Positions 1-64,000 of a stretch of DNA of 64,000 nucleotides are shown here, in pieces; position 1 is the first letter of the stretch; each line of letters starts with the position of its first letter. The position numbers were made by a program, and so were the translations under genes. Below the pieces are notes generated by a model, which worked only from the letters and a program-made list of their open reading frames with translations, searched no databases and had not been told where the DNA came from. Source of the stretch: Bacilli bacterium. Its GTDB lineage: Bacteria; Bacillota; Bacilli; RF39; UBA660. Location: contig JAFXSE010000026.1 of the NCBI GenBank assembly GCA_017525855.1, positions 1-64,000 of the forward strand, given 5' to 3'.

Positions 1-310
1 ATTATTAATAGTATTTGGAATAGTTATAAAAGATAAAACACAAAAAGAAAAACCAGTTACAACTCCAACTAATACTCCAACAAATAATAATGAATATACA
101 TATGACGAAGCAAAAAACATTGGGGAAAGCTTATATCAAAGTGAGACTAATCAAACAGAAGTAATAGAAGAGGAAGATGGTTATCACATAATTATAAAAG
201 ATAAAGAAACAGGCAAAAAGATTAATGAAGTTATAATGGATAAAAGCGGTAATATAGTTTCTGAAAAGCCATCTGGTGTTACTAATGGTGGAGAAATTGT
301 AGAAAACTAA
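1..310 (+). CDS. C-terminal part of a membrane-anchored protein (partial)
   Basis: Open from the window edge in the frame beginning at base 2 and ending at TAA 308-310; the start lies outside. The visible part begins with a hydrophobic run (LLIVFGIVI), then a Lys-rich stop-transfer patch, a Pro/Thr/Asn linker (residues about 18-32) and a soluble domain of about 70 residues. This suggests a single-pass protein with an extracytoplasmic C-terminus. The segment HIIIKDKETGKKINEVIMDK loosely recalls a PepSY-like beta hairpin, but I cannot assign a family. Codon use matches the neighbours. The rimP operon promoter begins right after its stop. Confidence 0.6.
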   Translation, partial: LLIVFGIVIKDKTQKEKPVTTPTNTPTNNNEYTYDEAKNIGESLYQSETNQTEVIEEEDGYHIIIKDKETGKKINEVIMDKSGNIVSEKPSGVTNGGEIVEN

Positions 311-319
311 TAAAAATGT

Positions 320-347
320 TTGAAAATTAGATAAAATGTGTTATAAT
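320..347 (+). promoter_or_regulatory. sigma-A promoter of the rimP-nusA-ylxR-infB operon
   Basis: TTGAAA (320-325), 16 bp spacer, TATAAT (342-347) with an extended -10 (TGT at 39-41 of that line, i.e. 339-341). Predicted transcription start near 354. Confidence 0.75.
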
Positions 348-362
348 ACATACATGAGAAAG

Positions 363-390
363 GAGTGGGAATAAAATACCCACTCTTTAT
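363..390 (+). promoter_or_regulatory. leader hairpin ahead of rimP
   Basis: GAGTGGG (363-369) pairs with CCCACTC (379-385), 7 bp with loop AATAAAATA, followed by TTTATATTT. It starts about ten nucleotides after the predicted transcription start, before the rimP Shine-Dalgarno. It could be a weak attenuator or an mRNA 5'-end stabiliser. Confidence 0.5.
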
Positions 391-407
391 ATTTGTAGGA
401 GGTTGTC

Positions 408-665
408 GTGAAAGAGAAAATAATAGAAAAAGTAAATCCAGCAATCAAAGATTTAAATATGCATATAACAGATGTTTACATTTCAACAGAAGATGGTATC
501 AAAAACTTAAACATTGAATTAGATAGCGATAAAGTTATTGATGTAGAAAGAATAACAGAAGCATCTAGCATAATAAATCCTATTATCGATGAATTAGATT
601 TAATTGAAGATGGATATGTACTTGATATTCATTCCAAAGAAAAAGGAGATGATTGTAATGAATAA
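408..665 (+). CDS. rimP: short ribosome maturation factor RimP (N-terminal domain only)
   Basis: RimP helps 30S subunit maturation. The 85 residues match the family's N-terminal alpha/beta domain: a strand-rich start, the VIDVERITEAS segment (equivalent to the family's DxCxxxSRxxS region), and a DGYVLDIHS end equivalent to YxLEVSSPG. Usual family members have about 150 residues with a C-terminal SH3-like domain; here the protein stops after the first domain. The start is GTG 408 with AGGAGG at 398-403. The 3' end overlaps nusA by 8 nt. First gene of the nusA-infB operon, the classic place for rimP, which supports the call despite the short length. Confidence 0.7.
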   Translation: MKEKIIEKVNPAIKDLNMHITDVYISTEDGIKNLNIELDSDKVIDVERITEASSIINPIIDELDLIEDGYVLDIHSKEKGDDCNE

Positions 666-1839
666 TAAGGAATTTTTAAAAGCATTAAATGATATTACTA
701 AAGAAAAAAATATTGATCCAGAGATAGTTTATGAAGCTATGGAACTTGCTTTAACATCAGCTTATAAGAAGAACTTTAATTCAAATACTAATGTTAAAGT
801 TGTATTTAATCGTGAAACTGGAGATATTAAAGTATACTCATATTTAACAGTTGTACCAGATGATAAAATGACTAAAGAAGAATATGAGGATTATTTATTT
901 GAGAACTATACTGATGAAGATGATGAAGATGAAGAAGAAGCAACTGAAGAAGAAACAGAAAAAATTTCATTCTTTAACCCTAATGTAGAAATAAAATTAA
1001 AAGATGCTAAAAAAATTGATAAGACACTAGAAATAGGAGATACAATTGATACTGAAGTAACACCAAAAGATTTTGGTAGAGTAGCAACTTCGACTGCAAA
1101 ACAAGTTGTAATTCAAAAAATAAGAGAAGCAGAAAGAAATAGTATCATGGGTGAATTTGGAGATAAACAAGATGAACTATTAATTGGTACAGTAGCCTTA
1201 GAAGATACAGATAACTATTATATTGATTTAGGACGTACTAATGGTATTTTACCTAAAAAAGATATAATTCCAGGCGAAAAGATAGAAATGGGTAGTCAAA
1301 TAAAAGTATATGTAACTAAAGTAGATAATAATGGAAAAAGTCTATTAGTTTTACTATCACGTGCACATTATGGATTTGTAAAAAGATTATTTGAACTTGA
1401 AATTCCTGAATTATCAGATGGAACAGTACTTCTATACAGTGTAGCAAGAGATGCAGGTAACAGAAGTAAAGTTGCTGTTTATTCAGAAAACTCAAATATT
1501 GATCCAATAGGAGCATGTATTGGTGAAAAAGGATCACGTATAGCTAGAATTATAGAAGAGTTAGGTGGAGAAAAAATCGATATAGTAAAATATGATAAAT
1601 CACCAGAGGTTTTTATTGCTAACAGTCTATCACCTGCAAAAAACTTAACAGTTATAATAACAGATCCTAAAAAACAAGAAGCAATGGTTATTGCAGATGA
1701 TGATAATTTTTCACTTGCTATTGGTAAAAAAGGACAAAATGCCCGTTTAGCAAGTCGCCTTACACATTATAAAATAGATATTAAGAATCGTGAACAAGCA
1801 AGCTTAGAAGGCATAAATATAAAAACAATCGATGAATAG
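658..1839 (+). CDS. nusA: transcription termination/antitermination factor NusA
   Basis: Binds RNA polymerase and nascent RNA to modulate pausing, termination and antitermination. 393 residues from ATG 658 (AGGAGATGA 643-651 upstream; the frame is open further 5' but lacks a better signal). Order: N-terminal RNAP-binding domain (1-150), S1 domain (about 160-235), KH1 with GACIGEKGSRI and KH2 with LAIGKKGQNARLA. No C-terminal acidic repeats, as is usual in Bacillota. Odd: an Asp/Glu-rich insertion at about residues 82-100 (TDEDDEDEEEATEEETEK) inside the N-terminal domain, absent from Bacillus NusA as I recall it. Overlaps rimP; ylxR follows 8 nt after the stop. Confidence 0.95.
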   Translation: MNNKEFLKALNDITKEKNIDPEIVYEAMELALTSAYKKNFNSNTNVKVVFNRETGDIKVYSYLTVVPDDKMTKEEYEDYLFENYTDEDDEDEEEATEEETEKISFFNPNVEIKLKDAKKIDKTLEIGDTIDTEVTPKDFGRVATSTAKQVVIQKIREAERNSIMGEFGDKQDELLIGTVALEDTDNYYIDLGRTNGILPKKDIIPGEKIEMGSQIKVYVTKVDNNGKSLLVLLSRAHYGFVKRLFELEIPELSDGTVLLYSVARDAGNRSKVAVYSENSNIDPIGACIGEKGSRIARIIEELGGEKIDIVKYDKSPEVFIANSLSPAKNLTVIITDPKKQEAMVIADDDNFSLAIGKKGQNARLASRLTHYKIDIKNREQASLEGINIKTIDE

Positions 1840-1847
1840 GTGATTAT

Positions 1848-2114
1848 ATGAAACAAAAAAAAATACCTATGAGAAGTTGCACTGTAACAGGTGAAAAACT
1901 TCCTAAAATAGAACTTTTAAGAATAGTAAGAACTAAAGAAGGAAATGTAATATGCGATTTAACAGGAAAAGTTAATGGTAGGGGAGCATATATTAAAAAG
2001 GACTTAGAAGTTTTAGAAAAAGCTAGAAAAACAAAAATTTTAGAAAAAAGACTAGAATGCAAAATTGATGATAGCGTTTACGAAGAGGTAGAAAATGAAA
2101 TAAAAAAAATATAA
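1848..2114 (+). CDS. ylxR: YlxR/RnpM family RNA-binding protein
   Basis: 88 residues with the family signature: PMRSCTVTGE, LLRIVR, VICDLTGKVNGRGAYIKK. In Bacillus subtilis YlxR (RnpM) binds RNase P RNA and modulates its activity (established knowledge). Start ATG 1848, AGGTGATT just upstream. Sits between nusA and infB as in most Bacillota; the usual ribosomal L7Ae-like ylxQ between ylxR and infB is missing here. Confidence 0.88.
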   Translation: MKQKKIPMRSCTVTGEKLPKIELLRIVRTKEGNVICDLTGKVNGRGAYIKKDLEVLEKARKTKILEKRLECKIDDSVYEEVENEIKKI

Positions 2115-2132
2115 GAGAGTGAGGTGCTTTTT

Positions 2133-4274
2133 ATGATGAGCTTATTAGAATATGCAATTGATGTAAACTTAGACATTGAAACAATAAAAAAGATATGTGA
2201 TGAATTAGAAATTAAATATACAAGTGATGAAACTCAACTATCTGAAACAGATATAATAGAACTTGATAATTATATTTCTAATATGAACAACGATGAAGAA
2301 GAATTCAATGAAGAACTCAATGAATATTTAGAAGATGCAAAAGATTATGATAAAGCAGTAGAAATGGCTAATAATAAAGGTTTTAATTTAGATAATACAG
2401 AAAATTTTGAAAAAGTAAAATCTAAACAAAAAAGAACTCAAGAATCTAAAAAGAATACACAATTTCAAGTTGATAAAAAGAAAATGTATAAGAATAAAGA
2501 AAAACTTCAAAGTAATATTCAAGAAAAAGACGAAAACGTAGTTCTTTATAAAGAGGGAATGACAGTATCAGATCTTGCAAAAGAATTAAACGTTAGTGGT
2601 ACTGAATTAATAAAAAAACTTATTGGTCTAGGAATAATGATAAGTCTAAATCAAACAGCTGATTTTGAAACATTTGAAGTATTAGTAAGTGATTATGATA
2701 AAGTCTTAAAAAAAGAAGAAACTGCCGATATTTCTAATTTTGAAAAGTTTGAAATTGAAGATAAAGAAGAGGATTTAACTCCAAGACCTCCAGTTGTAAC
2801 TATTATGGGACATGTTGATCATGGTAAAACAACACTTCTAGATTACATTAGAAAAAGTAAAGTTGTAACAACAGAAGCCGGAGGAATAACCCAAGCTATT
2901 GGTGCTTATAGTGTAAATGTAAAAGATAAGAGTATTACATTTATTGATACTCCAGGTCATGAAGCTTTCACAGAAATGAGAGCTCGTGGAGCAAGTGTTA
3001 CAGATATTGTCATTATAATTGTAGCAGCAGATGATGGAGTTATGCCACAAACAAAAGAAGCAATTGATCATGCAAAGGCAGCAGGAGTTCCAATAATTGT
3101 TGCTATTAATAAGATTGATAAACCAGGTGCTAATCCTGATCAAGTATTAACAGGTTTAGTTGAATGTGGTCTAACTCCAGAAGAATGGGGTGGAGATATT
3201 ATTGTAAATAAAATTTCAGCTCACACTGGACAAGGTGTAGATGAATTACTAGAAAGTATTTTATTAGTAGCTGAAATGAATGAATATAAAGCAAATCCAA
3301 ATAGATATGCAACAGGTACAGTAATTGAGTCTCGCCAAGATAAACAAGTAGGTAATGTAGTCAGCTTATTAATTCAAAATGGTACTCTTCGTCTAGGCGA
3401 TCCAATTGTAATTGGTAATTCAGCAGGTAAAATTAGAACTTTAAAAAATGATTTAGGAGAAAACATTGTAGAAGCACTACCTTCAACTCCAGTAGAAGTA
3501 ACTGGTATTAATGAGATACCAAGTGCAGGAGATAAATTTATGGCCTTTGAAACTGAAAAACAAGCAAAACAAATTGCTGAAGAACGAAGTCTAAGAGCAA
3601 AAGAAAAGAAGTTTAATTCTCAAAAAGTAAGTTTTGATGATTTGTTCTCTAAAATCCAATCAGGAGTAAAAAATATAAATATAGTTCTTAAAGCAGATGT
3701 TAATGGTAGTCTAGAGGCTGTAAAATCATCTTTAGAAAAAATAGACGTAGACGGAGTTAAGTTATCTGTTATCCATGGTAGTGTTGGAGCTATTACAGAA
3801 AGTGATATAGTTTTAGCTAGTGCATCAGATGCATTAATACTAGGATTTAATGTAAGAGCTACTTCTAAAATAAGTGATGCTGCTAAACAATATGGAGTAG
3901 ATATCAAAACATACGATATTATCTATAAACTAATTGAAGATATGGAAGCTTCTATGAAAGGTATGCTTGAACCTGAGTATGAAGAAAAAGTAACAGGTCA
4001 ACTTGAAATAAGGCAAATATTTAAATTCTCTAAAGTTGGTTTAATTGCAGGATGTCATGTTTTAGATGGAACTATTAAAAATAATAGTAATGCAAGAATA
4101 ATAAGAGAAGGTATAGTAGTTTACAATGGTAAGATTAAAACTTTACAACATGAAAAAGATCAAGTAAAAGAAGTTAAGAAGGATATGGATTGTGGACTTA
4201 CTTTAGAAAATTGCCAAGATTATAAAGAAAAAGATATAATCGAAGTATATGAATTAGTTGAAATTAAAAGATAA
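2133..4274 (+). CDS. infB: translation initiation factor IF-2
   Basis: GTPase that places fMet-tRNA on the 30S subunit and promotes subunit joining. 713 residues from ATG 2133 (GAGGTG at 2121-2126; ATG 2136 is an equal alternative). The N-terminal region has two IF2_N-like helical modules (residues about 1-50 and 145-195) joined by a charged linker; then the G domain with GHVDHGKTT (about 225), DTPGHEAF, NKID (about 326) and SAHTGQ, followed by the beta-barrel and C1/C2 domains. Last gene of the operon: rbfA and truB, often next in Bacilli, are not here, and a strong terminator follows. Confidence 0.96.
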   Translation: MMSLLEYAIDVNLDIETIKKICDELEIKYTSDETQLSETDIIELDNYISNMNNDEEEFNEELNEYLEDAKDYDKAVEMANNKGFNLDNTENFEKVKSKQKRTQESKKNTQFQVDKKKMYKNKEKLQSNIQEKDENVVLYKEGMTVSDLAKELNVSGTELIKKLIGLGIMISLNQTADFETFEVLVSDYDKVLKKEETADISNFEKFEIEDKEEDLTPRPPVVTIMGHVDHGKTTLLDYIRKSKVVTTEAGGITQAIGAYSVNVKDKSITFIDTPGHEAFTEMRARGASVTDIVIIIVAADDGVMPQTKEAIDHAKAAGVPIIVAINKIDKPGANPDQVLTGLVECGLTPEEWGGDIIVNKISAHTGQGVDELLESILLVAEMNEYKANPNRYATGTVIESRQDKQVGNVVSLLIQNGTLRLGDPIVIGNSAGKIRTLKNDLGENIVEALPSTPVEVTGINEIPSAGDKFMAFETEKQAKQIAEERSLRAKEKKFNSQKVSFDDLFSKIQSGVKNINIVLKADVNGSLEAVKSSLEKIDVDGVKLSVIHGSVGAITESDIVLASASDALILGFNVRATSKISDAAKQYGVDIKTYDIIYKLIEDMEASMKGMLEPEYEEKVTGQLEIRQIFKFSKVGLIAGCHVLDGTIKNNSNARIIREGIVVYNGKIKTLQHEKDQVKEVKKDMDCGLTLENCQDYKEKDIIEVYELVEIKR

Positions 4275-4282
4275 GTATTAAG

Positions 4283-4316
4283 AAATTACAAATTTAATTA
4301 TTTGTAATTTTTTTTA
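4283..4316 (+). terminator. intrinsic terminator after infB
   Basis: 11-bp stem AAATTACAAAT / ATTTGTAATTT (4283-4293 with 4300-4310), 6-nt loop, then a T run. Confidence 0.85.
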
Positions 4317-4359
4317 GAAAAAAAAGAATATTATCTAGAGTTTATGAGTTAGTGTAGTG

Positions 4360-4388
4360 TTGTTAAAACTAGTTATTTATTGTATAAT
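4360..4388 (+). promoter_or_regulatory. promoter of the U32 peptidase-like gene
   Basis: TTGTTA (4360-4365), 17 bp spacer, TATAAT (4383-4388); the start codon lies 20 nt downstream. Confidence 0.65.
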
Positions 4389-4408
4389 ATAGCGAAAGAG
4401 GTGGTTGT

Positions 4409-6529
4409 ATGAAAAAGCCTGAATTACTTGCTCCTGCTGGAAATTATGAATCATTAGAAGCAGCACTTCATGCTGGAGCTGATGCTATTTATATTGGACT
4501 AAAACATTATGGAGCTCGTGCTTTTGCAAGTAACTTTACAAAAGAAGAAGTAATATCTGCTATTAAACTATGCCATACATATGGAGTAAAACTTTATGTA
4601 ACCATGAATACACTAATTCATGATAATGAGACGGATGATTTTCTAGAGACAGTCAGGTTCTTACATACTAATGGAATAGATGCTATACTAATACAAGATT
4701 TCGGAATGATGATGCTAGTAAGAGAAACTTTTCCTAAATTAGAAATTCATGCCTCAACTCAATTTAACAATAGTAGTATTGATACATTAAAACTATTAAA
4801 GTCCATTGGCATAAAAAGAGCTGTACTTTCAAGAGAACTTTCACTAGATGAAATTGATAAAATGAAATGTATAGACATAGAAAAAGAAATCTTCATTCAT
4901 GGAGCTCTATGTATAAGCTATTCAGGATGTTGTCTTTTCAGTAGTATGAATGGACATAGAAGTGGTAATCGTGGAGAATGTACAGGATGTTGTAGACTTC
5001 CATATAAACTAAAAGAAAATGGTAAAATAATAGATGAAGGATATCTACTTAGTACTAAAGAATTAAATACAACAAGAAAAGTCAAAGAATTAATTAAAAG
5101 TGGAGTAGATTCATTGAAAATAGAAGGTAGAATGAAATCTAGTTCATATGTTTATTTCATTACAAAACTATATCGCAATTTAATAGATAATTTTGATAAA
5201 GTAGATTTAGATAAAGAAGAAGAAAAATTAAAAGTATTATTCAATAGAGATTTTACATTAGGACACTTATTTAATAAAAATAATAAAGAAATTATAAATA
5301 AAACATCTCCAAATCATCAAGGAAAAATAGTAGGTAAGGTAGTAGAAGTTACTAAAGATAAAATAAAAATAAAACTAGATGAAGTAATACATCAAGAAGA
5401 TGGAATTAGATTTAAAGAAAGTAATAAAGGATTAATTGTAAACTTTTTGTATAATGATAAGAAAAAACTAGTATCTAGTTGTGATAATATTTGTTATATA
5501 AATAATAAAATAGGACTAAAAACTTTGGATACAGTATCATTAACAAGTTCAAAAACATTAGAAAAAGAAATACTTAATTTTGAAAAAAGAAAAGTCCACA
5601 TTAACTTTTCATTAAATGCTCATATAGGATTTCCTTTAAAGCTTAGTGCTAGCGATGGAAAGAATACACTAACTTTAACAGGAAATATTGTAGAAAAAGC
5701 TATTAATAGTTCTACAGATGAAGATAGAATTAAAACCCAACTTTCAAAAACTAATGATACACCATATAAAATAGAAACAATTACCCTAAATTGTGATCAA
5801 AATATCTTTCTACCAATAAAAGAATTAAATGAGTTAAGAAGAAAAATATTAGATGAGTTAACAATAGAAAGATGTAAAGTAGAAACAATAATTGAAAATG
5901 AAGTATCTTTTGAAAAATTAAATATTAATCCAACAAACTATGATACTATCTTAGTAAATAATGAGGATGATTTATTAAAATATAAAGATACATATGATAG
6001 AGTTTACATAACTAAAAAAAATATATTTGACAAATATAAAGAAAAATATAGAAATATATATTATAGTGGAAAAAGAAATCTATTAGATATAGATTATGAT
6101 AGTCGTAATTTAATACATGATATATCTTTTCCTAAAACTAGACTAGATATTTCGGATTATACATTCAACACTTTCAACAAATATACGGTATACTATCTAC
6201 ATAAATTAGGATATCAAACAGTCACATTATCCCAAGAATTAACTCCAACAGAAATAATAACTTTACAAAAAGAATTTATAAACAAATTTCACTTTACACC
6301 TAATTTAGAAGTAATTGCAAAATCAAGAGTAGAACTAATGATTATAAAAGGTAATATTCTAAAAGATAGTAAAGACATTGAATTAATAGATACGAAAAAT
6401 AGACGATTTAAAGTATTATATGAAGATGGCTTTACTCATATTTACAATTATGAAATAAAAGATAAATTAGAATTTTATCAAAATAATTTACATAATATAA
6501 ATATAAGAATAGACACAACATTTATATAA
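4409..6529 (+). CDS. U32 family peptidase-like RNA hydroxylation protein
   Basis: 706 residues. The N-terminal two thirds is a peptidase U32 domain: ELLAPAGNYESLEAA start, GADAIYIGL, HASTQFN, and the Cys cluster region IHGALCISYSGCC...CTGCCRLPY (about residues 163-196). Members of this family, such as E. coli RlhA and TrhP and B. subtilis YrrN/YrrO, hydroxylate 23S rRNA or tRNA uridine/cytidine; the long form with an extra C-terminal region resembles RlhA. Substrate here cannot be decided from sequence. The last 250 residues are more divergent and Lys/Asn-rich. Monocistronic by its promoter, with AGGTGG at 4399-4404. Confidence 0.8.
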   Translation: MKKPELLAPAGNYESLEAALHAGADAIYIGLKHYGARAFASNFTKEEVISAIKLCHTYGVKLYVTMNTLIHDNETDDFLETVRFLHTNGIDAILIQDFGMMMLVRETFPKLEIHASTQFNNSSIDTLKLLKSIGIKRAVLSRELSLDEIDKMKCIDIEKEIFIHGALCISYSGCCLFSSMNGHRSGNRGECTGCCRLPYKLKENGKIIDEGYLLSTKELNTTRKVKELIKSGVDSLKIEGRMKSSSYVYFITKLYRNLIDNFDKVDLDKEEEKLKVLFNRDFTLGHLFNKNNKEIINKTSPNHQGKIVGKVVEVTKDKIKIKLDEVIHQEDGIRFKESNKGLIVNFLYNDKKKLVSSCDNICYINNKIGLKTLDTVSLTSSKTLEKEILNFEKRKVHINFSLNAHIGFPLKLSASDGKNTLTLTGNIVEKAINSSTDEDRIKTQLSKTNDTPYKIETITLNCDQNIFLPIKELNELRRKILDELTIERCKVETIIENEVSFEKLNINPTNYDTILVNNEDDLLKYKDTYDRVYITKKNIFDKYKEKYRNIYYSGKRNLLDIDYDSRNLIHDISFPKTRLDISDYTFNTFNKYTVYYLHKLGYQTVTLSQELTPTEIITLQKEFINKFHFTPNLEVIAKSRVELMIIKGNILKDSKDIELIDTKNRRFKVLYEDGFTHIYNYEIKDKLEFYQNNLHNINIRIDTTFI

Positions 6530-6602
6530 AATATTAAATAATAATATCTAAATAATAAAAAATGTGTTAAACTAAATATATAATGAATAGGTGGTGTAAA
6601 TA

Positions 6603-7124
6603 GTGGAGAAGAAACAAAAAAACCTAATTAAGAATTATATTATTCTCATTTTGATTTTTCTTACTGTTATATTATTAGTTTGGTATATATGTAAATGGTA
6701 TACTGTATATACTGAATTTGAAAAAGGAACTCCTGTAATAAGAGGAACACTAAATTATGAAATATCAGCAAATGATTTTGACCCGTTTATAATGGAAAAT
6801 CCATCAAGTGTCATTTATATGTGTACATCTAAAGATGAAAAGTGTAGAAGTTTTGAAAAAGAATTTAAAAAATTTGTAATTAGAAAAGATTTACAAAATG
6901 ATATAATATACTTAAATTTGAGTGATACAGATATTGATAGTTTTGTTGAAAACTTTAATGCTAGATATGAGTACAAAGTAAAACTTACAAGTGATTATCC
7001 ATTATTAGTAGAGTTTACTGATGGAAAAGTAACAGGCCTTATTGAAGGGGAAAAAGATGAACCTCTAACTATGACCAAAGTAAAACAATTTATTGAAATT
7101 AATAAGATAGGAAAGACTGAGTAG
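6603..7124 (+). CDS. membrane-anchored thioredoxin-like protein
   Basis: 173 residues, GTG start at 6603 behind AGGTGGTG. One N-terminal transmembrane helix (residues about 10-28), then an extracytoplasmic domain with a thioredoxin-like layout: SSVIYMCTSKDEKCRSFEKEFKKF (Cys pair spaced CTSKDEKC rather than CxxC), a NDIIYLNLSD strand, and YPLLVEFTDGKVTG in the place of the cis-Pro loop. A redox role is inference, since the Cys spacing is not the catalytic CxxC. TATAAT at 6579-6584 is a likely -10. A terminator-like hairpin overlaps the 3' end. Confidence 0.55.
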   Translation: MEKKQKNLIKNYIILILIFLTVILLVWYICKWYTVYTEFEKGTPVIRGTLNYEISANDFDPFIMENPSSVIYMCTSKDEKCRSFEKEFKKFVIRKDLQNDIIYLNLSDTDIDSFVENFNARYEYKVKLTSDYPLLVEFTDGKVTGLIEGEKDEPLTMTKVKQFIEINKIGKTE

Positions 7125-7136
7125 TCTTTTTCTTTT
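7111..7136 (+). terminator. terminator between the thioredoxin-like gene and trmL
   Basis: AAAGACT (7112-7118) pairs with AGTCTTT (7123-7129), loop GAGT, then a T-rich stretch. It overlaps the upstream stop codon and lies only 14 nt before trmL, so some read-through is likely needed for trmL. Confidence 0.6.
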
Positions 7137-7149
7137 AAAGGAGAATTTT

Positions 7150-7659
7150 ATGAATAACATAGTATTGTTTGAACCAGAAATACCAGGAAATACTGGAAAT
7201 ATAATGAGAACATGTGTTGCTACTAACACAGTGCTTCATTTAATTGAACCATTGGGATTTGTATTAGATGATGCTCACTTAAAAAGAAGCGGAGTAAACT
7301 ATATTGATAAGCTAGAATATCATGTATATAAAAACTTTGATGACTTTTTATCAAAGAATAAAGGAGAATACTATTTCTTTACTAGATATGGTCATAAACC
7401 ACATACAAGCTTTAATTATGAAAATAAAGATAATAAAAACCTATATTTCATTTTTGGAAAAGAATCAACAGGAATACCTAAGGAAATATTAAAAGGATAC
7501 CTAGATAGATGCATGAGAATACCTATGACAGACAATGTAAGAACACTTAACTTATCTAATTGTGCCGCAATTGTAATATATGAAGCACTTCGTCAACAGA
7601 ACTATAACAATCTACTATTTGATGAACCTCATAAAGCAAAGGATTTCTTAGAAAGATAA
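7150..7659 (+). CDS. trmL: tRNA (cytidine(34)-2'-O)-methyltransferase TrmL
   Basis: SPOUT-class enzyme that 2'-O-methylates the wobble base of tRNA-Leu isoacceptors. 169 residues, the normal length. Motifs: EPEIPGNTGNIMRTC near the start, LIEPLGF, FIFGKESTGIP (SAM knot) and VRTLNLSNCAAIV (SAM/tRNA-binding loop). Start ATG 7150 with AAAGGAG directly upstream. Confidence 0.93.
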   Translation: MNNIVLFEPEIPGNTGNIMRTCVATNTVLHLIEPLGFVLDDAHLKRSGVNYIDKLEYHVYKNFDDFLSKNKGEYYFFTRYGHKPHTSFNYENKDNKNLYFIFGKESTGIPKEILKGYLDRCMRIPMTDNVRTLNLSNCAAIVIYEALRQQNYNNLLFDEPHKAKDFLER

Positions 7660-7680
7660 AGCATTACTTGCTTTTTTTTT
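7658..7680 (+). terminator. terminator after trmL
   Basis: AAAGCA (7658-7663) pairs with TGCTTT (7669-7674), followed by a run of T to 7680. The same bases carry the -35 of the next promoter. Confidence 0.7.
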
Positions 7681-7696
7681 ATATTTGTGCTATAAT
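7668..7696 (+). promoter_or_regulatory. promoter of the fic gene, overlapping the trmL terminator
   Basis: TTGCTT (7668-7673), 17 bp spacer, TATAAT (7691-7696). The -35 box is the descending arm of the trmL terminator and its T run forms the spacer. Confidence 0.65.
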
Positions 7697-7721
7697 ATGG
7701 CAAATTGAAGGGAGAATTATA

Positions 7722-8690
7722 ATGGGTAGTGTTAATAATGATTATGATAATATAGGCGATTTTTATAAAAACATAGAAGAATTAAAAGAAAAAAAACACG
7801 AAGTCCTAGAACAATTAATGGCAGCAGGATTAAATATACCTTTTATTATTCAACAAGCATTTCTAGGATATAAATGGCTAAAAAGAGAAAAAAAATTATA
7901 TGAAAAAGATGGTAAAACAGCTACAGAATTGATAAAAATATATTATGGATTAAATCCAGGGGATACAGAATTTGATAAAATGAGACAGGGATTTATTAAC
8001 AAATATGTTAAACAAGAAAGTAGACTTGAAGGAGTACATTGTAAGGAAGAACTATTAGGATTAGAGGATATGTATAAATATTTACATTCTGCTGAATTTG
8101 ATGAAGAATTTAGTATTTATTCATTAAAAGAATTAAATAAAAAATTATTTTCTCATGCACCTTATCCAGAATATGCTGGAATATATAGAAATGATCCTAG
8201 ATATTTACCTGGTACTGGCCTAAATTTATGTGAATCATATATGATAGAACGTGAATTGTTCTTTTTAAGCAAAGATGTTGATAAATTACATAAGGCAGCT
8301 AAAGTTGTAAAACAATTGGGTAGTGTCGATGAAATGATGATGTTCTTAGATGAATGTATAGAACTAAAGTGTAGATTAGTATGGATACATCCATTCCCAG
8401 ATGGTAATGGTAGAACTATTAGAGCCTTTATTAATAAATTATTGGAAGATGCAGGATTGCCACCTATTTATGTAAAAGAAAGAGAAAGAACTGAATATCA
8501 TACAGCAATGAATAAAGCTATTGGTGATGGTGACTATAGTGCTATTAAAGCCTTCTATAGATATAAAATATGTGATTCAATAATAGAATTAGATATTAAT
8601 GATAGAATTAAGACTTATAGCAAAGATAATAATCCTAGTACTACAAGCAAGGAAAAGACAAAAAAGAAAAGAAATGAACAGAATAACTAA
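7722..8690 (+). CDS. Fic/DOC family protein (AMP transferase-like)
   Basis: 322 residues from ATG 7722 (GGGAG upstream). Carries the full Fic motif HPFPDGNGRTIR beginning at catalytic His223, so NMP transfer from ATP to a protein hydroxyl is expected. Residues 99-104 read ESRLEG, close to the class II inhibitory motif (S/T)xxxE(G/N): Glu103 would be the inhibitory Glu, but the Ser sits at -3 instead of -4. The C-terminal 25 residues are Lys/Ser-rich. No antitoxin-like gene is adjacent, consistent with an intramolecularly inhibited housekeeping Fic rather than a toxin-antitoxin pair. Target unknown. Confidence 0.85.
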   Translation: MGSVNNDYDNIGDFYKNIEELKEKKHEVLEQLMAAGLNIPFIIQQAFLGYKWLKREKKLYEKDGKTATELIKIYYGLNPGDTEFDKMRQGFINKYVKQESRLEGVHCKEELLGLEDMYKYLHSAEFDEEFSIYSLKELNKKLFSHAPYPEYAGIYRNDPRYLPGTGLNLCESYMIERELFFLSKDVDKLHKAAKVVKQLGSVDEMMMFLDECIELKCRLVWIHPFPDGNGRTIRAFINKLLEDAGLPPIYVKERERTEYHTAMNKAIGDGDYSAIKAFYRYKICDSIIELDINDRIKTYSKDNNPSTTSKEKTKKKRNEQNN

Positions 8691-8712
8691 TTATTTAATT
8701 AGTTATTTTTTT
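8682..8712 (+). terminator. terminator after fic
   Basis: AATAACTAAT (8682-8691) pairs with ATTAGTTATT (8698-8707), loop TATTTA, then T run. It includes the fic stop codon. Confidence 0.8.
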
Positions 8713-8716
8713 TGTT

Positions 8717-8743
8717 TTAGCACTCACCCTTGACAACTGCTAA
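8717..8743 (+). promoter_or_regulatory. CIRCE element (HrcA operator) of htpG
   Basis: TTAGCACTC (8717-8725), exactly 9 nt, then AACTGCTAA (8735-8743). The consensus is TTAGCACTC-N9-GAGTGCTAA; the left half is perfect and the right half matches 7 of 9. It overlaps the -35 box, the position where HrcA would block RNA polymerase. Confidence 0.8.
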
Positions 8744-8758
8744 AGAGAGTGATACTAT
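8730..8758 (+). promoter_or_regulatory. htpG promoter
   Basis: TTGACA (8730-8735), 17 bp spacer, TACTAT (8753-8758). The -35 lies inside the CIRCE element. Confidence 0.75.
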
Positions 8759-8760
8759 TT

Positions 8761-8788
8761 AATTGTTAGATAAATCTAACAATTTTTT
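8761..8788 (+). terminator. terminator-like hairpin in the htpG leader
   Basis: Perfect 10-bp inverted repeat AATTGTTAGA / TCTAACAATT (8761-8770 and 8775-8784), loop TAAA, then T run. The predicted transcription start (about 8765) falls in its left arm, so it may act on read-through from upstream or, if transcription starts slightly earlier, as a 5'-end stem. Confidence 0.55.
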
Positions 8789-8806
8789 AAGAAAGAGATG
8801 ATTTTA

Positions 8807-10687
8807 ATGAAGAAAAAACAATTTAAAGCAGAATCAAAAAAATTATTAGATATGATGATTAATTCTATCTATACAAACAAAGAAATATTCCTAAGAGAAT
8901 TAATATCAAATGCTAGTGATGCTCTGGATAAATTATATTATAGATCACTAACTGATAAAAAAGTGAAAATAGACAAAGAAGATTTAGAGATAAGAATTAA
9001 AATAGATAAACAAAATAGAATACTAACTATTACTGATAATGGTATTGGTATGACTGAAGAAGAACTTGAAGATAATTTAGGTACAATTGCAAAATCAGGT
9101 TCACAACTATTTAAAGAAAATAATGATAAAAAGAAAAATATTGATATTATTGGACAATTTGGAGTAGGCTTCTATTCAGCATTTATGGTAAGCGATAAAG
9201 TGGTAGTAAACAGTAAAAGTATTGATAAAGATGAGGCTTTTACATGGACTAGTGAAGGTGCAAGCGGATACTCAATTGAAAAATGTGATAAAAAAACAAA
9301 TGGTACAGAAGTAATACTTTACTTAAAAAAATCAACAGAAGATGTTAACTATGAAGAATTTTTAGAAGAATATAATATTGAAAACTTAATCAAAAAGTAT
9401 TCAGATTATATTCATTATCCAATCAAAATGTTAGAAAAAACTACAACTAAGAATGATAAAGATGAAGAAGAGGAAAAAGAAGAAGATAAAACTTTAAATA
9501 GTATGGTTCCTATTTGGAAAAAAAATAAAAGTGAAGTAAAAGAAGAAGAATATAATGATTTTTATACAGATAAGTTTTATGATTATGAAAAACCAGCTAG
9601 AATAATAAGAAGCGAAGTAGAAGGAAGATGTAGTTATACAACACTACTTTTTATACCATCACATGCTCCATATGATTATTACTCTAAAGATTATGAAAAA
9701 GGATTACAACTTTATTCCAAAGGCGTACTAATCATGGATAAATGTAGTGAATTACTACCTGATTACTTTAGTTTTGTAAAAGGTTTGGTAGACAGCGAAG
9801 ATATATCATTAAACATATCAAGAGAAACACTTCAGGAAAACTATCAAATTGAACTTATTGCAAAAAGCTTAGAAACAAAAATAAAAAAAGAACTTGAAAC
9901 TATGTTAAAAGATGAAAGAGAAAACTATGAGAAGTTCTTTAAAGATTTTGGAATGCAACTAAAATATGGTATATATTCAAGTTATGGAATCAAAAAAGAT
10001 ACTTTGGCTGATTTACTTTTATATATATCATCAAAAGATAAAAAATATAAAACTTTAAAAGAATATGTTGATAACATGAAAGAAAATCAAAATACAATTT
10101 ACTATGCATGTGGAGAAACAATTGATAAAATAGATTTACTTCCACAAGTAGAAAGTGTTAAAGATAAAGGTTATGAGATACTATATTTAACTGACTATAT
10201 GGATGAATTTGTCTTCAAAACGATGATGGAATATAGTGATAAAAAATTCATGAATGTACAAGATGAAAAAATGGATTTAGATTCAGAAGAAGAAAAAGAA
10301 GAATTAAAGGAATCAAATGAAAAAAATAGTGAAATGTTTAATTCCATGAAAGAGTATATAGATAATAAAGTAACTAAAGTGCAATTTACTCATAGACTTA
10401 AGAATCATCCAGTATGCTTAACTACTAAAGGAGACGTTTCAACTGAAATGGAAAAAGTATTAAATGCTATGCCAAATAACGAAAATATAAAAGCAGAAGT
10501 AATACTTGAAATTAATGAAAATCACCCTATAAGTAAAAAAATTCAAAAACTATATAAAGATAAAAAAGAAGAAGAACTAAAGAAATATACAAAAATATTA
10601 TATAATGAGGCAAGATTAATAGAGGGACTTCCTATTGAAAATCCAACAGAGTTGACTACTTTAGTATGTGATATATTATCAAAATAA
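8807..10687 (+). CDS. htpG: molecular chaperone HtpG (Hsp90)
   Basis: Cytosolic ATP-dependent chaperone dimer. 626 residues, typical length. GHKL ATPase domain: [43 protein letters not shown]; middle domain with SRETLQEN; C-terminal dimerisation domain. ATG 8807 is preferred over the in-frame ATG 8798 because the GAAAGAG stretch is correctly spaced for 8807. Two very acidic/Lys-rich linkers (near residues 220-235 and 490-510) are a local compositional feature. Preceded by CIRCE, so heat-shock induction through HrcA is likely. Confidence 0.96.
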
Positions 10688-10689
10688 TT

Positions 10690-10709
10690 GGATACTTAGT
10701 ATCCTTTTT
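10690..10709 (+). terminator. terminator after htpG
   Basis: GGATAC / GTATCC (10690-10695 with 10699-10704), triloop TTA, T run. Confidence 0.8.
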
Positions 10710-10711
10710 AT

Positions 10712-10739
10712 TTGCAATTATTTTTACAGATGATATAAT
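10712..10739 (+). promoter_or_regulatory. mscL promoter
   Basis: TTGCAA (10712-10717), 16 bp spacer, TATAAT (10734-10739) with extended TGA. Confidence 0.7.
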
Positions 10740-10782
10740 AATAACAGAGTTAAATAAGCTCAAAAAAGTAAAGGAGAACAAA

Positions 10783-11211
10783 ATGAAAAAGTTTTTTGGA
10801 GAGTTTAAAGAATTTATTTCTAAAGGAAATGTAATTGATTTAGCAGTAGGTGTTGTTATTGGATCAGCTTTTGGAAAAATTGTATCTAGTTTAGTTGACA
10901 ATATTATAATGCCATTAGTAGGAGTTCTTTTAGGAGGACTTGACTTTACAGGACTAGCTATAAAATTCCATGGAGCAAGCATTAAATACGGTTTATTTAT
11001 TCAAAATGTAGTAGATTTCTTAATTGTTGCTTTCTGTATATTTATAGTAGTTAAAGCCATGAATACTCTTGATAAAAAGGTAAAAGAAAAAGCTAAAAAA
11101 GAAGAAAAACAAAAAGAAGAAAAGAAACCAGAATTAACAAAAGAACAAGAACTTTTAATAGAAATAAGAGACTTATTAAAAAAACAAGATAAAGAAGTTA
11201 AGAAAAAATAA
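10783..11211 (+). CDS. mscL: large-conductance mechanosensitive channel MscL
   Basis: Pentameric membrane channel that opens under membrane tension on hypo-osmotic shock. 142 residues with the N-terminal amphipathic helix ([13 protein letters not shown]), TM1 containing [20 protein letters not shown], a short periplasmic-type loop, TM2 ([24 protein letters not shown]) and a long Lys/Glu-rich cytoplasmic C-terminal helix. Start ATG 10783 behind AAAGGAG. Single-gene unit bounded by its own promoter and terminator. Confidence 0.95.
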
Positions 11212-11226
11212 TCTTAACTTTTTTAT
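11195..11226 (+). terminator. terminator overlapping the mscL 3' end
   Basis: AAGTTAAGA (11195-11203) pairs with TCTTAACTT (11212-11220), then T run; the left arm is within the last codons. Confidence 0.8.
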
Positions 11227-11270
11227 TTTTTATAGAATATTATGCTATAATTAATATTGAGGTGCAGATT

Positions 11271-12266
11271 ATGAATGAAGATATTACTAGACTTATGAGG
11301 ATGAATCAAAATATGAAAATGGAAAACAATTCTAATAATGAAGAACCTTTTGATATTAGAAAAAAACGTATTAGTATTTTAGATACATATGGCGAAAACT
11401 TTATAGAAAAAGAGTTTATCACAAATCCTGCCATAGGTAGAGAAAAAGAATTGAAAGAACTCATGTTAATACTTCTAACCCCAGATAAATCAGCAATTTT
11501 AACTGGTCCACCAGGAGTAGGAAAAACATCAATAGTAGAAGGACTTGCATATTTGATACAAATAAATAAGGTACCAGATAAAATAAAACAATATCAAATA
11601 ATTAAAGTAAATACTTCTGCTTTACTTGGAATTGATCCAGTCACAGGTGAGTCTAAAATTCAAAACTTAATTGAAGAAATAAAAAACTATCAACATCTTA
11701 TCTTATTCATAGATGAAATTCATACTTTAATGGGAGCAAAAGGGGAAGCTCTAGACTTTGCCAATATGTTTAAACCAGGACTAGATAGAGGAGATATAAA
11801 AGTAATAGGTGCAACTACTACTGAAGAATATGAAAGATTCATACTAAGGGATAAAGCATTTGTCAGACGTTTTCAAAAAGTAATTGTTAATGAACCAACA
11901 AGAGAACAAAATATACAAATATGTATAGGAACACTACCTAAAATTGAAAAAAGAACTGGTGCCATTATGATGTATTCTAACTTTATTAAAGAAAGTATGA
12001 TGGAATTTCTAACTGATTTGACAAGTGAATTTAAAAGAGTATATGAAAATGGATCGAGATATCCAGATGTTACTTTAACACTAGTTCAAGATGCATTCAG
12101 TTATGCGGTTTTTGATAATAGAAAATATGTCAATGTCCTAGACTTTAGAAAAGCAATAGAAAATACAAAAAGTGTTTATCCAGATGTAATATCTAAATCT
12201 CTTCCAGAGTTTGATGAAGTATTTAGAAATGAAATTGAAGAAGCAAGACTTGATATGATTAATTAA
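11271..12266 (+). CDS. single-domain Clp-type AAA+ ATPase (ClpA/B/C D1-like)
   Basis: 331 residues from ATG 11271 (GAGGTG at 11259-11264). After about 40 charged residues comes one AAA+ module closely resembling the first nucleotide-binding domain of ClpA/ClpB/ClpC: NPAIGREKELKELM, Walker A GPPGVGKTS (79-87), LIEEIKNYQHLILFIDEIHTLMGAKG (Walker B), GATTTEEYERF, and arginine-finger region FVRRFQKV. The Clp N-domain, the M-domain and the whole second AAA+ domain are absent, and there is no ClpP-binding loop of the D2 type. It has its own promoter: TATAAT 11246-11251 with extended TGC. A remodelling role without ClpP is inference. Confidence 0.75.
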   Translation: MNEDITRLMRMNQNMKMENNSNNEEPFDIRKKRISILDTYGENFIEKEFITNPAIGREKELKELMLILLTPDKSAILTGPPGVGKTSIVEGLAYLIQINKVPDKIKQYQIIKVNTSALLGIDPVTGESKIQNLIEEIKNYQHLILFIDEIHTLMGAKGEALDFANMFKPGLDRGDIKVIGATTTEEYERFILRDKAFVRRFQKVIVNEPTREQNIQICIGTLPKIEKRTGAIMMYSNFIKESMMEFLTDLTSEFKRVYENGSRYPDVTLTLVQDAFSYAVFDNRKYVNVLDFRKAIENTKSVYPDVISKSLPEFDEVFRNEIEEARLDMIN

Positions 12267-12294
12267 GTGCAAGTATATACTTACACTTTTTTAT
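12265..12294 (+). terminator. terminator after the Clp-like gene
   Basis: AAGTG (12265-12269) with CACTT (12284-12288) plus inner AAGTAT / ATACTT after one mismatch, then T run. Confidence 0.75.
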
Positions 12295-12305
12295 ATGCAT
12301 AATTA

Positions 12306-12334
12306 TTGTAACATTTTCATAGTTTATGTATAAT
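12306..12334 (+). promoter_or_regulatory. glmS promoter
   Basis: TTGTAA (12306-12311), 17 bp spacer, TATAAT (12329-12334). Predicted start about 12341, some 38 nt before the ribozyme cleavage site. Confidence 0.75.
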
Positions 12335-12377
12335 TATATTAATGAGATAGAAAATAGAAAGGTTGAAATTCATCTTA

Positions 12378-12510
12378 AGCGCCTGGACTTACATAGTTGA
12401 CGAGGTTTGTAGTTATCGAAATATTCGGCGGATGCTACAACGGATATAAGGTTCGTTAGATATATTAAAAAAAATAAAATCAAATTATAACAAAAAATAT
12501 ATCCTCTTAC
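12378..12510 (+). ncRNA. glmS ribozyme: glmS ribozyme (glucosamine-6-phosphate-activated)
   Basis: Conserved core blocks in order: AGCGCC (cleavage expected between A12378 and G12379), short P1 arm GACT-TACAT-AGTTG, GACGAGG, ATCGA, TTCGGCGGATGC, and a P3-type pairing of GTTTGTAG with CTACAAC. A 3' pairing GATATATT / AATATATC (ending about 12503) closes an A-rich domain in the place of P4. It lies in the 5' UTR directly before glmS, its universal position. In bacteria that carry it, GlcN6P triggers self-cleavage and the downstream mRNA is then degraded. Confidence 0.93.
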
Positions 12511-12532
12511 ACATGTTTTTATAGTGGGAGGA
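12502..12532 (+). promoter_or_regulatory. hairpin burying the glmS Shine-Dalgarno
   Basis: TCCTCTTAC (12502-12510) can pair over 9 bp (two G-U) with GTGGGAGGA (12524-12532), which contains the GGGAGG ribosome binding site. Its left arm shares two bases with the ribozyme's 3' helix. Confidence 0.6.
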
Positions 12533-12541
12533 TTTTTATAT

Positions 12542-14317
12542 ATGTGTGGAATTATAGGCTACATTGGCAAGCGTAATACTACTGATGTACTATTGAAAGG
12601 ATTATACGCCTTAGAATATAGAGGATATGATTCAGCAGGAGTTTGTGTTAGTAATAATAAAAAGCAAGAAATTATTAGAAGTGTAGGTAGAGTGAGCAAA
12701 CTGGAAGACAAGATTAAAAAGGAAGGCAAGATAGAAAGTTTATTTGGAATAGCTCATACTAGGTGGGCAACTAATGGAGAAGCTAATATCATAAATGCAC
12801 ACCCTCATAAAGTAGGAAGAGTAACATTAGTACATAATGGAATAATAGAAAATGCAGATTTAATTAAGGAAAAACTAATAAAAGAAGGTTACAAGTTCAA
12901 TAGTGAAACAGATAGTGAAGTGGCAGCCGCACTTTTAGATAAATATTTAAAAGATAATGAAATACTAAATGCAATTAGATTAATGACTAATGATTTAACA
13001 GGAAGCTATGCTTTTGGAATAATTATTGAAGGAGAAAATAAACTATATGCTCTAAGAAAAGATAGTCCACTTCTTATTGGTATTGGAGAAAAAGAAAACT
13101 TTTTAGCAAGCGATATAACAGCTATTATTTCTTATACTCCAAAATATGTTTTATTAGATGCATCAGAAATTGCTGTACTTGATGAAAATTGTGTAAAGTT
13201 TTATAAAAACGGAAAAGAAATAGAAAAAGAGATTTTAATTTCTGACAGTAAAGGTATTGATCACAATAAAAATGGATATGATCACTACATGATGAAAGAA
13301 ATAATGGAAGAACCAATAGTAACTAGACAACTAATAAATAAATACAAAAACAAAGAAAATTGGCAAGAACTTGATTTATCAGACTATAATGAAATAGATA
13401 TAGTTGCTTGTGGATCTGCTATGTATGCAGGACTTGTTGGGCAAAATCTATTTGAAGAGTTTGCAGAAATTAAAGTAAATGTATATCCTGCTAGTGAGTA
13501 TCGTTATAAAAAGAAAATTTATAATACTAAGACACTAGTTATTTTAGTATCTCAATCAGGAGAAACTGCAGATACTATTGCTGCGATGAGAGAAGCTCAT
13601 GAATTAAAAATAGACACTTTAGGAATCGTTAACAACCCAGATTCAACCATTGCTCGTGAAGTAAAAAGAAAAATATTAACTAACGCTGGAGTAGAAATAG
13701 CAGTTGCTACTACTAAAGCATATATTCTACAGGTATGTGTGTTATCAATGATGGCATTTATAACAGGTACTAAAAAAGGTTTAATAAAAGATGATTTTTC
13801 TTTATTTGAAGATTTACCAAGACAAATAAATGAAGTTATTGATAGAGTTGAAGAATATAAAAAAATAGCTAGTAGTATTTACCAAAAAGAATCATGCTTT
13901 TTCATAGGAAGAGGAATTGATTATGCCCTTTGTATGGAAGGAAGCCTAAAACTAAAAGAAGTCTCATATTTACACAGCGAAGCATATCAAGCTGGAGAAT
14001 TAAAACATGGTACAATTTCACTTGTAGAAGAAGGTATGCCAGTATTATGTATAATTTCTGATAAAAATTTAAAGGATAAGAGTATTTCTAATTTAAAAGA
14101 AACTGAAGCGCGAGGCGCAAAAGCAATATTGATTACAACTAAAGAATTGGATGATTTTGAAAACTATGAAAAAATAGTTGTACCAACTAGCTCACCATAT
14201 ACATCATGTATGTTAATAGTTCCGGCTCTTCAACTTTTATCATATTTTGTGGCACTAAATAGGGGATGCGATATTGATAAACCAAGAAATCTTGCTAAAT
14301 CAGTTACAGTTGAATAA
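12542..14317 (+). CDS. glmS: glutamine-fructose-6-phosphate aminotransferase GlmS
   Basis: Makes glucosamine-6-phosphate from fructose-6-phosphate and glutamine, the first step towards UDP-GlcNAc and peptidoglycan. 591 residues; start ATG 12542, which places the catalytic Cys directly after Met (MCGIIGYIG), with GGGAGG at 12527-12532; the upstream in-frame GTG 12524 would bury this Cys. N-terminal Ntn amidotransferase: YRGYDSAG, HTRWATNG, HNGII, DSEV. C-terminal half has two SIS domains (VACGSAMYAG; LVSQSGETADT; SYLHSEAYQAGELKHG) and ends in KSVTVE. Controlled by the ribozyme and the RBS hairpin upstream. Confidence 0.97.
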   Translation: MCGIIGYIGKRNTTDVLLKGLYALEYRGYDSAGVCVSNNKKQEIIRSVGRVSKLEDKIKKEGKIESLFGIAHTRWATNGEANIINAHPHKVGRVTLVHNGIIENADLIKEKLIKEGYKFNSETDSEVAAALLDKYLKDNEILNAIRLMTNDLTGSYAFGIIIEGENKLYALRKDSPLLIGIGEKENFLASDITAIISYTPKYVLLDASEIAVLDENCVKFYKNGKEIEKEILISDSKGIDHNKNGYDHYMMKEIMEEPIVTRQLINKYKNKENWQELDLSDYNEIDIVACGSAMYAGLVGQNLFEEFAEIKVNVYPASEYRYKKKIYNTKTLVILVSQSGETADTIAAMREAHELKIDTLGIVNNPDSTIAREVKRKILTNAGVEIAVATTKAYILQVCVLSMMAFITGTKKGLIKDDFSLFEDLPRQINEVIDRVEEYKKIASSIYQKESCFFIGRGIDYALCMEGSLKLKEVSYLHSEAYQAGELKHGTISLVEEGMPVLCIISDKNLKDKSISNLKETEARGAKAILITTKELDDFENYEKIVVPTSSPYTSCMLIVPALQLLSYFVALNRGCDIDKPRNLAKSVTVE

Positions 14318-14341
14318 AAAGTTAGAATCTAACTTTTTTTC
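14316..14341 (+). terminator. terminator after glmS
   Basis: AAAAAGTTAG (14316-14325), loop AAT, CTAACTTTTT and further T to 14341. Confidence 0.8.
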
Positions 14342-14396
14342 TTTATATATAGTGAAAAATATGATAATCTATTCATAGAATTATTAGAGGTATGTT

Positions 14397-15227
14397 ATGT
14401 TTAAAAAAACAAATTATGAAGAATACAATTTATATTTAAATAATAATCTATTTAAATTAGAATTTAATAATAATGAAGTTCCACAAGGATTATGCATTAT
14501 AGAAGAAAAAGTATATATTACATGTTACAAAACAGATAATACTAACTCTTGTGTCATTGAATTAAATATGAATGGAAAAAGACTAAGAACTATTGATTTA
14601 AAAAATAAAAGTCATGTAGGTGGAATAGGTTATGATAAAAAACATAATTTAGTTTTCATCTGTGATACAAAAGGAAGAGTAACTTCATATAAATATAATA
14701 GTTTTACTAAAGTAAACAGTTTTGATATTGCTTCTTACCAAGGTAGTAAATTAATAGAAAATAACAAACTTGTGTGTTCCTATCTTACATGCTATTCAGA
14801 AAAACTATATGTTGGTAGCTTTAACAGAAGAAAGAATGGATATGTTAAAGTTTATGATATAAAAAGAGAAAAAAATGGTATAGAACTTACATATCAAAGT
14901 GAATTTATAGTTCCTAAAAAAACACAAGGACTTGATTTTTATAAATATAAAGACCAGCAATATATTATTTTAAGCAATTCTTATGGAAGAAAAAGAAATA
15001 GTAATATTCAAATATCTAGATATAATGAAAATGATGTAGATTATTCTAAAAACAGTTTTAAAATGATACTTCCTCCTATGCTTGAACAAATAGATATAAA
15101 TAACAATAGTTTAATTCTATTATTTGAAAGTTCAGCTTTTAAATATAAGAAACACTGTAATTATGTAATAGATAAACTAATAGGATTAGATATAAATAAA
15201 TTAATAGATGACAATAAAATATTGTAA
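14397..15227 (+). CDS. beta-propeller-like protein of unknown function
   Basis: 276 residues, no signal peptide or transmembrane helix. Repeating blade-like strand patterns occur: GLCIIEEKVYITCY, VGGIGYDKKHNLVFICDT, KLYVGSFN, GLDFYKYKDQQYIILSN, spaced 45-60 residues apart as in YncE/six-bladed-type propellers. I do not recognise a family or active site. Lys/Asn/Tyr-rich composition like its neighbours. Start ATG 14397 after AGAGGT. It stands alone between the glmS terminator and tRNA-His. Confidence 0.5.
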   Translation: MFKKTNYEEYNLYLNNNLFKLEFNNNEVPQGLCIIEEKVYITCYKTDNTNSCVIELNMNGKRLRTIDLKNKSHVGGIGYDKKHNLVFICDTKGRVTSYKYNSFTKVNSFDIASYQGSKLIENNKLVCSYLTCYSEKLYVGSFNRRKNGYVKVYDIKREKNGIELTYQSEFIVPKKTQGLDFYKYKDQQYIILSNSYGRKRNSNIQISRYNENDVDYSKNSFKMILPPMLEQIDINNNSLILLFESSAFKYKKHCNYVIDKLIGLDINKLIDDNKIL

Positions 15228-15233
15228 AAGTAC

Positions 15234-15262
15234 TTGCAAAAATACAACTTTATTGATAAAAT
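15234..15262 (+). promoter_or_regulatory. tRNA-His promoter
   Basis: TTGCAA (15234-15239), 17 bp spacer, TAAAAT (15257-15262). Confidence 0.65.
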
Positions 15263-15279
15263 AATTGTTGTATTTACAT

Positions 15280-15356
15280 GGCGGCGTTGGTGAAGTGGTT
15301 AACACGCTAGTTTGTGGCACTAGTATGCAAGGGTTCGATTCCCTTACGCCGCCCCA
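15280..15356 (+). tRNA. tRNA-His (GTG)
   Basis: Complete cloverleaf. The encoded G-1 at 15280 pairs with discriminator C73 (15353), the identity mark of bacterial tRNA-His. Acceptor GCGGCGT / ACGCCGC, anticodon stem CTAGT / ACTAG with loop TTGTGGC (anticodon 15314-15316), T arm AAGGG-TTCGATT-CCCTT, and CCA encoded (15354-15356). Confidence 0.97.
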
Positions 15357-15365
15357 TTAAGAAAA

Positions 15366-15393
15366 AACCGAACTTGAAAAAGTTCGTTTTTTT
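15366..15393 (+). terminator. terminator after tRNA-His, probably bidirectional
   Basis: CGAACTT (15369-15375), GAAA tetraloop, AAGTTCG (15380-15386), T run after it and A run before it. It can also end the convergent gene at 15412-16107. Confidence 0.8.
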
Positions 15394-15411
15394 GTGTTAT
15401 ATTATAAAATT

Positions 15412-16107
15412 TTATTGTTCTAAATATAAGTTATTTGATGCAGCAACCTTAAATCCTAGTGCTTCTTTATCATGAATAAGTTTATCATAAATACTTTGAA
15501 TACTATTATATCCATGAATAATATTAAAGTTATCAACTTTATATAATTCTGTAGTAATATATGGAGTATAGCGTAAGTTGTTTATTGAACTGCCATAGTA
15601 AGAAAAAGTTGTATATATTTCTTTGCTCTCATTATCAATTAAATAAGTGGATTTTAAAACATAAACGACTTCAACACTAACTTTATTCTTTAAATAATAA
15701 AATCCAACATCTTCATAATTATTATCATCACCATTCCATTTTCTTATTTCTTCTTTAGATATATTTGAAAGCTTTTTAATAACATCATCTGATATATCAG
15801 ATAACTTTATTTCAACATTATTACTACGTGTATTAACATCTCCTGTCATTTTAGAAAAATTAATAAATACTAATACAAAAGTACCAACTATAAAACAAAA
15901 AACTACTATAAATACAATTAGATGTATAATACTAAAGGTTTTAATAAGTTTTAAATTTACTTTATCCAAATTAACTTTACTATTTTCCTCATTATTATTT
16001 TCAATTATAAATTCAGAATTACAATAATTACATTTTACTTCTTTATCTTCTAAATTAAATTTCATATTAGCACCACAATTAGGGCATTTCTTTTCTATAA
16101 ATTTCAT
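15412..16107 (-). CDS. zinc-ribbon membrane protein
   Basis: 231 residues; start ATG 16107 with GAGGAG a few bases upstream on the minus strand (an upstream in-frame start lacks a ribosome site). N-terminal zinc ribbon CPNCGANM...VKCNYCNSEF (two CxxC knuckles, residues about 8-30), a linker, one strong transmembrane helix (about 62-85) and an extracytoplasmic C-terminal domain with many aromatic residues. The domain order, cytoplasmic zinc ribbon-TM-external domain, is common in Bacillota proteins of unknown function; no enzymatic motif seen. Confidence 0.6.
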   Translation of the reverse strand: MKFIEKKCPNCGANMKFNLEDKEVKCNYCNSEFIIENNNEENSKVNLDKVNLKLIKTFSIIHLIVFIVVFCFIVGTFVLVFINFSKMTGDVNTRSNNVEIKLSDISDDVIKKLSNISKEEIRKWNGDDNNYEDVGFYYLKNKVSVEVVYVLKSTYLIDNESKEIYTTFSYYGSSINNLRYTPYITTELYKVDNFNIIHGYNSIQSIYDKLIHDKEALGFKVAASNNLYLEQ

Positions 16108-16201
16108 AAAACTCTCCTCTAACAAAATATTATCACATAATCAAATATATTTAAATATTTTTATTTATTATGATAAAATACTAATAGAAAGAGGTTATTT
16201 T

Positions 16202-16468
16202 ATGGAAAATATAGATATTGATAGTATTATTTCGACACTAGATTTTCAAAAAAATTCACTTAAGACTTGTTCAAATGGACTTCTTCTTACTAATTATGAA
16301 ATAAGCGTACTTGAAAAATATAACATAGATTATAATAGAACAAAATCTCTAAAGGAAATACTATTTCTAATAGAAGAAGTATTAAACGAAGAACTTGTAG
16401 ACGAAGATTTAGAAAATATTTCATTGTCTATTGCTGAAAGAGACTATTATATGAATACAAATAAATAA
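16202..16468 (+). CDS. small hypothetical protein
   Basis: 88 residues, acidic, predicted mostly helical, with no transmembrane segment or Cys pair. It has NGLLLTNYEISVLEKYNID in the middle, which looks like a helix-turn region, and an Asp/Glu-rich C-terminal half. Start ATG 16202 with AAGAGG about 8 nt upstream. It lies divergently from the zinc-ribbon gene, so the short gap 16108-16201 must hold two promoters. Family not recognised. Confidence 0.5.
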   Translation: MENIDIDSIISTLDFQKNSLKTCSNGLLLTNYEISVLEKYNIDYNRTKSLKEILFLIEEVLNEELVDEDLENISLSIAERDYYMNTNK

Positions 16469-16473
16469 TATAT

Positions 16474-16501
16474 TTGTAAAGAAATCTTAATATGATATAC
16501 T
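16474..16501 (+). promoter_or_regulatory. promoter of the DUF898-like gene
   Basis: TTGTAA (16474-16479), 16 bp spacer, TATACT (16496-16501) with extended TGA. Confidence 0.65.
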
Positions 16502-16524
16502 TTAAAGTATAAGGAGGTACTTAG

Positions 16525-16836
16525 ATGGAAAACGATAACTCTTATTTTGATGGAGGTCTACTTCAACTAATAGGATGGGAGATTTTAGGCGGATTAATTA
16601 CAGTAGTTACTTTAGGAATTTGCTACCCATGGGCCGTTTGTATGATTTATAACTGGGAGACTAAGCATACTATAATCAACGGGAAAAGATTATATTTTGA
16701 CGGTACAGCTGTTCAATTATTTGGTAATTGGATTAAATGGATACTACTAATAATCATAACATTAGGAATTTATGGTTTTTGGGTAAACATTTCATTAAAA
16801 AAATGGAAAGTAAAGCATACACATTTTGTTAACTAG
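16525..16836 (+). CDS. DUF898-like small membrane protein
   Basis: 103 residues made of two similar halves, each reading roughly FDG...QL.G.W...L...VTLGI...W......W..KHT (residues about 8-55 and 57-101), with one hydrophobic hairpin per half. This resembles DUF898 (YjgN-type) membrane proteins in miniature. Function of the family is unknown. Start ATG 16525 behind AAGGAGG. Single-gene unit with its own promoter and terminator. Confidence 0.65.
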   Translation: MENDNSYFDGGLLQLIGWEILGGLITVVTLGICYPWAVCMIYNWETKHTIINGKRLYFDGTAVQLFGNWIKWILLIIITLGIYGFWVNISLKKWKVKHTHFVN

Positions 16837-16875
16837 TAAAGATGTATGGATGTATAATCTATACATCTTTTACTT
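16835..16875 (+). terminator. terminator after the DUF898-like gene
   Basis: AAAGATGTAT (16838-16847) pairs with ATACATCTTT (16861-16870), extendable by AGT/ACT with one bulge; 13-nt loop. Confidence 0.65.
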
Positions 16876-16894
16876 TATTCATAAAGACAAAATG

Positions 16895-16923
16895 TTGAAA
16901 ATATAATAAAAATATGATATAAT
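16895..16923 (+). promoter_or_regulatory. promoter of the Cys-motif gene
   Basis: TTGAAA (16895-16900), 17 bp spacer, TATAAT (16918-16923) with extended TGA. Confidence 0.7.
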
Positions 16924-16955
16924 AATCATACTTTTTATATGGGGGAGAAATTAAA

Positions 16956-17483
16956 ATGGGAAAATATGACGGAAAATGTGGAAGTTGTAGTTATTCAGAA
17001 TATTATAAATCATATGGAAGAGATGAAAAAATTTACTGTACATACTATGGAACATATTACTGGGCAAGTGATTCTTGTTATCACTACAGAGGAAGCTTTA
17101 TAGCAACAGCAATATGTGAGATTTTAGGAGAAAAAGAACATAAAGAGGTACTACAAAAAATAAGAGAAATCAGAAGAGAAGTATTAGAAAAAGATAAAGA
17201 TTATAACATAGTTTTAGAACGATATGACCAAGTAGCACCACAAATAGCTGCATTTATTGAAGAAGACTATGAAAAAACTAATAATAATTCTCTTGCTGTT
17301 AACATATTTAATAAATATATAAAACCAACAGTAGAACTATATAATAATGGACAAATATTTCAATCAATAGAAAAATATAGCGAAATGACAGATCTATTAG
17401 AAAAAGAATACGGTTTTAATAATGATGATTATAGCAATATACAAGTAGTAACAAATATAAAAAATAAAAAATTAAATAAATAG
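16956..17483 (+). CDS. hypothetical protein with N-terminal four-Cys motif
   Basis: 175 residues, soluble. The N-terminus has four Cys as CxxC-x16-C-x12-C (C8, C11, C28, C41) among Tyr/Gly-rich sequence, a plausible zinc or Fe-S site. The rest is helical and charged, with a coiled-coil-like stretch at residues 60-90 (EHKEVLQKIREIRREVLEK). No known family recognised. Start ATG 16956 with GGGGGAG upstream. Confidence 0.5.
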   Translation: MGKYDGKCGSCSYSEYYKSYGRDEKIYCTYYGTYYWASDSCYHYRGSFIATAICEILGEKEHKEVLQKIREIRREVLEKDKDYNIVLERYDQVAPQIAAFIEEDYEKTNNNSLAVNIFNKYIKPTVELYNNGQIFQSIEKYSEMTDLLEKEYGFNNDDYSNIQVVTNIKNKKLNK

Positions 17484-17505
17484 AGCAATCAACTCTAATT
17501 TTTTT
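17481..17505 (+). terminator. weak terminator
   Basis: TAGAG (17481-17485) with CTCTA (17493-17497), 7-nt loop, then T run; the stem is short. Confidence 0.45.
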
Positions 17506-17528
17506 AACTTAGGAAAGGAGAACAAAAT

Positions 17529-18392
17529 ATGAATGTACAATCTGACATAAAAAAAACAATAGATATGGTGGATAAGTTTCATTTATTAGACAAGAGTACA
17601 AGAGAGATAAGAACTGTACCAACTGAAGCATCTGATTTTGATACATATAGTAAAGTTTTTCCTTTCACTAATGAAAACGTTAAAAACTATTATAAGAATT
17701 TTAAGTATGATGGAGATATTTTAACAGTAGCAGGAAGTGGAGATTGCCTCCTACACTCAATTCTTATGGACTGTAATGATATAGTAATGTTTGATCTTAA
17801 TAGATTAACATATTACTATATAGCTTTAAAACTAGCAGCAGTGAAAGGTCTAAATTTCGAAGAATTTAAACAGTATTTCACAAGAAATGGTTGGCCAGGA
17901 TATCCAGATATGCAATATAACTTATTTAAAAAAATTGAAGAACATCTAGAACCAGATACTAAAGAATATTGGAATAAAATTTATAGCATCTATCAATTAA
18001 ATGATAATGTATACTTTCAAAAAGGCTTTTTCTTCTTTGATGGTGATTTTGATAATAATGCATACTTTTCTGAAAAAACATACAATAAACTAAAACAAAA
18101 AGTAAACAAACAAAGAAAAATAGAATTTATTAACAGTGATATATTAATGCTTGATGATAATGTACTAAATAAAAACTATAGTTCCATATTCTTGTCAAAT
18201 GTAATGGATTATATAGACGATACTCTTTATTTCAAAGAATTCTTATTAAAAAAACTAGTTCCTACATTAGATATAAATGGTTCAATTATGTATAATTATT
18301 GCTGGAATAAAAAAGCTCCATATCAAGGTAGAAACTTCACTGAGATAACTACGGATGTCAAAGAAAAAGTTTGTGTATATAAAAATAAATAA
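17529..18392 (+). CDS. DUF3419-like (BtaA-type) SAM-binding protein
   Basis: 287 residues. Central Rossmann-like motif ILTVAGSGDCLLHSILMDCNDIVMFDLNRLTYYYIALKLAAV matches the DUF3419/BtaA pattern (nucleotide-binding Gly-rich loop, then acidic residue in FDLN). BtaA is the AdoMet:diacylglycerol 3-amino-3-carboxypropyltransferase of betaine-lipid synthesis; whether this protein makes a betaine lipid cannot be told, and no BtaB-type N-methyltransferase is adjacent. A later segment (SSIFLSNVMDYIDD) fits the family's conserved C-terminal motif. Start ATG 17529 behind AAAGGAG. Confidence 0.6.
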   Translation: MNVQSDIKKTIDMVDKFHLLDKSTREIRTVPTEASDFDTYSKVFPFTNENVKNYYKNFKYDGDILTVAGSGDCLLHSILMDCNDIVMFDLNRLTYYYIALKLAAVKGLNFEEFKQYFTRNGWPGYPDMQYNLFKKIEEHLEPDTKEYWNKIYSIYQLNDNVYFQKGFFFFDGDFDNNAYFSEKTYNKLKQKVNKQRKIEFINSDILMLDDNVLNKNYSSIFLSNVMDYIDDTLYFKEFLLKKLVPTLDINGSIMYNYCWNKKAPYQGRNFTEITTDVKEKVCVYKNK

Positions 18393-18436
18393 ATATCTTC
18401 AAACTATGTTATTATATAGTAGAAGATATTTTTTTG
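18391..18436 (+). terminator. terminator after the DUF3419-like gene
   Basis: AAATATCTTC (18391-18400) pairs with GAAGATATTT (18422-18431); a second inner pairing ACTAT / ATAGT; T run to 18435. The next gene starts only 11 nt later. Confidence 0.75.
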
Positions 18437-18446
18437 TGAGGGAAAT

Positions 18447-19706
18447 ATGAAAAAGATTAATAATTATATAAATAAAAACTTAAACAATATTTTAAAAATA
18501 TTAATAATTATAGGACCAATACTAGATCTCTTAGTATCACTTTCTATAAATGTTTTTCACCATTCGTTAAATATAGGCATAATAATTAGAATGCTTACAT
18601 TAGTGTTTATTTATTATGTATCAGTAGTGATTTATAAAAAAAAGAAGAACTTAATTTATGTGTTTCTTGCTTTAGTATATGGAATAATATTTTTAATTGT
18701 TCAATATGATAATACCATTATTTCTAATTTACACGGCTTTATGAGAACATTTTACTTTCCATTGTTATTATTAGGATTATACTCAATAAAAGAAAAAATT
18801 GATATAAAAGATAGTACTCTAGTTATTACTGTATTCATATATATAATTTTAATATTTATTGCAGTCATCACAGGTACTGGATTTGAAAGTTATAAAATAG
18901 CTAAAGTCGGAAGTCTAGGATGGTTTAACTCCACAAATGAAATAAGTGGGATTGTAAGTATTTTACTTCCAATACTATTTATATATCTTTCTAAAGGAAA
19001 AAAATATATACTAAAAACCATTCTTTCATTAATATTTGCCTATGTTATTGTAGAAATAGGTACTAAAACACCAGTTTTAAGTCTATTAATAACTTTATTC
19101 ATGACTTTTATCTACATATTTATAAAGATTATAAAAAAGAAAAATTATTTATTATTATCAGGTGTTATCATCTTTAGCGTTATAGCTTTAACTTCTTTAG
19201 TGATTTTAGTTCCAAAAACCAACTTTTATAAAAATATTAAAATACATACTAAGTATCTAAAAATTACAAACATTAAACAAGTTCTAACTAATGAATACGT
19301 ATTTGATCATTTTATATTTAGTCAAAGAATAACTTTTTATGATAAAACAGATACTAGATATGAAAAAATGAAAGTTTCTAAAAAATTATTTGGGATGGGT
19401 TACTATACAAAAAAAGCAAAACCATATAAAGAAATTGAAATGGATTACTATGATGTACTTTATAATCATGGCATAATAGGATTTATAGTTTATTTTAGCA
19501 TTTATTTTTACATATTATTTAAAGTATTTAAGAATTTGCCTAAAAAATTAAACTATGAATACCTTATGAAATATTTAAGTTTAGTTTTAATACTTATTTT
19601 ATCTCTTTTTTCAGGACATATAATAACAACCCCTGCAGTTAGTATATATGTAGTAATAATAATAATTGATTTAATTAACATAAAAAACAGTAAAGTCAAA
19701 GTTTAA
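18447..19706 (+). CDS. O-antigen ligase/polymerase-like membrane protein
   Basis: 419 residues, about 11-12 hydrophobic helices separated by short Lys-rich loops. The long external loop (residues about 255-325) ends in a sequence like LFGMGYYTK...MDYYDVLYNHGIIGFIVYF, typical of the Wzy_C/WaaL/TuaE superfamily. In Gram-positives such proteins polymerise or ligate secreted polysaccharides or teichuronic acid. No other polysaccharide gene is adjacent, apart from the gtrA-like gene 4 kb downstream. Start ATG 18447, GAGGG upstream. Confidence 0.7.
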   Translation: MKKINNYINKNLNNILKILIIIGPILDLLVSLSINVFHHSLNIGIIIRMLTLVFIYYVSVVIYKKKKNLIYVFLALVYGIIFLIVQYDNTIISNLHGFMRTFYFPLLLLGLYSIKEKIDIKDSTLVITVFIYIILIFIAVITGTGFESYKIAKVGSLGWFNSTNEISGIVSILLPILFIYLSKGKKYILKTILSLIFAYVIVEIGTKTPVLSLLITLFMTFIYIFIKIIKKKNYLLLSGVIIFSVIALTSLVILVPKTNFYKNIKIHTKYLKITNIKQVLTNEYVFDHFIFSQRITFYDKTDTRYEKMKVSKKLFGMGYYTKKAKPYKEIEMDYYDVLYNHGIIGFIVYFSIYFYILFKVFKNLPKKLNYEYLMKYLSLVLILILSLFSGHIITTPAVSIYVVIIIIDLINIKNSKVKV

Positions 19707-19717
19707 TGCTATAATCA

Positions 19718-19746
19718 TTTACATTTTAACTGTTTCTCGCTATAAT
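19718..19746 (+). promoter_or_regulatory. promoter ahead of murG
   Basis: TTTACA (19718-19723), 17 bp spacer, TATAAT (19741-19746); predicted start about 19753. Confidence 0.55.
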
Positions 19747-19769
19747 TGATATAGTTAGAGATTAACAAT

Positions 19770-19800
19770 TCAAGTAGTTAATTCTACTTGTTTCTTTTTT
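19770..19800 (+). terminator. terminator hairpin in the murG leader
   Basis: CAAGTAG / CTACTTG 7-bp stem with loop TTAATT, then TTTCTTTTTTT. It lies downstream of the promoter at 19718-19746, so it would either cut that transcript to about 45 nt (attenuation) or end the upstream gene while murG uses another start. Confidence 0.65.
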
Positions 19801-19835
19801 TGACAATAAACATAAGATAAACTAGGAGGTATTAT

Positions 19836-20918
19836 ATGCGTGTAGTTATATCAGCTGGTGGTACTGGTGGACATATTTATCCAGCATTAGCCATTATCAA
19901 TAAAATAAAAGAACAAGAACCAAATAGTGAAATTTTATATATCGGAACTACTGATAGAATGGAAAAAGATATAATTCCACCACTTGGCATTCCATATGTT
20001 GGAATAGAAATGCATGGATTAAATAGAAAAAAAATACTTAGTAATATTAAAGTCTTTTCTATGTATAAAAAGGCTATAAAAAAGGCAAAAAAAGCAATTA
20101 TAGAATTCAATCCTGATGTTGTAATAGGAGTTGGGGGATATATTACAGCCCCAGTGGTCTTAGCAGCTCAAAAAGCAGGTTATAAAACTGTAATTCATGA
20201 ACAAAATTCAATACCAGGTCTATCAAATAAATTGTTATCAAAGAAAGTGAATAAAATTCTTATATCTCTTCCAAATTCTATAGAACACTTTGATAAATCT
20301 AAAACTGTATATACAGGTAATCCTAGAAGCGAGGAAATAGCAAAAATTGCACCAATAAATAAGAAAGAATTAGGACTTAGTAAAACCAAAAAATTGGTTG
20401 TGATAGTAATGGGGTCACTAGGTAGCGCAACAATTAGCGAAAAAGAAGTTGAATTAATACCTAGTTTTAATAATAAAGATTATGAGGTAATATTGATTAC
20501 CGGAGAAAAATACTATGAGGATTATAAAAAAATAGAAATTCCTAGTAATGTAAAAGTAGTACCATTCATGAAGAATTTAATAAATGTTTTAAAAGTAACT
20601 GATTTAATTGTATCAAGAGCAGGAGCTAGCACTATCGCGGAGATAACAGCTATAGGACTACCATCAATTTTAGTTCCATCACCATATGTAACAAATAATC
20701 ATCAATTTAAAAATGCGAAAGAATTAGAAGAAAAAGGAGCTTGTAAAATCTTAGAAGAAAAAGATTTTAATAAAGAAAATTTGATTCCTTTAATAGATGA
20801 GATACTAAATAACAATGAATTATATCAAAAAATGAAAGAAAACACATTAAAATTAGGTGTTACTACAAGTGCCACCAAGGTGTATAATGAAATAAAGAAA
20901 GTAGTAGAGGACAAGTAA
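19836..20918 (+). CDS. murG: UDP-GlcNAc:lipid I transferase MurG
   Basis: Adds GlcNAc to lipid I to make lipid II on the inner face of the membrane. 360 residues, GT-B fold glycosyltransferase. Motifs: SAGGTGGHIYPA, VIGVGGYITAPVVLAA, HEQNSIPGLSNKLL, and donor-site SRAGASTIAEI followed by LVPSPYVTNNHQ. Start ATG 19836 with AGGAGG just upstream. murB follows after one base, preserving the murG-murB-divIB order of Bacillus dcw clusters. Confidence 0.96.
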   Translation: MRVVISAGGTGGHIYPALAIINKIKEQEPNSEILYIGTTDRMEKDIIPPLGIPYVGIEMHGLNRKKILSNIKVFSMYKKAIKKAKKAIIEFNPDVVIGVGGYITAPVVLAAQKAGYKTVIHEQNSIPGLSNKLLSKKVNKILISLPNSIEHFDKSKTVYTGNPRSEEIAKIAPINKKELGLSKTKKLVVIVMGSLGSATISEKEVELIPSFNNKDYEVILITGEKYYEDYKKIEIPSNVKVVPFMKNLINVLKVTDLIVSRAGASTIAEITAIGLPSILVPSPYVTNNHQFKNAKELEEKGACKILEEKDFNKENLIPLIDEILNNNELYQKMKENTLKLGVTTSATKVYNEIKKVVEDK

Positions 20919-20919
20919 G

Positions 20920-21828
20920 ATGAAAGATTTTTTTACGGAAGTTGAAAAAAATAATATAGGCAAAATAGAAAAAGAAGTTTTTTTATCAAAATATACAACA
21001 TATAAAGTTGGCGGACTTACTAAAGGAATTATTTATCCTAAAAACGTAGAAAAACTTGTTCTTCTAATAAAATTATTAAAGAAATATAAATTGAAATATA
21101 AAGTCATAGGTAATGGCTCTAATTTGTTGTTTAGTGATAAAAAATATGATGGTATTATTATTCGCTTAAGCAATCTTGATGATATTGAAGTTAAGGGAAC
21201 TAAAATAACAGTAGGTGCAGGATATCAATTAATGAGATTATGCAGTGTTGCAACAAAACACTCGCTTACAGGATTAGAATTTGCATCAGGTATTCCAGGA
21301 ACTGTAGGTGGAGCAGTATTTATGAACGCCGGTGCCTATAAAAGTGATATGGGATATATTGTAAAAGAAGTAAAAGTACTCACACCTCAAAATGAAATTA
21401 TCAGTTTAGCTAATAGCGAAATGAATTTTCATTATCGTACATCATTTTTACAAAAACACCCTAAATATATTTGCCTAGAAGTTACTATAAAACTAAAAAA
21501 AGGTGAAAAATCTGCTATTGAAAAAGTAATAAAAGATAGAAAAAAAAGGCGTCTAGAAACACAACCACTTGAGTTTCCTAGTGCCGGAAGTGTCTTTAGA
21601 AATCCATCACCCGATAATCCAGCAGGAAAGATAATAGAGGAACTTGGACTAAAAGGAACAAGTAAAGGTGGTGCAGAAGTGAGCACAAAACATGCAAACT
21701 TCATAATTAATAAAGGTGGAGCAAGTGCAACTGATATAAAAGAGCTAATAGCATATATTCAAAAAAGAGTAAAAGATAGTAAAGGGATTGACTTAAAAGT
21801 TGAACAAGAATTTGTTAACTGGGAGTAA
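20920..21828 (+). CDS. murB: UDP-N-acetylenolpyruvoylglucosamine reductase MurB
   Basis: FAD- and NADPH-dependent reduction giving UDP-MurNAc. 302 residues, type II MurB length. FAD-binding region: YTTYKVGG, VIGNGSNLLFSD, GLEFASGIPGTVGGAVFMNAGAY; catalytic region: YRTSFL, FPSAGSVFRNP (Ser proton donor), and C-terminal KHANFIINKGGA. Start ATG 20920 one base after the murG stop, with AGAGGAC inside murG's end. Confidence 0.96.
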   Translation: MKDFFTEVEKNNIGKIEKEVFLSKYTTYKVGGLTKGIIYPKNVEKLVLLIKLLKKYKLKYKVIGNGSNLLFSDKKYDGIIIRLSNLDDIEVKGTKITVGAGYQLMRLCSVATKHSLTGLEFASGIPGTVGGAVFMNAGAYKSDMGYIVKEVKVLTPQNEIISLANSEMNFHYRTSFLQKHPKYICLEVTIKLKKGEKSAIEKVIKDRKKRRLETQPLEFPSAGSVFRNPSPDNPAGKIIEELGLKGTSKGGAEVSTKHANFIINKGGASATDIKELIAYIQKRVKDSKGIDLKVEQEFVNWE

Positions 21829-21832
21829 TATT

Positions 21833-22513
21833 ATGGCGAAAAAAATAGTTAAAAGAAAAAAAATTAGAATTTTTAGACTTTTATTATTGTTACTAATTAT
21901 AGGTACAATAGTTTTTTTCGCTTATTCATATATAAAAACTAATACTAGAAATATAATTATAAAAGGAAATACATATTTAAATGATGAAGAAATATTACAA
22001 ATATCTAACTTAACAAATTATCCAAGCTTTTTAACTTTATTACCATCAAGAATAGAAAAAAAACTAGAACAGAATAAATACATAAAAAAAGCAACTGTAA
22101 AAAGAAAATTTTATCATACTATTACTATAAAAATAGAAGAATATAAAATATTATTCTTTAATAACAATAATCATAAATATGTATTAGATGATAAAAGTGA
22201 AATAGAAAGTGATAAAAATATTAGAGTACCAACACTCCTAAATTATACCCCTGAAGATAAATATCAAAAATTCATTGAAGATATGAAAAATGTAGATAAA
22301 AGTATTCTAGGCAAAATATCAGAAATAAGTTATAACCCTAATGATTATGATAAAGATCGTTTTTTACTTTTAATGGATGATGGTAATAGTGTTTTCTTGA
22401 CTTTAACTAAATTTGAAATGATAAACTATTATAATGATGTTTTAGGCCAATTAGAAGGCAAGAAAGGTATATTATATTTAGATAGTGGTAATCACTTTAA
22501 AATAATGGAATAG
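21833..22513 (+). CDS. divIB: cell division protein DivIB/FtsQ
   Basis: Divisome scaffold of the DivIB-DivIC-FtsL complex. 226 residues from ATG 21833; its GGGAG site is formed by the last codons of murB. Short basic cytoplasmic N-terminus, one transmembrane helix (about 14-33), POTRA domain (IIIKGNTYLNDEEILQIS...) and beta domain with YVLDDKSEI and a VPTL segment. Low similarity to named homologues is normal; gene order after murG-murB supports the call. Confidence 0.85.
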   Translation: MAKKIVKRKKIRIFRLLLLLLIIGTIVFFAYSYIKTNTRNIIIKGNTYLNDEEILQISNLTNYPSFLTLLPSRIEKKLEQNKYIKKATVKRKFYHTITIKIEEYKILFFNNNNHKYVLDDKSEIESDKNIRVPTLLNYTPEDKYQKFIEDMKNVDKSILGKISEISYNPNDYDKDRFLLLMDDGNSVFLTLTKFEMINYYNDVLGQLEGKKGILYLDSGNHFKIME

Positions 22514-22522
22514 GAGTATAAA

Positions 22523-22978
22523 ATGGAAAAACAAGATAAAACAGCTATATTTATTAGTAAAGTATTTAAAATATTACATATAAAACTAAAACCAAAAACA
22601 GAAAACTTATTAGTACAAATATTTAAATTTGGTATAGTAGGAGTAATAGCTACAATTATTGATTTTGGATTTTTAGCACTATTTAAAGAAATACTTCATT
22701 TTAGCACAGTCCTATCAAATACATTATCATTCTGTATTTCAGTAATTTTTAACTATATAGCAAGTGTTAAATGGGTTTTTGATGTTAATAAAAATAAAGA
22801 TCCAAAAAAACAATTTATAACATTCATAATATTTAGTATTATGGGCTTAATATTAAGTGACTTAATAATGTGGGCATTAACTGATAAAATCAAATTATTT
22901 TATATATTATCTAAAGTAGTTGCAACTATAATAGTTATGATATTTAATTTTGTTACTAGAAAAATATTTTTAGAGTAA
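22523..22978 (+). CDS. GtrA-like membrane protein
   Basis: 151 residues with four transmembrane helices. GtrA signature: IFKFGIVGVIATIIDFGFLALF near residue 40, and FNYIASVKWVF. The family is thought to help flip undecaprenyl-linked sugars or bind polyprenyl phosphate in wall glycan or teichoic acid glycosylation. Starts 9 nt after divIB, so cotranscribed with the murG group. Confidence 0.85.
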   Translation: MEKQDKTAIFISKVFKILHIKLKPKTENLLVQIFKFGIVGVIATIIDFGFLALFKEILHFSTVLSNTLSFCISVIFNYIASVKWVFDVNKNKDPKKQFITFIIFSIMGLILSDLIMWALTDKIKLFYILSKVVATIIVMIFNFVTRKIFLE

Positions 22979-22996
22979 AATAATAAGGAGTTAAAA

Positions 22997-23842
22997 ATGG
23001 CAAGTAAAAGTAATAAACAAATAATAAATAATAATTCTAAAATTAATAATAAAACTAAAAAAACAGCAAAAAGTACAAAAAAAACAACAGAAAAAAAAGT
23101 ACAAACAACTAGAGTGAAACTAAACAAAAAAACATATAATGGAGAACTAATAAAAAATATAAAAAAGGATAAAAAACGTACGGTTTTAGTAAGTATCCTG
23201 CTTATTAGCTTAGCTTTTAATATTTATACAATATATCATTTTATAGTTTTTAATCATAAAAAAGTAAAAATTGAAACAAAAACAGAATATAAAGTTCCAG
23301 AAAATATTTTGTTTCTTGGAGATTCAATCACAAAAGGATATGATTTAAACAAGTTTTATCCTAATAATAATACTGTAAATAGTGGAATAGATGGACATAA
23401 CACTAAAGATATATTAAATGATATGGAAGACAGAGTATACCGTTACAATCCATCTAAAATATTTTTGCTAATTGGTACTAATGATATTCAACAAGGTAAA
23501 AATGAAAATGAAATTATTGAGAATATAGAAAAAATAATTGAAGAAATAAAAGATAATATAAAAGAATCTGAAATTTATTTAGAAAGTATCTATCCAATAA
23601 ATAATACAGATAATGATAAAATCAATCATGATATGGTAGGAGAAAGAACAAACAAAGAAATAAAAGAAATAAATGACAAACTAAAAGAGTATTGTAAAGA
23701 ACATAAAATTACATATATAGATTTATATGATAAATTAACTAATAAAGATGATGAATTAGAAATTAAATATACAAGCGATGGCTTACATATGTCAGAAGAA
23801 GGTTATGAAGTAATTACTAAAAGTCTAAAAGAATACTTATAG
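22997..23842 (+). CDS. membrane-anchored SGNH/GDSL hydrolase
   Basis: 281 residues. A cytoplasmic N-terminus of about 60 residues extremely rich in Lys, Asn and Thr, one transmembrane helix (about 62-82), then an external GDSL domain: ILFLGDSITKGYD with nucleophile Ser110, LLIGTNDIQ (block III Asn), and DGLHMSEEGY (block V Asp/His). Probably an esterase acting on acyl groups of wall glycans or other surface polymers; place in the murG-divIB-gtrA unit supports a wall role, but the substrate is inference. Confidence 0.8.
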   Translation: MASKSNKQIINNNSKINNKTKKTAKSTKKTTEKKVQTTRVKLNKKTYNGELIKNIKKDKKRTVLVSILLISLAFNIYTIYHFIVFNHKKVKIETKTEYKVPENILFLGDSITKGYDLNKFYPNNNTVNSGIDGHNTKDILNDMEDRVYRYNPSKIFLLIGTNDIQQGKNENEIIENIEKIIEEIKDNIKESEIYLESIYPINNTDNDKINHDMVGERTNKEIKEINDKLKEYCKEHKITYIDLYDKLTNKDDELEIKYTSDGLHMSEEGYEVITKSLKEYL

Positions 23843-23919
23843 GAATAAAGTTGTTCTTTTCTTTTTTTTTTGTTTATAGTATAATTTAATTATATAAAAG
23901 TAGAAGGGAAGGATGACAC

Positions 23920-25167
23920 TTGAATAATATATATGCAGGAATAGATATTGGTACTGACTGTATAAAGATTGTAGTAGTAGAAAAGATAAAAAAAGAGTTT
24001 CATCTTTTAGCTTTAACTAAAGTAAAATCGGAAGGAATGAAAAGAGCAGAATTAATAGATGCTAAATTACTTGCACCAAGATTAACAAAAGCAAAGCAAG
24101 ATATAGAAGAACAACTTGGAACAAAATTAAAAAAGGTAATAGTATGCGTATCAAATAAAAACTGTATCTTTAATATTGTCACACAACAAAAGAAACTAGA
24201 AGAAAATCATATTATAAATGGAGAAGATATAAAACAAATTATAAAAAAAGCTATAACTGGTAAAACAACAGAAAATTATGAGTTAGTAACGGCTACACCT
24301 ATTAATTTTAAGATAGATGGTGAAAAAACAGTTAAAGATCCTAAAGGTTTAACAGCAAAATTATTAGAAACAAAAATAGTAATAACTGAAGTTCCTAAGG
24401 AACCACTATACAAATTACTTGGAGTAATAGATACATGTGGATTAGAAGTTGTTGATATAGCTTTTGGTACAACTGGCGATTATTATGAAGTAAGAAATAG
24501 CAAATTAGATAGTAAAATAGGCGCAATTATAAATATTGGTGAAGATACTACAAATATTTGTATTTATAATAAAGGTATAATGATAAAGAACAACACTATT
24601 AATGTTGGAAGTTGTTATGTAGATCGTGATTTAACTTATATTTATAATATTCCACTAGAAAAAGCAAGACAGTTAAAAGAAAACTTTGCTGTAGCTTCTA
24701 GCAGATATGCAGACTCTTATGACAAGATAGAACTTGAGACTATTGGAGGAACAAAGTACAATATAACTCAGACTGATGTTTCAAAAGTAGTAGAAGCTAG
24801 AATAGAAGAAATACTAAAAGTTTCTAAAAAAGAAATAAAAAACTTAACAAATAGACAAATTAGTTATATAATCGTAGTAGGAGGATTAAGTGAAATTACT
24901 GGCTTTAACTATTTATTAGAAAAAGAGTTTGGTAATTTAGCTTATACCTACAATAGTACAACTATTGGTATAAGAGATAATAGTTATACTAGTGTACTTG
25001 GATTAATTAAGTATTTTGATAATAAATTAAATCTTAGAGATACACAATGTAATATGTTCACTTTAGAAGATATTAAACGATTAAGGACTGTAAAAAGCAA
25101 AGATGAGACTTCAATGAAAAAAATATTTGATAGCTTTTTACACAATAAGGAGGATAAGGTATGTTAG
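23920..25167 (+). CDS. ftsA: cell division protein FtsA
   Basis: Actin-like ATPase tethering FtsZ to the membrane. 415 residues; start is TTG 23920, because the nearby ATG 23914 runs into a stop after three codons and GGAAGG at 23906-23911 fits TTG. Motifs: [13 protein letters not shown] (phosphate 1), IGEDTTNIC (phosphate 2), [13 protein letters not shown] (adenosine). The SHS2/1C insertion spans about 85-165. Overlaps ftsZ by 7 nt. A -10-like TATAAT at 23880-23885 lies before it. Confidence 0.93.
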
Positions 25168-26297
25168 GCGGACTAGAAATGGACCAGTTAGCAAAAATTA
25201 AAGTTATAGGATTAGGTGGCGGTGGAGGAAATGCCGTAAACAGAATGGTTGAATCAGGTGTAAAAGGCGTTGAGTTTATTGTTGCCAACACTGACTTACA
25301 AGTATTAAAAAGTTCAAAAGCCGATGTAAAGATTCAAATAGGAGCCAATCTTACAGATGGGTTAGGAGCAGGTGCTAAACCAGAAATAGGAAAAGAAGCT
25401 GCTCTTGAATCAAAAAAAGAACTAGAAGATGCGCTTGCAGATGCAGATATGGTATTTATTACTTGTGGAATGGGTGGAGGATCTGGAACTGGAGCTGCTC
25501 CAGTAGTTGCTGAAATCGCCCAAGCATTAGGTGCGCTAACTGTAGCTATAGTTACAAAACCATTCTCTTTTGAAGGAAAAAGAAGAATGGAAAATGCCTT
25601 AAAGGGATTAGAAGAATTAAAAAAACACGTTGATACATTAATTGTTATACCAAATGATAGATTAAGAGAAATAATAGATAAAACAACTCCAATGTTACAA
25701 GCATTTAAAGAAGTTGATAATGTATTACACAGAGGAGTACAATCCATATCAGATTTAATTGCAGTAGTAGGACTTGTTAATCTAGATTTTGCTGACATCA
25801 AATCAGTTATGAAAGATTCAGGCAACGCTATTATTGGAATTGGTATTGGAATGGGTGAAGATAGAGCAATAGAAGCTGCAAAAGATGCCGTATCATCACC
25901 ACTACTTGAAACAAGTATTCAAGGGGCAACAGATGCAATTATTAATATTACTGGTGGAGTAAACCTAACGTTGTTTGAAGCTGAACAAGCCGCTGAAGTA
26001 GTTAGGGCTGCTGCTGGTAATGATATTAATACTATATTTGGTGCTGTTATTAATGAAAATTTAACAGACGAAGTAATAGTTACTGTTATTGCTACTGGAT
26101 TTGATAAACGTGCAAGACAAAAGACTATAGAAAAAGATAGTGCAAGAATACCAACAACTTCTGAAGTGGAAAAAAATACACCACGTCATAGAGAAGAAGT
26201 AAGCTATGTAGCAACAAGACAGTCAAAAGATGATAATAGTGATGATAGCGATGATGGATTTGAGCTACCACCATTCTTACAAAATAGAAATTTCTAA
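25161..26297 (+). CDS. ftsZ: cell division protein FtsZ
   Basis: Tubulin-like GTPase that forms the Z ring. 378 residues. Motifs: [25 protein letters not shown], tubulin signature [17 protein letters not shown], synergy region NLDFADI. The C-terminal linker is short and ends with the conserved tail [15 protein letters not shown], which binds FtsA and SepF, both encoded in this window. Start ATG 25161 with AAGGAGG at 25146-25152. Confidence 0.98.
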
Positions 26298-26319
26298 AAG
26301 AACTTTAAGTTCTTTTTTT
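26296..26319 (+). terminator. terminator after ftsZ
   Basis: AAAAGAAC (26296-26303), loop TTTAA, GTTCTTTT (26309-26316), further T. Confidence 0.8.
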
Positions 26320-26354
26320 ATCGTGTAAACTTGTCAAAAAAAACATCATAACAT

Positions 26355-26382
26355 TTGAAAATATGAGAGAAAATGGTATAAT
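26355..26382 (+). promoter_or_regulatory. ftsK promoter
   Basis: TTGAAA (26355-26360), 16 bp spacer, TATAAT (26377-26382) with extended TGG. Confidence 0.75.
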
Positions 26383-26403
26383 ACAAATAGTAGGAGAGAG
26401 AGT

Positions 26404-28698
26404 ATGGCAAAAAGAAAAAAGAGAAAAGTACAAAATAGTAGCTTTGAACATAAAAATGAATTAATAAGTATTCTCTTAATATTATGTGCAATTCTAGGAA
26501 TTGGTAAATATGGACTAGTAGGTAGAGCTATTGCTTCATTTGCTTTATTTTTGGTTGGTTCACTTTATATGGTTTTATTATTAGTATTACTAATTATTGG
26601 ACTATATATGATAATCAATAGAGAAAGGCCTAGTTTTTTTACCACAAAACTAATTGGGATATATTTAGTTATTATAGGGATTTTAGTTTTAATGCATAAA
26701 GAATTTGTAGCTCAAAACTCTGGTAATGCTATGTTAATATTTAAAGAAACAATGAGCGAATTAACTTCTGCTTTTAATGGAATTATTAATACAGGTACAA
26801 TAGATGATATCTTTGTTGTTGGTGGAGGTATAATAGGAGGAACATTTGCTTTAATCTTTGATAAACTATTCTCCTTTACTGGCATGGAAATTGTATCATT
26901 TGTATTAATAGGATTAGGTGTTTTATTGTTTACAGGTTTCTCAATTTTTGAAATCATAAAAGAAAAAGTAGAGGAGTCAAAAGATAAAATAGTATCTAAA
27001 CATGAGCAAAGAAAGAACGCTAAAGAGAAAAAGCAAGAATTAGAAAGTACAATGTCTCATGTAATAATAAATGGTCATGAACAGTTAGATGATCAAGAAG
27101 AACCTAAAAAAGTTATCACATCTATTTCAGAATTAACAGAGAAAAAAGAAGCAGATGATAAAGTTGTAGAAATGACAACAATAGAAAAAGATGAAGAACA
27201 TCATGAAGTAAAACTAAATCGTCCTTACGTTTTACCTTCATTAGAGTTATTAGATAAACCAAAGAAAAAATCAAAAGCAACAGATGAAAGTGTTATAGAA
27301 AGAAATATTATAACATTAGAAAAAGTTTTAGCAGACTTTAAAATTAATGGTAAGGTTGTAGAAGTACATGTAGGACCATCAGTTGTTCAATATGAACTTG
27401 AAATAGCAAGTGGTACTAGAGTAAATAAAATTACAAGTATAAATAGAGAAATAGCACTGGCTCTAGCAAAAAAAGATGTTCGTATAGAAGCCCCAATCCC
27501 CGGAAAAAATACTGTAGGAATCGAATTTGCAAATGAATCTCCTACACCTGTTAGCTTTTATGAAATTATGAATAGTAAAAAAATGCAAGAATCAAAAGAT
27601 AAAAAGTTAATGGTTCCATTGGGGAAAAGTATTATGGGCGAAATTGGAGTTTGTGAAGTAAATAAAATGCCACATTTACTTATTGCAGGTACTACTGGTT
27701 CAGGTAAATCTGTTTGTGTCAACGGTATAATTTGTTCAATTCTTATGAGAGCTCGACCTGACGAAGTGAAGCTTGTTATGGTTGATCCTAAAGTAGTTGA
27801 ACTATCAGTTTATAATGGGGTTCCGCACTTAATGTGTCCAGTTGTAACAGATCCTAAAAAAGCAAGTGTAGCTCTTTCTAAAATGGTTATGGAAATGGAA
27901 AGAAGATATCAAGTGTTTAGTGATTCAAAAACAAAGAACATTGAGGGATATAACGAATATATAGAAAAATGGAATAGTACACATCCAATTGATTTAAAAG
28001 AAAAGATGCCATATATTGTGATCATTATAGATGAGTTAGCAGACTTAATGATGGTAGCCGCAAAAGAAGTAGAAGACTCTATTTTAAGAATTACACAAAA
28101 AGCTCGTGCTGCCGGAATGCATTTGATAGTCGCAACACAAAGACCGTCAACTGAAGTAATTACTGGGTTAATTAAAGCTAATATTCCATCACGCATTGCT
28201 TTCTCAGTTGGTTCAGGAATAGATTCAAGAACCATTCTTGATCAAACAGGAGCAGAAAATTTACTTGGTAAAGGAGATATGCTTTTCCTACCAATAGGTA
28301 TGAATTCACCACTTCGTATTCAAGGATCATTTGTTTCTGATAGTGAAATTGCAAGAATTATAGACTTTGTAACTAAGCAACAAGATGCAGATTATGATGA
28401 TGCCATGATGAATTTGGATGTAGTATCTGAAAACAATAGCAATACTAGTACAGAAACAGTTACTGTAGAAGATAATGGAGATGATCCACTATATAATGAA
28501 ATAGTAGAATTTGTAGTAAGTACTCAAAAAGCTAGTGCATCACTTTTACAAAGAAAGTTTAAATTAGGATATAACAGAGCAGCAAGAATTATAGATCTAC
28601 TAGAAGAAAGAGGTATAATTGGACCGCAAAATGGTTCAAAACCAAGAGAAGTATTAGTAACGCTAGGACAAAATAATAATGAGGAAATTAGTGAATAA
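26404..28698 (+). CDS. ftsK: FtsK/SpoIIIE family DNA translocase
   Basis: Septum-located hexameric motor that moves chromosome ends into daughter cells. 764 residues: four transmembrane helices in the first 185 residues (4TM domain), a charged linker to about 300, alpha-beta motor with Walker A GTTGSGKS (about 430-437) and Walker B IVIIIDELADLMM, and a C-terminal winged-helix gamma domain (LLQRKFKLGYNRAARIIDLLEERG) that reads KOPS/SRS-like sites. Start ATG 26404. Whether it is used in sporulation (SpoIIIE) or only division cannot be told. Confidence 0.95.
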   Translation: MAKRKKRKVQNSSFEHKNELISILLILCAILGIGKYGLVGRAIASFALFLVGSLYMVLLLVLLIIGLYMIINRERPSFFTTKLIGIYLVIIGILVLMHKEFVAQNSGNAMLIFKETMSELTSAFNGIINTGTIDDIFVVGGGIIGGTFALIFDKLFSFTGMEIVSFVLIGLGVLLFTGFSIFEIIKEKVEESKDKIVSKHEQRKNAKEKKQELESTMSHVIINGHEQLDDQEEPKKVITSISELTEKKEADDKVVEMTTIEKDEEHHEVKLNRPYVLPSLELLDKPKKKSKATDESVIERNIITLEKVLADFKINGKVVEVHVGPSVVQYELEIASGTRVNKITSINREIALALAKKDVRIEAPIPGKNTVGIEFANESPTPVSFYEIMNSKKMQESKDKKLMVPLGKSIMGEIGVCEVNKMPHLLIAGTTGSGKSVCVNGIICSILMRARPDEVKLVMVDPKVVELSVYNGVPHLMCPVVTDPKKASVALSKMVMEMERRYQVFSDSKTKNIEGYNEYIEKWNSTHPIDLKEKMPYIVIIIDELADLMMVAAKEVEDSILRITQKARAAGMHLIVATQRPSTEVITGLIKANIPSRIAFSVGSGIDSRTILDQTGAENLLGKGDMLFLPIGMNSPLRIQGSFVSDSEIARIIDFVTKQQDADYDDAMMNLDVVSENNSNTSTETVTVEDNGDDPLYNEIVEFVVSTQKASASLLQRKFKLGYNRAARIIDLLEERGIIGPQNGSKPREVLVTLGQNNNEEISE

Positions 28699-28718
28699 AA
28701 GGTAGTAAAATGCCTTTT
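28697..28718 (+). terminator. terminator after ftsK
   Basis: AAAAGGTA (28697-28704) with TGCCTTTT (28711-28718), one G-U pair, loop GTAAAA, T run. Confidence 0.7.
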
Positions 28719-28816
28719 TTCTATTTTAATAACAAAAATGTAAATTTTACTGATATAATATATATAAAATATAAGATAAAAACATTATAGTCTTTTATTA
28801 AGAAGGAGGAATAATC

Positions 28817-29527
28817 ATGCCAACGCCACATATTGAATCAAAAAAAGAAGATATCGCTAAAGTAGTATTAATGCCAGGAGATCCGCTTAGAGCTAAAATG
28901 ATTGCAGAAAAATTCTTAGAGAATGCTCGCCTTGTAAATAGCGTACGTAATATTTTTGCCTATACAGGAACTTATAAGGGCAAAGAAGTAACAGTTTTTG
29001 CCAGTGGTATGGGAAACGCTAGTATGGGAATATATTCATATGAATTATATAAGTTTTATGATGTAGACAATATCATACGTATTGGAAGTTGTGGAGCTTA
29101 TACAGATAAAATTAATCTATATGATATGATTTTAGTAGATAAATCGTATTCAAACTCAGCATATGATGATATTTTAAATGGAGAAAATGTTTCTTATTCA
29201 CAAGGAGATATAACATTAAACAGAAAAATCCTAGAAACCGCTACAGAAAATAATTATGATATAATATATGGTAATATTTATTGCACAGATGTTTTCTATA
29301 GTGAAATAGAAAACCCTACCAAATTATATAATGATCATAAATGTTTAGGAGTTGAAATGGAAAGTTTTGCGCTTTTTCTAAATGCTAAAAAATTAAATAA
29401 AAGTGCTTCATGTATTTTAACTGTTTCAGATAATTTAATAACTAAACAAGAAACAACAAGTGAAGAAAGACAAAATTCTTTCACTGATATGATTACACTA
29501 GCACTAGAGACTTTAACTAAAATGTGA
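28817..29527 (+). CDS. deoD: purine-nucleoside phosphorylase DeoD-type
   Basis: Phosphorolysis of purine nucleosides in salvage. 236 residues, the hexameric DeoD type: PTPHIESK start, VLMPGDPLRAKMIA (phosphate-binding Gly/Arg), SGMGNASMGIYSYEL, RIGSCGAY, GVEMESFALF (ribose/base site) and TVSDNL (catalytic Asp). Start ATG 28817 behind AAGGAGG. TATAAT at 28754-28759 with extended TGA is the likely -10. Confidence 0.95.
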   Translation: MPTPHIESKKEDIAKVVLMPGDPLRAKMIAEKFLENARLVNSVRNIFAYTGTYKGKEVTVFASGMGNASMGIYSYELYKFYDVDNIIRIGSCGAYTDKINLYDMILVDKSYSNSAYDDILNGENVSYSQGDITLNRKILETATENNYDIIYGNIYCTDVFYSEIENPTKLYNDHKCLGVEMESFALFLNAKKLNKSASCILTVSDNLITKQETTSEERQNSFTDMITLALETLTKM

Positions 29528-29586
29528 TTAATTCTGAATAAAATATCTTGTTGTGACAATAATATAATAGAAGAAGAGGCGATATA

Positions 29587-30849
29587 ATGGAATATTTAGT
29601 AAAAGATTTAGGAAGTTATAAATTACATCTAATTAAAACTACTAAATTTAAAACTATTAGAGCTAAAGTATTTTTTAATGCACCTATAAAAAAAGAAGAA
29701 ATAACTATTCGTAACTTCTTAGGAGCAATTCTTTATTTAACTAATCAAAAATACAAAACAAAGCGTAGTTTGACGATAAAATGTCAAGATTTATATGCGT
29801 GTGACATAGGGTATAGAATGTCACGTTTTGGTAATTATAGTAACTTTTCTTTTTCTATGAATGCTTTAGAAGACAGATTTACAGAAAAAGGTAATTTAGA
29901 AAAATGTTTTGAATTACTAAGCGATATAATATATAAACCAAATATAGAAAACAATGAATTTGATGAAACATATTTTAATATTGTAAAACACAATGCCATA
30001 GTCAACATTAATAGCATCAAAGAGTCACCTTCAAACTATAGTATTATAAGACTGCTTGAAAATATGGATAAAGATAGTCCATTATCATATCGTCCAAATG
30101 GTTATATAGAAGATTTAGAAAAAATAAATAGGAGTAACTTGTATGAATATTATCAAAAAGTTCTAACTAAAGACATAATGGATATTTTCGTAATTGGAAA
30201 TATTGATTTTAAAGAAATAGAAAAACTAGTACGAAAGAGTTTTCCTCCTAAAGTCTTTAAAAAAATAGTAATTCCTTGTCGCTTAGATGAAAAAAAAGCA
30301 AGAACTAAAGTGCAAACTATTAAAGAAGAAAATGATACTAATCAATCTAAACTTGCGATTGGATGCAGACTAAATGATTTAACAGAACACGAAAGGAATT
30401 ATGCACTAACAATTTATACAATTATTCTAGGAGGAGGAAGTAATTCTAAGCTTTTTCAAGAAGTAAGAGAAAAAAATTCACTTGCCTATTATATTAATTC
30501 AACCGTCAATAAATTAGATAATATTCTTCTAATAAGAGCAGGAATTAGTAAAGAAAACTTTAAAGAAGTAGTAGAATTAACAAAAGAACAGATTAAGCAA
30601 ATGAAAAAAGGAAAAATAACAGAAGAAGAAATAGATAATGCAAAACAAATGTATTTAAGTTCTATAGATGAAATCGAAGAAAGTGAGGATGATATAATAG
30701 ACTCATATTATATGATGGATTTACTTGGAGTAGATGACATCGAAACTAAGAAAAAAGAAATGGTAAAAGTTACGAAAAAAGAAGTAGTAGCAGTCAGTAA
30801 AAAAGTAAATATGGATACAGTTTACCTATTAGAAGGTGTTAAATTATGA
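29587..30849 (+). CDS. ymfF: M16-like protein YmfF (EF-P 5-aminopentanol modification-associated type)
   Basis: 420 residues in the M16 (insulinase-like) fold without the zinc-binding HxxEH: the corresponding N-terminal region lacks any such motif. Later parts (LGGGSNSKLFQEVREKNSLAYYI) carry the conserved R/Y region typical of the partner subunit of heterodimeric M16 peptidases. In B. subtilis ymfF and ymfH neighbour ymfI, which modifies EF-P; direct function of the peptidase pair is not settled. Overlaps ymfH by 4 nt (ATGA), consistent with tight coexpression. Confidence 0.8.
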   Translation: MEYLVKDLGSYKLHLIKTTKFKTIRAKVFFNAPIKKEEITIRNFLGAILYLTNQKYKTKRSLTIKCQDLYACDIGYRMSRFGNYSNFSFSMNALEDRFTEKGNLEKCFELLSDIIYKPNIENNEFDETYFNIVKHNAIVNINSIKESPSNYSIIRLLENMDKDSPLSYRPNGYIEDLEKINRSNLYEYYQKVLTKDIMDIFVIGNIDFKEIEKLVRKSFPPKVFKKIVIPCRLDEKKARTKVQTIKEENDTNQSKLAIGCRLNDLTEHERNYALTIYTIILGGGSNSKLFQEVREKNSLAYYINSTVNKLDNILLIRAGISKENFKEVVELTKEQIKQMKKGKITEEEIDNAKQMYLSSIDEIEESEDDIIDSYYMMDLLGVDDIETKKKEMVKVTKKEVVAVSKKVNMDTVYLLEGVKL

Positions 30850-32153
30850 TAAGGAAAACCCTAAAAAGTCTAGATATTAATATATACACTGAAAAACTAA
30901 ATAATGGATTAGAAATATTTCTTGTTCCATTAAAAGATATGAAAAGATACTTTATAACTTACGCTACTAAATATGGTTCATTAATTACAGAATTTACTCC
31001 ACATGGATCTAAAAAAGAAGTAAAAGTACCAAATGGAGTAGCCCATTTTCTAGAACATAAAATGTTTGAACAATCAACAGGAGAAGACCCTTTTGAATTT
31101 TTTAGTAAAACAGGGACATATGTAAACGCTTCTACTGGTTTTGAAAGCACTAGATATATTTGTTCTGGTACAACTAATTTTGAAGAAAACTTAAAGTATT
31201 TATTATCGTTTGTTAATCAACCTTACTTTACAGATGAAAACGTAGAAAAAGAAAAAGGCATCATTATAGAAGAATTGAATATGTATAAAGATAACCCAGA
31301 AAGTGCTTTAGATGATACTTCAAGGAAAAACTTATTTCAAAAAGATCCACATCGCATTGATATAGGTGGAGAAAGAGAAGATGTAATAAAAATAACCAAA
31401 GAAGATTTATACCTTTGTTATGACAACTTTTACAGTCCACACAACATGTTTGTTATAATTGTTGGTAATGTGGATGTAGCAAAAACTGAAATGATATTAA
31501 AGGACAAACTAGGAATTTTAAAAAATAAGTATGCTACCTTACCAAAGATTAAAAAATACATAGAACCATACGAAGTAGCCAAAGAAAAAGAAGTAGTAAG
31601 GTTTAATATAGAAGTTCCAAAACTATGTTATAGCTTAAAACTAAAGAGAAAAAGTTTCAAAATAAAAGAAGACTTTATTTTAGATTGCTACTTGAATATA
31701 ATACTCAAGACTTTATTTGGCAATACATCTCTATTTAAAGAAGAAGGTAAACAAAAAGATTTATATACATCTTTCGCTTATGATTTTGATGCTACTGGTG
31801 AATATATAATAATTAATTTCTACAGTGAAACTACTAAACAAAATGAATTGCTAAAACTAATAGAAGAAACCTTAAAGAATAGAGATAACATTTTAAATAT
31901 AGAAGATTTTAATAGGGCTATAAAAGTATATATTGCCAGTAAAATAAAAGATAGTTGCTATATTGATAATATTAGTAGTAATATCTATGAAGACTTAATT
32001 AATTATAAAAAAGTAATTTATAATAAAACAGAGCTCGTTAGAAATCTAGACTATAATACTATGTTAGATATTAGTAAGTGTATAGATATTAATAATAAAT
32101 CTATAGTTTGTTATGTACCTAAAGAAGATAAAGAGTATCAAATAGAAATATAA
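30846..32153 (+). CDS. ymfH: M16 zinc peptidase YmfH (EF-P modification-associated type)
   Basis: 435 residues; active M16 site HFLEH at residues 67-71 within NGVAHFLEHKMFEQ, with the downstream Glu in the helix KEKGIIIEELNMY. Expected to work as the catalytic half of a dimer with the YmfF-like protein encoded just before it. M16 members degrade peptides inside a closed clamshell. Start ATG 30846 overlapping the ymfF stop. Confidence 0.85.
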   Translation: MIRKTLKSLDINIYTEKLNNGLEIFLVPLKDMKRYFITYATKYGSLITEFTPHGSKKEVKVPNGVAHFLEHKMFEQSTGEDPFEFFSKTGTYVNASTGFESTRYICSGTTNFEENLKYLLSFVNQPYFTDENVEKEKGIIIEELNMYKDNPESALDDTSRKNLFQKDPHRIDIGGEREDVIKITKEDLYLCYDNFYSPHNMFVIIVGNVDVAKTEMILKDKLGILKNKYATLPKIKKYIEPYEVAKEKEVVRFNIEVPKLCYSLKLKRKSFKIKEDFILDCYLNIILKTLFGNTSLFKEEGKQKDLYTSFAYDFDATGEYIIINFYSETTKQNELLKLIEETLKNRDNILNIEDFNRAIKVYIASKIKDSCYIDNISSNIYEDLINYKKVIYNKTELVRNLDYNTMLDISKCIDINNKSIVCYVPKEDKEYQIEI

Positions 32154-32174
32154 AAAGTAGATGCTCTTTTTCTT
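32152..32174 (+). terminator. weak terminator after ymfH
   Basis: AAAAAG-T-AG (32152-32160) with CTCTTTTT (32164-32171), triloop and one bulge, then T-rich. Confidence 0.4.
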
Positions 32175-32253
32175 ATAAAGTGTAAAGTATATATAAATAC
32201 TATTTTTCTTTCTTTTTTTACGTGTTAAAATTAATTTAGAAAAGAGTGATAAT

Positions 32254-33345
32254 ATGAACGAGTTTAGAACAGAAGAAAACAATAAAAAAATTTTTTCGAT
32301 AAAAAAGTTTATTCCTATAATAGGAGCTATATTGATAATTATCTTAATAATATGTATAGTAGTTTTTATTACTAAAAGAGTTAATAAAAATAAGAAAACA
32401 GAAACCAAAACAGAAACCAAAACAGAAAATATAGTAAACCTTAATTCTGAATTAGATGGAGCATATCTTATTGCTAAGGAAGATAGTTATCTAGTTGTAC
32501 TTAGAAAAAATAAAGAACCTAAAAGAATATATAATATTTCACAAGGCACAGGAAACCTAGGAGATTTCTATGACTATGCTTATTTTAATAAGAAAATATA
32601 TATTTTATTTGGAGAAAATAATATATATTCAATATCTTTAAAAGATGGTAACGGTATTTATGAATTAAAAAAGGAATATATTTATGAACCGTTACTATGT
32701 AAAAATGGTACTAAAGGAAAAACGCAAAATATAGTTGTTACTAGCAATATAGTATATTTTAATAATTCTAGTTGTGGCATAAGTGGTTTTAATTATGGAG
32801 ATGAGAATAATCAAGTAAATATTCATCAATTCTCTAAACTAACACAATCTAGTATATATTATTACAAAAACAAATTATATTTCTCAGGTGACAATAATAT
32901 ATATGAAGTTGATGAAACAACAGGAAATATTAATAAAATAATAGAAAACATTCAAATCTCACTTCCTCTTATAGTATATGATGATATATTACTTTACGCT
33001 GTCAAAAACAGTAACAATACATATAATTACTATGGTTATAATACAGCAACAACTAAAACAGGTTCAATAGTAAACAATGTTAAAAAGCTCGTTGTTTATG
33101 ATGGTAAATACATATATTATGACAGCAATGGAATATATACATATGATGGATCTAGTACCACAACAATATATGAAAAAAGATATAATGAACTTTCAAATAT
33201 GGAATTAATGGGTAATATATTACAAATAGTTGATAAAAGTACAATAGGAGATCAAAAAAAGAAAATTGTAAATATAGATTTGAAGAAAAATTATAAAAAA
33301 ACAACAGCAGTAAATGAATATTCACTCGTTAAGGAAATAAACTAA
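32254..33345 (+). CDS. membrane-anchored propeller-like protein
   Basis: 363 residues: short cytoplasmic N-terminus, one transmembrane helix (about 20-45), a linker with a KTET repeat (three copies of a 12-bp unit at about 32396-32430), then an external domain built of repeated strand motifs with aromatic pairs (YAYFNKKIYILFG, YYYKNKLYFSGDNNIYEVD, VVYDGKYIYYDSNGIYTYDG), spaced like beta-propeller blades (DUF5050-like). Function unknown. The AlkD-like gene begins on its last base (TAATG). Confidence 0.55.
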   Translation: MNEFRTEENNKKIFSIKKFIPIIGAILIIILIICIVVFITKRVNKNKKTETKTETKTENIVNLNSELDGAYLIAKEDSYLVVLRKNKEPKRIYNISQGTGNLGDFYDYAYFNKKIYILFGENNIYSISLKDGNGIYELKKEYIYEPLLCKNGTKGKTQNIVVTSNIVYFNNSSCGISGFNYGDENNQVNIHQFSKLTQSSIYYYKNKLYFSGDNNIYEVDETTGNINKIIENIQISLPLIVYDDILLYAVKNSNNTYNYYGYNTATTKTGSIVNNVKKLVVYDGKYIYYDSNGIYTYDGSSTTTIYEKRYNELSNMELMGNILQIVDKSTIGDQKKKIVNIDLKKNYKKTTAVNEYSLVKEIN

Positions 33346-34055
33346 TGGTAACAAAAGAAAAATGGAATTCATCTAAATATGAAACAATCACAAAAGAACT
33401 TCATGACAAAAGCGATAAAGATTACTTAGAATTTAATAAAAGAATTATTAAAACAGATTATGAAATGTTAGGAGTAAGAACCCCTGATATTAAAATAATA
33501 GCTAAAAAAATAAAAAAAACAGACATTATTTCTTTTCTTAAATATAATAAAAATAATTATTATGAAGAATTATTATTAGAAGCATTTGTTATTAGTTTTA
33601 TTAAAGAAAAAAAAGAATTTGATACATATTTTGAAAAATATATTAAAAAGGTTGATTGCTGGTCTTTATGTGATATGGCTTGCTCAGCTTTTAAAATAAT
33701 CAAAAATAATAAAGAATATTACTTTAACAAAATAAAAGAATTAGTAAAATCCGATGAAGAATATATAGTAAGAGTAGGGATTGTATTGTTACTTGATTAT
33801 TATATTGATGAAAAATATATTAATGATATTTTTAAAATAGTAGATAGCATTAATAGGGAAGAGTACTATATTAATATGGCAATAGCATGGTTACTTAGTA
33901 TTTGCTATATTAAATTTCCAAGTGAAACAGATAAGTACTTAAAAAATACTAAAGTAAATAATTTTACATATAATAAAACAATTTCTAAAATATGTGACTC
34001 TTACAGAGTAGATAATATTACAAAATTAAGATTAAAACAAACAAAAAAAACATGA
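33345..34055 (+). CDS. AlkD-like DNA alkylation repair protein
   Basis: 236 residues of HEAT-like helices. Near the start is the family's MLGVRTPDIKIIAKKI block; VDCWSLCDMACSAF corresponds to the W-x3-D active-site region of Bacillus cereus AlkD, and NMAIAWLLSICY to its second catalytic Trp. AlkD is a DNA glycosylase for N3- and N7-alkylated bases that does not flip the base. The start overlaps the previous stop (TAATG), so translation is probably coupled. Confidence 0.8.
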   Translation: MVTKEKWNSSKYETITKELHDKSDKDYLEFNKRIIKTDYEMLGVRTPDIKIIAKKIKKTDIISFLKYNKNNYYEELLLEAFVISFIKEKKEFDTYFEKYIKKVDCWSLCDMACSAFKIIKNNKEYYFNKIKELVKSDEEYIVRVGIVLLLDYYIDEKYINDIFKIVDSINREEYYINMAIAWLLSICYIKFPSETDKYLKNTKVNNFTYNKTISKICDSYRVDNITKLRLKQTKKT

Positions 34056-34079
34056 GTTTAAACAATTCATGCTTTTTTT
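34051..34079 (+). terminator. terminator after the AlkD-like gene
   Basis: CATGAGTT (34051-34058) with AATTCATG (34064-34071), one G-U, loop TAAAC, T run. It includes the TGA stop and meets the convergent gene at 34078. Confidence 0.75.
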
Positions 34080-35172
34080 AATATATCTCTTGTTTTATAA
34101 GCTCTAGATTTTTTCTCATAATAGATAAATAATCCTCTTTATCTTCTCTTTCTTTATCAGTAATATTATCCAATCTATGAAACTCTATAATTTGAACTGA
34201 CTGATTTTCAGAAATTAACTTTTCAACATTTTCACTATTTTTATCATCTTTAAATTTATAAATATATTTAATCTCACTTTTTTTAACTAAATCAAGAACT
34301 TGGGCATAAGTCTTATCTAAAGCTTTATCATCTAAAACAATTACTTCAAGTCCAAACTTTTCTAAATATTTTAAACTTTTATCATTTACAACTACTGTTT
34401 TACTTTTAGCATTTTCAACACTTACTCTATAATCAGCATCAAGTTCTGATAAATTAACTTTTAATTTTTCATAATTAGTATTTATTTCTTTTATTAAATA
34501 ATTATTTGTTACATATTCATTTAATCCCATTTCCACATTCTTGGCCATCATTAATAGGTAAGAAGGATTTAACCATAATTCCTCTTCACAATTTTCAATT
34601 TCTAAAACATAAGATGTATCAATTATTTTTAAATCACTATTTAAATCCAATAATTCAATAGCAAGATTTCTTTCTCTTTCTATTAGTCCCGTATAAATAA
34701 ACAGATTCTTTTTACTTAAATCATTTTTCCTTTTTTTTGTAACTTTATACTCATCCAAATTAACACCATCTGGATAAACAGAAACGATATTAGCGTGTTC
34801 CCCATACATTTGACTTATAATATACTCATTAGGATAATTAGTAACAACAATATCTATATCCTCCATATCATCTTTCCTACAACCTGTAATAGTAACCAAA
34901 ACAACAATAAACAATAAACAAATTAAATTTTTCTTCTTAGTATTTCTCATTTTTTCCCCTCTCTTTAAAGGCACTGGATCATAACCAGAACCTCCCCAAG
35001 GATTACACCTTAATATTCTTTTAAAAGCTAAAAAGCTTCCTTTAAAACTTCCAAATCTTATGATTGCTTCTTTAGCATATTCTGAACAAGTAGGAGTATA
35101 TCTGCATCTATAATGCCAATTACCAGGTATTTTCTGATAACAATTAATAAAAAAAATTAACAATCGCTGCAT
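34078..35172 (-). CDS. yidD: YidD fused in frame to a metal-binding-type (ZnuA/TroA-like) lipoprotein
   Basis: One uninterrupted frame of 364 codons. Residues 1-74 are a complete YidD, the membrane-protein insertion efficiency factor ([41 protein letters not shown]). With no stop, the frame runs into a second protein that begins at Met75 (ATG 34950), has a lipoprotein signal with lipobox TITGC (Cys98) and a TroA/ZnuA-like domain. That ATG has its own GAGGGG ribosome site, so both a fusion and a separate 290-residue lipoprotein are possible. The metal-binding His of ZnuA appear replaced: ELWLNPSYL stands where DPHxWLSP is expected. Start of YidD: ATG 35172 after GAGGAGG. No permease or ATPase gene is near. 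Confidence 0.8.
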
Positions 35173-35277
35173 AAATCCTCCTCTTATCATTTTACTAAAA
35201 AAAAGATAGTTATTCAATAATTATTATTAATTCTTTCCAGAATATTAAAAATGATATATAATAAACATGGTGGTTAT

Positions 35278-35940
35278 ATGGAAAAATTATTCAAAAAACT
35301 AAAAATTAAACCTAAAAATATAGAATTATATGAGACAGCATTTTCTCATTCGAGTTATACAAATGAACATAAAAAAAAGAATAATTATGAAAGACTTGAA
35401 TTTTTAGGAGATGCCGCACTTGACTTAGTTATAGCAGATTATTTATATGCTAATTTTTCTGAAACAGAAGGCGAAATGACCAAAGTAAGGGCAAGCTATG
35501 TTTGTGAAAATGCGCTATATACTTATTCAACTGATTTAGGTCTACCAGAATATATGAAACTTGGTCATGGTGAACAAAATGAGAAAAAACGCTACACTAA
35601 AGCAATAGTTGCTGATATCTTTGAAGCATTATTAGGAGCCATATATGTAGACTTAGGATATGCTACTGCAAGAAGAGTAGCTCTAGGAATAATTGTTCCA
35701 TATATAAAAAAGAATGTTACTTTCTTCAGTGACTATAAATCAGCCCTACAGGAAGCTGTGCAAACTACTAAAAAGAGCGTGGAATATATTCAACTTAATG
35801 AAACAGGACCAGCACACGATAAAACATTTACCTTTGAAGTTAGAATTGACAATATTAAATATGGAGAAGGAACAGCAAAAAGTAAAAAGCAAGCAGAACA
35901 AGATGCTGCAAAAGATGCACTAGACAAATTAGTTAAATAG
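35278..35940 (+). CDS. rnc: ribonuclease III
   Basis: Dimeric double-strand-specific RNase for rRNA processing and RNA decay. 220 residues from ATG 35278 (GGTGG upstream). Catalytic signature NYERLEFLGDAALDLVIADYL, second acidic site DIFEALLGAIYVDLG, and a C-terminal dsRBD (KSALQEAVQ...YGEGTAKSKKQAEQDAAKDAL). Divergent from the yidD fusion; TATAAT 35257-35262 with TTTCCA 35234-35239 is a likely promoter. Confidence 0.96.
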   Translation: MEKLFKKLKIKPKNIELYETAFSHSSYTNEHKKKNNYERLEFLGDAALDLVIADYLYANFSETEGEMTKVRASYVCENALYTYSTDLGLPEYMKLGHGEQNEKKRYTKAIVADIFEALLGAIYVDLGYATARRVALGIIVPYIKKNVTFFSDYKSALQEAVQTTKKSVEYIQLNETGPAHDKTFTFEVRIDNIKYGEGTAKSKKQAEQDAAKDALDKLVK

Positions 35941-35949
35941 TGCTATAAT
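35921..35949 (+). promoter_or_regulatory. promoter of the RNase J gene
   Basis: TAGACA (35921-35926, inside the end of rnc), 17 bp spacer, TATAAT (35944-35949) with extended TGC. It implies a leader of about 140 nt. Confidence 0.6.
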
Positions 35950-36025
35950 ACATACGTTATTTACTTTTTTAGAACTTATTATAAAATTATTTGTATACGG
36001 AACCAAAAATTTAATAAATAAAAAG

Positions 36026-36053
36026 TAATATTTCTTTTCTGAAATATTATTTT
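36026..36053 (+). terminator. terminator-like hairpin in the RNase J leader
   Basis: Perfect 9-bp repeat TAATATTTC / GAAATATTA (36026-36034 and 36041-36049), loop TTTTCT, then TTTT. It lies between the promoter and the coding start; a further TATAAT (36057-36062) follows it. Confidence 0.5.
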
Positions 36054-36098
36054 AGTTATAATTAATTTCTAAAAAAAGAAAAGAAAGGAAGAATAAAC

Positions 36099-37754
36099 AT
36101 GAGTAAAATAAGAATTTTTAGTTTAGGTGGACTAAATGAAAATGGTAAAAATTTATATGTTGTAGAAGTAGATAAAAAAATATTTGTATTTGATGCTGGA
36201 TTAAAATATGACAATGATCATAATTTAGGTATAGATTATATTATTCCTAATTATGATTATTTATTGCAAAATAAAAAAAATATAGTTGGTATATTTTTAA
36301 CTCATGGTCATGAAAGTCACATAGGAGCAGTACCAGATATTTTAAATGCTATACCAGATATTAAGGTATATGGTACAAAACTAACATTAGAAATCTTAAA
36401 AAGAGACATGACAAAGGAAGAAATAGCAAAAGCTAAATTAGTAGAAATAAAGCCACATACAAAGATTAATTTTGGAAAACTTAGTGTCTTTCCAATTAGT
36501 GTAACACATTCAATACCTGATTCAGTGTTATATGTACTATACACAAAAGATGGAGCAATTGTATATACTGGAGACTATGTTTTTGATTCCACGGCAACAG
36601 GGCCATATAAGACTGACATAGGAAAACTCGCATATGTTGGTAAACAAGGAGTACTTTGCCTTCTATCAGAATCTATATATGCTGAAAGAGAGGGACATAC
36701 TAGTCCTAATAACAGAGCTAATTCATTTATTAGAGAAGTTTTGGGAAAAAGTCAAGATAGAATTATAGCAACCGTATTTCCAGCTCATTTCTATCGAATT
36801 CAAGAACTAATTGACGAGTCGGTTAAAACACATAGAAAAATAGTAATTATGGGAAAACAACTACAAGAAATTATTAACTATGCTGCTGAAAATGGTTATA
36901 TTAAATTAAATAAGAATATAGTAGGAGATTTAACTAACTTAAATGATAAAAATGCATTAGTTTTAATATCAGATGCAAAAGAAAAACCATTTGCTAATCT
37001 TGAAAGAATTATAAGAGGCTTTGATAAATATATAAAGATAAAAGAAAATGATACAATTTTTATCACAGAACCTACATATGATGGAATAGAAAAAACAACT
37101 GCTGAATTAATGGATGAAATTGCTATGCTTGGAGCAGATGCTGTAAATTTATCAAGTAAAAAACATCTGCTTCATCATGCATCTGCAGAAGATTTAATGT
37201 TAATGTTAAACTTAATGAATCCAAAATACTACTTTCCTGTAAAAGGTGAATATCGTTATCAACTTGCTAATGCAAAAGTTGCTGAAAAAATTGGTATGAG
37301 CAAAGATAACCTAATATTAAAACAAAATGGAGATGTTGTTGAATTTATTGATGGTAATCTAAATACAAAGTGTTTTGATAAAGTAAAAGTAGACGAAATA
37401 TTAATTGATGGTAACAATGGAGAAGACATAGGAAATTTAGTTTTAAAAGATAGAGAAATGCTAGGCCAAAATGGTATTGTTATTATTAGTTGTACTTTAG
37501 ATAGAATCACTAAGAAAATAGTTGGTGGACCAGAAATTTTAACAAGAGGATTTGTATTCGTTAAAGAAAACCAAGAGTTACTTGAAGAAACAAGAAATCT
37601 TTCTGTAGAAATAATCGAAGAAACAACTAACGAAAGTACTAAAAGAGTAGATTACAGTAAAATAAAAAATGATGTTCGTGAAAAAATAGGACATTTCTTC
37701 TATGAAAAAACAGCATTAAGACCTATGATTATTACAGTTATTCAAGAAGTGTAA
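36099..37754 (+). CDS. ribonuclease J-type protein with altered active-site motifs (J2-like)
   Basis: 551 residues with metallo-beta-lactamase, beta-CASP and C-terminal domains in RNase J order. The start LGGLNENGKN, HSIPDS and GDYVFD are conserved, but HxHxDH reads HGHESH (His69, His71, Ser73, His74: the metal-ligand Asp is Ser), LLSDSTNAE is LLSESIYAE, SNxHR is AHFYR, and GSQGEP is DAKEKP. This fits a low-activity or scaffolding paralogue such as RNase J2, which pairs with J1 in other Bacilli. A normal J1 should exist elsewhere. Start ATG 36099 behind AAAGGAAG. Confidence 0.8.
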   Translation: MSKIRIFSLGGLNENGKNLYVVEVDKKIFVFDAGLKYDNDHNLGIDYIIPNYDYLLQNKKNIVGIFLTHGHESHIGAVPDILNAIPDIKVYGTKLTLEILKRDMTKEEIAKAKLVEIKPHTKINFGKLSVFPISVTHSIPDSVLYVLYTKDGAIVYTGDYVFDSTATGPYKTDIGKLAYVGKQGVLCLLSESIYAEREGHTSPNNRANSFIREVLGKSQDRIIATVFPAHFYRIQELIDESVKTHRKIVIMGKQLQEIINYAAENGYIKLNKNIVGDLTNLNDKNALVLISDAKEKPFANLERIIRGFDKYIKIKENDTIFITEPTYDGIEKTTAELMDEIAMLGADAVNLSSKKHLLHHASAEDLMLMLNLMNPKYYFPVKGEYRYQLANAKVAEKIGMSKDNLILKQNGDVVEFIDGNLNTKCFDKVKVDEILIDGNNGEDIGNLVLKDREMLGQNGIVIISCTLDRITKKIVGGPEILTRGFVFVKENQELLEETRNLSVEIIEETTNESTKRVDYSKIKNDVREKIGHFFYEKTALRPMIITVIQEV

Positions 37755-37776
37755 ACTAACATGTTTACACTTTTTA
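37747..37776 (+). terminator. terminator between RNase J and rodA, bidirectional
   Basis: AAGTGTAAAC / GTTTACACTT (37747-37756 with 37763-37772), 10 bp, loop TAACAT. The two genes converge on it. Confidence 0.8.
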
Positions 37777-38904
37777 TGTTTTTAAATACTTAATTTCATT
37801 TTCCTTTGATATATTTAAAATTATTCCAAGCATTATCATATATGAAAGAAGACTTGAACCACCATAACTAATAAAAGGAAGAGTAATACCAGTAATAGGG
37901 AAAATACCAATTGTCATACCAATATTTTGTACTTGTTGAAATATTAAACAACTACTTATTCCAGCTAAAACAAATTTATCACTAAGGTCTATTTTCCTCT
38001 TCATTAGAAGAATTATATAAACATCAAAAAATAAAAGTACCCCAATAAAAGCTAAAGTTAATATAAAACCAAAATTTGAAGAAAAAACTGCAAATATAAA
38101 ATCTGTAGATGCTTCCGGAAAATATATAGGCGTTTTATTAAATCCATATCCAACAACACCACTAGATCCAATTGCAGAAAGAGCATTTTCAAGTTGTAAA
38201 CCAGAGCCACTTTTCCATTCAAAAATTCTATCTAATCTATAGAATAAATTAGTGCCAAATATACTAATAAATTTATCACTATAAAAAAAGTAAAGAACAA
38301 AAACAATGGATACTAATATAACCATGATTATACCAGTTGTGATAAACCATCTAGCCCTAATACCAGATATTAATAACATACTAAAATAAATTACTAAGTA
38401 CATAATAACAGAACCAGTATCAGGTTCTAAAAAAGTAAGAACAGCTGGTATTAAAACTACTATAAAAGTTTTAAAAAGAAAAAATAATTCATCTGTTATA
38501 CTGGGACTTTGATATTTATAATGATAAGACTTTATCATCACACTAAGCTCTAACATAATAGCGATTTTCATAAATTCGCTTGGTTGAAAACTACCAATTC
38601 CAGGAATAATAAACCAACATTTACTGTTATTAATAGGTGGGGCAAAAAACAAAAGAAGTCCCAACAGAATATTACAAACAATATAAAATACATGAACATA
38701 ATTATATAAAAACTTGTTTTTTAAAAAGATAATTATAATAATTAAAAAAATACCAATACCATACCAAATAGCTTGTTTCACAACTAAGTTTCCAAGAGAA
38801 GATGAAGTATAGAGTGATGCGCTTTTTATACTAAGTAAACTAATCATAAAAAATATCAAAAAAGGAATAATTATTTTTAAATCTACTATTTTTTTTCTAT
38901 ACAT
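37774..38904 (-). CDS. rodA: SEDS family peptidoglycan glycosyltransferase RodA/FtsW
   Basis: Polymerises lipid II into glycan strands. 376 residues, about ten transmembrane helices. SEDS motifs: GSFQPSEFMKIA, FLEPDTGSV (catalytic Asp loop), FPEASTDFIFAVFSSNFGF and GITLPFISYGGSSLL. The FQPSE, EPDTG and isolated position favour RodA (elongation) over FtsW, but no mreBCD or class b PBP is adjacent to settle it. Confidence 0.88.
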   Translation of the reverse strand: MYRKKIVDLKIIIPFLIFFMISLLSIKSASLYTSSSLGNLVVKQAIWYGIGIFLIIIIIFLKNKFLYNYVHVFYIVCNILLGLLLFFAPPINNSKCWFIIPGIGSFQPSEFMKIAIMLELSVMIKSYHYKYQSPSITDELFFLFKTFIVVLIPAVLTFLEPDTGSVIMYLVIYFSMLLISGIRARWFITTGIIMVILVSIVFVLYFFYSDKFISIFGTNLFYRLDRIFEWKSGSGLQLENALSAIGSSGVVGYGFNKTPIYFPEASTDFIFAVFSSNFGFILTLAFIGVLLFFDVYIILLMKRKIDLSDKFVLAGISSCLIFQQVQNIGMTIGIFPITGITLPFISYGGSSLLSYMIMLGIILNISKENEIKYLKT

Positions 38905-38981
38905 AATATCACCCTATAATTATTATGTAAAATAAAGTAAATTTTAACCATTAATTACATAAAATTTATTGAGGTGGAAAA

Positions 38982-39278
38982 ATGGCAAAATTACCTAAAA
39001 TATATCATAAAGATATAAACAAAAATATTTCTAATAATAAAGAGTATACTTATATAGAAAAAAAGACTACCCACAGTTTAAAAACTAATGAAACAACAGA
39101 AGAAATAATTAATTCTTTATTTAAAGAAAATGGTTTTATCTTTAATAAACCAATAATAATAAAAACTAAAGATAAAATATATGATACTGCTATCATAAAG
39201 AAAACAGCATCTAAAGTTTATACTTTAACAGAAGATATAATAAATATTAAAGATATAATATCTATAGAAAGAAAATAG
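38982..39278 (+). CDS. small hypothetical protein
   Basis: 98 residues, basic and Lys/Asn/Thr-rich, no transmembrane segment. The N-terminal half is likely disordered; the C-terminal half (PIIIKTKDKIYDTAIIKKTASKVYTLT...IIKDIISIE) alternates strand-like stretches as in a small beta barrel. Start ATG 38982 with GAGGTGG. Not recognised. Divergent from rodA. Confidence 0.5.
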   Translation: MAKLPKIYHKDINKNISNNKEYTYIEKKTTHSLKTNETTEEIINSLFKENGFIFNKPIIIKTKDKIYDTAIIKKTASKVYTLTEDIINIKDIISIERK

Positions 39279-39306
39279 TACTTAATTCTATAATTAAGTA
39301 TTTTTT
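39279..39306 (+). terminator. terminator after the small hypothetical gene
   Basis: TACTTAATT / AATTAAGTA (39279-39287 with 39292-39300), loop CTAT, six T. Confidence 0.8.
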
Positions 39307-39310
39307 AATA

Positions 39311-39334
39311 AAAAAAAGTAGGATATCCTACTTT
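39311..39334 (-). terminator. terminator of the CotY/CotZ-like pair
   Basis: 20-bp palindrome AAAGTAGGATATCCTACTTT (39315-39334), followed on the minus strand by a T run. Confidence 0.7.
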
Positions 39335-39746
39335 AACAAATATCTACATAACTATCAGGTAGACATTTTATAGCACTAACACAATTTAAATTAATAATAA
39401 AGAACTGATTAGTTGCAGCATAATTATTATCACCATTATCAATTAAGATTCGACAAGTACAGCAACAATCATCTATATCTTCACATCTAAAAACAGATGA
39501 AGTTCCAGTAGTACCATTAAAAGTATAATCAATTGTCCATAAAGCACCAGTTTGACAATTATAGAAATTCACAGGTCTTGTATTATAACAAACAAGATTA
39601 GGTGTAGGACCTAAAAAAGGTTTATCACAACCACCTTGATTACAACATTTTGAATCCTTTTTTTGAAGCTTAATAATATTTGTCAAAAGTTCATTTAAGC
39701 AAGAACAATCAATTGTATTAGTAATATCATTATTTTCTCCACACAT
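39333..39746 (-). CDS. CotY/CotZ-like cysteine-rich protein (second of pair)
   Basis: 137 residues, 15 or so Cys. ATG 39746 is chosen because GGAG on the minus strand lies 8 nt upstream; a TTG two codons earlier would be too close. Shares with Bacillus CotY/CotZ the order GP...CYNTRPVNFY, SSVFRCEDIDDCCCTCRIL, FFIINLNCVSAIKCLPD. CotY/CotZ form disulfide-linked two-dimensional lattices of the spore outer coat/crust. No signal peptide. Role here (spore coat or other protein shell) is open; no other sporulation gene is in the window. Last of a two-gene unit. Confidence 0.65.
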   Translation of the reverse strand: MCGENNDITNTIDCSCLNELLTNIIKLQKKDSKCCNQGGCDKPFLGPTPNLVCYNTRPVNFYNCQTGALWTIDYTFNGTTGTSSVFRCEDIDDCCCTCRILIDNGDNNYAATNQFFIINLNCVSAIKCLPDSYVDIC

Positions 39747-39761
39747 ACACAAGTCTCCTTT

Positions 39762-40154
39762 CTAAATACCTTCTAGTGCTAAATCATCTAAACATCTTAA
39801 TACACACATACATTTTAAATTTATTGTAATAAAACTATTAGTTGAAACTATTTCTCCAGTATCAGCTATAGTACGCAAAATTCTACATTTACAACAGCAA
39901 TTATTAACTTTTTCAACACGGAAAACATTACTTGTAAGGGTCTCTCCATCTAAAGTGTAAGTAGTACTGAATAGTTCCCCATTTCGTCCATAAAACTGAA
40001 TAGGTCTAGTATTATAACAAATAGCACTGATATTTGGACCTAAAAAAGGTCTGTCACATCCTTCTTCTGAGCAAAAAGGATTATTTGAGTTGTTTTGTAA
40101 AATCTCAATAACTTTTAATATTTTAGCAAAACAACAACTATCATTATTTACCAT
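39762..40154 (-). CDS. CotY/CotZ-like cysteine-rich protein (first of pair)
   Basis: 130 residues, paralogue of the protein encoded next: both have GCD(K/R)PFLGP, CYNTRP, (S/N)VFR, CCC-x-CRIL and NL(N/K)C. The C-terminal FRVEKVNNCCCKCRIL...INLKCMCVLRCLDD is the closest match in this window to the CotZ consensus (FRxE.V..CCTLRLL, DLxCFCAIxCL). Start ATG 40154 with GAGGTGG on the minus strand. 15 nt separate it from the second gene, so the two are cotranscribed and might co-assemble. Confidence 0.68.
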   Translation of the reverse strand: MVNNDSCCFAKILKVIEILQNNSNNPFCSEEGCDRPFLGPNISAICYNTRPIQFYGRNGELFSTTYTLDGETLTSNVFRVEKVNNCCCKCRILRTIADTGEIVSTNSFITINLKCMCVLRCLDDLALEGI

Positions 40155-40308
40155 ATTTCCACCTCTTTATTCTTTTTCTATAATAGAATATGAATTTGTT
40201 ATTAAATTGTGTAGGTATAAACCTATTAAAATATATGATACAAAAAACGAAATATTTACAAGATTACTAAAGTAATATATAATATAATAGAAAGAAGAGG
40301 AGTTATAA

Positions 40309-40614
40309 ATGGAATATGTTATTATAGCAGCTGTCCTTTTAATAATATTACTTGCAATATTAAAAGCTAATAAAAAAGATGCCAATATAGATTTGAATAA
40401 ACTAGTAGAATATCTTGGTGGAAAAGATAATATTATTAAAACAGAAGTTGAATTGTCTAGATTTAAAGTAACACTTAAAGATATAAGTAAAGCTAATAAA
40501 GCTGGTATTCAAAAACTAGGAGCTAAGGGAATAGTTGAGATTGATAATCAGTTAAAAATAATTCTAGATAGAGATTCAAAACAATTAAAAAAATATATTG
40601 ATGAATTGAAGTAA
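40309..40614 (+). CDS. membrane-anchored PTS EIIB-like domain without active-site Cys
   Basis: 101 residues: one N-terminal transmembrane helix (about 3-20), then a domain with the glucose-type EIIB fold pattern (LVEYLGGKDNIIKTE, FKVTLKDISKANKAGIQKLGAKGIVEIDNQLKIIL). In functional EIIB the segment after the first helix reads Cys-x-T-R-L-R and Cys is phosphorylated; here it is ELSRFKV and the whole protein has no Cys. It therefore cannot be phosphorylated in the usual way. A regulatory or structural role is inference. Start ATG 40309, AGAGGAG upstream. Confidence 0.65.
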   Translation: MEYVIIAAVLLIILLAILKANKKDANIDLNKLVEYLGGKDNIIKTEVELSRFKVTLKDISKANKAGIQKLGAKGIVEIDNQLKIILDRDSKQLKKYIDELK

Positions 40615-40639
40615 AGTAGATAAAACTTTACTTTTTTTA
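40609..40639 (+). terminator. terminator after the EIIB-like gene
   Basis: AAGTAAAG / CTTTACTT (40609-40616 with 40626-40633), 9-nt loop, T run. Confidence 0.75.
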
Positions 40640-40655
40640 TTTTTTGTGTTATAAT
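40627..40655 (+). promoter_or_regulatory. promoter of the alarmone synthetase gene
   Basis: TTTACT (40627-40632), 17 bp spacer, TATAAT (40650-40655) with extended TGT; it overlaps the preceding terminator. The leader of about 60 nt shows nothing I recognise. Confidence 0.5.
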
Positions 40656-40724
40656 ATGATTCCAGTTAAGGGGTATAAGAGTAATATATTAAAAAATATA
40701 AAATATAATTGAAAGGGTGAAATC

Positions 40725-41459
40725 ATGGAAACTACTTCCAGAAATTATTTTGATGATAAAACATTAAGTAACATTATGTTTAAATATGAAGCAACAAGAA
40801 ATACAGTAGTACCATATTTAGAAAACTTAACAAAGGATTTTGAGAGGAAATATGGTACAAGAACAGTAGCGCATTTAGAGTCAAGAATAAAAAAGATAGA
40901 CAGAGTTGCTGAAAAACTAAAAAAGAAAAAACTTGAGATAAATGAAGAAAACGTATATAAGAATATTCATGATATGGTTGGTGTTAGACTAGTATGTCCA
41001 TTTTTACATGACGTTTATGATGTGATTTGTCTAATTAAATCATCAGGATTATTTATTATTAACGAAAAAGACTTTATTACAAACCCAAAAGAAAGTGGTT
41101 ATAGAGGATATCATATGATAGTAGAAATCCCTGTAAAGTTTTCTGACTATACAGAGTATGTAGAAGTTGAAATACAAATAAAAACTTCTCTTATGCATGC
41201 TTGGGATACTGTTCAACACAACGTTTATGAAAAAGAAAGAAGTGGAAAAGAAATAAACGATATAAAATACAAACTACTTCAAGAAATGTCAGAAGAGTTT
41301 ATGGGACATGATATAGATCTTGATCCAACATTTAAAATAGAAAATTTCGATTTAATAAGTACAATGACTAATTATGATGAATTATATATACAATCAACTT
41401 CTAATGCCAAGGAATCAGCATTTCAAAGAGGAAAAATATTAGCTAAAAGACACCATTAA
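40725..41459 (+). CDS. relQ: small alarmone synthetase (RelQ/YjbM type)
   Basis: Transfers pyrophosphate from ATP to GTP/GDP, making (p)ppGpp. 244 residues with only the synthetase domain: RIKKIDRVAEKL, NIHDMVGVRLVC, ESGYRGYHMIVEIP (GYRG, substrate binding), EVEIQIKTSLMHAWDTVQHNVYEK (catalytic Glu in EIQI). No HD hydrolase, TGS or ACT domains. The extra C-terminal 45 residues are slightly longer than in B. subtilis RelQ. Start ATG 40725 with AAAGGGTG. Confidence 0.88.
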   Translation: METTSRNYFDDKTLSNIMFKYEATRNTVVPYLENLTKDFERKYGTRTVAHLESRIKKIDRVAEKLKKKKLEINEENVYKNIHDMVGVRLVCPFLHDVYDVICLIKSSGLFIINEKDFITNPKESGYRGYHMIVEIPVKFSDYTEYVEVEIQIKTSLMHAWDTVQHNVYEKERSGKEINDIKYKLLQEMSEEFMGHDIDLDPTFKIENFDLISTMTNYDELYIQSTSNAKESAFQRGKILAKRHH

Positions 41460-41471
41460 ATGTCTTTTTTT
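41445..41471 (+). terminator. terminator after relQ
   Basis: AAAAGACA (41445-41452) with TGTCTTTT (41461-41468), 8-nt loop containing the stop codon, T run. Confidence 0.75.
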
Positions 41472-41524
41472 CTTGACTAAGAAAATTTTAAATTATATAT
41501 TAAACATGTTAATGAGGTGAAGAT

Positions 41525-42658
41525 ATGATTTATTTAGATTATAGTGCAACTACTCCAGTAAAAGAAGAAGTATTAGATACATATGTAAAAGTATCACATA
41601 GATACATTGGAAACCCAAATTCTCTACATAAATTAGGAACAGAAGCGAAAAAAATAATTGATGAAGCAACACTACAAATTAAAAATGTGTTAAAAACAGA
41701 TAAGGAAGTAATATATACAAGCGGAGCAAGTGAAGCTAATAACTTAGCCATATTTGGAATATCTAAAAAATATAAAAACAGAGGTAATCATATTATTACA
41801 ACTCATTTAGAACATTCATCAGTAACAGAAGCCTTAAAAAATCTAGAAAAAGATGGTTACAAAATAAGTTATGCACCAATCACAAAAACAGGACAAATTA
41901 ATTTAGAGAAATTTGAAAAACTAATTACAGAAAAAACTATTTTAGTGTCAATTTGTGCAGTAAATAGTGAAACAGGTGTTGAACAAGATTTAGATGCTAT
42001 AGGAAAAATTATAAAAAAATATCCAAAAGTAATTTTCCATAGCGATGTAACACAGATAATAGGTAAAAAAAGAGTTAATTTTGATAATGTTGATTTAATA
42101 AGTATGTCTAGTCAAAAATTTTATGGTATGAAAGGAATAGGATGCTTACTAAAAAATAAAAATATAGAATTAGAGCCCATTATTTATGGGGGAAAATCAA
42201 CAACAGTTTATAGAAGTGGAACCCCAGCAACTCCATTAATTATAAGTTTATCCAAAGCCTTACGTCTTGCATATACTAATATTGATGAAGAATATAACTA
42301 TGTAAAAGAATTAAGTGATTATACAAAAGAAAAACTGAATAATATAGACACCGTTACAATTAACAGTACTACTAAGTCAATACCACATATTATAAATATA
42401 AGCACAGAAAGAATAAAGCCAGAAACATTACTACACGCTTTAGAAGAAGAAGACATTTATATATCAACAAAAACTGCATGTAGTAAAACAGATAATTTAA
42501 GTGAAAGTGTATTTGAATTAACAAAAGATAAACAAAAAGCAAGTCATAGTTTAAGAATAAGTCTATCATACTTAACAACAAAAGAAGAAATAGATAAATT
42601 TATCAAAGTCTTGAAGGAAAAAATTACTTACTTATTAGAATTAGAAATCAAAAATTAA
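41525..42658 (+). CDS. cysteine desulfurase (NifS/IscS family)
   Basis: PLP enzyme that takes sulfur from cysteine for Fe-S clusters or thio-tRNA. 377 residues. YLDYSATTPV start, TSGASEANNLAI, HLEHSSV, HSDVTQ (PLP Asp), SSQKFYGMKGIG with PLP Lys198, RSGT, and active Cys319 in TKTACSK. The usual His before Lys (SxHK) is Gln here. IscU or thiI partners are not adjacent; the ferredoxin at 47 kb is a possible client. Start ATG 41525, GAGGTGA upstream. Confidence 0.9.
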   Translation: MIYLDYSATTPVKEEVLDTYVKVSHRYIGNPNSLHKLGTEAKKIIDEATLQIKNVLKTDKEVIYTSGASEANNLAIFGISKKYKNRGNHIITTHLEHSSVTEALKNLEKDGYKISYAPITKTGQINLEKFEKLITEKTILVSICAVNSETGVEQDLDAIGKIIKKYPKVIFHSDVTQIIGKKRVNFDNVDLISMSSQKFYGMKGIGCLLKNKNIELEPIIYGGKSTTVYRSGTPATPLIISLSKALRLAYTNIDEEYNYVKELSDYTKEKLNNIDTVTINSTTKSIPHIINISTERIKPETLLHALEEEDIYISTKTACSKTDNLSESVFELTKDKQKASHSLRISLSYLTTKEEIDKFIKVLKEKITYLLELEIKN

Positions 42659-42663
42659 GATGT

Positions 42664-42691
42664 TTGAAAAAAAATATAAGTATGATATAAT
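42664..42691 (+). promoter_or_regulatory. promoter of the SPFH gene
   Basis: TTGAAA (42664-42669), 16 bp spacer, TATAAT (42686-42691) with extended TGA. It starts six bases after the desulfurase stop. Confidence 0.75.
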
Positions 42692-42755
42692 AATATCAGA
42701 ATGTAGGTGAAGTGTTTGTCACGACATTTATTATGATATATCTTAGGAGGATTTT

Positions 42756-43901
42756 ATGGGATTAATAAGAGCACTAGTTAGTGCAACATCAACAGCGCTT
42801 GGGGATCAATTTAAAGAATTTGTAGATTGCCCACAAGTAGACAATAATGTAATTATTCAAAGAGGAACAGTACATCATGGATCAGGAAACCCTGGAGCAC
42901 AAGATGGTATTATTTCAGCAGGAAGTGCTATTGTAGTACCTGAAGGAATGGCAATGATGATCATTGATAATGGTAAAGTTACTGAATTTACTGCAGAACC
43001 TGGAACATTTACATGGGATACAAGTAGTGAGCCAAGTATTTTTACAGGTGGACTAGGAAAAGGTATTTTAAACACATTTAAAACTATTGGAAGTCGTTTC
43101 ACATTTGGTGGTCAAACAGCCAAAGACCAAAGAGTTTACTATGTAAACATTAAAACAATTCCAGGAAACACTTTCGGATCTCAACAACCAGAAACAATTT
43201 TTGATCCAGTATATGGAAGTGTAGAAGTTACTTATAATGGAGAATATGCACTTAAAGTAGATGATCCAATTGTTCTAGTAAATAATTTTGTTGGTGCTAA
43301 TGCAAAAGATACATTAACATTTGATGATATATTTGCTCAGAATGGACAAAACCAATTAAAAGGAAAATTTGCTCAAAAAATAAGTGAAGCAATTTCTGAT
43401 ATTATGACAGTAAATAATGTTTCATTTAATAGAATTCAAAGTTATAAATCACAAGTTACTGAAAAAATGAATGATTTACTTGATACTGAATGGAAAAGTA
43501 AATATGGTATCATTGTAGAAGATGTAACATTAAGAATTAATGCTAGTGAAGAAGCTAGAAAAGTTATTCAAGAAATGGATAGAAATGTTGCTGAAACTAC
43601 TCGTATGGGTCAAGTTTACTCAAACAACTTAACTGGTACAATGGCTGCAGCTGCAGGAGAAGCTATGAAAAATGCTGCCACTAATGAAGCAGGATCTATG
43701 ATGGGATTCATGGGAATGAACATGGCAACTCAAGCAGGAGCTAATATGATTGGAACTGTTGCTAACATTGAACAAAATAAACAACAAGCAGCACCTCAAA
43801 CAGAAGCAAACACTGCAACTGAAAAAAAATACTGCACTAACTGTGGAAGAGAAGTAACTACAAAATTCTGTGGAAACTGCGGTACACAAGTATCTGAATA
43901 A
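42756..43901 (+). CDS. SPFH-domain protein with C-terminal zinc ribbon (YdjI-like)
   Basis: 381 residues. N-terminal part is the SPFH/virion-core-like domain (VPEGMAMMIIDNGKVTEFTAEPGTFTWDT, YVNIKTIPGNTFGS, GSVEVTYNGEYALKVDDP), then a helical stretch, a Met/Ala/Gly-rich segment (about 285-335) and a C-terminal zinc ribbon KYCTNCGREVTTKFCGNCG. This layout matches B. subtilis YdjI, a partner of YdjGH in membrane-stress (PspA-type) localisation. No transmembrane helix, so it probably assembles on the cytoplasmic side. Start ATG 42756 behind TTAGGAGG. Confidence 0.82.
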   Translation: MGLIRALVSATSTALGDQFKEFVDCPQVDNNVIIQRGTVHHGSGNPGAQDGIISAGSAIVVPEGMAMMIIDNGKVTEFTAEPGTFTWDTSSEPSIFTGGLGKGILNTFKTIGSRFTFGGQTAKDQRVYYVNIKTIPGNTFGSQQPETIFDPVYGSVEVTYNGEYALKVDDPIVLVNNFVGANAKDTLTFDDIFAQNGQNQLKGKFAQKISEAISDIMTVNNVSFNRIQSYKSQVTEKMNDLLDTEWKSKYGIIVEDVTLRINASEEARKVIQEMDRNVAETTRMGQVYSNNLTGTMAAAAGEAMKNAATNEAGSMMGFMGMNMATQAGANMIGTVANIEQNKQQAAPQTEANTATEKKYCTNCGREVTTKFCGNCGTQVSE

Positions 43902-43906
43902 TCATT

Positions 43907-43938
43907 AGAAAACTTTAAAAAGTTTTCTTTTTTTTTTC
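43907..43938 (+). terminator. terminator after the SPFH gene
   Basis: AGAAAACTT / AAGTTTTCT (43907-43915 with 43920-43928), loop TAAA, T run. Confidence 0.85.
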
Positions 43939-43972
43939 TTAATGTTATAATAACGATTAAGGACGTGAGAAA

Positions 43973-44671
43973 GTGAAATTAGTAGTAGAAAATTTATCAA
44001 AAAAGTATGGAAAAAAACAAATTTTAAAAGATATTAACTTTACATTTGAAAACAATAAAATATATGGAATAGTTGGAAGAAATGGAGTAGGAAAGACAAC
44101 TTTTTTTCAAATATTAAACAAAGATATTGATTACAATAGTGGTAGTATTAAAATAGATGATAATGATATTAATGATCATAATGTATCATTTGTTCCAGCA
44201 ACTCCTAATGTTCCAGCATTTTTAACAGGAAGAGAGTTCTTGAGTTTCTTCCTAGAAATTAATAAAGATAAAATTAAGAATCTAAAAACAATAGATGAGT
44301 ATTTTGATATGGTTGATATAAAAAAGGAAGATCAATATAAAATAATGAAAGAATACTCAACGGGAATGAAAAATAAAATACAAACACTACTAGGTATCAT
44401 TAGTGAAAAAGAAGTATTATTATTAGATGAACCACTAACATCACTTGATATTGTTGTTCAAGAAGAAATGAAAAACCTATTAAAAAAAGTAAAAAAAGAT
44501 CGTATAACAATAGTTACGACTCATATCTTAGATATAGCAATTGATTTATGTGACGAAATACTAATTTTAAAAGATGAAAAATTTGAATTAATTGAGAAGA
44601 AAGATTTAAATAATAAAAAGTATAAAACAAATATAATAAATGCCCTAAAGGATAATAACAATGATAAATAA
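43973..44671 (+). CDS. ABC transporter ATP-binding protein
   Basis: 232 residues; GTG start at 43973 (another GTG at 43964 stops at once), AAGGA upstream. Walker A GRNGVGKTT, Q-loop area VSFVPATPNVPAF, signature YSTGMKNK (a usual variant of LSGGQ in ABC-2/DrrA-like subunits), Walker B VLLLDEPL, H-loop VTTHIL. It overlaps the permease gene by 11 nt. Drug, peptide or lipid export is plausible; the substrate is unknown. Confidence 0.9.
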   Translation: MKLVVENLSKKYGKKQILKDINFTFENNKIYGIVGRNGVGKTTFFQILNKDIDYNSGSIKIDDNDINDHNVSFVPATPNVPAFLTGREFLSFFLEINKDKIKNLKTIDEYFDMVDIKKEDQYKIMKEYSTGMKNKIQTLLGIISEKEVLLLDEPLTSLDIVVQEEMKNLLKKVKKDRITIVTTHILDIAIDLCDEILILKDEKFELIEKKDLNNKKYKTNIINALKDNNNDK

Positions 44672-46211
44672 CATAATATTACAAAATAAAATTGAACAAA
44701 CTATTCTCATCAATTCAAAACTATATAGCCTAAGGAAACTAGGAATTCTAAAAAAAGAAGATATACCTAACTTTATTAAAAAAATATCGCTATTATCAGG
44801 AATTCTTATAAACATAGTAAAAGAAATAATATTGAAATTAATTTACTTTTATACCATTTATTTCATTATCAAACTTATATGTGGTAAGTATAATTTTAAT
44901 GTTTTTATAAACAGTTTTATAGTTCTATCTATATTTGGATCCATAATTAATTCTAAAATATTAAAAACCAGTAAAAGTAAGTATCATAGCGTTATACTTT
45001 TAAATATGAATTGTAAAGATTATACTATTTCTGAAATACTATCTAATCTAATCTTTAGTTTTATTTTTCAATTTATTAGTTTTATAATACTTCAAGACAT
45101 ATTAAAAATATCATTACCAGTTAATCTTTTATTATCTATTTTTATCGTGCTAATTAAAATAATAGGAGAAGCATTTAACATGCTCTATTATCAAAAAAAG
45201 AAAAATTTGTTTTTAAACAACACTATATTATATTTCTCGTTATTATTTGTTCTCATATCCATAATTATTATTACTTCAATGTTGCATGTCTATATAAATA
45301 TTAATATTTTAAAAATTACAAATATCGTTTTACTAATTGTAAGTATTATAAGTTTTATCTATATCCTAAAAATTAAAGATTATAAAACAATATACAAAAG
45401 AGTTACTAATATCAATAGTTATACTTTAAATGATGGAAGTAGCATCTCCAAAGAAGAAATATATAGTATAAATAACGAATACAAAAAGAAAGTAAATAGA
45501 TATAAATACAAAAGCCCTTATAAATACTTTAACAGTATATTCATAAAAAGACATAAGAATATATTATTAAAACCTATTTTACGAGAGACAATATTCTTAT
45601 TAGTAATTGGAATAATAACAGTAATAGGGGTACTAATAAATAAGAGAATAAATGATATAGTAAGTTTTACAATTATGAAATATTTTATGTGGCTATTCCT
45701 AATTATATATATTCTCAATAAAACTCAACCAATAACTGAAGCTATGTTTATAAATTGCGATAGAAGTCTATTAACATATGATTTTTATAAAGAGAAAAAA
45801 GTTATTATAAATATCTTTAAAGAAAGATTAGTATCACTTATTATTATTAATTTACTACCAGTTATTATACTTAGTACTTTTATACCGCTATTACTTCATA
45901 TAACAGTAGGAATAAATATATATAACATGATATTAGTATTTATAACTTTAACTACAACATCAATACTATTTACTATACATTCATTATCTTTATATTATCT
46001 AATGGAACCATATGATAAAGATTCAAGATTAACAGATTTAAGATACCAAATTATTAATTCTCTCTTAATAATTATTTTACTAATTTTAGTAAAGATAAAA
46101 ATATCTCTAAACGTTCTAACTATTATAACTATATCAATAAGCATATTATATATTATAATAAGTATTATTTTAGTAAATACAAAAGCCCAAAAAACATTTA
46201 AACTCAAATAA
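44661..46211 (+). CDS. ABC transporter permease-like membrane protein
   Basis: 516 residues with about twelve hydrophobic segments in two groups of six, separated by a charged cytoplasmic region (about 245-305). Arrangement resembles the large ABC-2-type permeases (YthQ/SkfF/EcsB-like) that pair with a single ATPase; sequence is too diverged to name. Translation probably coupled to the ATPase gene it overlaps. Very Ile/Asn/Lys-rich. Start ATG 44661. Confidence 0.7.
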   Translation: MINNIILQNKIEQTILINSKLYSLRKLGILKKEDIPNFIKKISLLSGILINIVKEIILKLIYFYTIYFIIKLICGKYNFNVFINSFIVLSIFGSIINSKILKTSKSKYHSVILLNMNCKDYTISEILSNLIFSFIFQFISFIILQDILKISLPVNLLLSIFIVLIKIIGEAFNMLYYQKKKNLFLNNTILYFSLLFVLISIIIITSMLHVYININILKITNIVLLIVSIISFIYILKIKDYKTIYKRVTNINSYTLNDGSSISKEEIYSINNEYKKKVNRYKYKSPYKYFNSIFIKRHKNILLKPILRETIFLLVIGIITVIGVLINKRINDIVSFTIMKYFMWLFLIIYILNKTQPITEAMFINCDRSLLTYDFYKEKKVIINIFKERLVSLIIINLLPVIILSTFIPLLLHITVGINIYNMILVFITLTTTSILFTIHSLSLYYLMEPYDKDSRLTDLRYQIINSLLIIILLILVKIKISLNVLTIITISISILYIIISIILVNTKAQKTFKLK

Positions 46212-46230
46212 CTATTGTATTTTACACAAA

Positions 46231-46259
46231 TTGACAAAAAAAGGGTTTTATGGTATAAT
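46231..46259 (+). promoter_or_regulatory. promoter of the glucosaminidase gene
   Basis: Near-perfect: TTGACA (46231-46236), 17 bp spacer, TATAAT (46254-46259) with extended TGG. Confidence 0.85.
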
Positions 46260-46307
46260 ACACATATATTGATTTTAGTATAATGAATCAATTATGAGGT
46301 GAATTTA

Positions 46308-46976
46308 ATGAAAAAATTAAATTATATTGCTGCTGGATTATCAACTATTGGTTTTTCAATGATTTTAGTAGCAATGTTAATGTTAAATGGTGTTGATATA
46401 TCAAACATTAAAGTAAGTGATAGTATTCTTGCTTTTAATGAAGTAAAAGAAGAAGAATCGACAAATAGTAATGAAGAAACAATTATTAACGATATAAAAG
46501 TAAAACAACTATCTTCAGTAGTAACAGAAAAAAGAAAAATTGCAAAAGCTGAAAGCTTGAGGGTAGAAGTTTATGATGGCCTTACATTAGAAGAATTAGC
46601 AGCTAGATTAAACAGAAATTTAGGTAGTGCAACACTTGCTGGAAAAGGTGAATTAGTTGCTAGTTACGCTTTACAAAAAGGTGTGGATCCTTATGTGGCA
46701 ACAGCTATTATGATACTTGAAACTGGTTATGGTACAAGTAAAATGGTTCGTACATGTAATAACGTTGCAGGACAAAAAGGTTCTCCTAACTGTATGGGTG
46801 CCTATAAAGGTTATCCAACAATTGATGATGGTATTAGAGGAGCAATAGATAATCTTTATAATAACTATTACTCTAAAGGCTTGACAACAGTTGAAACAAT
46901 TGGGCCAAAATATGCTGAAAGTTCAACTTGGGTATCTAAAATAAATAGTTTTATTAATAAAATAAGAAATAATTAG
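46308..46976 (+). CDS. membrane-anchored glucosaminidase-type peptidoglycan hydrolase
   Basis: 222 residues from ATG 46308 (GAGGTG 46296-46301; the in-frame GTG there is part of the ribosome site). One N-terminal transmembrane helix (about 8-28), a linker of about 70 residues, and a lysozyme-like glucosaminidase domain (about 105-222): YALQKGVDPYVATAIMILETGYGTSKMVRTCNNVAGQKG, with Glu of ILETGYG as the likely acid, then SPNCMGAYKGYPTIDDGIRGAIDNLYNNYY. Expected to cut glycan strands outside the membrane. The strong promoter suggests high expression. Confidence 0.8.
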   Translation: MKKLNYIAAGLSTIGFSMILVAMLMLNGVDISNIKVSDSILAFNEVKEEESTNSNEETIINDIKVKQLSSVVTEKRKIAKAESLRVEVYDGLTLEELAARLNRNLGSATLAGKGELVASYALQKGVDPYVATAIMILETGYGTSKMVRTCNNVAGQKGSPNCMGAYKGYPTIDDGIRGAIDNLYNNYYSKGLTTVETIGPKYAESSTWVSKINSFINKIRNN

Positions 46977-46998
46977 ACGCAGAATGCGTCTTTTTTTT
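46975..46998 (+). terminator. terminator after the glucosaminidase gene
   Basis: AGACGCA / TGCGTCT (46975-46981 with 46985-46991), triloop GAA, T run. Confidence 0.85.
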
Positions 46999-47000
46999 AC

Positions 47001-47025
47001 AAAAAAAGGTTAGAAAACTAACCTT
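47001..47025 (-). terminator. terminator after the ferredoxin gene
   Basis: On the minus strand AAGGTTAG, loop TTTT, CTAACCTT, then T run (plus-strand 47006-47025). Confidence 0.8.
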
Positions 47026-47032
47026 GATTATT

Positions 47033-47230
47033 TTATTCTACTTCTTCAATTGCACTAGTTGGGCAAGAATCAATTGCATCTCTTGCGCTATCTATATTTT
47101 CTTCGCTAACTTCTTGATCGTTGTTAATTACTTGAGAGAAACCTTCATCGTTAATTTCAAATACTTCAGGCGCAATAGCTGCACAAGCACCACATCCAAT
47201 ACATTGATCTTTATTTACATTAACTTTCAT
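47033..47230 (-). CDS. single-cluster [4Fe-4S] ferredoxin
   Basis: 65 residues, acidic. Cluster ligands Cys10, Cys13, Cys16 (CIGCGAC) and Cys56 (CP), the monocluster 'Fer4_13-type' pattern of Bacillus and Clostridium ferredoxins. Soluble electron carrier. Start ATG 47230 with GGAGG on the minus strand. Lone gene between convergent and divergent neighbours. Confidence 0.93.
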   Translation of the reverse strand: MKVNVNKDQCIGCGACAAIAPEVFEINDEGFSQVINNDQEVSEENIDSARDAIDSCPTSAIEEVE

Positions 47231-47388
47231 TTACAATACCTCCTTAATAAACTACATTTAAAATACCATAATTAATAAAATAAAACAACATTAACAAGGT
47301 AATTTTATGTAAAGTAAGAAAAAAAAGTATATCAACAATTGATAAAAATATATTTTTTTGATATCCTAATAATAGGGAGATAATGTCA

Positions 47389-48759
47389 ATGAGATTTAGA
47401 AGAAGACGAAAAAATAAGTATATGAAAAGACTTATTCTAATGCTTTTAGTATTAGTTAGTTTTTCTGTTGGTTATGCTTATTTAAATAAGTCTTTATCCA
47501 TTGAAGGAACGACAACGGTTGCTAAAACAACATGGAATGTAAGATTTCAAAATATTCAAGTATTTGATAATAATGCAATAGTTGAGACTGCTCCAACACT
47601 TTTAGATAATGCAACTAAGGTAAGTTTTGCAATTAATTTAGATAAACCAGGAGATTCATATGGCTTTACAGTAGATGTAGTAAATAGTGGAACAGTAGAT
47701 GCGAAACTAAGTAGTATATCATTAACAGATGAACTTCAAAATAAAACAAATTATTTAGACTATAGTCTAACTTATATAGATGGAGTAGAAATACAAGAAG
47801 GAGATGCTCTAAAAGCAGGAGAACATGAAACAATAAAGTTTAAAGCTTATTTTAAAAAAGATATAACAGCTAGTGATTTAGAAAGTGATGACACAGTATT
47901 AAATCTAGTTTTAACAGCAACATATTCTCAATCAGATGGGACAGAAGTAGCCGTAAACCATCCAGTAACATGTAGAAAGGCAACAACACTTCATACAGAA
48001 ACATGTAGTAGAACAGATAGTTATGGATGTATAGCAAAAGGATATGCAAATGGGGACACTATAACTTATGGACATACAAATGGAACTAGTCTAGTAAACG
48101 GACAGAGTGGAGGATATGCACTAGACTGTGATGTATCAGGAAATGGAGACTATGAAAGATTCTACTATGTATCAGACTTATATACAGGAACAGAGAATGG
48201 AGTAGATCAGTTTGATAGTAACTATGCTGTATTAATATATCATAAAAATATAGGAACAGCAGTAGCATATAATAGTGCTGAGGAAAACTGGCATGGACCA
48301 GTAACGTTACTGTCAAGTCTTCCAACAAGGAGTACATGGGCAAATGAAAACATAAATTTAAAGAGTACATCAAGAACAATAGTAAATGAACAAGGCGCTC
48401 AAACAACAAATAATGATTCAAATACAATAGAGAATCCATTCAACTATACAGATAGAGTAGCTAGAATCTTAACAACACATGAAATAGATAAAGCATTAGG
48501 TTCAACATCAAGAATAACTAGTGGATATTTAGATAACGCAGAATACCTAATGGAAGATAGTGCTTATTCAAAGGAATCAGGATGTTCAGGAGGAGCATGC
48601 TATTATTGGTTAGAGACACCTCATTCGTCCGCTTCGGCTTATGCGTGGAGCATGCGCGGCCACTACCGCCGCTTGAGCTACGGTTCTGCTTCTGATGCGG
48701 TCTACTGTGGTGCTCGTCCCGCCGTTGAAATTCCAAAAGTAAATATTAGTTTAAAATAG
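47389..48759 (+). CDS. surface protein with TasA/camelysin-like N-terminal region and lectin-like C-terminus carrying a GC-rich variable-looking end
   Basis: 456 residues. ATG 47389 fits GGGAGA at 47375-47380; ATG 47383 is too close. An Arg/Lys-rich start and one hydrophobic signal/anchor (13-31, VGYAYLNKSLSI) resemble SipW-processed TasA/CalY proteins; residues 35-185 look like their beta sandwich. From about 195 a Cys-rich linker leads to a C-type-lectin/FGE-like (DUF6273-type) domain: RFYYVSDLY, NYAVLIYHK, ENWHGP, RILTTHEID, SGYLDNAEYLM, YYWLETP and final CGARPAVEIPK. Residues about 411-447 are encoded by strikingly GC-rich, A-poor DNA, unlike the remaining gene. Probably an adhesin or ligand-binding surface protein; ligand unknown. 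Confidence 0.75.
   Translation: MRFRRRRKNKYMKRLILMLLVLVSFSVGYAYLNKSLSIEGTTTVAKTTWNVRFQNIQVFDNNAIVETAPTLLDNATKVSFAINLDKPGDSYGFTVDVVNSGTVDAKLSSISLTDELQNKTNYLDYSLTYIDGVEIQEGDALKAGEHETIKFKAYFKKDITASDLESDDTVLNLVLTATYSQSDGTEVAVNHPVTCRKATTLHTETCSRTDSYGCIAKGYANGDTITYGHTNGTSLVNGQSGGYALDCDVSGNGDYERFYYVSDLYTGTENGVDQFDSNYAVLIYHKNIGTAVAYNSAEENWHGPVTLLSSLPTRSTWANENINLKSTSRTIVNEQGAQTTNNDSNTIENPFNYTDRVARILTTHEIDKALGSTSRITSGYLDNAEYLMEDSAYSKESGCSGGACYYWLETPHSSASAYAWSMRGHYRRLSYGSASDAVYCGARPAVEIPKVNISLK
48615..48735 (+). other. putative DGR variable region (GC-rich, adenine-depleted 3' end of a CDS)
   Basis: By direct count 48621-48720 has 61 G or C and only 10 A per 100 nt, in a region otherwise near 30% G+C and very A-rich. 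Codons after WLETP are mostly NNC/NNT (CAC TAC CGC CGC .. AGC TAC GGT TCT GCT TCT GAT), as A-to-N mutagenesis of AAC/AAT template codons would leave. It ends with an invariant-looking GC-rich block (GGTGCTCGTCCCGCC) coding GARPA, in the place of an IMH. No template repeat seen in the window. Confidence 0.6.
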
Positions 48760-48762
48760 AAA

Positions 48763-48791
48763 TAGAGAACTTGAAAAAGTTTTCTTTTTTT
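48763..48791 (+). terminator. terminator after the lectin-like gene
   Basis: GAGAACTT, GAAA tetraloop, AAGTTTTC (one imperfect pair), then a long T-rich run. Confidence 0.7.
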
Positions 48792-48838
48792 AGTTTTTTT
48801 CTTTTTTCTTAGAATAATATATATGATGAATAAAATAG

Positions 48839-48919
48839 TTAATTGTTTTAGAGGAGGAAAAATGCTATGATAATGGAGTAGAGGGCTTAACTAAAGAGAA
48901 AATAGAAAATTTAAAATAA
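48839..48919 (+). pseudogene. possible gene remnant: strong ribosome site followed by broken reading frame
   Basis: AGAGGAGG (48850-48857) precedes ATG 48863, but that frame stops after two codons (ATG CTA TGA). In another frame, 48863-48919 reads CYDNGVEGLTKEKIENLK then TAA, which looks like real coding sequence. A small indel after the start codon would explain both. Too short to identify; the 248-nt gap otherwise holds only the terminator upstream and a probable -10 (TATAAT 48981-48986) for the next gene. Confidence 0.3.
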
Positions 48920-49007
48920 ATCTTCATTTATTCTTTTAAAAATACTACTTCTCATAATTATTAAACTATGTTAAAATTAATATAATAAGAGTGCCAGAGG
49001 TGATAGT

Positions 49008-49937
49008 ATGGAAAGTAGAATGAATAGATATGAAGAAGATTCGCCTAAAAGACAAACTAGAAGTAACCGCAATAAAGAATTATATGAAAGATTAAACGAT
49101 ACAAATTCATTTACTACATATACAGATATAAAGTCTACTAATACAATCGTACTTGATGCTGCTAAAAAAAATTATAGAACTCGTGAAGGTTATCAACAAA
49201 TAAAAGAATATGCTGATTTAGTACCAAAACCAAAAGTAAAAAAAGAACTTGATGATTTCAATAATTTATACAAAGCAAATGAGAATAAAGTTTATGATAT
49301 AAATAGTGTTATTGAAGAAGCTAAAAAGAACAGAAAAGAAAAAGATGAACTAGAAGAAAAACGTAAATTAAAAGATACAAGCTATAATGTTTTAAACTTA
49401 GATAAAGAGAAAATTGAAGAATATAGAAAAAATAGAAATAAAGTGATTCGTGCTGATTCTGAAGAATTTAAAGAAATAATTAATACTATTACTACTAAAG
49501 CTATTAATGGAGAAATTGATAAAGAAACAAGTGTTAATCTTTTAAGTGATTTAATGGCAACACAAGCTTTAGACATGATAGAAGGAATTGAAGTAACAGA
49601 TGAGGATAATGAAGCAAAAAAAGAGTTAAAAGAAGAACCGGATATAAATAATGATGTATTAAGTGAAGCTGACTTAAAATTAGTTGAAGAAAAAAAACTA
49701 GAATCAGATTTAAAAGATCAAGAATTAAAAGGAAAAAATCAAAGTAAGAATATTTTTAAAGATATGGATCAATCATTCTATACTAGAAGTATGGACTTAT
49801 CTGATAAAGATTTTGATTTAGAAATTGTTGATGATGATGCTAAAAAAAGTCATACAGGAATAAAAGTATTTTTTACAATAGTTTTACTTGCAGTAATTGG
49901 TGTGATTGTATATTTCATATTAAAAAAGGGTATTTAA
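49008..49937 (+). CDS. hypothetical tail-anchored coiled-coil protein
   Basis: 309 residues: a highly charged, helical cytoplasmic body with probable coiled coils (about 85-160 and 200-240) and a single C-terminal transmembrane helix (about 283-305) ending in KKGI, so tail-anchored. No known domain recognised. Start ATG 49008 with AGAGGTGA. It comes just before another unknown gene and polC; a role in membrane attachment of a cytoplasmic process would fit the shape but is inference. Confidence 0.5.
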   Translation: MESRMNRYEEDSPKRQTRSNRNKELYERLNDTNSFTTYTDIKSTNTIVLDAAKKNYRTREGYQQIKEYADLVPKPKVKKELDDFNNLYKANENKVYDINSVIEEAKKNRKEKDELEEKRKLKDTSYNVLNLDKEKIEEYRKNRNKVIRADSEEFKEIINTITTKAINGEIDKETSVNLLSDLMATQALDMIEGIEVTDEDNEAKKELKEEPDINNDVLSEADLKLVEEKKLESDLKDQELKGKNQSKNIFKDMDQSFYTRSMDLSDKDFDLEIVDDDAKKSHTGIKVFFTIVLLAVIGVIVYFILKKGI

Positions 49938-49947
49938 TACTTTTTTT
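49922..49947 (+). terminator. weak terminator
   Basis: AAAAAA-GG-GTAT, loop TTA, ATACTTTTTT (bulged stem around the stop codon), T run. Confidence 0.4.
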
Positions 49948-50008
49948 CTTTTTTTGATAACTTTTTTACTTACTTATGATATTATATTATTGTTAGAGTG
50001 GTGGTAGT

Positions 50009-50845
50009 ATGAATTTAAAATTTGCTGTAAATGAATATATATTGATATGGTACTTATTATTTCAACAATCTGTATCTAAAAAAATGAATGATTATAAACA
50101 AAAATTGTGGAAAAACTTTAAAAAAGAATATGCATTATTAGAAAAAGAGAAAAAAATAATTTTAGAAGATCCTAAAAACTACATTCCAGATAATGACATA
50201 ATTTATGAATTAGTAAAGAACTTTGATGAATATGAAGAATTATTAAAACAAACAGAAAACTATAAAGTAGATGTTTTGAAAATCTGGGATAAATATAAAA
50301 ATAAAGTTAATAAAGAAATATTTAATATTTTAAGACTTGAAATAAAAAATTGCCATATGCTACTTGTTAATCCTAAAATAAATATTATTGATTTATCGTC
50401 TAAGAATGATAATAAAATTAATACTATTGTCTATGGAAAGACATTAAGTGATCGTGATATACAAGACCTATTAGAAATGATTTATATTATTTTGAAAAAA
50501 GAGTTTAAAGAATTTAACTCAGATAATAAAGAGATAGTTGATGCAGTTTTAGAGTTAGCTATTTTAAATGAGTTAGGAACAAGATTAACAGGAAAGAGTT
50601 GCTACTTAGTTGGAAGAAGTGATCTAGGACTTTTAAAAAGACAAATATATCCATATTTTCTTATGTATTTAGGAATAGATCGTGATGATTTGACAGCTTA
50701 TATGCGTAGAGATGGCATAATTTTTGATACAAAGAACTACACTAATGAAATTCAGCTTAGAAAAATAAATCTGAAAGAGTTTATTAACTTTTGTATTAAC
50801 AATCAAAGAATAATTTTAAAATTAGATAAAGTTGGGGTAAAATAA
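50009..50845 (+). CDS. hypothetical protein upstream of polC
   Basis: 278 residues, soluble, helical, Lys/Asn-rich. The C-terminal part contains TGKSCYLVGRSDLGLLKRQIYPYFLMYLGIDRDDLTAYMRRDGII, a conserved-looking stretch, but I cannot match it to a family. The first 20 residues are hydrophobic (YILIWYLLFQQ) yet lack a clean signal. 16 nt before polC without a terminator, so probably cotranscribed. Start ATG 50009; GAGTGGTGG upstream. Confidence 0.5.
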   Translation: MNLKFAVNEYILIWYLLFQQSVSKKMNDYKQKLWKNFKKEYALLEKEKKIILEDPKNYIPDNDIIYELVKNFDEYEELLKQTENYKVDVLKIWDKYKNKVNKEIFNILRLEIKNCHMLLVNPKINIIDLSSKNDNKINTIVYGKTLSDRDIQDLLEMIYIILKKEFKEFNSDNKEIVDAVLELAILNELGTRLTGKSCYLVGRSDLGLLKRQIYPYFLMYLGIDRDDLTAYMRRDGIIFDTKNYTNEIQLRKINLKEFINFCINNQRIILKLDKVGVK

Positions 50846-50861
50846 TCAGGAGGTAATTATA

Positions 50862-53800
50862 ATGGATGATAAGATAAAAATACTACTAGAAAAGCTTAAT
50901 ATACAAGAAGACCATTATAATTCTTTTTTGTCTTCAAAACTTGATAAAATAAAAGTAAATAAAGAAAATAAAACGTGTACAATTTATATTAGCAATCCCA
51001 ACATGTATAATATTGAAATCATAGAAGAATTAGATAAGAATAAGCATTTAATTGCCCCTGATTTCAACCAGGTAGATATAGTTTATAATTTTCAAAATAA
51101 AGATAATAAAATATATTTGTCATACTTTCCCCTTGCTTTAGAAAAAGTAAAAAACGAATTAAGAGTAATTGAAATATATAAAGATAAATTACGACTTGAA
51201 TATAACAATTTTATTTTAGTAGCTAATAATAAAGTAGAACAGACCAAACTAAATAAAGTATTAGAACAAATAAACAGTTTTTATCATAAACTTGGATTAG
51301 TTGAAGAAATAAAGGTAGAATATCGTGAAGAACATCTTATAAAAGATGTAATTGAAAAAAACATTTCAGAAAGTATTGACAACGCTCAAAGTAGTTTAAT
51401 TGAATATAAAAAGAAAGAAGAAAATAAACAAAATGATGAGGATAAACCTAAGTTTCCTCGTAGGATGAGCACAAAAAGAGATCCTGATAGTATACTAGGA
51501 CTTATGATTGAAGATATGCCTATACCTATCCATTCTATTCTTGGCGAAGATAATAATGTAACAATTTGGGGAGAAATTTTTGGCATAGATTACTTTGAAT
51601 CTAGTAAAAGTGACTTTAAGATTATTACATTAAAAGTAACTGATTATGAGGATAGTATATATTGTAAAGTTTTTGCTAGAGGTGAAGAAGAATATAAAAG
51701 ACTTTGTGGTGAAATAAAAAAAGGTAAATGGTATAAATTAAGAGGATATGTCAAGAGTGACCATTTTTCAAATGATGAGTTAGTTTTAAATGTTAGAGAC
51801 ATAAACTTAGAAGATAAGAAAAAAGAAGTTAGAGAGGATAACGAAGAAGAGAAAAGAGTTGAACTTCATGCCCATACAAAAATGAGTCAAATGGATGGCC
51901 TTTGTGATGAAGTTGCTCTCGTTAATCAAGCTATCAGCTGGGGTCATAAAGCAATTGCTATTACTGACCATAATGGATGTCAATCATTTCCACATGTTTT
52001 TAATACTGTAACAGCATATAATAAAAATCAACCAGAAGAAGACAAATTTAAAGCAATCTATGGTACAGAACTTACTTTAATAGATGATTCAGTAGATATT
52101 GTTGTGAGAAAAACAGATGATATTATGCTCGATCTTACTTATGTAGTTTTTGACTTTGAAACAACAGGTTTTAATGCAGGCGGTAAGGACTCTATTATTG
52201 AAATTGGTGCAGTCAAAATGAAAGATGGAGTTATTCTTGAAAGATATGATGAACTAATAAACCCAGGAGTAAAACTGTCTCAAAAAATAATAGATGTTAC
52301 AAGCATTACTGATGAAATGCTTGAAGGAAAAGACACTGAAGAAAATGCTATTAAAAGATTTATTGAGTGGTTTGGCGATTTACCAATGGTTGCACATAAC
52401 GCCAAATTCGATGTTTCTTTCCTTGAAATGGCATATAAGAAATATAATTTAGGTACATTTAAAAATACAGTAATTGATACTTTAGAACTTTCACGCACAT
52501 TAGACAATACTTATGGCCGTCATAGTCTAAGTGCTTTAGTAAAAAGATATGATGTACCATGGGATGAAGAACACCATCACAGAGGTGATTATGATGCTGA
52601 AGGTACAGCTTTAGTATTTTATAAAATGTTAAAAAAACTAGATAATCGTAATATAGAGAAAATGAGTGATTTGGATAAATTAGTTAGTCGTGATGAAATA
52701 CACAAATATGGTAAAAGTTATCATGTCAATTTGTTAGCACTTAATAAAACAGGACTTAAAAATCTATTTAAATTAATTAGTCTTGCCAATACAAAATATT
52801 TATATAAAACACCCAGAATACTGCGAAGTGAAATAGAATCTCACAGAGAAGGTTTACTTGTTGGTAGCGGTTGTTATGAGAGTGAAGTGTTTTTACAAGC
52901 ACGAAGTAAAGCTGATCAAGAATTAACCAATATTATACGTTTTTATGACTATGTAGAAGTTCAACCACTAGAATGTTATGGACATCTTATTCAAAGTGGT
53001 GACTTTGCTAATGAATATGAATTATCACATCACTTGAAAAAAATAATTAGAGTAACAGAAGAAGCAGGGAAACTAATAGTAGCAACTGGTGATGTTCATC
53101 ATATAAACAGAGAAGATAAAATATATCGTGAAATAATTGTAAATCAAAAAGTTCCAGGTGGGGGACGACATCCTTTAGCTCGTAACAATATAAAAGAAAT
53201 ACCATCTAATCATTTTAGAACAACTAGAGAAATGTTAGATGACTTCAGTTTCTTGGAAGATGATGAATTAACACACCGCCTTGTTATTGAAAATCCTAAT
53301 AAGATAGCTGATATGACTGAAATTATAGAAGTAATTATAGATACAGGAGGAATACCATTTTCTCCACGCGTTAAAAGTGATGATGGAAAAAGTTACTTAG
53401 ATTGTCCTGTTGTAGTAACAGATCTTGTTTACACAAAGGCACGTGATTGGTATGGAGAACCTCTCCCATATTCTATTGAAGAACGTATAGCAACAGAATT
53501 ATATGGAGATATAGTATATAAAATTATTACTGAAGATTTAGAAAAAGAAAACTTATCTAAAGAAGATTTTAATAAACAGTCACATAAGAAACTTCATGAC
53601 ATTATTTTGTTAGGTAAAGAAAAAGTAAAAGAGTTTGTAAGTAGTTATATAAAAAGAACAAGCGAAGAAGAATTAGATGAAAAATCATTAGAAAAAGCAA
53701 CAGATAAAGCTCTAGGTGGAGTAATTGGTGGAGGATTTGATCCTATTTACTTAATTGCGCAACGTCTAGTAAAGCATTCTAATGATGAAGGATATTTAGT

Positions 53801-55502
53801 TGGTTCACGTGGTTCAGTTGGTTCTAGCTTTGTTGCTACTATGATGGGAATAACGGAAGTTAATCCTCTTGCAGCTCATTATAGATGTGAAAAATGTAAA
53901 TTAAGTATTTTTGAGGATGAAGATGGTAATCCATTTGGTGCTGATTATTCTTCAGGATTTGACTTGCCTGACAAAGAGTGCCCTAATTGTCACATACCTA
54001 TGATTAAAGATGGCCAAGACATGCCATTTGCTACTTTCTTAGGATTTAATGCTGATAAAGTACCAGATATTGATCTTAACTTTTCTGACCTAAATCAAGC
54101 TAGTGCCCATGCCTATACTAAAGTTTTATTTGGTGAAGATAATGTATATCGTGCCGGAACTATTGGTACAGTAGCCGACAAAACCGCCTTTGGTTTTGTA
54201 AAAGGCTGGGCAGAGGAACATGGAAAAGACATTCGTACAGCTGAAGTTGAGCGCCTTGCTATTGGATGTACTGGTGTAAAAAGAACAACAGGACAACATC
54301 CAGGTGGAATTGTTGTTATCCCAGATTACATGGAAGTCTTTGATTTTACACCTTTCCAATATCCTGCCGAAGATGCAACTGCAGAGTGGAGAACAACTCA
54401 TTTTGACTATCATGCCATAGATCAATGTGTTTTAAAATTAGATATTTTAGGACATTCTGACCCAACTCAATTACGACTTATCCAAATGGAGTCGAAAACA
54501 GACATTATGAAAGTACCAATGGATGATAAAGCAACAATGAGTATTTTTACAAGTACCAAGGCACTTGGTGTTACTACTGAAGAGATTATGTGTAATACTG
54601 GTACATTAGGTATTCCAGAATTTGGAACCCCATTTACTATAAAACTAGTTGAAGATACAAGACCAACTACTTTTGGAGAACTTATTAAGATTTCAGGACT
54701 TTCTCATGGTACTGATGTTTGGCTTGGAAATGCCCAAGAGTTGATTGCCAATAATATTGTACCTTTTAAAGAAACTATAGGATGTCGTGATGATATCATG
54801 GTATATTTAATGTATAATGGAGTAGCGCCGCTTAAAGCGTTTAAAATAATGGAATTTGTACGTAAAGGAAGAGCTAGTAAAGATCCTGAAACATGGGAAA
54901 GTCACGTCAAGACTATGAGGGATGCTAAAATTCCAGAATGGTTCATTGGCTCTTGTCAAAAAATAAAATACATGTTCCCGAAAGCCCATGCAGCAGCTTA
55001 CGTCATAAGTGCCTTTAGAATAGCTTGGTATAAAGTGCATATGCCAGTATATTTTTATGCATCATGGTATTCATCTAAAGCAACAGATGTTAATATTGAG
55101 GCTATGATAAAGGGATATGATAGTATCAAACAATCAATCCTTGATATTCAAGCGAAAGGGTATGAAGCATCAAACAAAGAAAATGGTCAAGCCGAAAGTT
55201 TAAAAGTGGCACTAGAAGCAACTGCTAGAGGTATAAAATTTCTTAATGTTGACCTTTACAAAAGTGAAGCGACAGTTTGGAAAGTAAAAAATGATACTGA
55301 AATATATCCACCATTTAACTCTATTGCTGGACTTGGTGATACAGTTGCCAAAAATTTAGTAAAAGAAAGAGAAAATAAACAATTCTTAAGTGTAGAAGAT
55401 GTACAAATCAGAGGCAAGGTATCACAAACACTTATAGATAAAATGAAAGAAATGGGTATCTTTGATGATTTACCTGAATCTAATCAGTTGTCATTGTTTT
55501 AA
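50862..55502 (+). CDS. polC: DNA polymerase III PolC-type alpha subunit
   Basis: Main replicative polymerase of low-GC Gram-positives. 1546 residues (B. subtilis about 1437). Order: N-terminal domain (1-210), OB fold (about 225-320), PHP domain starting ELHAHTKMSQMDG (about 333), an inserted DEDD proofreading exonuclease FDFETTGF (about 429) with HNAKFDVSFL, the rest of PHP, zinc finger CEKC...CPNC (about 1008-1045) and polymerase with PDIDLNFS and GTIGTVADKTAFGFVKG. Start ATG 50862, AGGAGG upstream. The final QLSLF resembles a beta-clamp binding motif. Confidence 0.97.
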   Translation: MDDKIKILLEKLNIQEDHYNSFLSSKLDKIKVNKENKTCTIYISNPNMYNIEIIEELDKNKHLIAPDFNQVDIVYNFQNKDNKIYLSYFPLALEKVKNELRVIEIYKDKLRLEYNNFILVANNKVEQTKLNKVLEQINSFYHKLGLVEEIKVEYREEHLIKDVIEKNISESIDNAQSSLIEYKKKEENKQNDEDKPKFPRRMSTKRDPDSILGLMIEDMPIPIHSILGEDNNVTIWGEIFGIDYFESSKSDFKIITLKVTDYEDSIYCKVFARGEEEYKRLCGEIKKGKWYKLRGYVKSDHFSNDELVLNVRDINLEDKKKEVREDNEEEKRVELHAHTKMSQMDGLCDEVALVNQAISWGHKAIAITDHNGCQSFPHVFNTVTAYNKNQPEEDKFKAIYGTELTLIDDSVDIVVRKTDDIMLDLTYVVFDFETTGFNAGGKDSIIEIGAVKMKDGVILERYDELINPGVKLSQKIIDVTSITDEMLEGKDTEENAIKRFIEWFGDLPMVAHNAKFDVSFLEMAYKKYNLGTFKNTVIDTLELSRTLDNTYGRHSLSALVKRYDVPWDEEHHHRGDYDAEGTALVFYKMLKKLDNRNIEKMSDLDKLVSRDEIHKYGKSYHVNLLALNKTGLKNLFKLISLANTKYLYKTPRILRSEIESHREGLLVGSGCYESEVFLQARSKADQELTNIIRFYDYVEVQPLECYGHLIQSGDFANEYELSHHLKKIIRVTEEAGKLIVATGDVHHINREDKIYREIIVNQKVPGGGRHPLARNNIKEIPSNHFRTTREMLDDFSFLEDDELTHRLVIENPNKIADMTEIIEVIIDTGGIPFSPRVKSDDGKSYLDCPVVVTDLVYTKARDWYGEPLPYSIEERIATELYGDIVYKIITEDLEKENLSKEDFNKQSHKKLHDIILLGKEKVKEFVSSYIKRTSEEELDEKSLEKATDKALGGVIGGGFDPIYLIAQRLVKHSNDEGYLVGSRGSVGSSFVATMMGITEVNPLAAHYRCEKCKLSIFEDEDGNPFGADYSSGFDLPDKECPNCHIPMIKDGQDMPFATFLGFNADKVPDIDLNFSDLNQASAHAYTKVLFGEDNVYRAGTIGTVADKTAFGFVKGWAEEHGKDIRTAEVERLAIGCTGVKRTTGQHPGGIVVIPDYMEVFDFTPFQYPAEDATAEWRTTHFDYHAIDQCVLKLDILGHSDPTQLRLIQMESKTDIMKVPMDDKATMSIFTSTKALGVTTEEIMCNTGTLGIPEFGTPFTIKLVEDTRPTTFGELIKISGLSHGTDVWLGNAQELIANNIVPFKETIGCRDDIMVYLMYNGVAPLKAFKIMEFVRKGRASKDPETWESHVKTMRDAKIPEWFIGSCQKIKYMFPKAHAAAYVISAFRIAWYKVHMPVYFYASWYSSKATDVNIEAMIKGYDSIKQSILDIQAKGYEASNKENGQAESLKVALEATARGIKFLNVDLYKSEATVWKVKNDTEIYPPFNSIAGLGDTVAKNLVKERENKQFLSVEDVQIRGKVSQTLIDKMKEMGIFDDLPESNQLSLF

Positions 55503-55518
55503 AAAATATAATTAAAAG

Positions 55519-55543
55519 GAAATATTATTATATTTCTTTTTTT
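55519..55543 (+). terminator. terminator after polC
   Basis: GAAATAT / ATATTTC (55519-55525 with 55530-55536), loop TATT, T run. Confidence 0.7.
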
Positions 55544-55682
55544 CTTTTCCCATAATTTCCCATATTTGTTTGATAATTCATCCATACTTTTTAGATATAC
55601 TTAATTTATCAAAGGAGGTATGATACAAAGTATTTAGAAAACAAACTCAAAAAATGATATACTACTATTGGTAGGTGAAAAT

Positions 55683-56339
55683 ATGTATAAAATTTGCTTT
55701 GTTGAAGATGAAGAAGATCTTGCTAATTTAGTAAAAGTTTACCTAGAAAAAGCAGGCTATGATGTAATTTGTTTTAGTAAAGGAAATGATGCTATTAACT
55801 ACATACAGAATAATCCAGATTTATGGATATTAGATATTATGCTAAATGATGAAGTAAGTGGTTATGACATAATAAAAGAAATAAGAAAAACGAATACTAA
55901 TGTACCTGTAATATTTACATCAGCAAGGGATAAAGAAATAGATAAAATACTAGGACTTGAACTTGGAAGTGATGATTATATTACTAAACCATATTCAAGT
56001 AAAGAACTAGTATTAAGAGTAAATAACATTATAAAAAGAGTGTATGGTAATGAAAAAAAACTACTACAGTATGAAAAATATCAAATAAATGTTGAAAAAA
56101 GAATAGTTTATTTAGATAAAAAAGAAATTAAACTTACTACTTTAGAATTTGATTTACTTACACTACTTCTAGAGAATATAAATAAAGTATTTACAAGAGA
56201 AGAAATTCTTAATAAAGTATGGGGAGATGATTATTTTGGAACGGATAGAGTAGTAGATGACTTAATCCGTAGATTAAGAAAAAAGATGCCTCTTTTAAAT
56301 ATTAATTCTGTTTATGGATATGGATATCGATTATCATGA
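55683..56339 (+). CDS. OmpR/PhoB-family response regulator
   Basis: 218 residues from ATG 55683 (AGGTGA upstream; the frame is open 15 nt earlier through a TTG). Receiver domain with acidic pocket EDEED, phospho-acceptor Asp51 (WILDIML), Thr/Ser in FTSAR and Lys in ITKPYSS; C-terminal winged helix (TLEFDLLTLLL, RVVDDLIRRLRKKM, VYGYGYRL). Stop overlaps the kinase start (ATGA). TATACT at 55658-55663 with extended TGA is a likely -10. Target genes and stimulus unknown. Confidence 0.93.
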   Translation: MYKICFVEDEEDLANLVKVYLEKAGYDVICFSKGNDAINYIQNNPDLWILDIMLNDEVSGYDIIKEIRKTNTNVPVIFTSARDKEIDKILGLELGSDDYITKPYSSKELVLRVNNIIKRVYGNEKKLLQYEKYQINVEKRIVYLDKKEIKLTTLEFDLLTLLLENINKVFTREEILNKVWGDDYFGTDRVVDDLIRRLRKKMPLLNINSVYGYGYRLS

Positions 56340-57601
56340 AAAAGCAAACATTAATTAAACAATTGATTATAATTATTCTTTTAGTATTCTCAACATCTTT
56401 TATATTTCTTGGCGTTGTGCTTCCTAAAACACTGATTCCTATAGCTGAAAATAATATTTATCGTCATTTAAGCGAACCACTTAGATTTATTCAATCAGGG
56501 TTTGATAAAGCTTTAACAGAGTCTGAAGTTGCTTATTTATATATAATAGATAATAAAATAGTTACAAGTGATAACTTAAGTGATGTTATAAAAATTACTA
56601 ATCCTATCACGATATTAAAATATACTAATCAAAACTATGGTAAATTTTCATATAAAAATAAAACATATTATTATTATAATATAAAGTCTGAAGGTGTTAC
56701 TAAAATAGCTATTACCAACGATAACTATATAAAAAATACAAAAGCAGACATACTAAAAGCTATTTTACCAATAGTCTTAGGTACCATCTTGATAATAATT
56801 CTCGTTTTACTAGTTTGGTCATCAATAATTATTCATAAAATTGAAAAACTAAAAGCTAAAGTAGATAATATTGATAATCCAGACTATGATCATAAAATCA
56901 GTTTAAAATCAAACGATGAAATAAAATCGCTAGAATATGCAATTGAGGATATGCGAATCTCTTTAAAAAATCAGGAAAAATATCGTAACGAAATGTATCA
57001 AAATATTTCACATGATTTTAAAACACCTCTTACCGTTATAAAATCATATATAGAAGCTGTTCATGACGAAGTGGAAGATAAAGATAAGGCATTAAACGTT
57101 ATAGAACAGCAAACAGAAAAACTCGAAAACAAAGTACACTCACTTCTTTACTTGAATAAATTGGATTATCTCAAAGATAGTAAAGTTGAAATAGTTTTAA
57201 TTGATATGAAAAAACTTCTTAATGAAGAAATAGCAAAATTTAAATGGAAAAGAAAAGATGTTGAATTTATATTAACTTATGATGAAAAATCAAAGTTCTA
57301 TGGAACGGTAGAACATTGGGAAACTATTTTAGATAATTTATTAAATAATTTTATGAGGTATGCCAATAAGAAGATTAAAATTAATGCTAAACCTAATAAA
57401 CTAATACTATATAATGATGGCCCAAATATTGAAAATGATTTACTTGAAGGAATTTTTACTCCGTTCCGAAAAGGTATCAAAGGAGAATTTGGACTAGGAC
57501 TTGGAGTTGTGAAAAAAACTCTAAAAATTATTGGTTATGATATAAATATAAAAAATGAGAAACAAGGTGTTACTTTTATAATTACAAGAAACCAAAAATA
57601 A
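56336..57601 (+). CDS. sensor histidine kinase
   Basis: 421 residues. Two transmembrane helices (about 10-32 and 140-162) flank an external sensor region of about 105 residues without a recognised domain; then HAMP, dimerisation helix with phospho-His226 in NISHDFKTPLTVIKSYIEA, and an HATPase_c domain: N-box LDNLLNNFMRYA, G1 YNDGP, F FTPFRKG, G2 EFGLGLGVVKK. Partner of the regulator it overlaps. Resembles wall- or envelope-stress kinases in layout only. Confidence 0.92.
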   Translation: MKKQTLIKQLIIIILLVFSTSFIFLGVVLPKTLIPIAENNIYRHLSEPLRFIQSGFDKALTESEVAYLYIIDNKIVTSDNLSDVIKITNPITILKYTNQNYGKFSYKNKTYYYYNIKSEGVTKIAITNDNYIKNTKADILKAILPIVLGTILIIILVLLVWSSIIIHKIEKLKAKVDNIDNPDYDHKISLKSNDEIKSLEYAIEDMRISLKNQEKYRNEMYQNISHDFKTPLTVIKSYIEAVHDEVEDKDKALNVIEQQTEKLENKVHSLLYLNKLDYLKDSKVEIVLIDMKKLLNEEIAKFKWKRKDVEFILTYDEKSKFYGTVEHWETILDNLLNNFMRYANKKIKINAKPNKLILYNDGPNIENDLLEGIFTPFRKGIKGEFGLGLGVVKKTLKIIGYDINIKNEKQGVTFIITRNQK

Positions 57602-57617
57602 GGTTTCTTTTTTTTCT
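57586..57617 (+). terminator. terminator after the histidine kinase
   Basis: AAGAAACC / GGTTTCTT (57586-57593 with 57602-57609), 8-nt loop including the stop, T run. Confidence 0.8.
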
Positions 57618-57646
57618 TTTTAGAGAATAATAATATTGGTGATAAT

Positions 57647-58435
57647 ATGAAAGTATTAATAATAGGAGGAACAAGCGGTATTGGGTATTATGTTGGAAAA
57701 GAATTATCAAAAAAAGGACATGAAGTACTAATAACGACACATACAACCAAAGAAAAAACTAATTTAGAAGAAAAGTTAAAAGAAGAACATTTAAACATTA
57801 CAGTTTATAAATTAGATGTCTGCAACAAAAAAGATATAGATATCCTTGATCAACTTACTTATGATGTTGTCTGGTTAAATCAAGCAATAGGAGTAGGAGG
57901 AGCAGTACTATCTATAAAGGAAGAAAAAATAAGAGAAATATATGAGACAAATGTTTTTGGAACAATACTTTGTTTACAAAAAGCATATAACAATATGGAA
58001 AAAAGAAATATAAAAGGAAAAATAATTGTAACAAGTAGTTTAATAACTAATTTTGATCTTAAATATTTAGGAATGTATGCATCTACAAAAGCAGCTCTAA
58101 ATCAATTATGTTATACAATAAGTCAAGAATTAAAAGAAATTAAAAGTAAAATTTCAATAACTATTTTACAACTAGGTGCCTATGAAACAGGATTTAACCA
58201 AGTAATGATTAACAATAAAGAAACGTGTAATAATGAAGATAGTACTTTTTATAAATATAATAATAAAATAACAAAAAAACAAAAACTATTATTTTCATTA
58301 ATAGAAAAGAGTAATTATAATGAGATTAACAGAGAAATAATAAAACTTATAGAAACAAATAATCCAAAGTTAAAGATAAAACTTCCAGTTTCTGCAGGAA
58401 TAATTGCTAAAATATATCAATTTATAAAACACTAA
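57647..58435 (+). CDS. short-chain dehydrogenase/reductase
   Basis: 262 residues, Rossmann fold. NAD(P) motif IIGGTSGIGYYVG at the N-terminus, LDVCNKKDID, NQAIG (in place of NNAG), catalytic Ser in VTSSLI and YASTK (Tyr-x3-Lys). The C-terminal 80 residues, including a hydrophobic final helix, are unlike classical SDR ends and may bind a lipid-like substrate. Specificity cannot be deduced. Start ATG 57647; GGTGATA upstream. Confidence 0.88.
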   Translation: MKVLIIGGTSGIGYYVGKELSKKGHEVLITTHTTKEKTNLEEKLKEEHLNITVYKLDVCNKKDIDILDQLTYDVVWLNQAIGVGGAVLSIKEEKIREIYETNVFGTILCLQKAYNNMEKRNIKGKIIVTSSLITNFDLKYLGMYASTKAALNQLCYTISQELKEIKSKISITILQLGAYETGFNQVMINNKETCNNEDSTFYKYNNKITKKQKLLFSLIEKSNYNEINREIIKLIETNNPKLKIKLPVSAGIIAKIYQFIKH

Positions 58436-58441
58436 TTTTTC

Positions 58442-58470
58442 TTGAAGTTTATAAGAAAAAATGATATTAT
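58442..58470 (+). promoter_or_regulatory. promoter of the ClpX-like gene
   Basis: TTGAAG (58442-58447), 17 bp spacer, TATTAT (58465-58470) with extended TGA. Confidence 0.6.
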
Positions 58471-58496
58471 AATTGATATCTTTTAGGGGGAAAAGT

Positions 58497-60197
58497 ATGA
58501 AAATAAATTACGATGTTGCTATGCTTATGAAAAGTGTAAAAATTTGTGATGGATATATAATGTTTGTACCAGTTCATGCCATCACAGGTAAATTCAAAGA
58601 AGATGAAGGATATTTTGAAACTCTAGATGGATATAGCTATTATAGTTTAGATAATTACATTGGTGATTTAGATTCACCAGAAGATTTTACTTGTACTTAT
58701 ATAATGAAAGGAAAAGATTTCTTTAATAAGTTTTTAAATCATAATACTTTAAGAAATGCACTCACACAATATAAAAATGAATATAGTGATTTCAAAATGA
58801 TTTACTATGATGCTGAATATGAGAAAAATAGATGTATTCAGTTTGATTTATCACGTTTTGAACATCTAGGTAATAATGAAAACCCTGTTTTAGAAGAAAA
58901 TGTTTCAGTTACTGATGATGATATTAGTTTAGACTTAGATATAAAAAAAATTAATGATAAACATAATGCATTAATAAAATTTGTAGATGATCATAAAGAA
59001 GATGAATCAATATTAGATGACCTATGGGTTAGTTTAGAAAAAACATCTAAAAGCTATATTGATATTATGTCCAAAATAATATTTTTAAGAAGAAATGATG
59101 ATAATTTAGAATTAGTAAATATATCAGATAAAGAAGAAAGTACAAAAAAAGGGGATAGAACAGAAAAAGAAATTAACAAAAAGGAATACTATCAAAAAAG
59201 GAAAAAAATTATTGATGAAATAAAAGATGTTATTAAAGGTCATGATAAAGAAGTAGAAAGATTTGTAACTGAAATATTTCGATTAAGAAATCAATATGGC
59301 AATAAAAATAGAGGTATATTATTAACAGGGTCTACAGGAGTAGGAAAAACTAAAATGTGTGAACTAATTAGTGAAAAATTAGATGTACCATGCAAGATTA
59401 TAGATACCACTCAACTTACTATGCCAGGATATAAAGGTAAAGATATAGAAGATTTTCTAGATCAATTATATGATGCTCAAAATGGTGATTTAGATAAGGT
59501 GGAACACTCAATTATTGTATTTAATGAAGTAGATAAAAAAGGTTCTGGTAATAATTATGATGTTTCTGGAAAAGGTGTACTTAATCAATTACTATCATTT
59601 TTAGATGGAACAGAGTACACAATCAAAGACAGCACTTACCATTCACCAAATGAGAAAAGAACAATATCTACTAAAAATATGTTAGTTATATTTGCGGGAT
59701 CTTTTACAAGTATTTATCAAAATCCTAAATTTAATAAACACAGTATGGGTTTTACTAACAAAGAAATAATAACAAAAGAACCAACAATTAACGATTATGT
59801 AGAATTAGGTGGTATGCCAGATGAGTCAATTGGTAGATTCCCAGTTATTATCCATTTAGAAGATTTAACAAAGGAAGATTTGAAAGATATTTTAATAAAT
59901 TCTAAAGAAAGTCCAATTAAGTATTCTAAACTAGAATTTATGGGAGAGGCAGGAGTAGAACTAGAGTTTACAAATGACGCAATTAACTTAATAGCTTTAG
60001 AAGCATACAAAGAAAAAACAGGAGCTAGAAGTTTAAATAAAATAGTAGAGTATTGTACTAGTCTAGCTTTTAGTAAAGTAACAGATAATATAGGAATGTA
60101 TAAAAAAGTTATTATTACTAAAGAAACAGTATTAGATAATTCAAAGTTTAAAACAATAAAAAATTTAGAAGATATAAAAAAGTATATTTATAAATAA
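58497..60197 (+). CDS. ClpX-like AAA+ protein with an unrelated N-terminal domain
   Basis: 566 residues from ATG 58497 (GGGGG 58486-58490). Residues 1-220 have no ClpX zinc finger and match nothing I know. From about 235 the AAA+ core follows ClpX: IIKGHDKEVERF, Walker A TGSTGVGKT (about 275), pore-loop equivalent GYKG (ClpX GYVG), DVSGKGVLNQLLSFLDGT, sensor area VIFAGSF, ESIGRFPVI, and C-terminal VELEFTNDAINLIALEAYKEKTGARSLNKIVE. Walker B reads IIVFNE, so the Mg-coordinating Asp is Asn343, while catalytic Glu344 is kept. No ClpP-docking IGF loop is evident. Unfoldase/remodelling role is inference. Confidence 0.75.
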   Translation: MKINYDVAMLMKSVKICDGYIMFVPVHAITGKFKEDEGYFETLDGYSYYSLDNYIGDLDSPEDFTCTYIMKGKDFFNKFLNHNTLRNALTQYKNEYSDFKMIYYDAEYEKNRCIQFDLSRFEHLGNNENPVLEENVSVTDDDISLDLDIKKINDKHNALIKFVDDHKEDESILDDLWVSLEKTSKSYIDIMSKIIFLRRNDDNLELVNISDKEESTKKGDRTEKEINKKEYYQKRKKIIDEIKDVIKGHDKEVERFVTEIFRLRNQYGNKNRGILLTGSTGVGKTKMCELISEKLDVPCKIIDTTQLTMPGYKGKDIEDFLDQLYDAQNGDLDKVEHSIIVFNEVDKKGSGNNYDVSGKGVLNQLLSFLDGTEYTIKDSTYHSPNEKRTISTKNMLVIFAGSFTSIYQNPKFNKHSMGFTNKEIITKEPTINDYVELGGMPDESIGRFPVIIHLEDLTKEDLKDILINSKESPIKYSKLEFMGEAGVELEFTNDAINLIALEAYKEKTGARSLNKIVEYCTSLAFSKVTDNIGMYKKVIITKETVLDNSKFKTIKNLEDIKKYIYK

Positions 60198-60217
60198 ACA
60201 AATTAAACGTTATTAAC

Positions 60218-60264
60218 AAAAAAAGATGACACACATTAAGTAGAATAAGTGCCATCTTTTTTTA
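60218..60264 (+). terminator. terminator after the ClpX-like gene
   Basis: AAAAAGATG-A-CAC with GTG-C-CATCTTTTT (one internal mismatch), loop about 16 nt, T run. Confidence 0.65.
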
Positions 60265-60299
60265 TATATTACTCGAATATATCGAGATCAATTTCAATA

Positions 60300-60376
60300 T
60301 GGTGGCGCCGGAGAGATTCGAACTCACGACCTATCGGGTATGAACCGATTGCTCTAGCCAACTGAGCTACAGCGCC
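60300..60376 (-). tRNA. tRNA-Met (CAT), elongator type
   Basis: Minus-strand cloverleaf starting at 60376: acceptor GGCGCTG / CGGCGCC (one G-U), D arm GCTCAGTTGGCTAGAGC, anticodon arm ATCGG-TTCATAC-CCGAT (anticodon at 60340-60342), discriminator A and CCA encoded (60302-60300). The pairing at the first acceptor base and the sequence fit elongator Met, not fMet or Ile2. The T stem has one U-U mismatch at its second pair. Confidence 0.93.
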
Positions 60377-60394
60377 AATAAAAATTACTTCTAT

Positions 60395-60423
60395 AGTATA
60401 ACAAATAATAATAAACTTTGCAA
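60395..60423 (-). promoter_or_regulatory. tRNA-Met promoter
   Basis: On the minus strand TTGCAA (60423-60418), 17 bp spacer, TATACT (60400-60395). Confidence 0.7.
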
Positions 60424-60494
60424 GTGCTTTAATTAAAAATAACAAATATATACCATAACAATACAAATTTTGTTATAATAAAATAGGTGATATA

Positions 60495-61361
60495 ATGAAA
60501 AAAATAGTATCAATTATATTTTCTATAATTATATTTTGTTCAACTACATCATTAATATACTTAGGAGTTTTTAAATATTTTTCATCACCTAAAGTAATAA
60601 ATAAATATCTATCTAATATTAAAATAACACAAAAAGTGAATCTAAGAATAAATGAGTCTAACTACTTTATTGATAACGTAAATAATACATACTTAGATTT
60701 TCAAAATATGAATTTATCACCATCAGAAATAGAAAAACTAGAAAAAACATCAAATATAAATACTGTTATACAAAATATCTTTAATAATAAAATTATGTAT
60801 TTATTTAATAATAGTAAAATTAGAACTATGTATAAAAAGAATGAATTAGATCTCTTTTTAACTAAAAATATAAGAAAACAAAAAATAAAAAGTTATATTA
60901 TAGATAATGATTATAAAATAATAGATTTTGAAAAAAGATTAAATGATAAAACAATAGAACTAAAGGAAAAGCATATATCAAAAATTGCATTTTTATTCAC
61001 AAATAACTTTATACTATTAACGATAATCTCAATTATAATATCAAGTTTAGTTTTAATTATTATCCACAAAAAAAGATTTATAGAAACAATATCCAAAGTG
61101 ATGCTAGTTTCTAATATTTTAATAATTATAGAATTGATAATAATAAGAATAATGATAAGATTTATATTTCAAAATACTATTATTGCTTATTTCTTTAACA
61201 ATTATTTAACCGATTATATAAATATAACAACTATAATATCTATATGTTTTACTTTTATATTTATTATAGTTATAAGTATATATGATAAATATAATTCCAA
61301 AAATAAACAAAAAGCAAGATTAGGAGATGTTAAAACAGATGAGGAAGATTTTAATTTCTGA
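60495..61361 (+). CDS. hypothetical membrane protein
   Basis: 288 residues, four hydrophobic helices: one near the N-terminus (about 5-28), then an external region of about 140 residues rich in Asn/Lys, and three helices at about 165-260, with a short acidic cytoplasmic tail. Family not recognised. Start ATG 60495 with AGGTGAT; TATAAT 60474-60479 with extended TGT is the likely -10. Its last 23 nt overlap the HAD gene, so it may be the first gene of a unit with it and the lipid kinase. Confidence 0.5.
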   Translation: MKKIVSIIFSIIIFCSTTSLIYLGVFKYFSSPKVINKYLSNIKITQKVNLRINESNYFIDNVNNTYLDFQNMNLSPSEIEKLEKTSNINTVIQNIFNNKIMYLFNNSKIRTMYKKNELDLFLTKNIRKQKIKSYIIDNDYKIIDFEKRLNDKTIELKEKHISKIAFLFTNNFILLTIISIIISSLVLIIIHKKRFIETISKVMLVSNILIIIELIIIRIMIRFIFQNTIIAYFFNNYLTDYINITTIISICFTFIFIIVISIYDKYNSKNKQKARLGDVKTDEEDFNF

Positions 61362-62034
61362 TTATGATGGTACCATATATCAAGATGATAGAACTACAAA
61401 AGAAAATATAACAGCTATTAATAGATTTAGAGAAACAAATGTTTTTGCAGTCGCAACAGGAAGAAGTTATGAAGATTTTTCTAAAGCAATTGAGACTTAT
61501 GGGATAAAATGCGATTATTATCTACTAAACTATGGTGCTCAAGTATTAAACGAAAAAGAAAAAATTATATATGAAACACCACTTTCTAATATAGAAATAG
61601 AGGAAATATACAATTTTTTTAAAGATAAAGAATGTAAAATATATTATTGTAATGAAAAAGAAAACTCATTAGCAAAAACAAATAAAACATATAAAATCAT
61701 ATTAGTTTATGAAGATAAAAAAATTCAAATGGAAGACTATTATGAGTTTATAAAAAAATATAAATACAATACATTTATATTAAATAATCACTCTAATATT
61801 GAAATAATAAGTCCTAATACGAATAAAAGTAAGGCTATAGATTTTATTTCAAATACAGAAAAAATTGCTGATATAAAAGTAATAGGTGATGGAAATAGTG
61901 ATATATCAATGATAAAAAAATATCATGGTTACTGTGTTGAAAGTGCTATTGAAGAAGTGAAAAAAGTATCCACAAAAACATACCGAAAAGTAGCTGATTT
62001 TATTAATCAATTATTGGAGGATGAAAACAAATGA
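61339..62034 (+). CDS. Cof-type HAD-IIB phosphatase
   Basis: 231 residues. Motif I ISDYDGTIY (catalytic Asp pair), motif II VATGRSY, and motifs III/IV KSKAIDF and VIGDGNSDISMIK. The small C2B-type cap fits Cof/YidA-like sugar-phosphate or nucleotide phosphatases. ATG 61339 is preferred; ATG 61327 sits directly against the AGGAG. It overlaps the membrane-protein gene upstream and the lipid kinase by 4 nt (ATGA). Confidence 0.85.
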   Translation: MRKILISDYDGTIYQDDRTTKENITAINRFRETNVFAVATGRSYEDFSKAIETYGIKCDYYLLNYGAQVLNEKEKIIYETPLSNIEIEEIYNFFKDKECKIYYCNEKENSLAKTNKTYKIILVYEDKKIQMEDYYEFIKKYKYNTFILNNHSNIEIISPNTNKSKAIDFISNTEKIADIKVIGDGNSDISMIKKYHGYCVESAIEEVKKVSTKTYRKVADFINQLLEDENK

Positions 62035-62951
62035 AAAAAATAGCTATTGTATATAATCCAGAAAGTGGAAAACATGACAATCATAAGTTTGTAAGATATG
62101 TATCGGATTTAATGGATAAATATAAATATAATGATTTGTTTTGCCCAACCAAAAGAAAGGGTGATGCAACAGAAATTGTAAAAAACTTACCAAATGATAT
62201 TGATATAGCTTTAATAGCAGGTGGAGATGGAACACTTAATGAGGCTATTAATGGTAATTGTTTGAGAGAAAAACGAATTACTTTAGGATATATTCCATTT
62301 GGTACAACAAATGATGTAGGAAGAATGTATGGCTTTACTAAAAACTATATTAAAGACTTAAAACTTCTATTTGATGGTACAAAAAAAAAGATAGACGTCT
62401 GCCATATTAATGATAAAGCTTTTGTATATGTAGCATGTGCTGGTAACTATATGAATGTAAGTTATGATACACCAAGAAGATTAAAGAAAAAATATGGAAA
62501 AATGGCATATGTTATGTTTGAATTAAAACAAATAACTAAAAAGATTACAACATACAACCTAAAATATGAAGTAAATGGAATAAAAAAAGAAGGGGCATAT
62601 AGTTTTATGTTTATAACTAATACAAGCCGTATAGCCGGAATAAATGGTATCTACAATGATATAAAACTAGACGATAAAATGTTTGAGGTAGTATTTTGTA
62701 AATCAACTAACAAAAAAGAAATACTTAAGATATTATATCTTTTAAAAATAAAAAATTTAGAAGATATAAAAGAAATTGAATATTATAAAACAAATAAATT
62801 AGAATTAGAATTTATAGATGAAGTACCAACATGGTGCCTTGATGGAGAAAAATATGAAAGAAAAGACAAAAAATATATATTCACAGTAGATTATGGAACA
62901 GAAATGTTAGTACCAAAGAAAAATATTGACAAGTTATTTGAAGAAAAATAA
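62031..62951 (+). CDS. diacylglycerol/lipid kinase family protein (DagK/YegS-like)
   Basis: 306 residues. Nucleotide-binding IAGGDGTLNEAING and GYIPFGTTND are the DAGK catalytic-domain motifs; N-terminal YNPESGK is the conserved phosphate loop. The C-terminal beta-rich domain ends in WCLDGEKYE, equivalent to the D-GE motif of DgkB. Likely recycles diacylglycerol released by lipoteichoic-acid or other lipid transfer. Translationally coupled to the HAD gene. Confidence 0.88.
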   Translation: MKKIAIVYNPESGKHDNHKFVRYVSDLMDKYKYNDLFCPTKRKGDATEIVKNLPNDIDIALIAGGDGTLNEAINGNCLREKRITLGYIPFGTTNDVGRMYGFTKNYIKDLKLLFDGTKKKIDVCHINDKAFVYVACAGNYMNVSYDTPRRLKKKYGKMAYVMFELKQITKKITTYNLKYEVNGIKKEGAYSFMFITNTSRIAGINGIYNDIKLDDKMFEVVFCKSTNKKEILKILYLLKIKNLEDIKEIEYYKTNKLELEFIDEVPTWCLDGEKYERKDKKYIFTVDYGTEMLVPKKNIDKLFEEK

Positions 62952-62961
62952 ATATAAATAT

Positions 62962-62989
62962 TTGCTATAAAGAAATTATATGTTATAAT
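62962..62989 (+). promoter_or_regulatory. sepF promoter
   Basis: TTGCTA (62962-62967), 16 bp spacer, TATAAT (62984-62989) with extended TGT. Confidence 0.7.
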
Positions 62990-63025
62990 TAATTATAATT
63001 AAGATTATAAAAATAGGAGGCAATT

Positions 63026-63469
63026 ATGGCATTTGAAAAATTTAAAAATATATTAGGTGGAAACGATAATGAAGAAGAACAAGTTTCTCCAGATGAAGAG
63101 TTTTATACAGAAACACGTGAGGAATATGTAGAACAAAATGGAGTGGCAGGATCTAAAATGTTATTGTTAGAACCACGCGCTTATTCAGAATCACAACAAA
63201 TAGCAGATTACTTAAAAGGGCGAAACTCTGTTGTTGTAAACTTAAAAAGAGTAACTCCAGACCAAGCAAAAAGAATAGTTGATTTCTTAAGCGGAACACT
63301 ATATGCAATTGGAGGAGGACTACAAAAATTAGGAGGAGGCGTATTTTTATGTACTCCAAATAATGTAAATGTAGAAGGAAAAATAAGTGACGAAAAAGAT
63401 ACTACACCATCTAAAAGTAATAAATCTAAAATGAAAGAAGAAGAGGAAACAGACGAGTTTAATTGGTAA
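63026..63469 (+). CDS. sepF: cell division protein SepF
   Basis: Membrane-binding FtsZ partner that forms rings bundling FtsZ filaments. 147 residues: N-terminal amphipathic helix ([10 protein letters not shown]), acidic linker, core domain with [42 protein letters not shown] and [15 protein letters not shown]. The acidic C-terminal tail of about 30 residues is longer than in B. subtilis. Start ATG 63026 after AGGAGG. divIVA follows 28 nt later, as in ylm-divIVA clusters, though ylmD/E/G/H are not around it. Confidence 0.94.
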
Positions 63470-63497
63470 AATAATTTGAAGTCCAGAGGTGAGGCAA

Positions 63498-63950
63498 ATG
63501 GAAAAATTTAATTATGAGCCTAATGGTTATAACAGAAAAGAAGTAAATCAATTCATTAGTGATGTTATCGACCAGACTTCTGGTATTGTAAAAAAATACA
63601 GTGAACAAAAAGAAACTATACAACAACAGCAAAGAGAAATAGAAAACTTAAAAGTTGAATTGCAACATTATAGAAAAATTGAAAACGATATTAAAGAAAG
63701 CCTCTTAAGAGCAGAAAATAATGCCAGAGAAATAAAGTCCTTAGCAAGTCAAGAAAGAGATATGATTATAAGAGATGCTAAAAACAGTGCAAGTAGAATT
63801 GTAAATGAGGCATTAATAAAATCAGAAGAATTAGAAACACGTACTATGCTTGCTGCTAAAAACTTAAAAATATTTAAACAGAAGTTAAATATTATAATAG
63901 AACAGCAAAAAGCCATTGTAGATGAAATTGATGAAATAGAAATAATCTAG
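63498..63950 (+). CDS. divIVA: DivIVA/GpsB family coiled-coil protein
   Basis: Recognises curved membrane at septa and poles and recruits other proteins. 150 residues from ATG 63498 with AGAGGTGAGG upstream (an in-frame GTG inside that site is not used). N-terminal lipid-binding domain YEPNGYNRKEVNQFISDVID (family pattern GYxxxEVxxFL), then continuous coiled coil to about residue 130. Short for DivIVA but longer than GpsB. Its gene follows sepF and shares its promoter. Confidence 0.88.
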   Translation: MEKFNYEPNGYNRKEVNQFISDVIDQTSGIVKKYSEQKETIQQQQREIENLKVELQHYRKIENDIKESLLRAENNAREIKSLASQERDMIIRDAKNSASRIVNEALIKSEELETRTMLAAKNLKIFKQKLNIIIEQQKAIVDEIDEIEII

Positions 63951-63978
63951 AAACAACTTAAACTTTGAGTTGTTTTTA
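63951..63978 (+). terminator. terminator after divIVA
   Basis: AAACAACT / AGTTGTTT (63951-63958 with 63968-63975), 9-nt loop, short T run. Nothing further is recognisable to the window end. Confidence 0.7.
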
Positions 63979-64000
63979 GTTATCTTATTAAATATTGTTC

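Follow-up and report, generated by a model that had tools for sequence, protein, structure and literature searches.

A probable remote DGR variable region in a chromosomal lectin-like surface protein gene of an uncultured Bacilli-type lineage

The window analysed here, a 64-kb stretch of DNA, carries on its positive strand a gene (47383..48759) encoding a 458-aa protein with an N-terminal anchor, a beta-sandwich stalk and a C-terminal lectin-like domain, as delineated from the open reading frame, its homologues and a structure model. A hydrophobic N-terminal segment at residues 12-34 (47416..47484), helical in the model, would by its sequence serve as signal or membrane anchor, and is followed by a beta-sandwich stalk domain at residues ~50-189 (47530..47949) that is possibly TasA-like. 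The remainder of the protein, residues 195-458 (47965..48756), is a C-type-lectin-like, DUF6273-like display domain according to the structure model and Pfam. Near its end lies the proposed variable region of a diversity-generating retroelement (DGR), codons 414-447 (48622..48723), which is GC-rich, A-poor and built of NNY codons at its hypervariable positions. It is flanked on the 5′ side by the constant, AT-rich codons for WLETP (48607..48621), kept in homologues, and on the 3′ side by the constant AT-rich gene end encoding VEIPKVNISLK and the stop (48724..48759), likewise delimited from the sequence and homologues, all on the same strand. Directly past the stop, a possible hairpin with a GAAA loop and a subsequent T-run was noted by eye (48764..48785, positive strand); with a folding z of -1.8 and no terminator predicted past the stop of the gene, it is a weak candidate for a terminator or homing hairpin. 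Seven proteins scanned elsewhere in the window are the core chromosomal proteins NusA, IF-2, GlmS, MurG, FtsZ, RNase J and PolC, and the window therefore looks like bacterial chromosome and not phage; an eighth, only 65 aa long, matched nothing at E 1e-20.

The structure model has a pLDDT of 89.5 over the whole protein and 96.5 for residues 193-458, and the C-terminal domain that carries the variable region has a predicted C-type-lectin-like fold. The window protein scores 15.1 bits against DUF6273 (PF19789), below the gathering cut-off of 23.5; the domain is accordingly described as DUF6273-like and is not assigned to the family. DUF6273 matches 46 of 87 aligned homologues at E 0.01. Foldseek searches against the PDB, with the whole model and with the domain alone, gave no match at E <= 0.001, so that the fold matches of this predicted structure are modest. 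In BFVD, 4 of 780 matches reached that threshold, the first being a phage DUF6273 protein. PHROGs contained no family for the window protein.

An earlier note on this DNA had counted 61 G/C and 10 A in positions 48621-48720, which is exact (A10 C32 G29 T29), and had described a GC-rich, A-poor patch inside an AT-rich gene; the patch is the sole 100-nt cluster in 64 kb with more than 50 G/C or with at most 12 A. In sliding windows, at most 12 A per 100 nt occurs in one cluster (48615-48734), and at least 50 G/C in two, 48560-48755 (maximum 64) and 15277-15376 (exactly 50). The island is therefore real, but its edges were drawn slightly too wide at 48615-48735, the best limits being codons 414 to 446/447, or approximately 48622-48723. 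Third positions of codons 414-447 (48622-48723, n = 34) comprise 14 C, 13 T, 7 G and no A, and third-position A is found in 209 of the 413 codons preceding the segment. The codons had also been called mostly NNY, a description borne out by 17 of 18 codons at family-hypervariable positions, versus 173 of the 413 codons that precede it (binomial p 4e-6). The reading frame is intact over both edges of the island, which argues against an assembly or binning artefact, as do contigs of up to 240,101 bases and the presence of the same segment in the homologue P0001, whose strain of origin shows differences in other places; the uncultured, metagenome-type origin of the sequence invites such an explanation, which we consider scarcely credible.

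A search for homologues of the window protein found 797, of which 120 were listed and 103 aligned with it (104 sequences). The ten most variable alignment columns all fall within columns 414-442 of 458, with column 394 tying with the tenth and columns 440 and 441 of the segment left out of the ranking because of gaps, in agreement with the earlier placement of a variable region at the 3′ end of the gene. The hypervariable columns of the segment often hold S, Y, D and N, and K, E, Q, M and W, residues that NNY codons cannot encode, are depleted there, making up 90 of 1858 residues; the corresponding counts are 253 of 1974 for the remainder of the domain and 378 of 1475 for the N-terminal part of the protein. 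The homologue P0002, 90% identical to the window protein, differs from it at 16 of 30 positions in the segment versus 21 of 415 outside (p 1e-11). All 16 differences in the segment can be reached with the third base kept, however this test discriminates weakly because 18 of the 21 outside differences also pass. A C-terminal search for tips sharing the constant residues of the window protein returned only P0001, P0002 and P0015, and none of 391 relatives (best <=4 candidates per genome scored) yielded a closer homologue than those already known.

P0001, from a sister strain, has no difference from the window protein in the segment and 2 of 426 outside, and as far as the two sequences tell, the pair shows no sign of rapid change. 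An identical segment between strains with two differing residues elsewhere is what might be expected of a relic, that is, a segment that a DGR once wrote, or that was received by recombination from a written gene, in a lineage that has since lost the template and/or the reverse transcriptase (RT) and in which the segment no longer varies. P0002 argues against this, having completely different residues at exactly these positions, which implies an exchange that is recent on the time scale of the gene.

DGRs were sought in related genomes, where an RVT_1 protein is found in 7 of the 20 compared. Near-copies with adenine-specific mismatches were identified by script in four of the seven RT regions examined, with mismatches located at template adenines in 21/21 cases at locus L063 of genome G010, 12/12 at L059, 13/13 at L061 and 17/18 at L062; matches at runs of N in L064 and a tandem-repeat match in L061 (5/6) were discarded as template/variable pairs. 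By PolC identity to the window, G010 is the closest of the 20 genomes (87%), followed by G005 (79%). The L063 locus of G010 consists, in order, of a target gene with its variable region (6042-6149), the template repeat (6361-6468), a gene for a small MutS domain I-like protein (6678-7112; PF01624, 1.3e-8, above cut-off), a bAvd-like gene and the RT gene. MutS-like accessory proteins of DGRs are known. The bAvd-like protein scores 39.9 bits against a cut-off of 40 and matches the PHROGs family 'Avd protein of DGR' at 1e-13, and the RT carries the IGNMSSQ motif that is typical of DGR RTs. The L063 target shares only 29% identity with the window protein, and a single in-frame stop interrupts its N-terminal part where the two match.

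Of 391 relatives, 57 have an RT resembling the G010 enzyme at E 1e-60 (best <=4 candidates per genome scored); G010, G021 and G022 are among them and G005 is not. Across seven variable regions of G010, G021 and G022, template adenines account for 142 of 157 mismatches with the templates, these pairs being drawn from binned contigs in which strain mixing is possible. Two templates are found in G010 (L063, L202 and L203), with variable regions crossed between contigs: the variable region beside the second template, on contig C27, fits the template on C21 (27 adenine and 2 other mismatches), and the partner of the C27 template is a variable region on contig C41 (15 adenine and 1 other). Two variable regions of G021 show 20+5 and 22+4 mismatches (adenine + other) against the template of their own genome; when they are compared with the G010 template, adenines account for 22 of 24 and 24 of 25 mismatches. 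The poorer fit to their own genome's template indicates that the true one probably escaped the search. In G005, a single bin of 1.2 Mb contains 37 matches to the window protein (at loci L006, L009, L012-L016 and others), and no DGR-type RT was found in it; its only RVT_1 match falls in a frame of 628 aa that resembles an intron maturase.

These genomes also indicate what composition DGR writing leaves behind. Templates of the relatives have a GC content of 0.42-0.48 and an A content of 0.34-0.38, their clearly template-derived variable regions have GC 0.51-0.60 and A 0.14-0.20, and the bodies of the target genes have GC ~0.31-0.34. Fifty similar C-termini were compared across all fetched loci. 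In 16 of them, including the window (0/29), L001 (0/35) and all three template-matched regions, third-position A occurs once or not at all in the variable stretch; 19 show no difference from the gene body (p > 0.05), and the remainder are intermediate. Where the same domain is not written, its codon use is thus ordinary. When the codons are aligned, the constant codons TGG, CGC and CGT CCC are shared, with NNY elsewhere. L001 is a 61% relative of the window gene, on a contig in a Methanobacteriaceae bin that is probably misbinned with the archaeon, and has the same island (GC 0.59 vs 0.31, with no third-position A in 35 codons). Base composition alone would permit a GC-rich piece gained by horizontal transfer or shaped by codon choice, with ordinary positive selection acting on the tip, however the island tracks the DGR signature, 19 of the 50 C-termini having normal codon use, and the differences from P0002 are concentrated in the segment (16 of 30 versus 21 of 415), making this explanation very improbable. 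A 3′ island without third-position A in an AT-rich gene is a practical candidate marker for tips written by a DGR, usable also where the RT and template sit on another contig; in the part of its text available, one survey states that its own method would miss remote targets in fragmented assemblies (PMC8144416).

The template and RT serving the window gene were searched for at several scales. The earlier note had found neither in the window, and this holds: tblastn with the relative's DGR RT, Avd-like and MutS-like proteins against the 64 kb gave nothing better than chance, a template-repeat scan that tolerated differences at adenines returned only A-rich chance matches of approximately 16-21 identities in 60, and self-repeats within the window revealed no template. 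The same type of scan over 198 fetched loci (1.14 Mb) passed 12 segments, none a full-length template. A DNA search of 386 family genomes (best 2 candidates per genome scored) yielded no template, its best-scoring matches falling for the most part within the query's AT-rich 3′ tail, and none was found for the window segment in the plasmids and phages searched. In viral contigs, a pattern search matched four stretches, none a relative of the window segment, and an exact-match search for the segment found none. These searches are partial, above all that of the 386 family genomes. With no template or RT within ~48 kb upstream and ~15 kb downstream, and a trans pair in a relative, the window gene would be written in trans. 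No template was found in any searched set; for this genome we infer a remote target, with a relic as the other possibility. Two DGR-type RTs, P0135 and P0182, have longest contigs of 105,679 and 27,488, the same sizes as those of the homologues P0004/P0035 and P0023, which indirectly suggests that these RTs are on the same contigs as those homologues, nearer the window's own clade.

A relic would also be compatible with the G010 gene L210, which has a window-like tip and the signature but no template found in the G010 bin, and with target modules that appear shuffled between paralogues. L210, the many paralogues without a DGR-type RT found in the bin of congeneric G005, the identical segment of P0001 and the modest fold matches all count against a variable region served by a template and RT elsewhere in this genome. 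Of four genomes assigned to the genus of the relative, three nevertheless have a DGR RT, and taken together with P0002 this leads us to regard a relic as unlikely, though the most plausible of the alternatives.

The apparent shuffling shows in the mosaic make-up of paralogues. P0005 is identical to the window protein at 100 of 100 residues over 233-332, at 57 of 155 in the stalk and at 10 of 29 in the variable region, and identical variable regions are joined to different N-terminal parts in P0002/P0015 (31/31) and P0005/P0025 (29/29), the N-terminal parts of the former pair being unrelated. The mosaics P0001, P0002, P0005, P0015 and P0025 are either products of recombination or assembly chimeras. 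Such a pattern could be produced by antigenic variation through gene conversion among paralogues or silent cassettes, with no reverse transcription, however recombination alone leaves the missing third-position A, the NNY codons and the depletion of K/E/Q/M/W unexplained, together with the adenine-specific mismatches in relatives, and we consider it improbable. Frames of ~180-200 aa in G002, G003, G005, G006, G012 and G022, where many matches cover only residues ~1-195, appear from their sequences to be stand-alone anchor/stalk proteins without the lectin-like domain.

Positions 48622-48723 are in our view quite probably a DGR variable region with its template repeat and RT elsewhere in the genome. 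A remote variable region on a lectin-like fold, as the earlier note proposed, fits every comparative test run (position, fold, variability, NNY codons and the DGRs of relatives), and the reading is built on the island, the codon signature, hypervariability in the segment only, the predicted fold and the DGR anatomy of congeneric genomes. The template and RT would be present, or have recently been present, in this genome. The template repeat, which would carry AAY codons where residues are exposed and be poor in adenine elsewhere, would be transcribed and copied by the RT and an Avd-like partner, with random bases placed opposite template adenines, and the cDNA would replace the 3′ segment of the target gene. 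Repeated overwriting would stamp the composition of the template on the segment, which would explain a GC-rich, A-poor island without third-position A. In this way approximately 16-18 side chains would vary at the protein's lectin-like tip, which is held at the cell surface by the anchor and may bind a ligand. In the available part of a study of the reconstituted BPP-1 DGR, AAC codons become mostly Tyr, Ser and Asp (PMC12875486). More tentatively, and with considerable doubt, the chromosome may hold a repertoire of anchored, possibly fibre-forming (TasA-like) stalks with swappable lectin tips, in which a few trans templates write tips genome-wide and recombination moves tips between stalks. 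If true, this would be a two-layer surface repertoire, first mutated and then shuffled, with a logic comparable to that of immune receptor diversification.

DGRs with remote targets are a known kind of system, to which the window gene would add a new case. In the portions of the sources available, remote targets are described in Treponema denticola (PMC4891356), cyanobacteria have 76 of them (PMC7517822), multi-target DGRs are common in one survey, at 28.6% of 948 (PMC6642488), and variable regions are systematically tied to C-type-lectin folds where annotated (PMC8144416); the literature searched yielded no paper on DGRs with Bacilli and the rumen, nor on DGRs with TasA. Like the T. denticola and cyanobacterial targets, as those sources present them, the window gene is a chromosomal gene with a predicted C-type-lectin fold, located away from an RT and template repeat, with a 3′ variable region; unlike them, it belongs to a low-GC, uncultured Bacilli-type lineage, has a beta-sandwich stalk and a strong GC-rich, A-poor island, and is known without its template and RT. 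Tentaclins and other phage DUF6273 DGR targets, according to the available text (PMC10743442), share with it a DUF6273-type, C-type-lectin-resembling domain that carries the variable region, however those are receptor-binding proteins of phages, whereas the window gene lies among core chromosomal genes, encodes an N-terminal anchor and has a DUF6273 score below the cut-off. The G010 DGR at L063 is alike in its genus-level lineage by PolC (87%), its target architecture and its island, although its template is not that of the window gene, the constant codons reading WLGS...GVRP in G010 and WLETP...GARP in the window. With the window gene, the range of remote DGR targets on chromosomes would come to include a low-GC Bacilli-type lineage that is uncultured.
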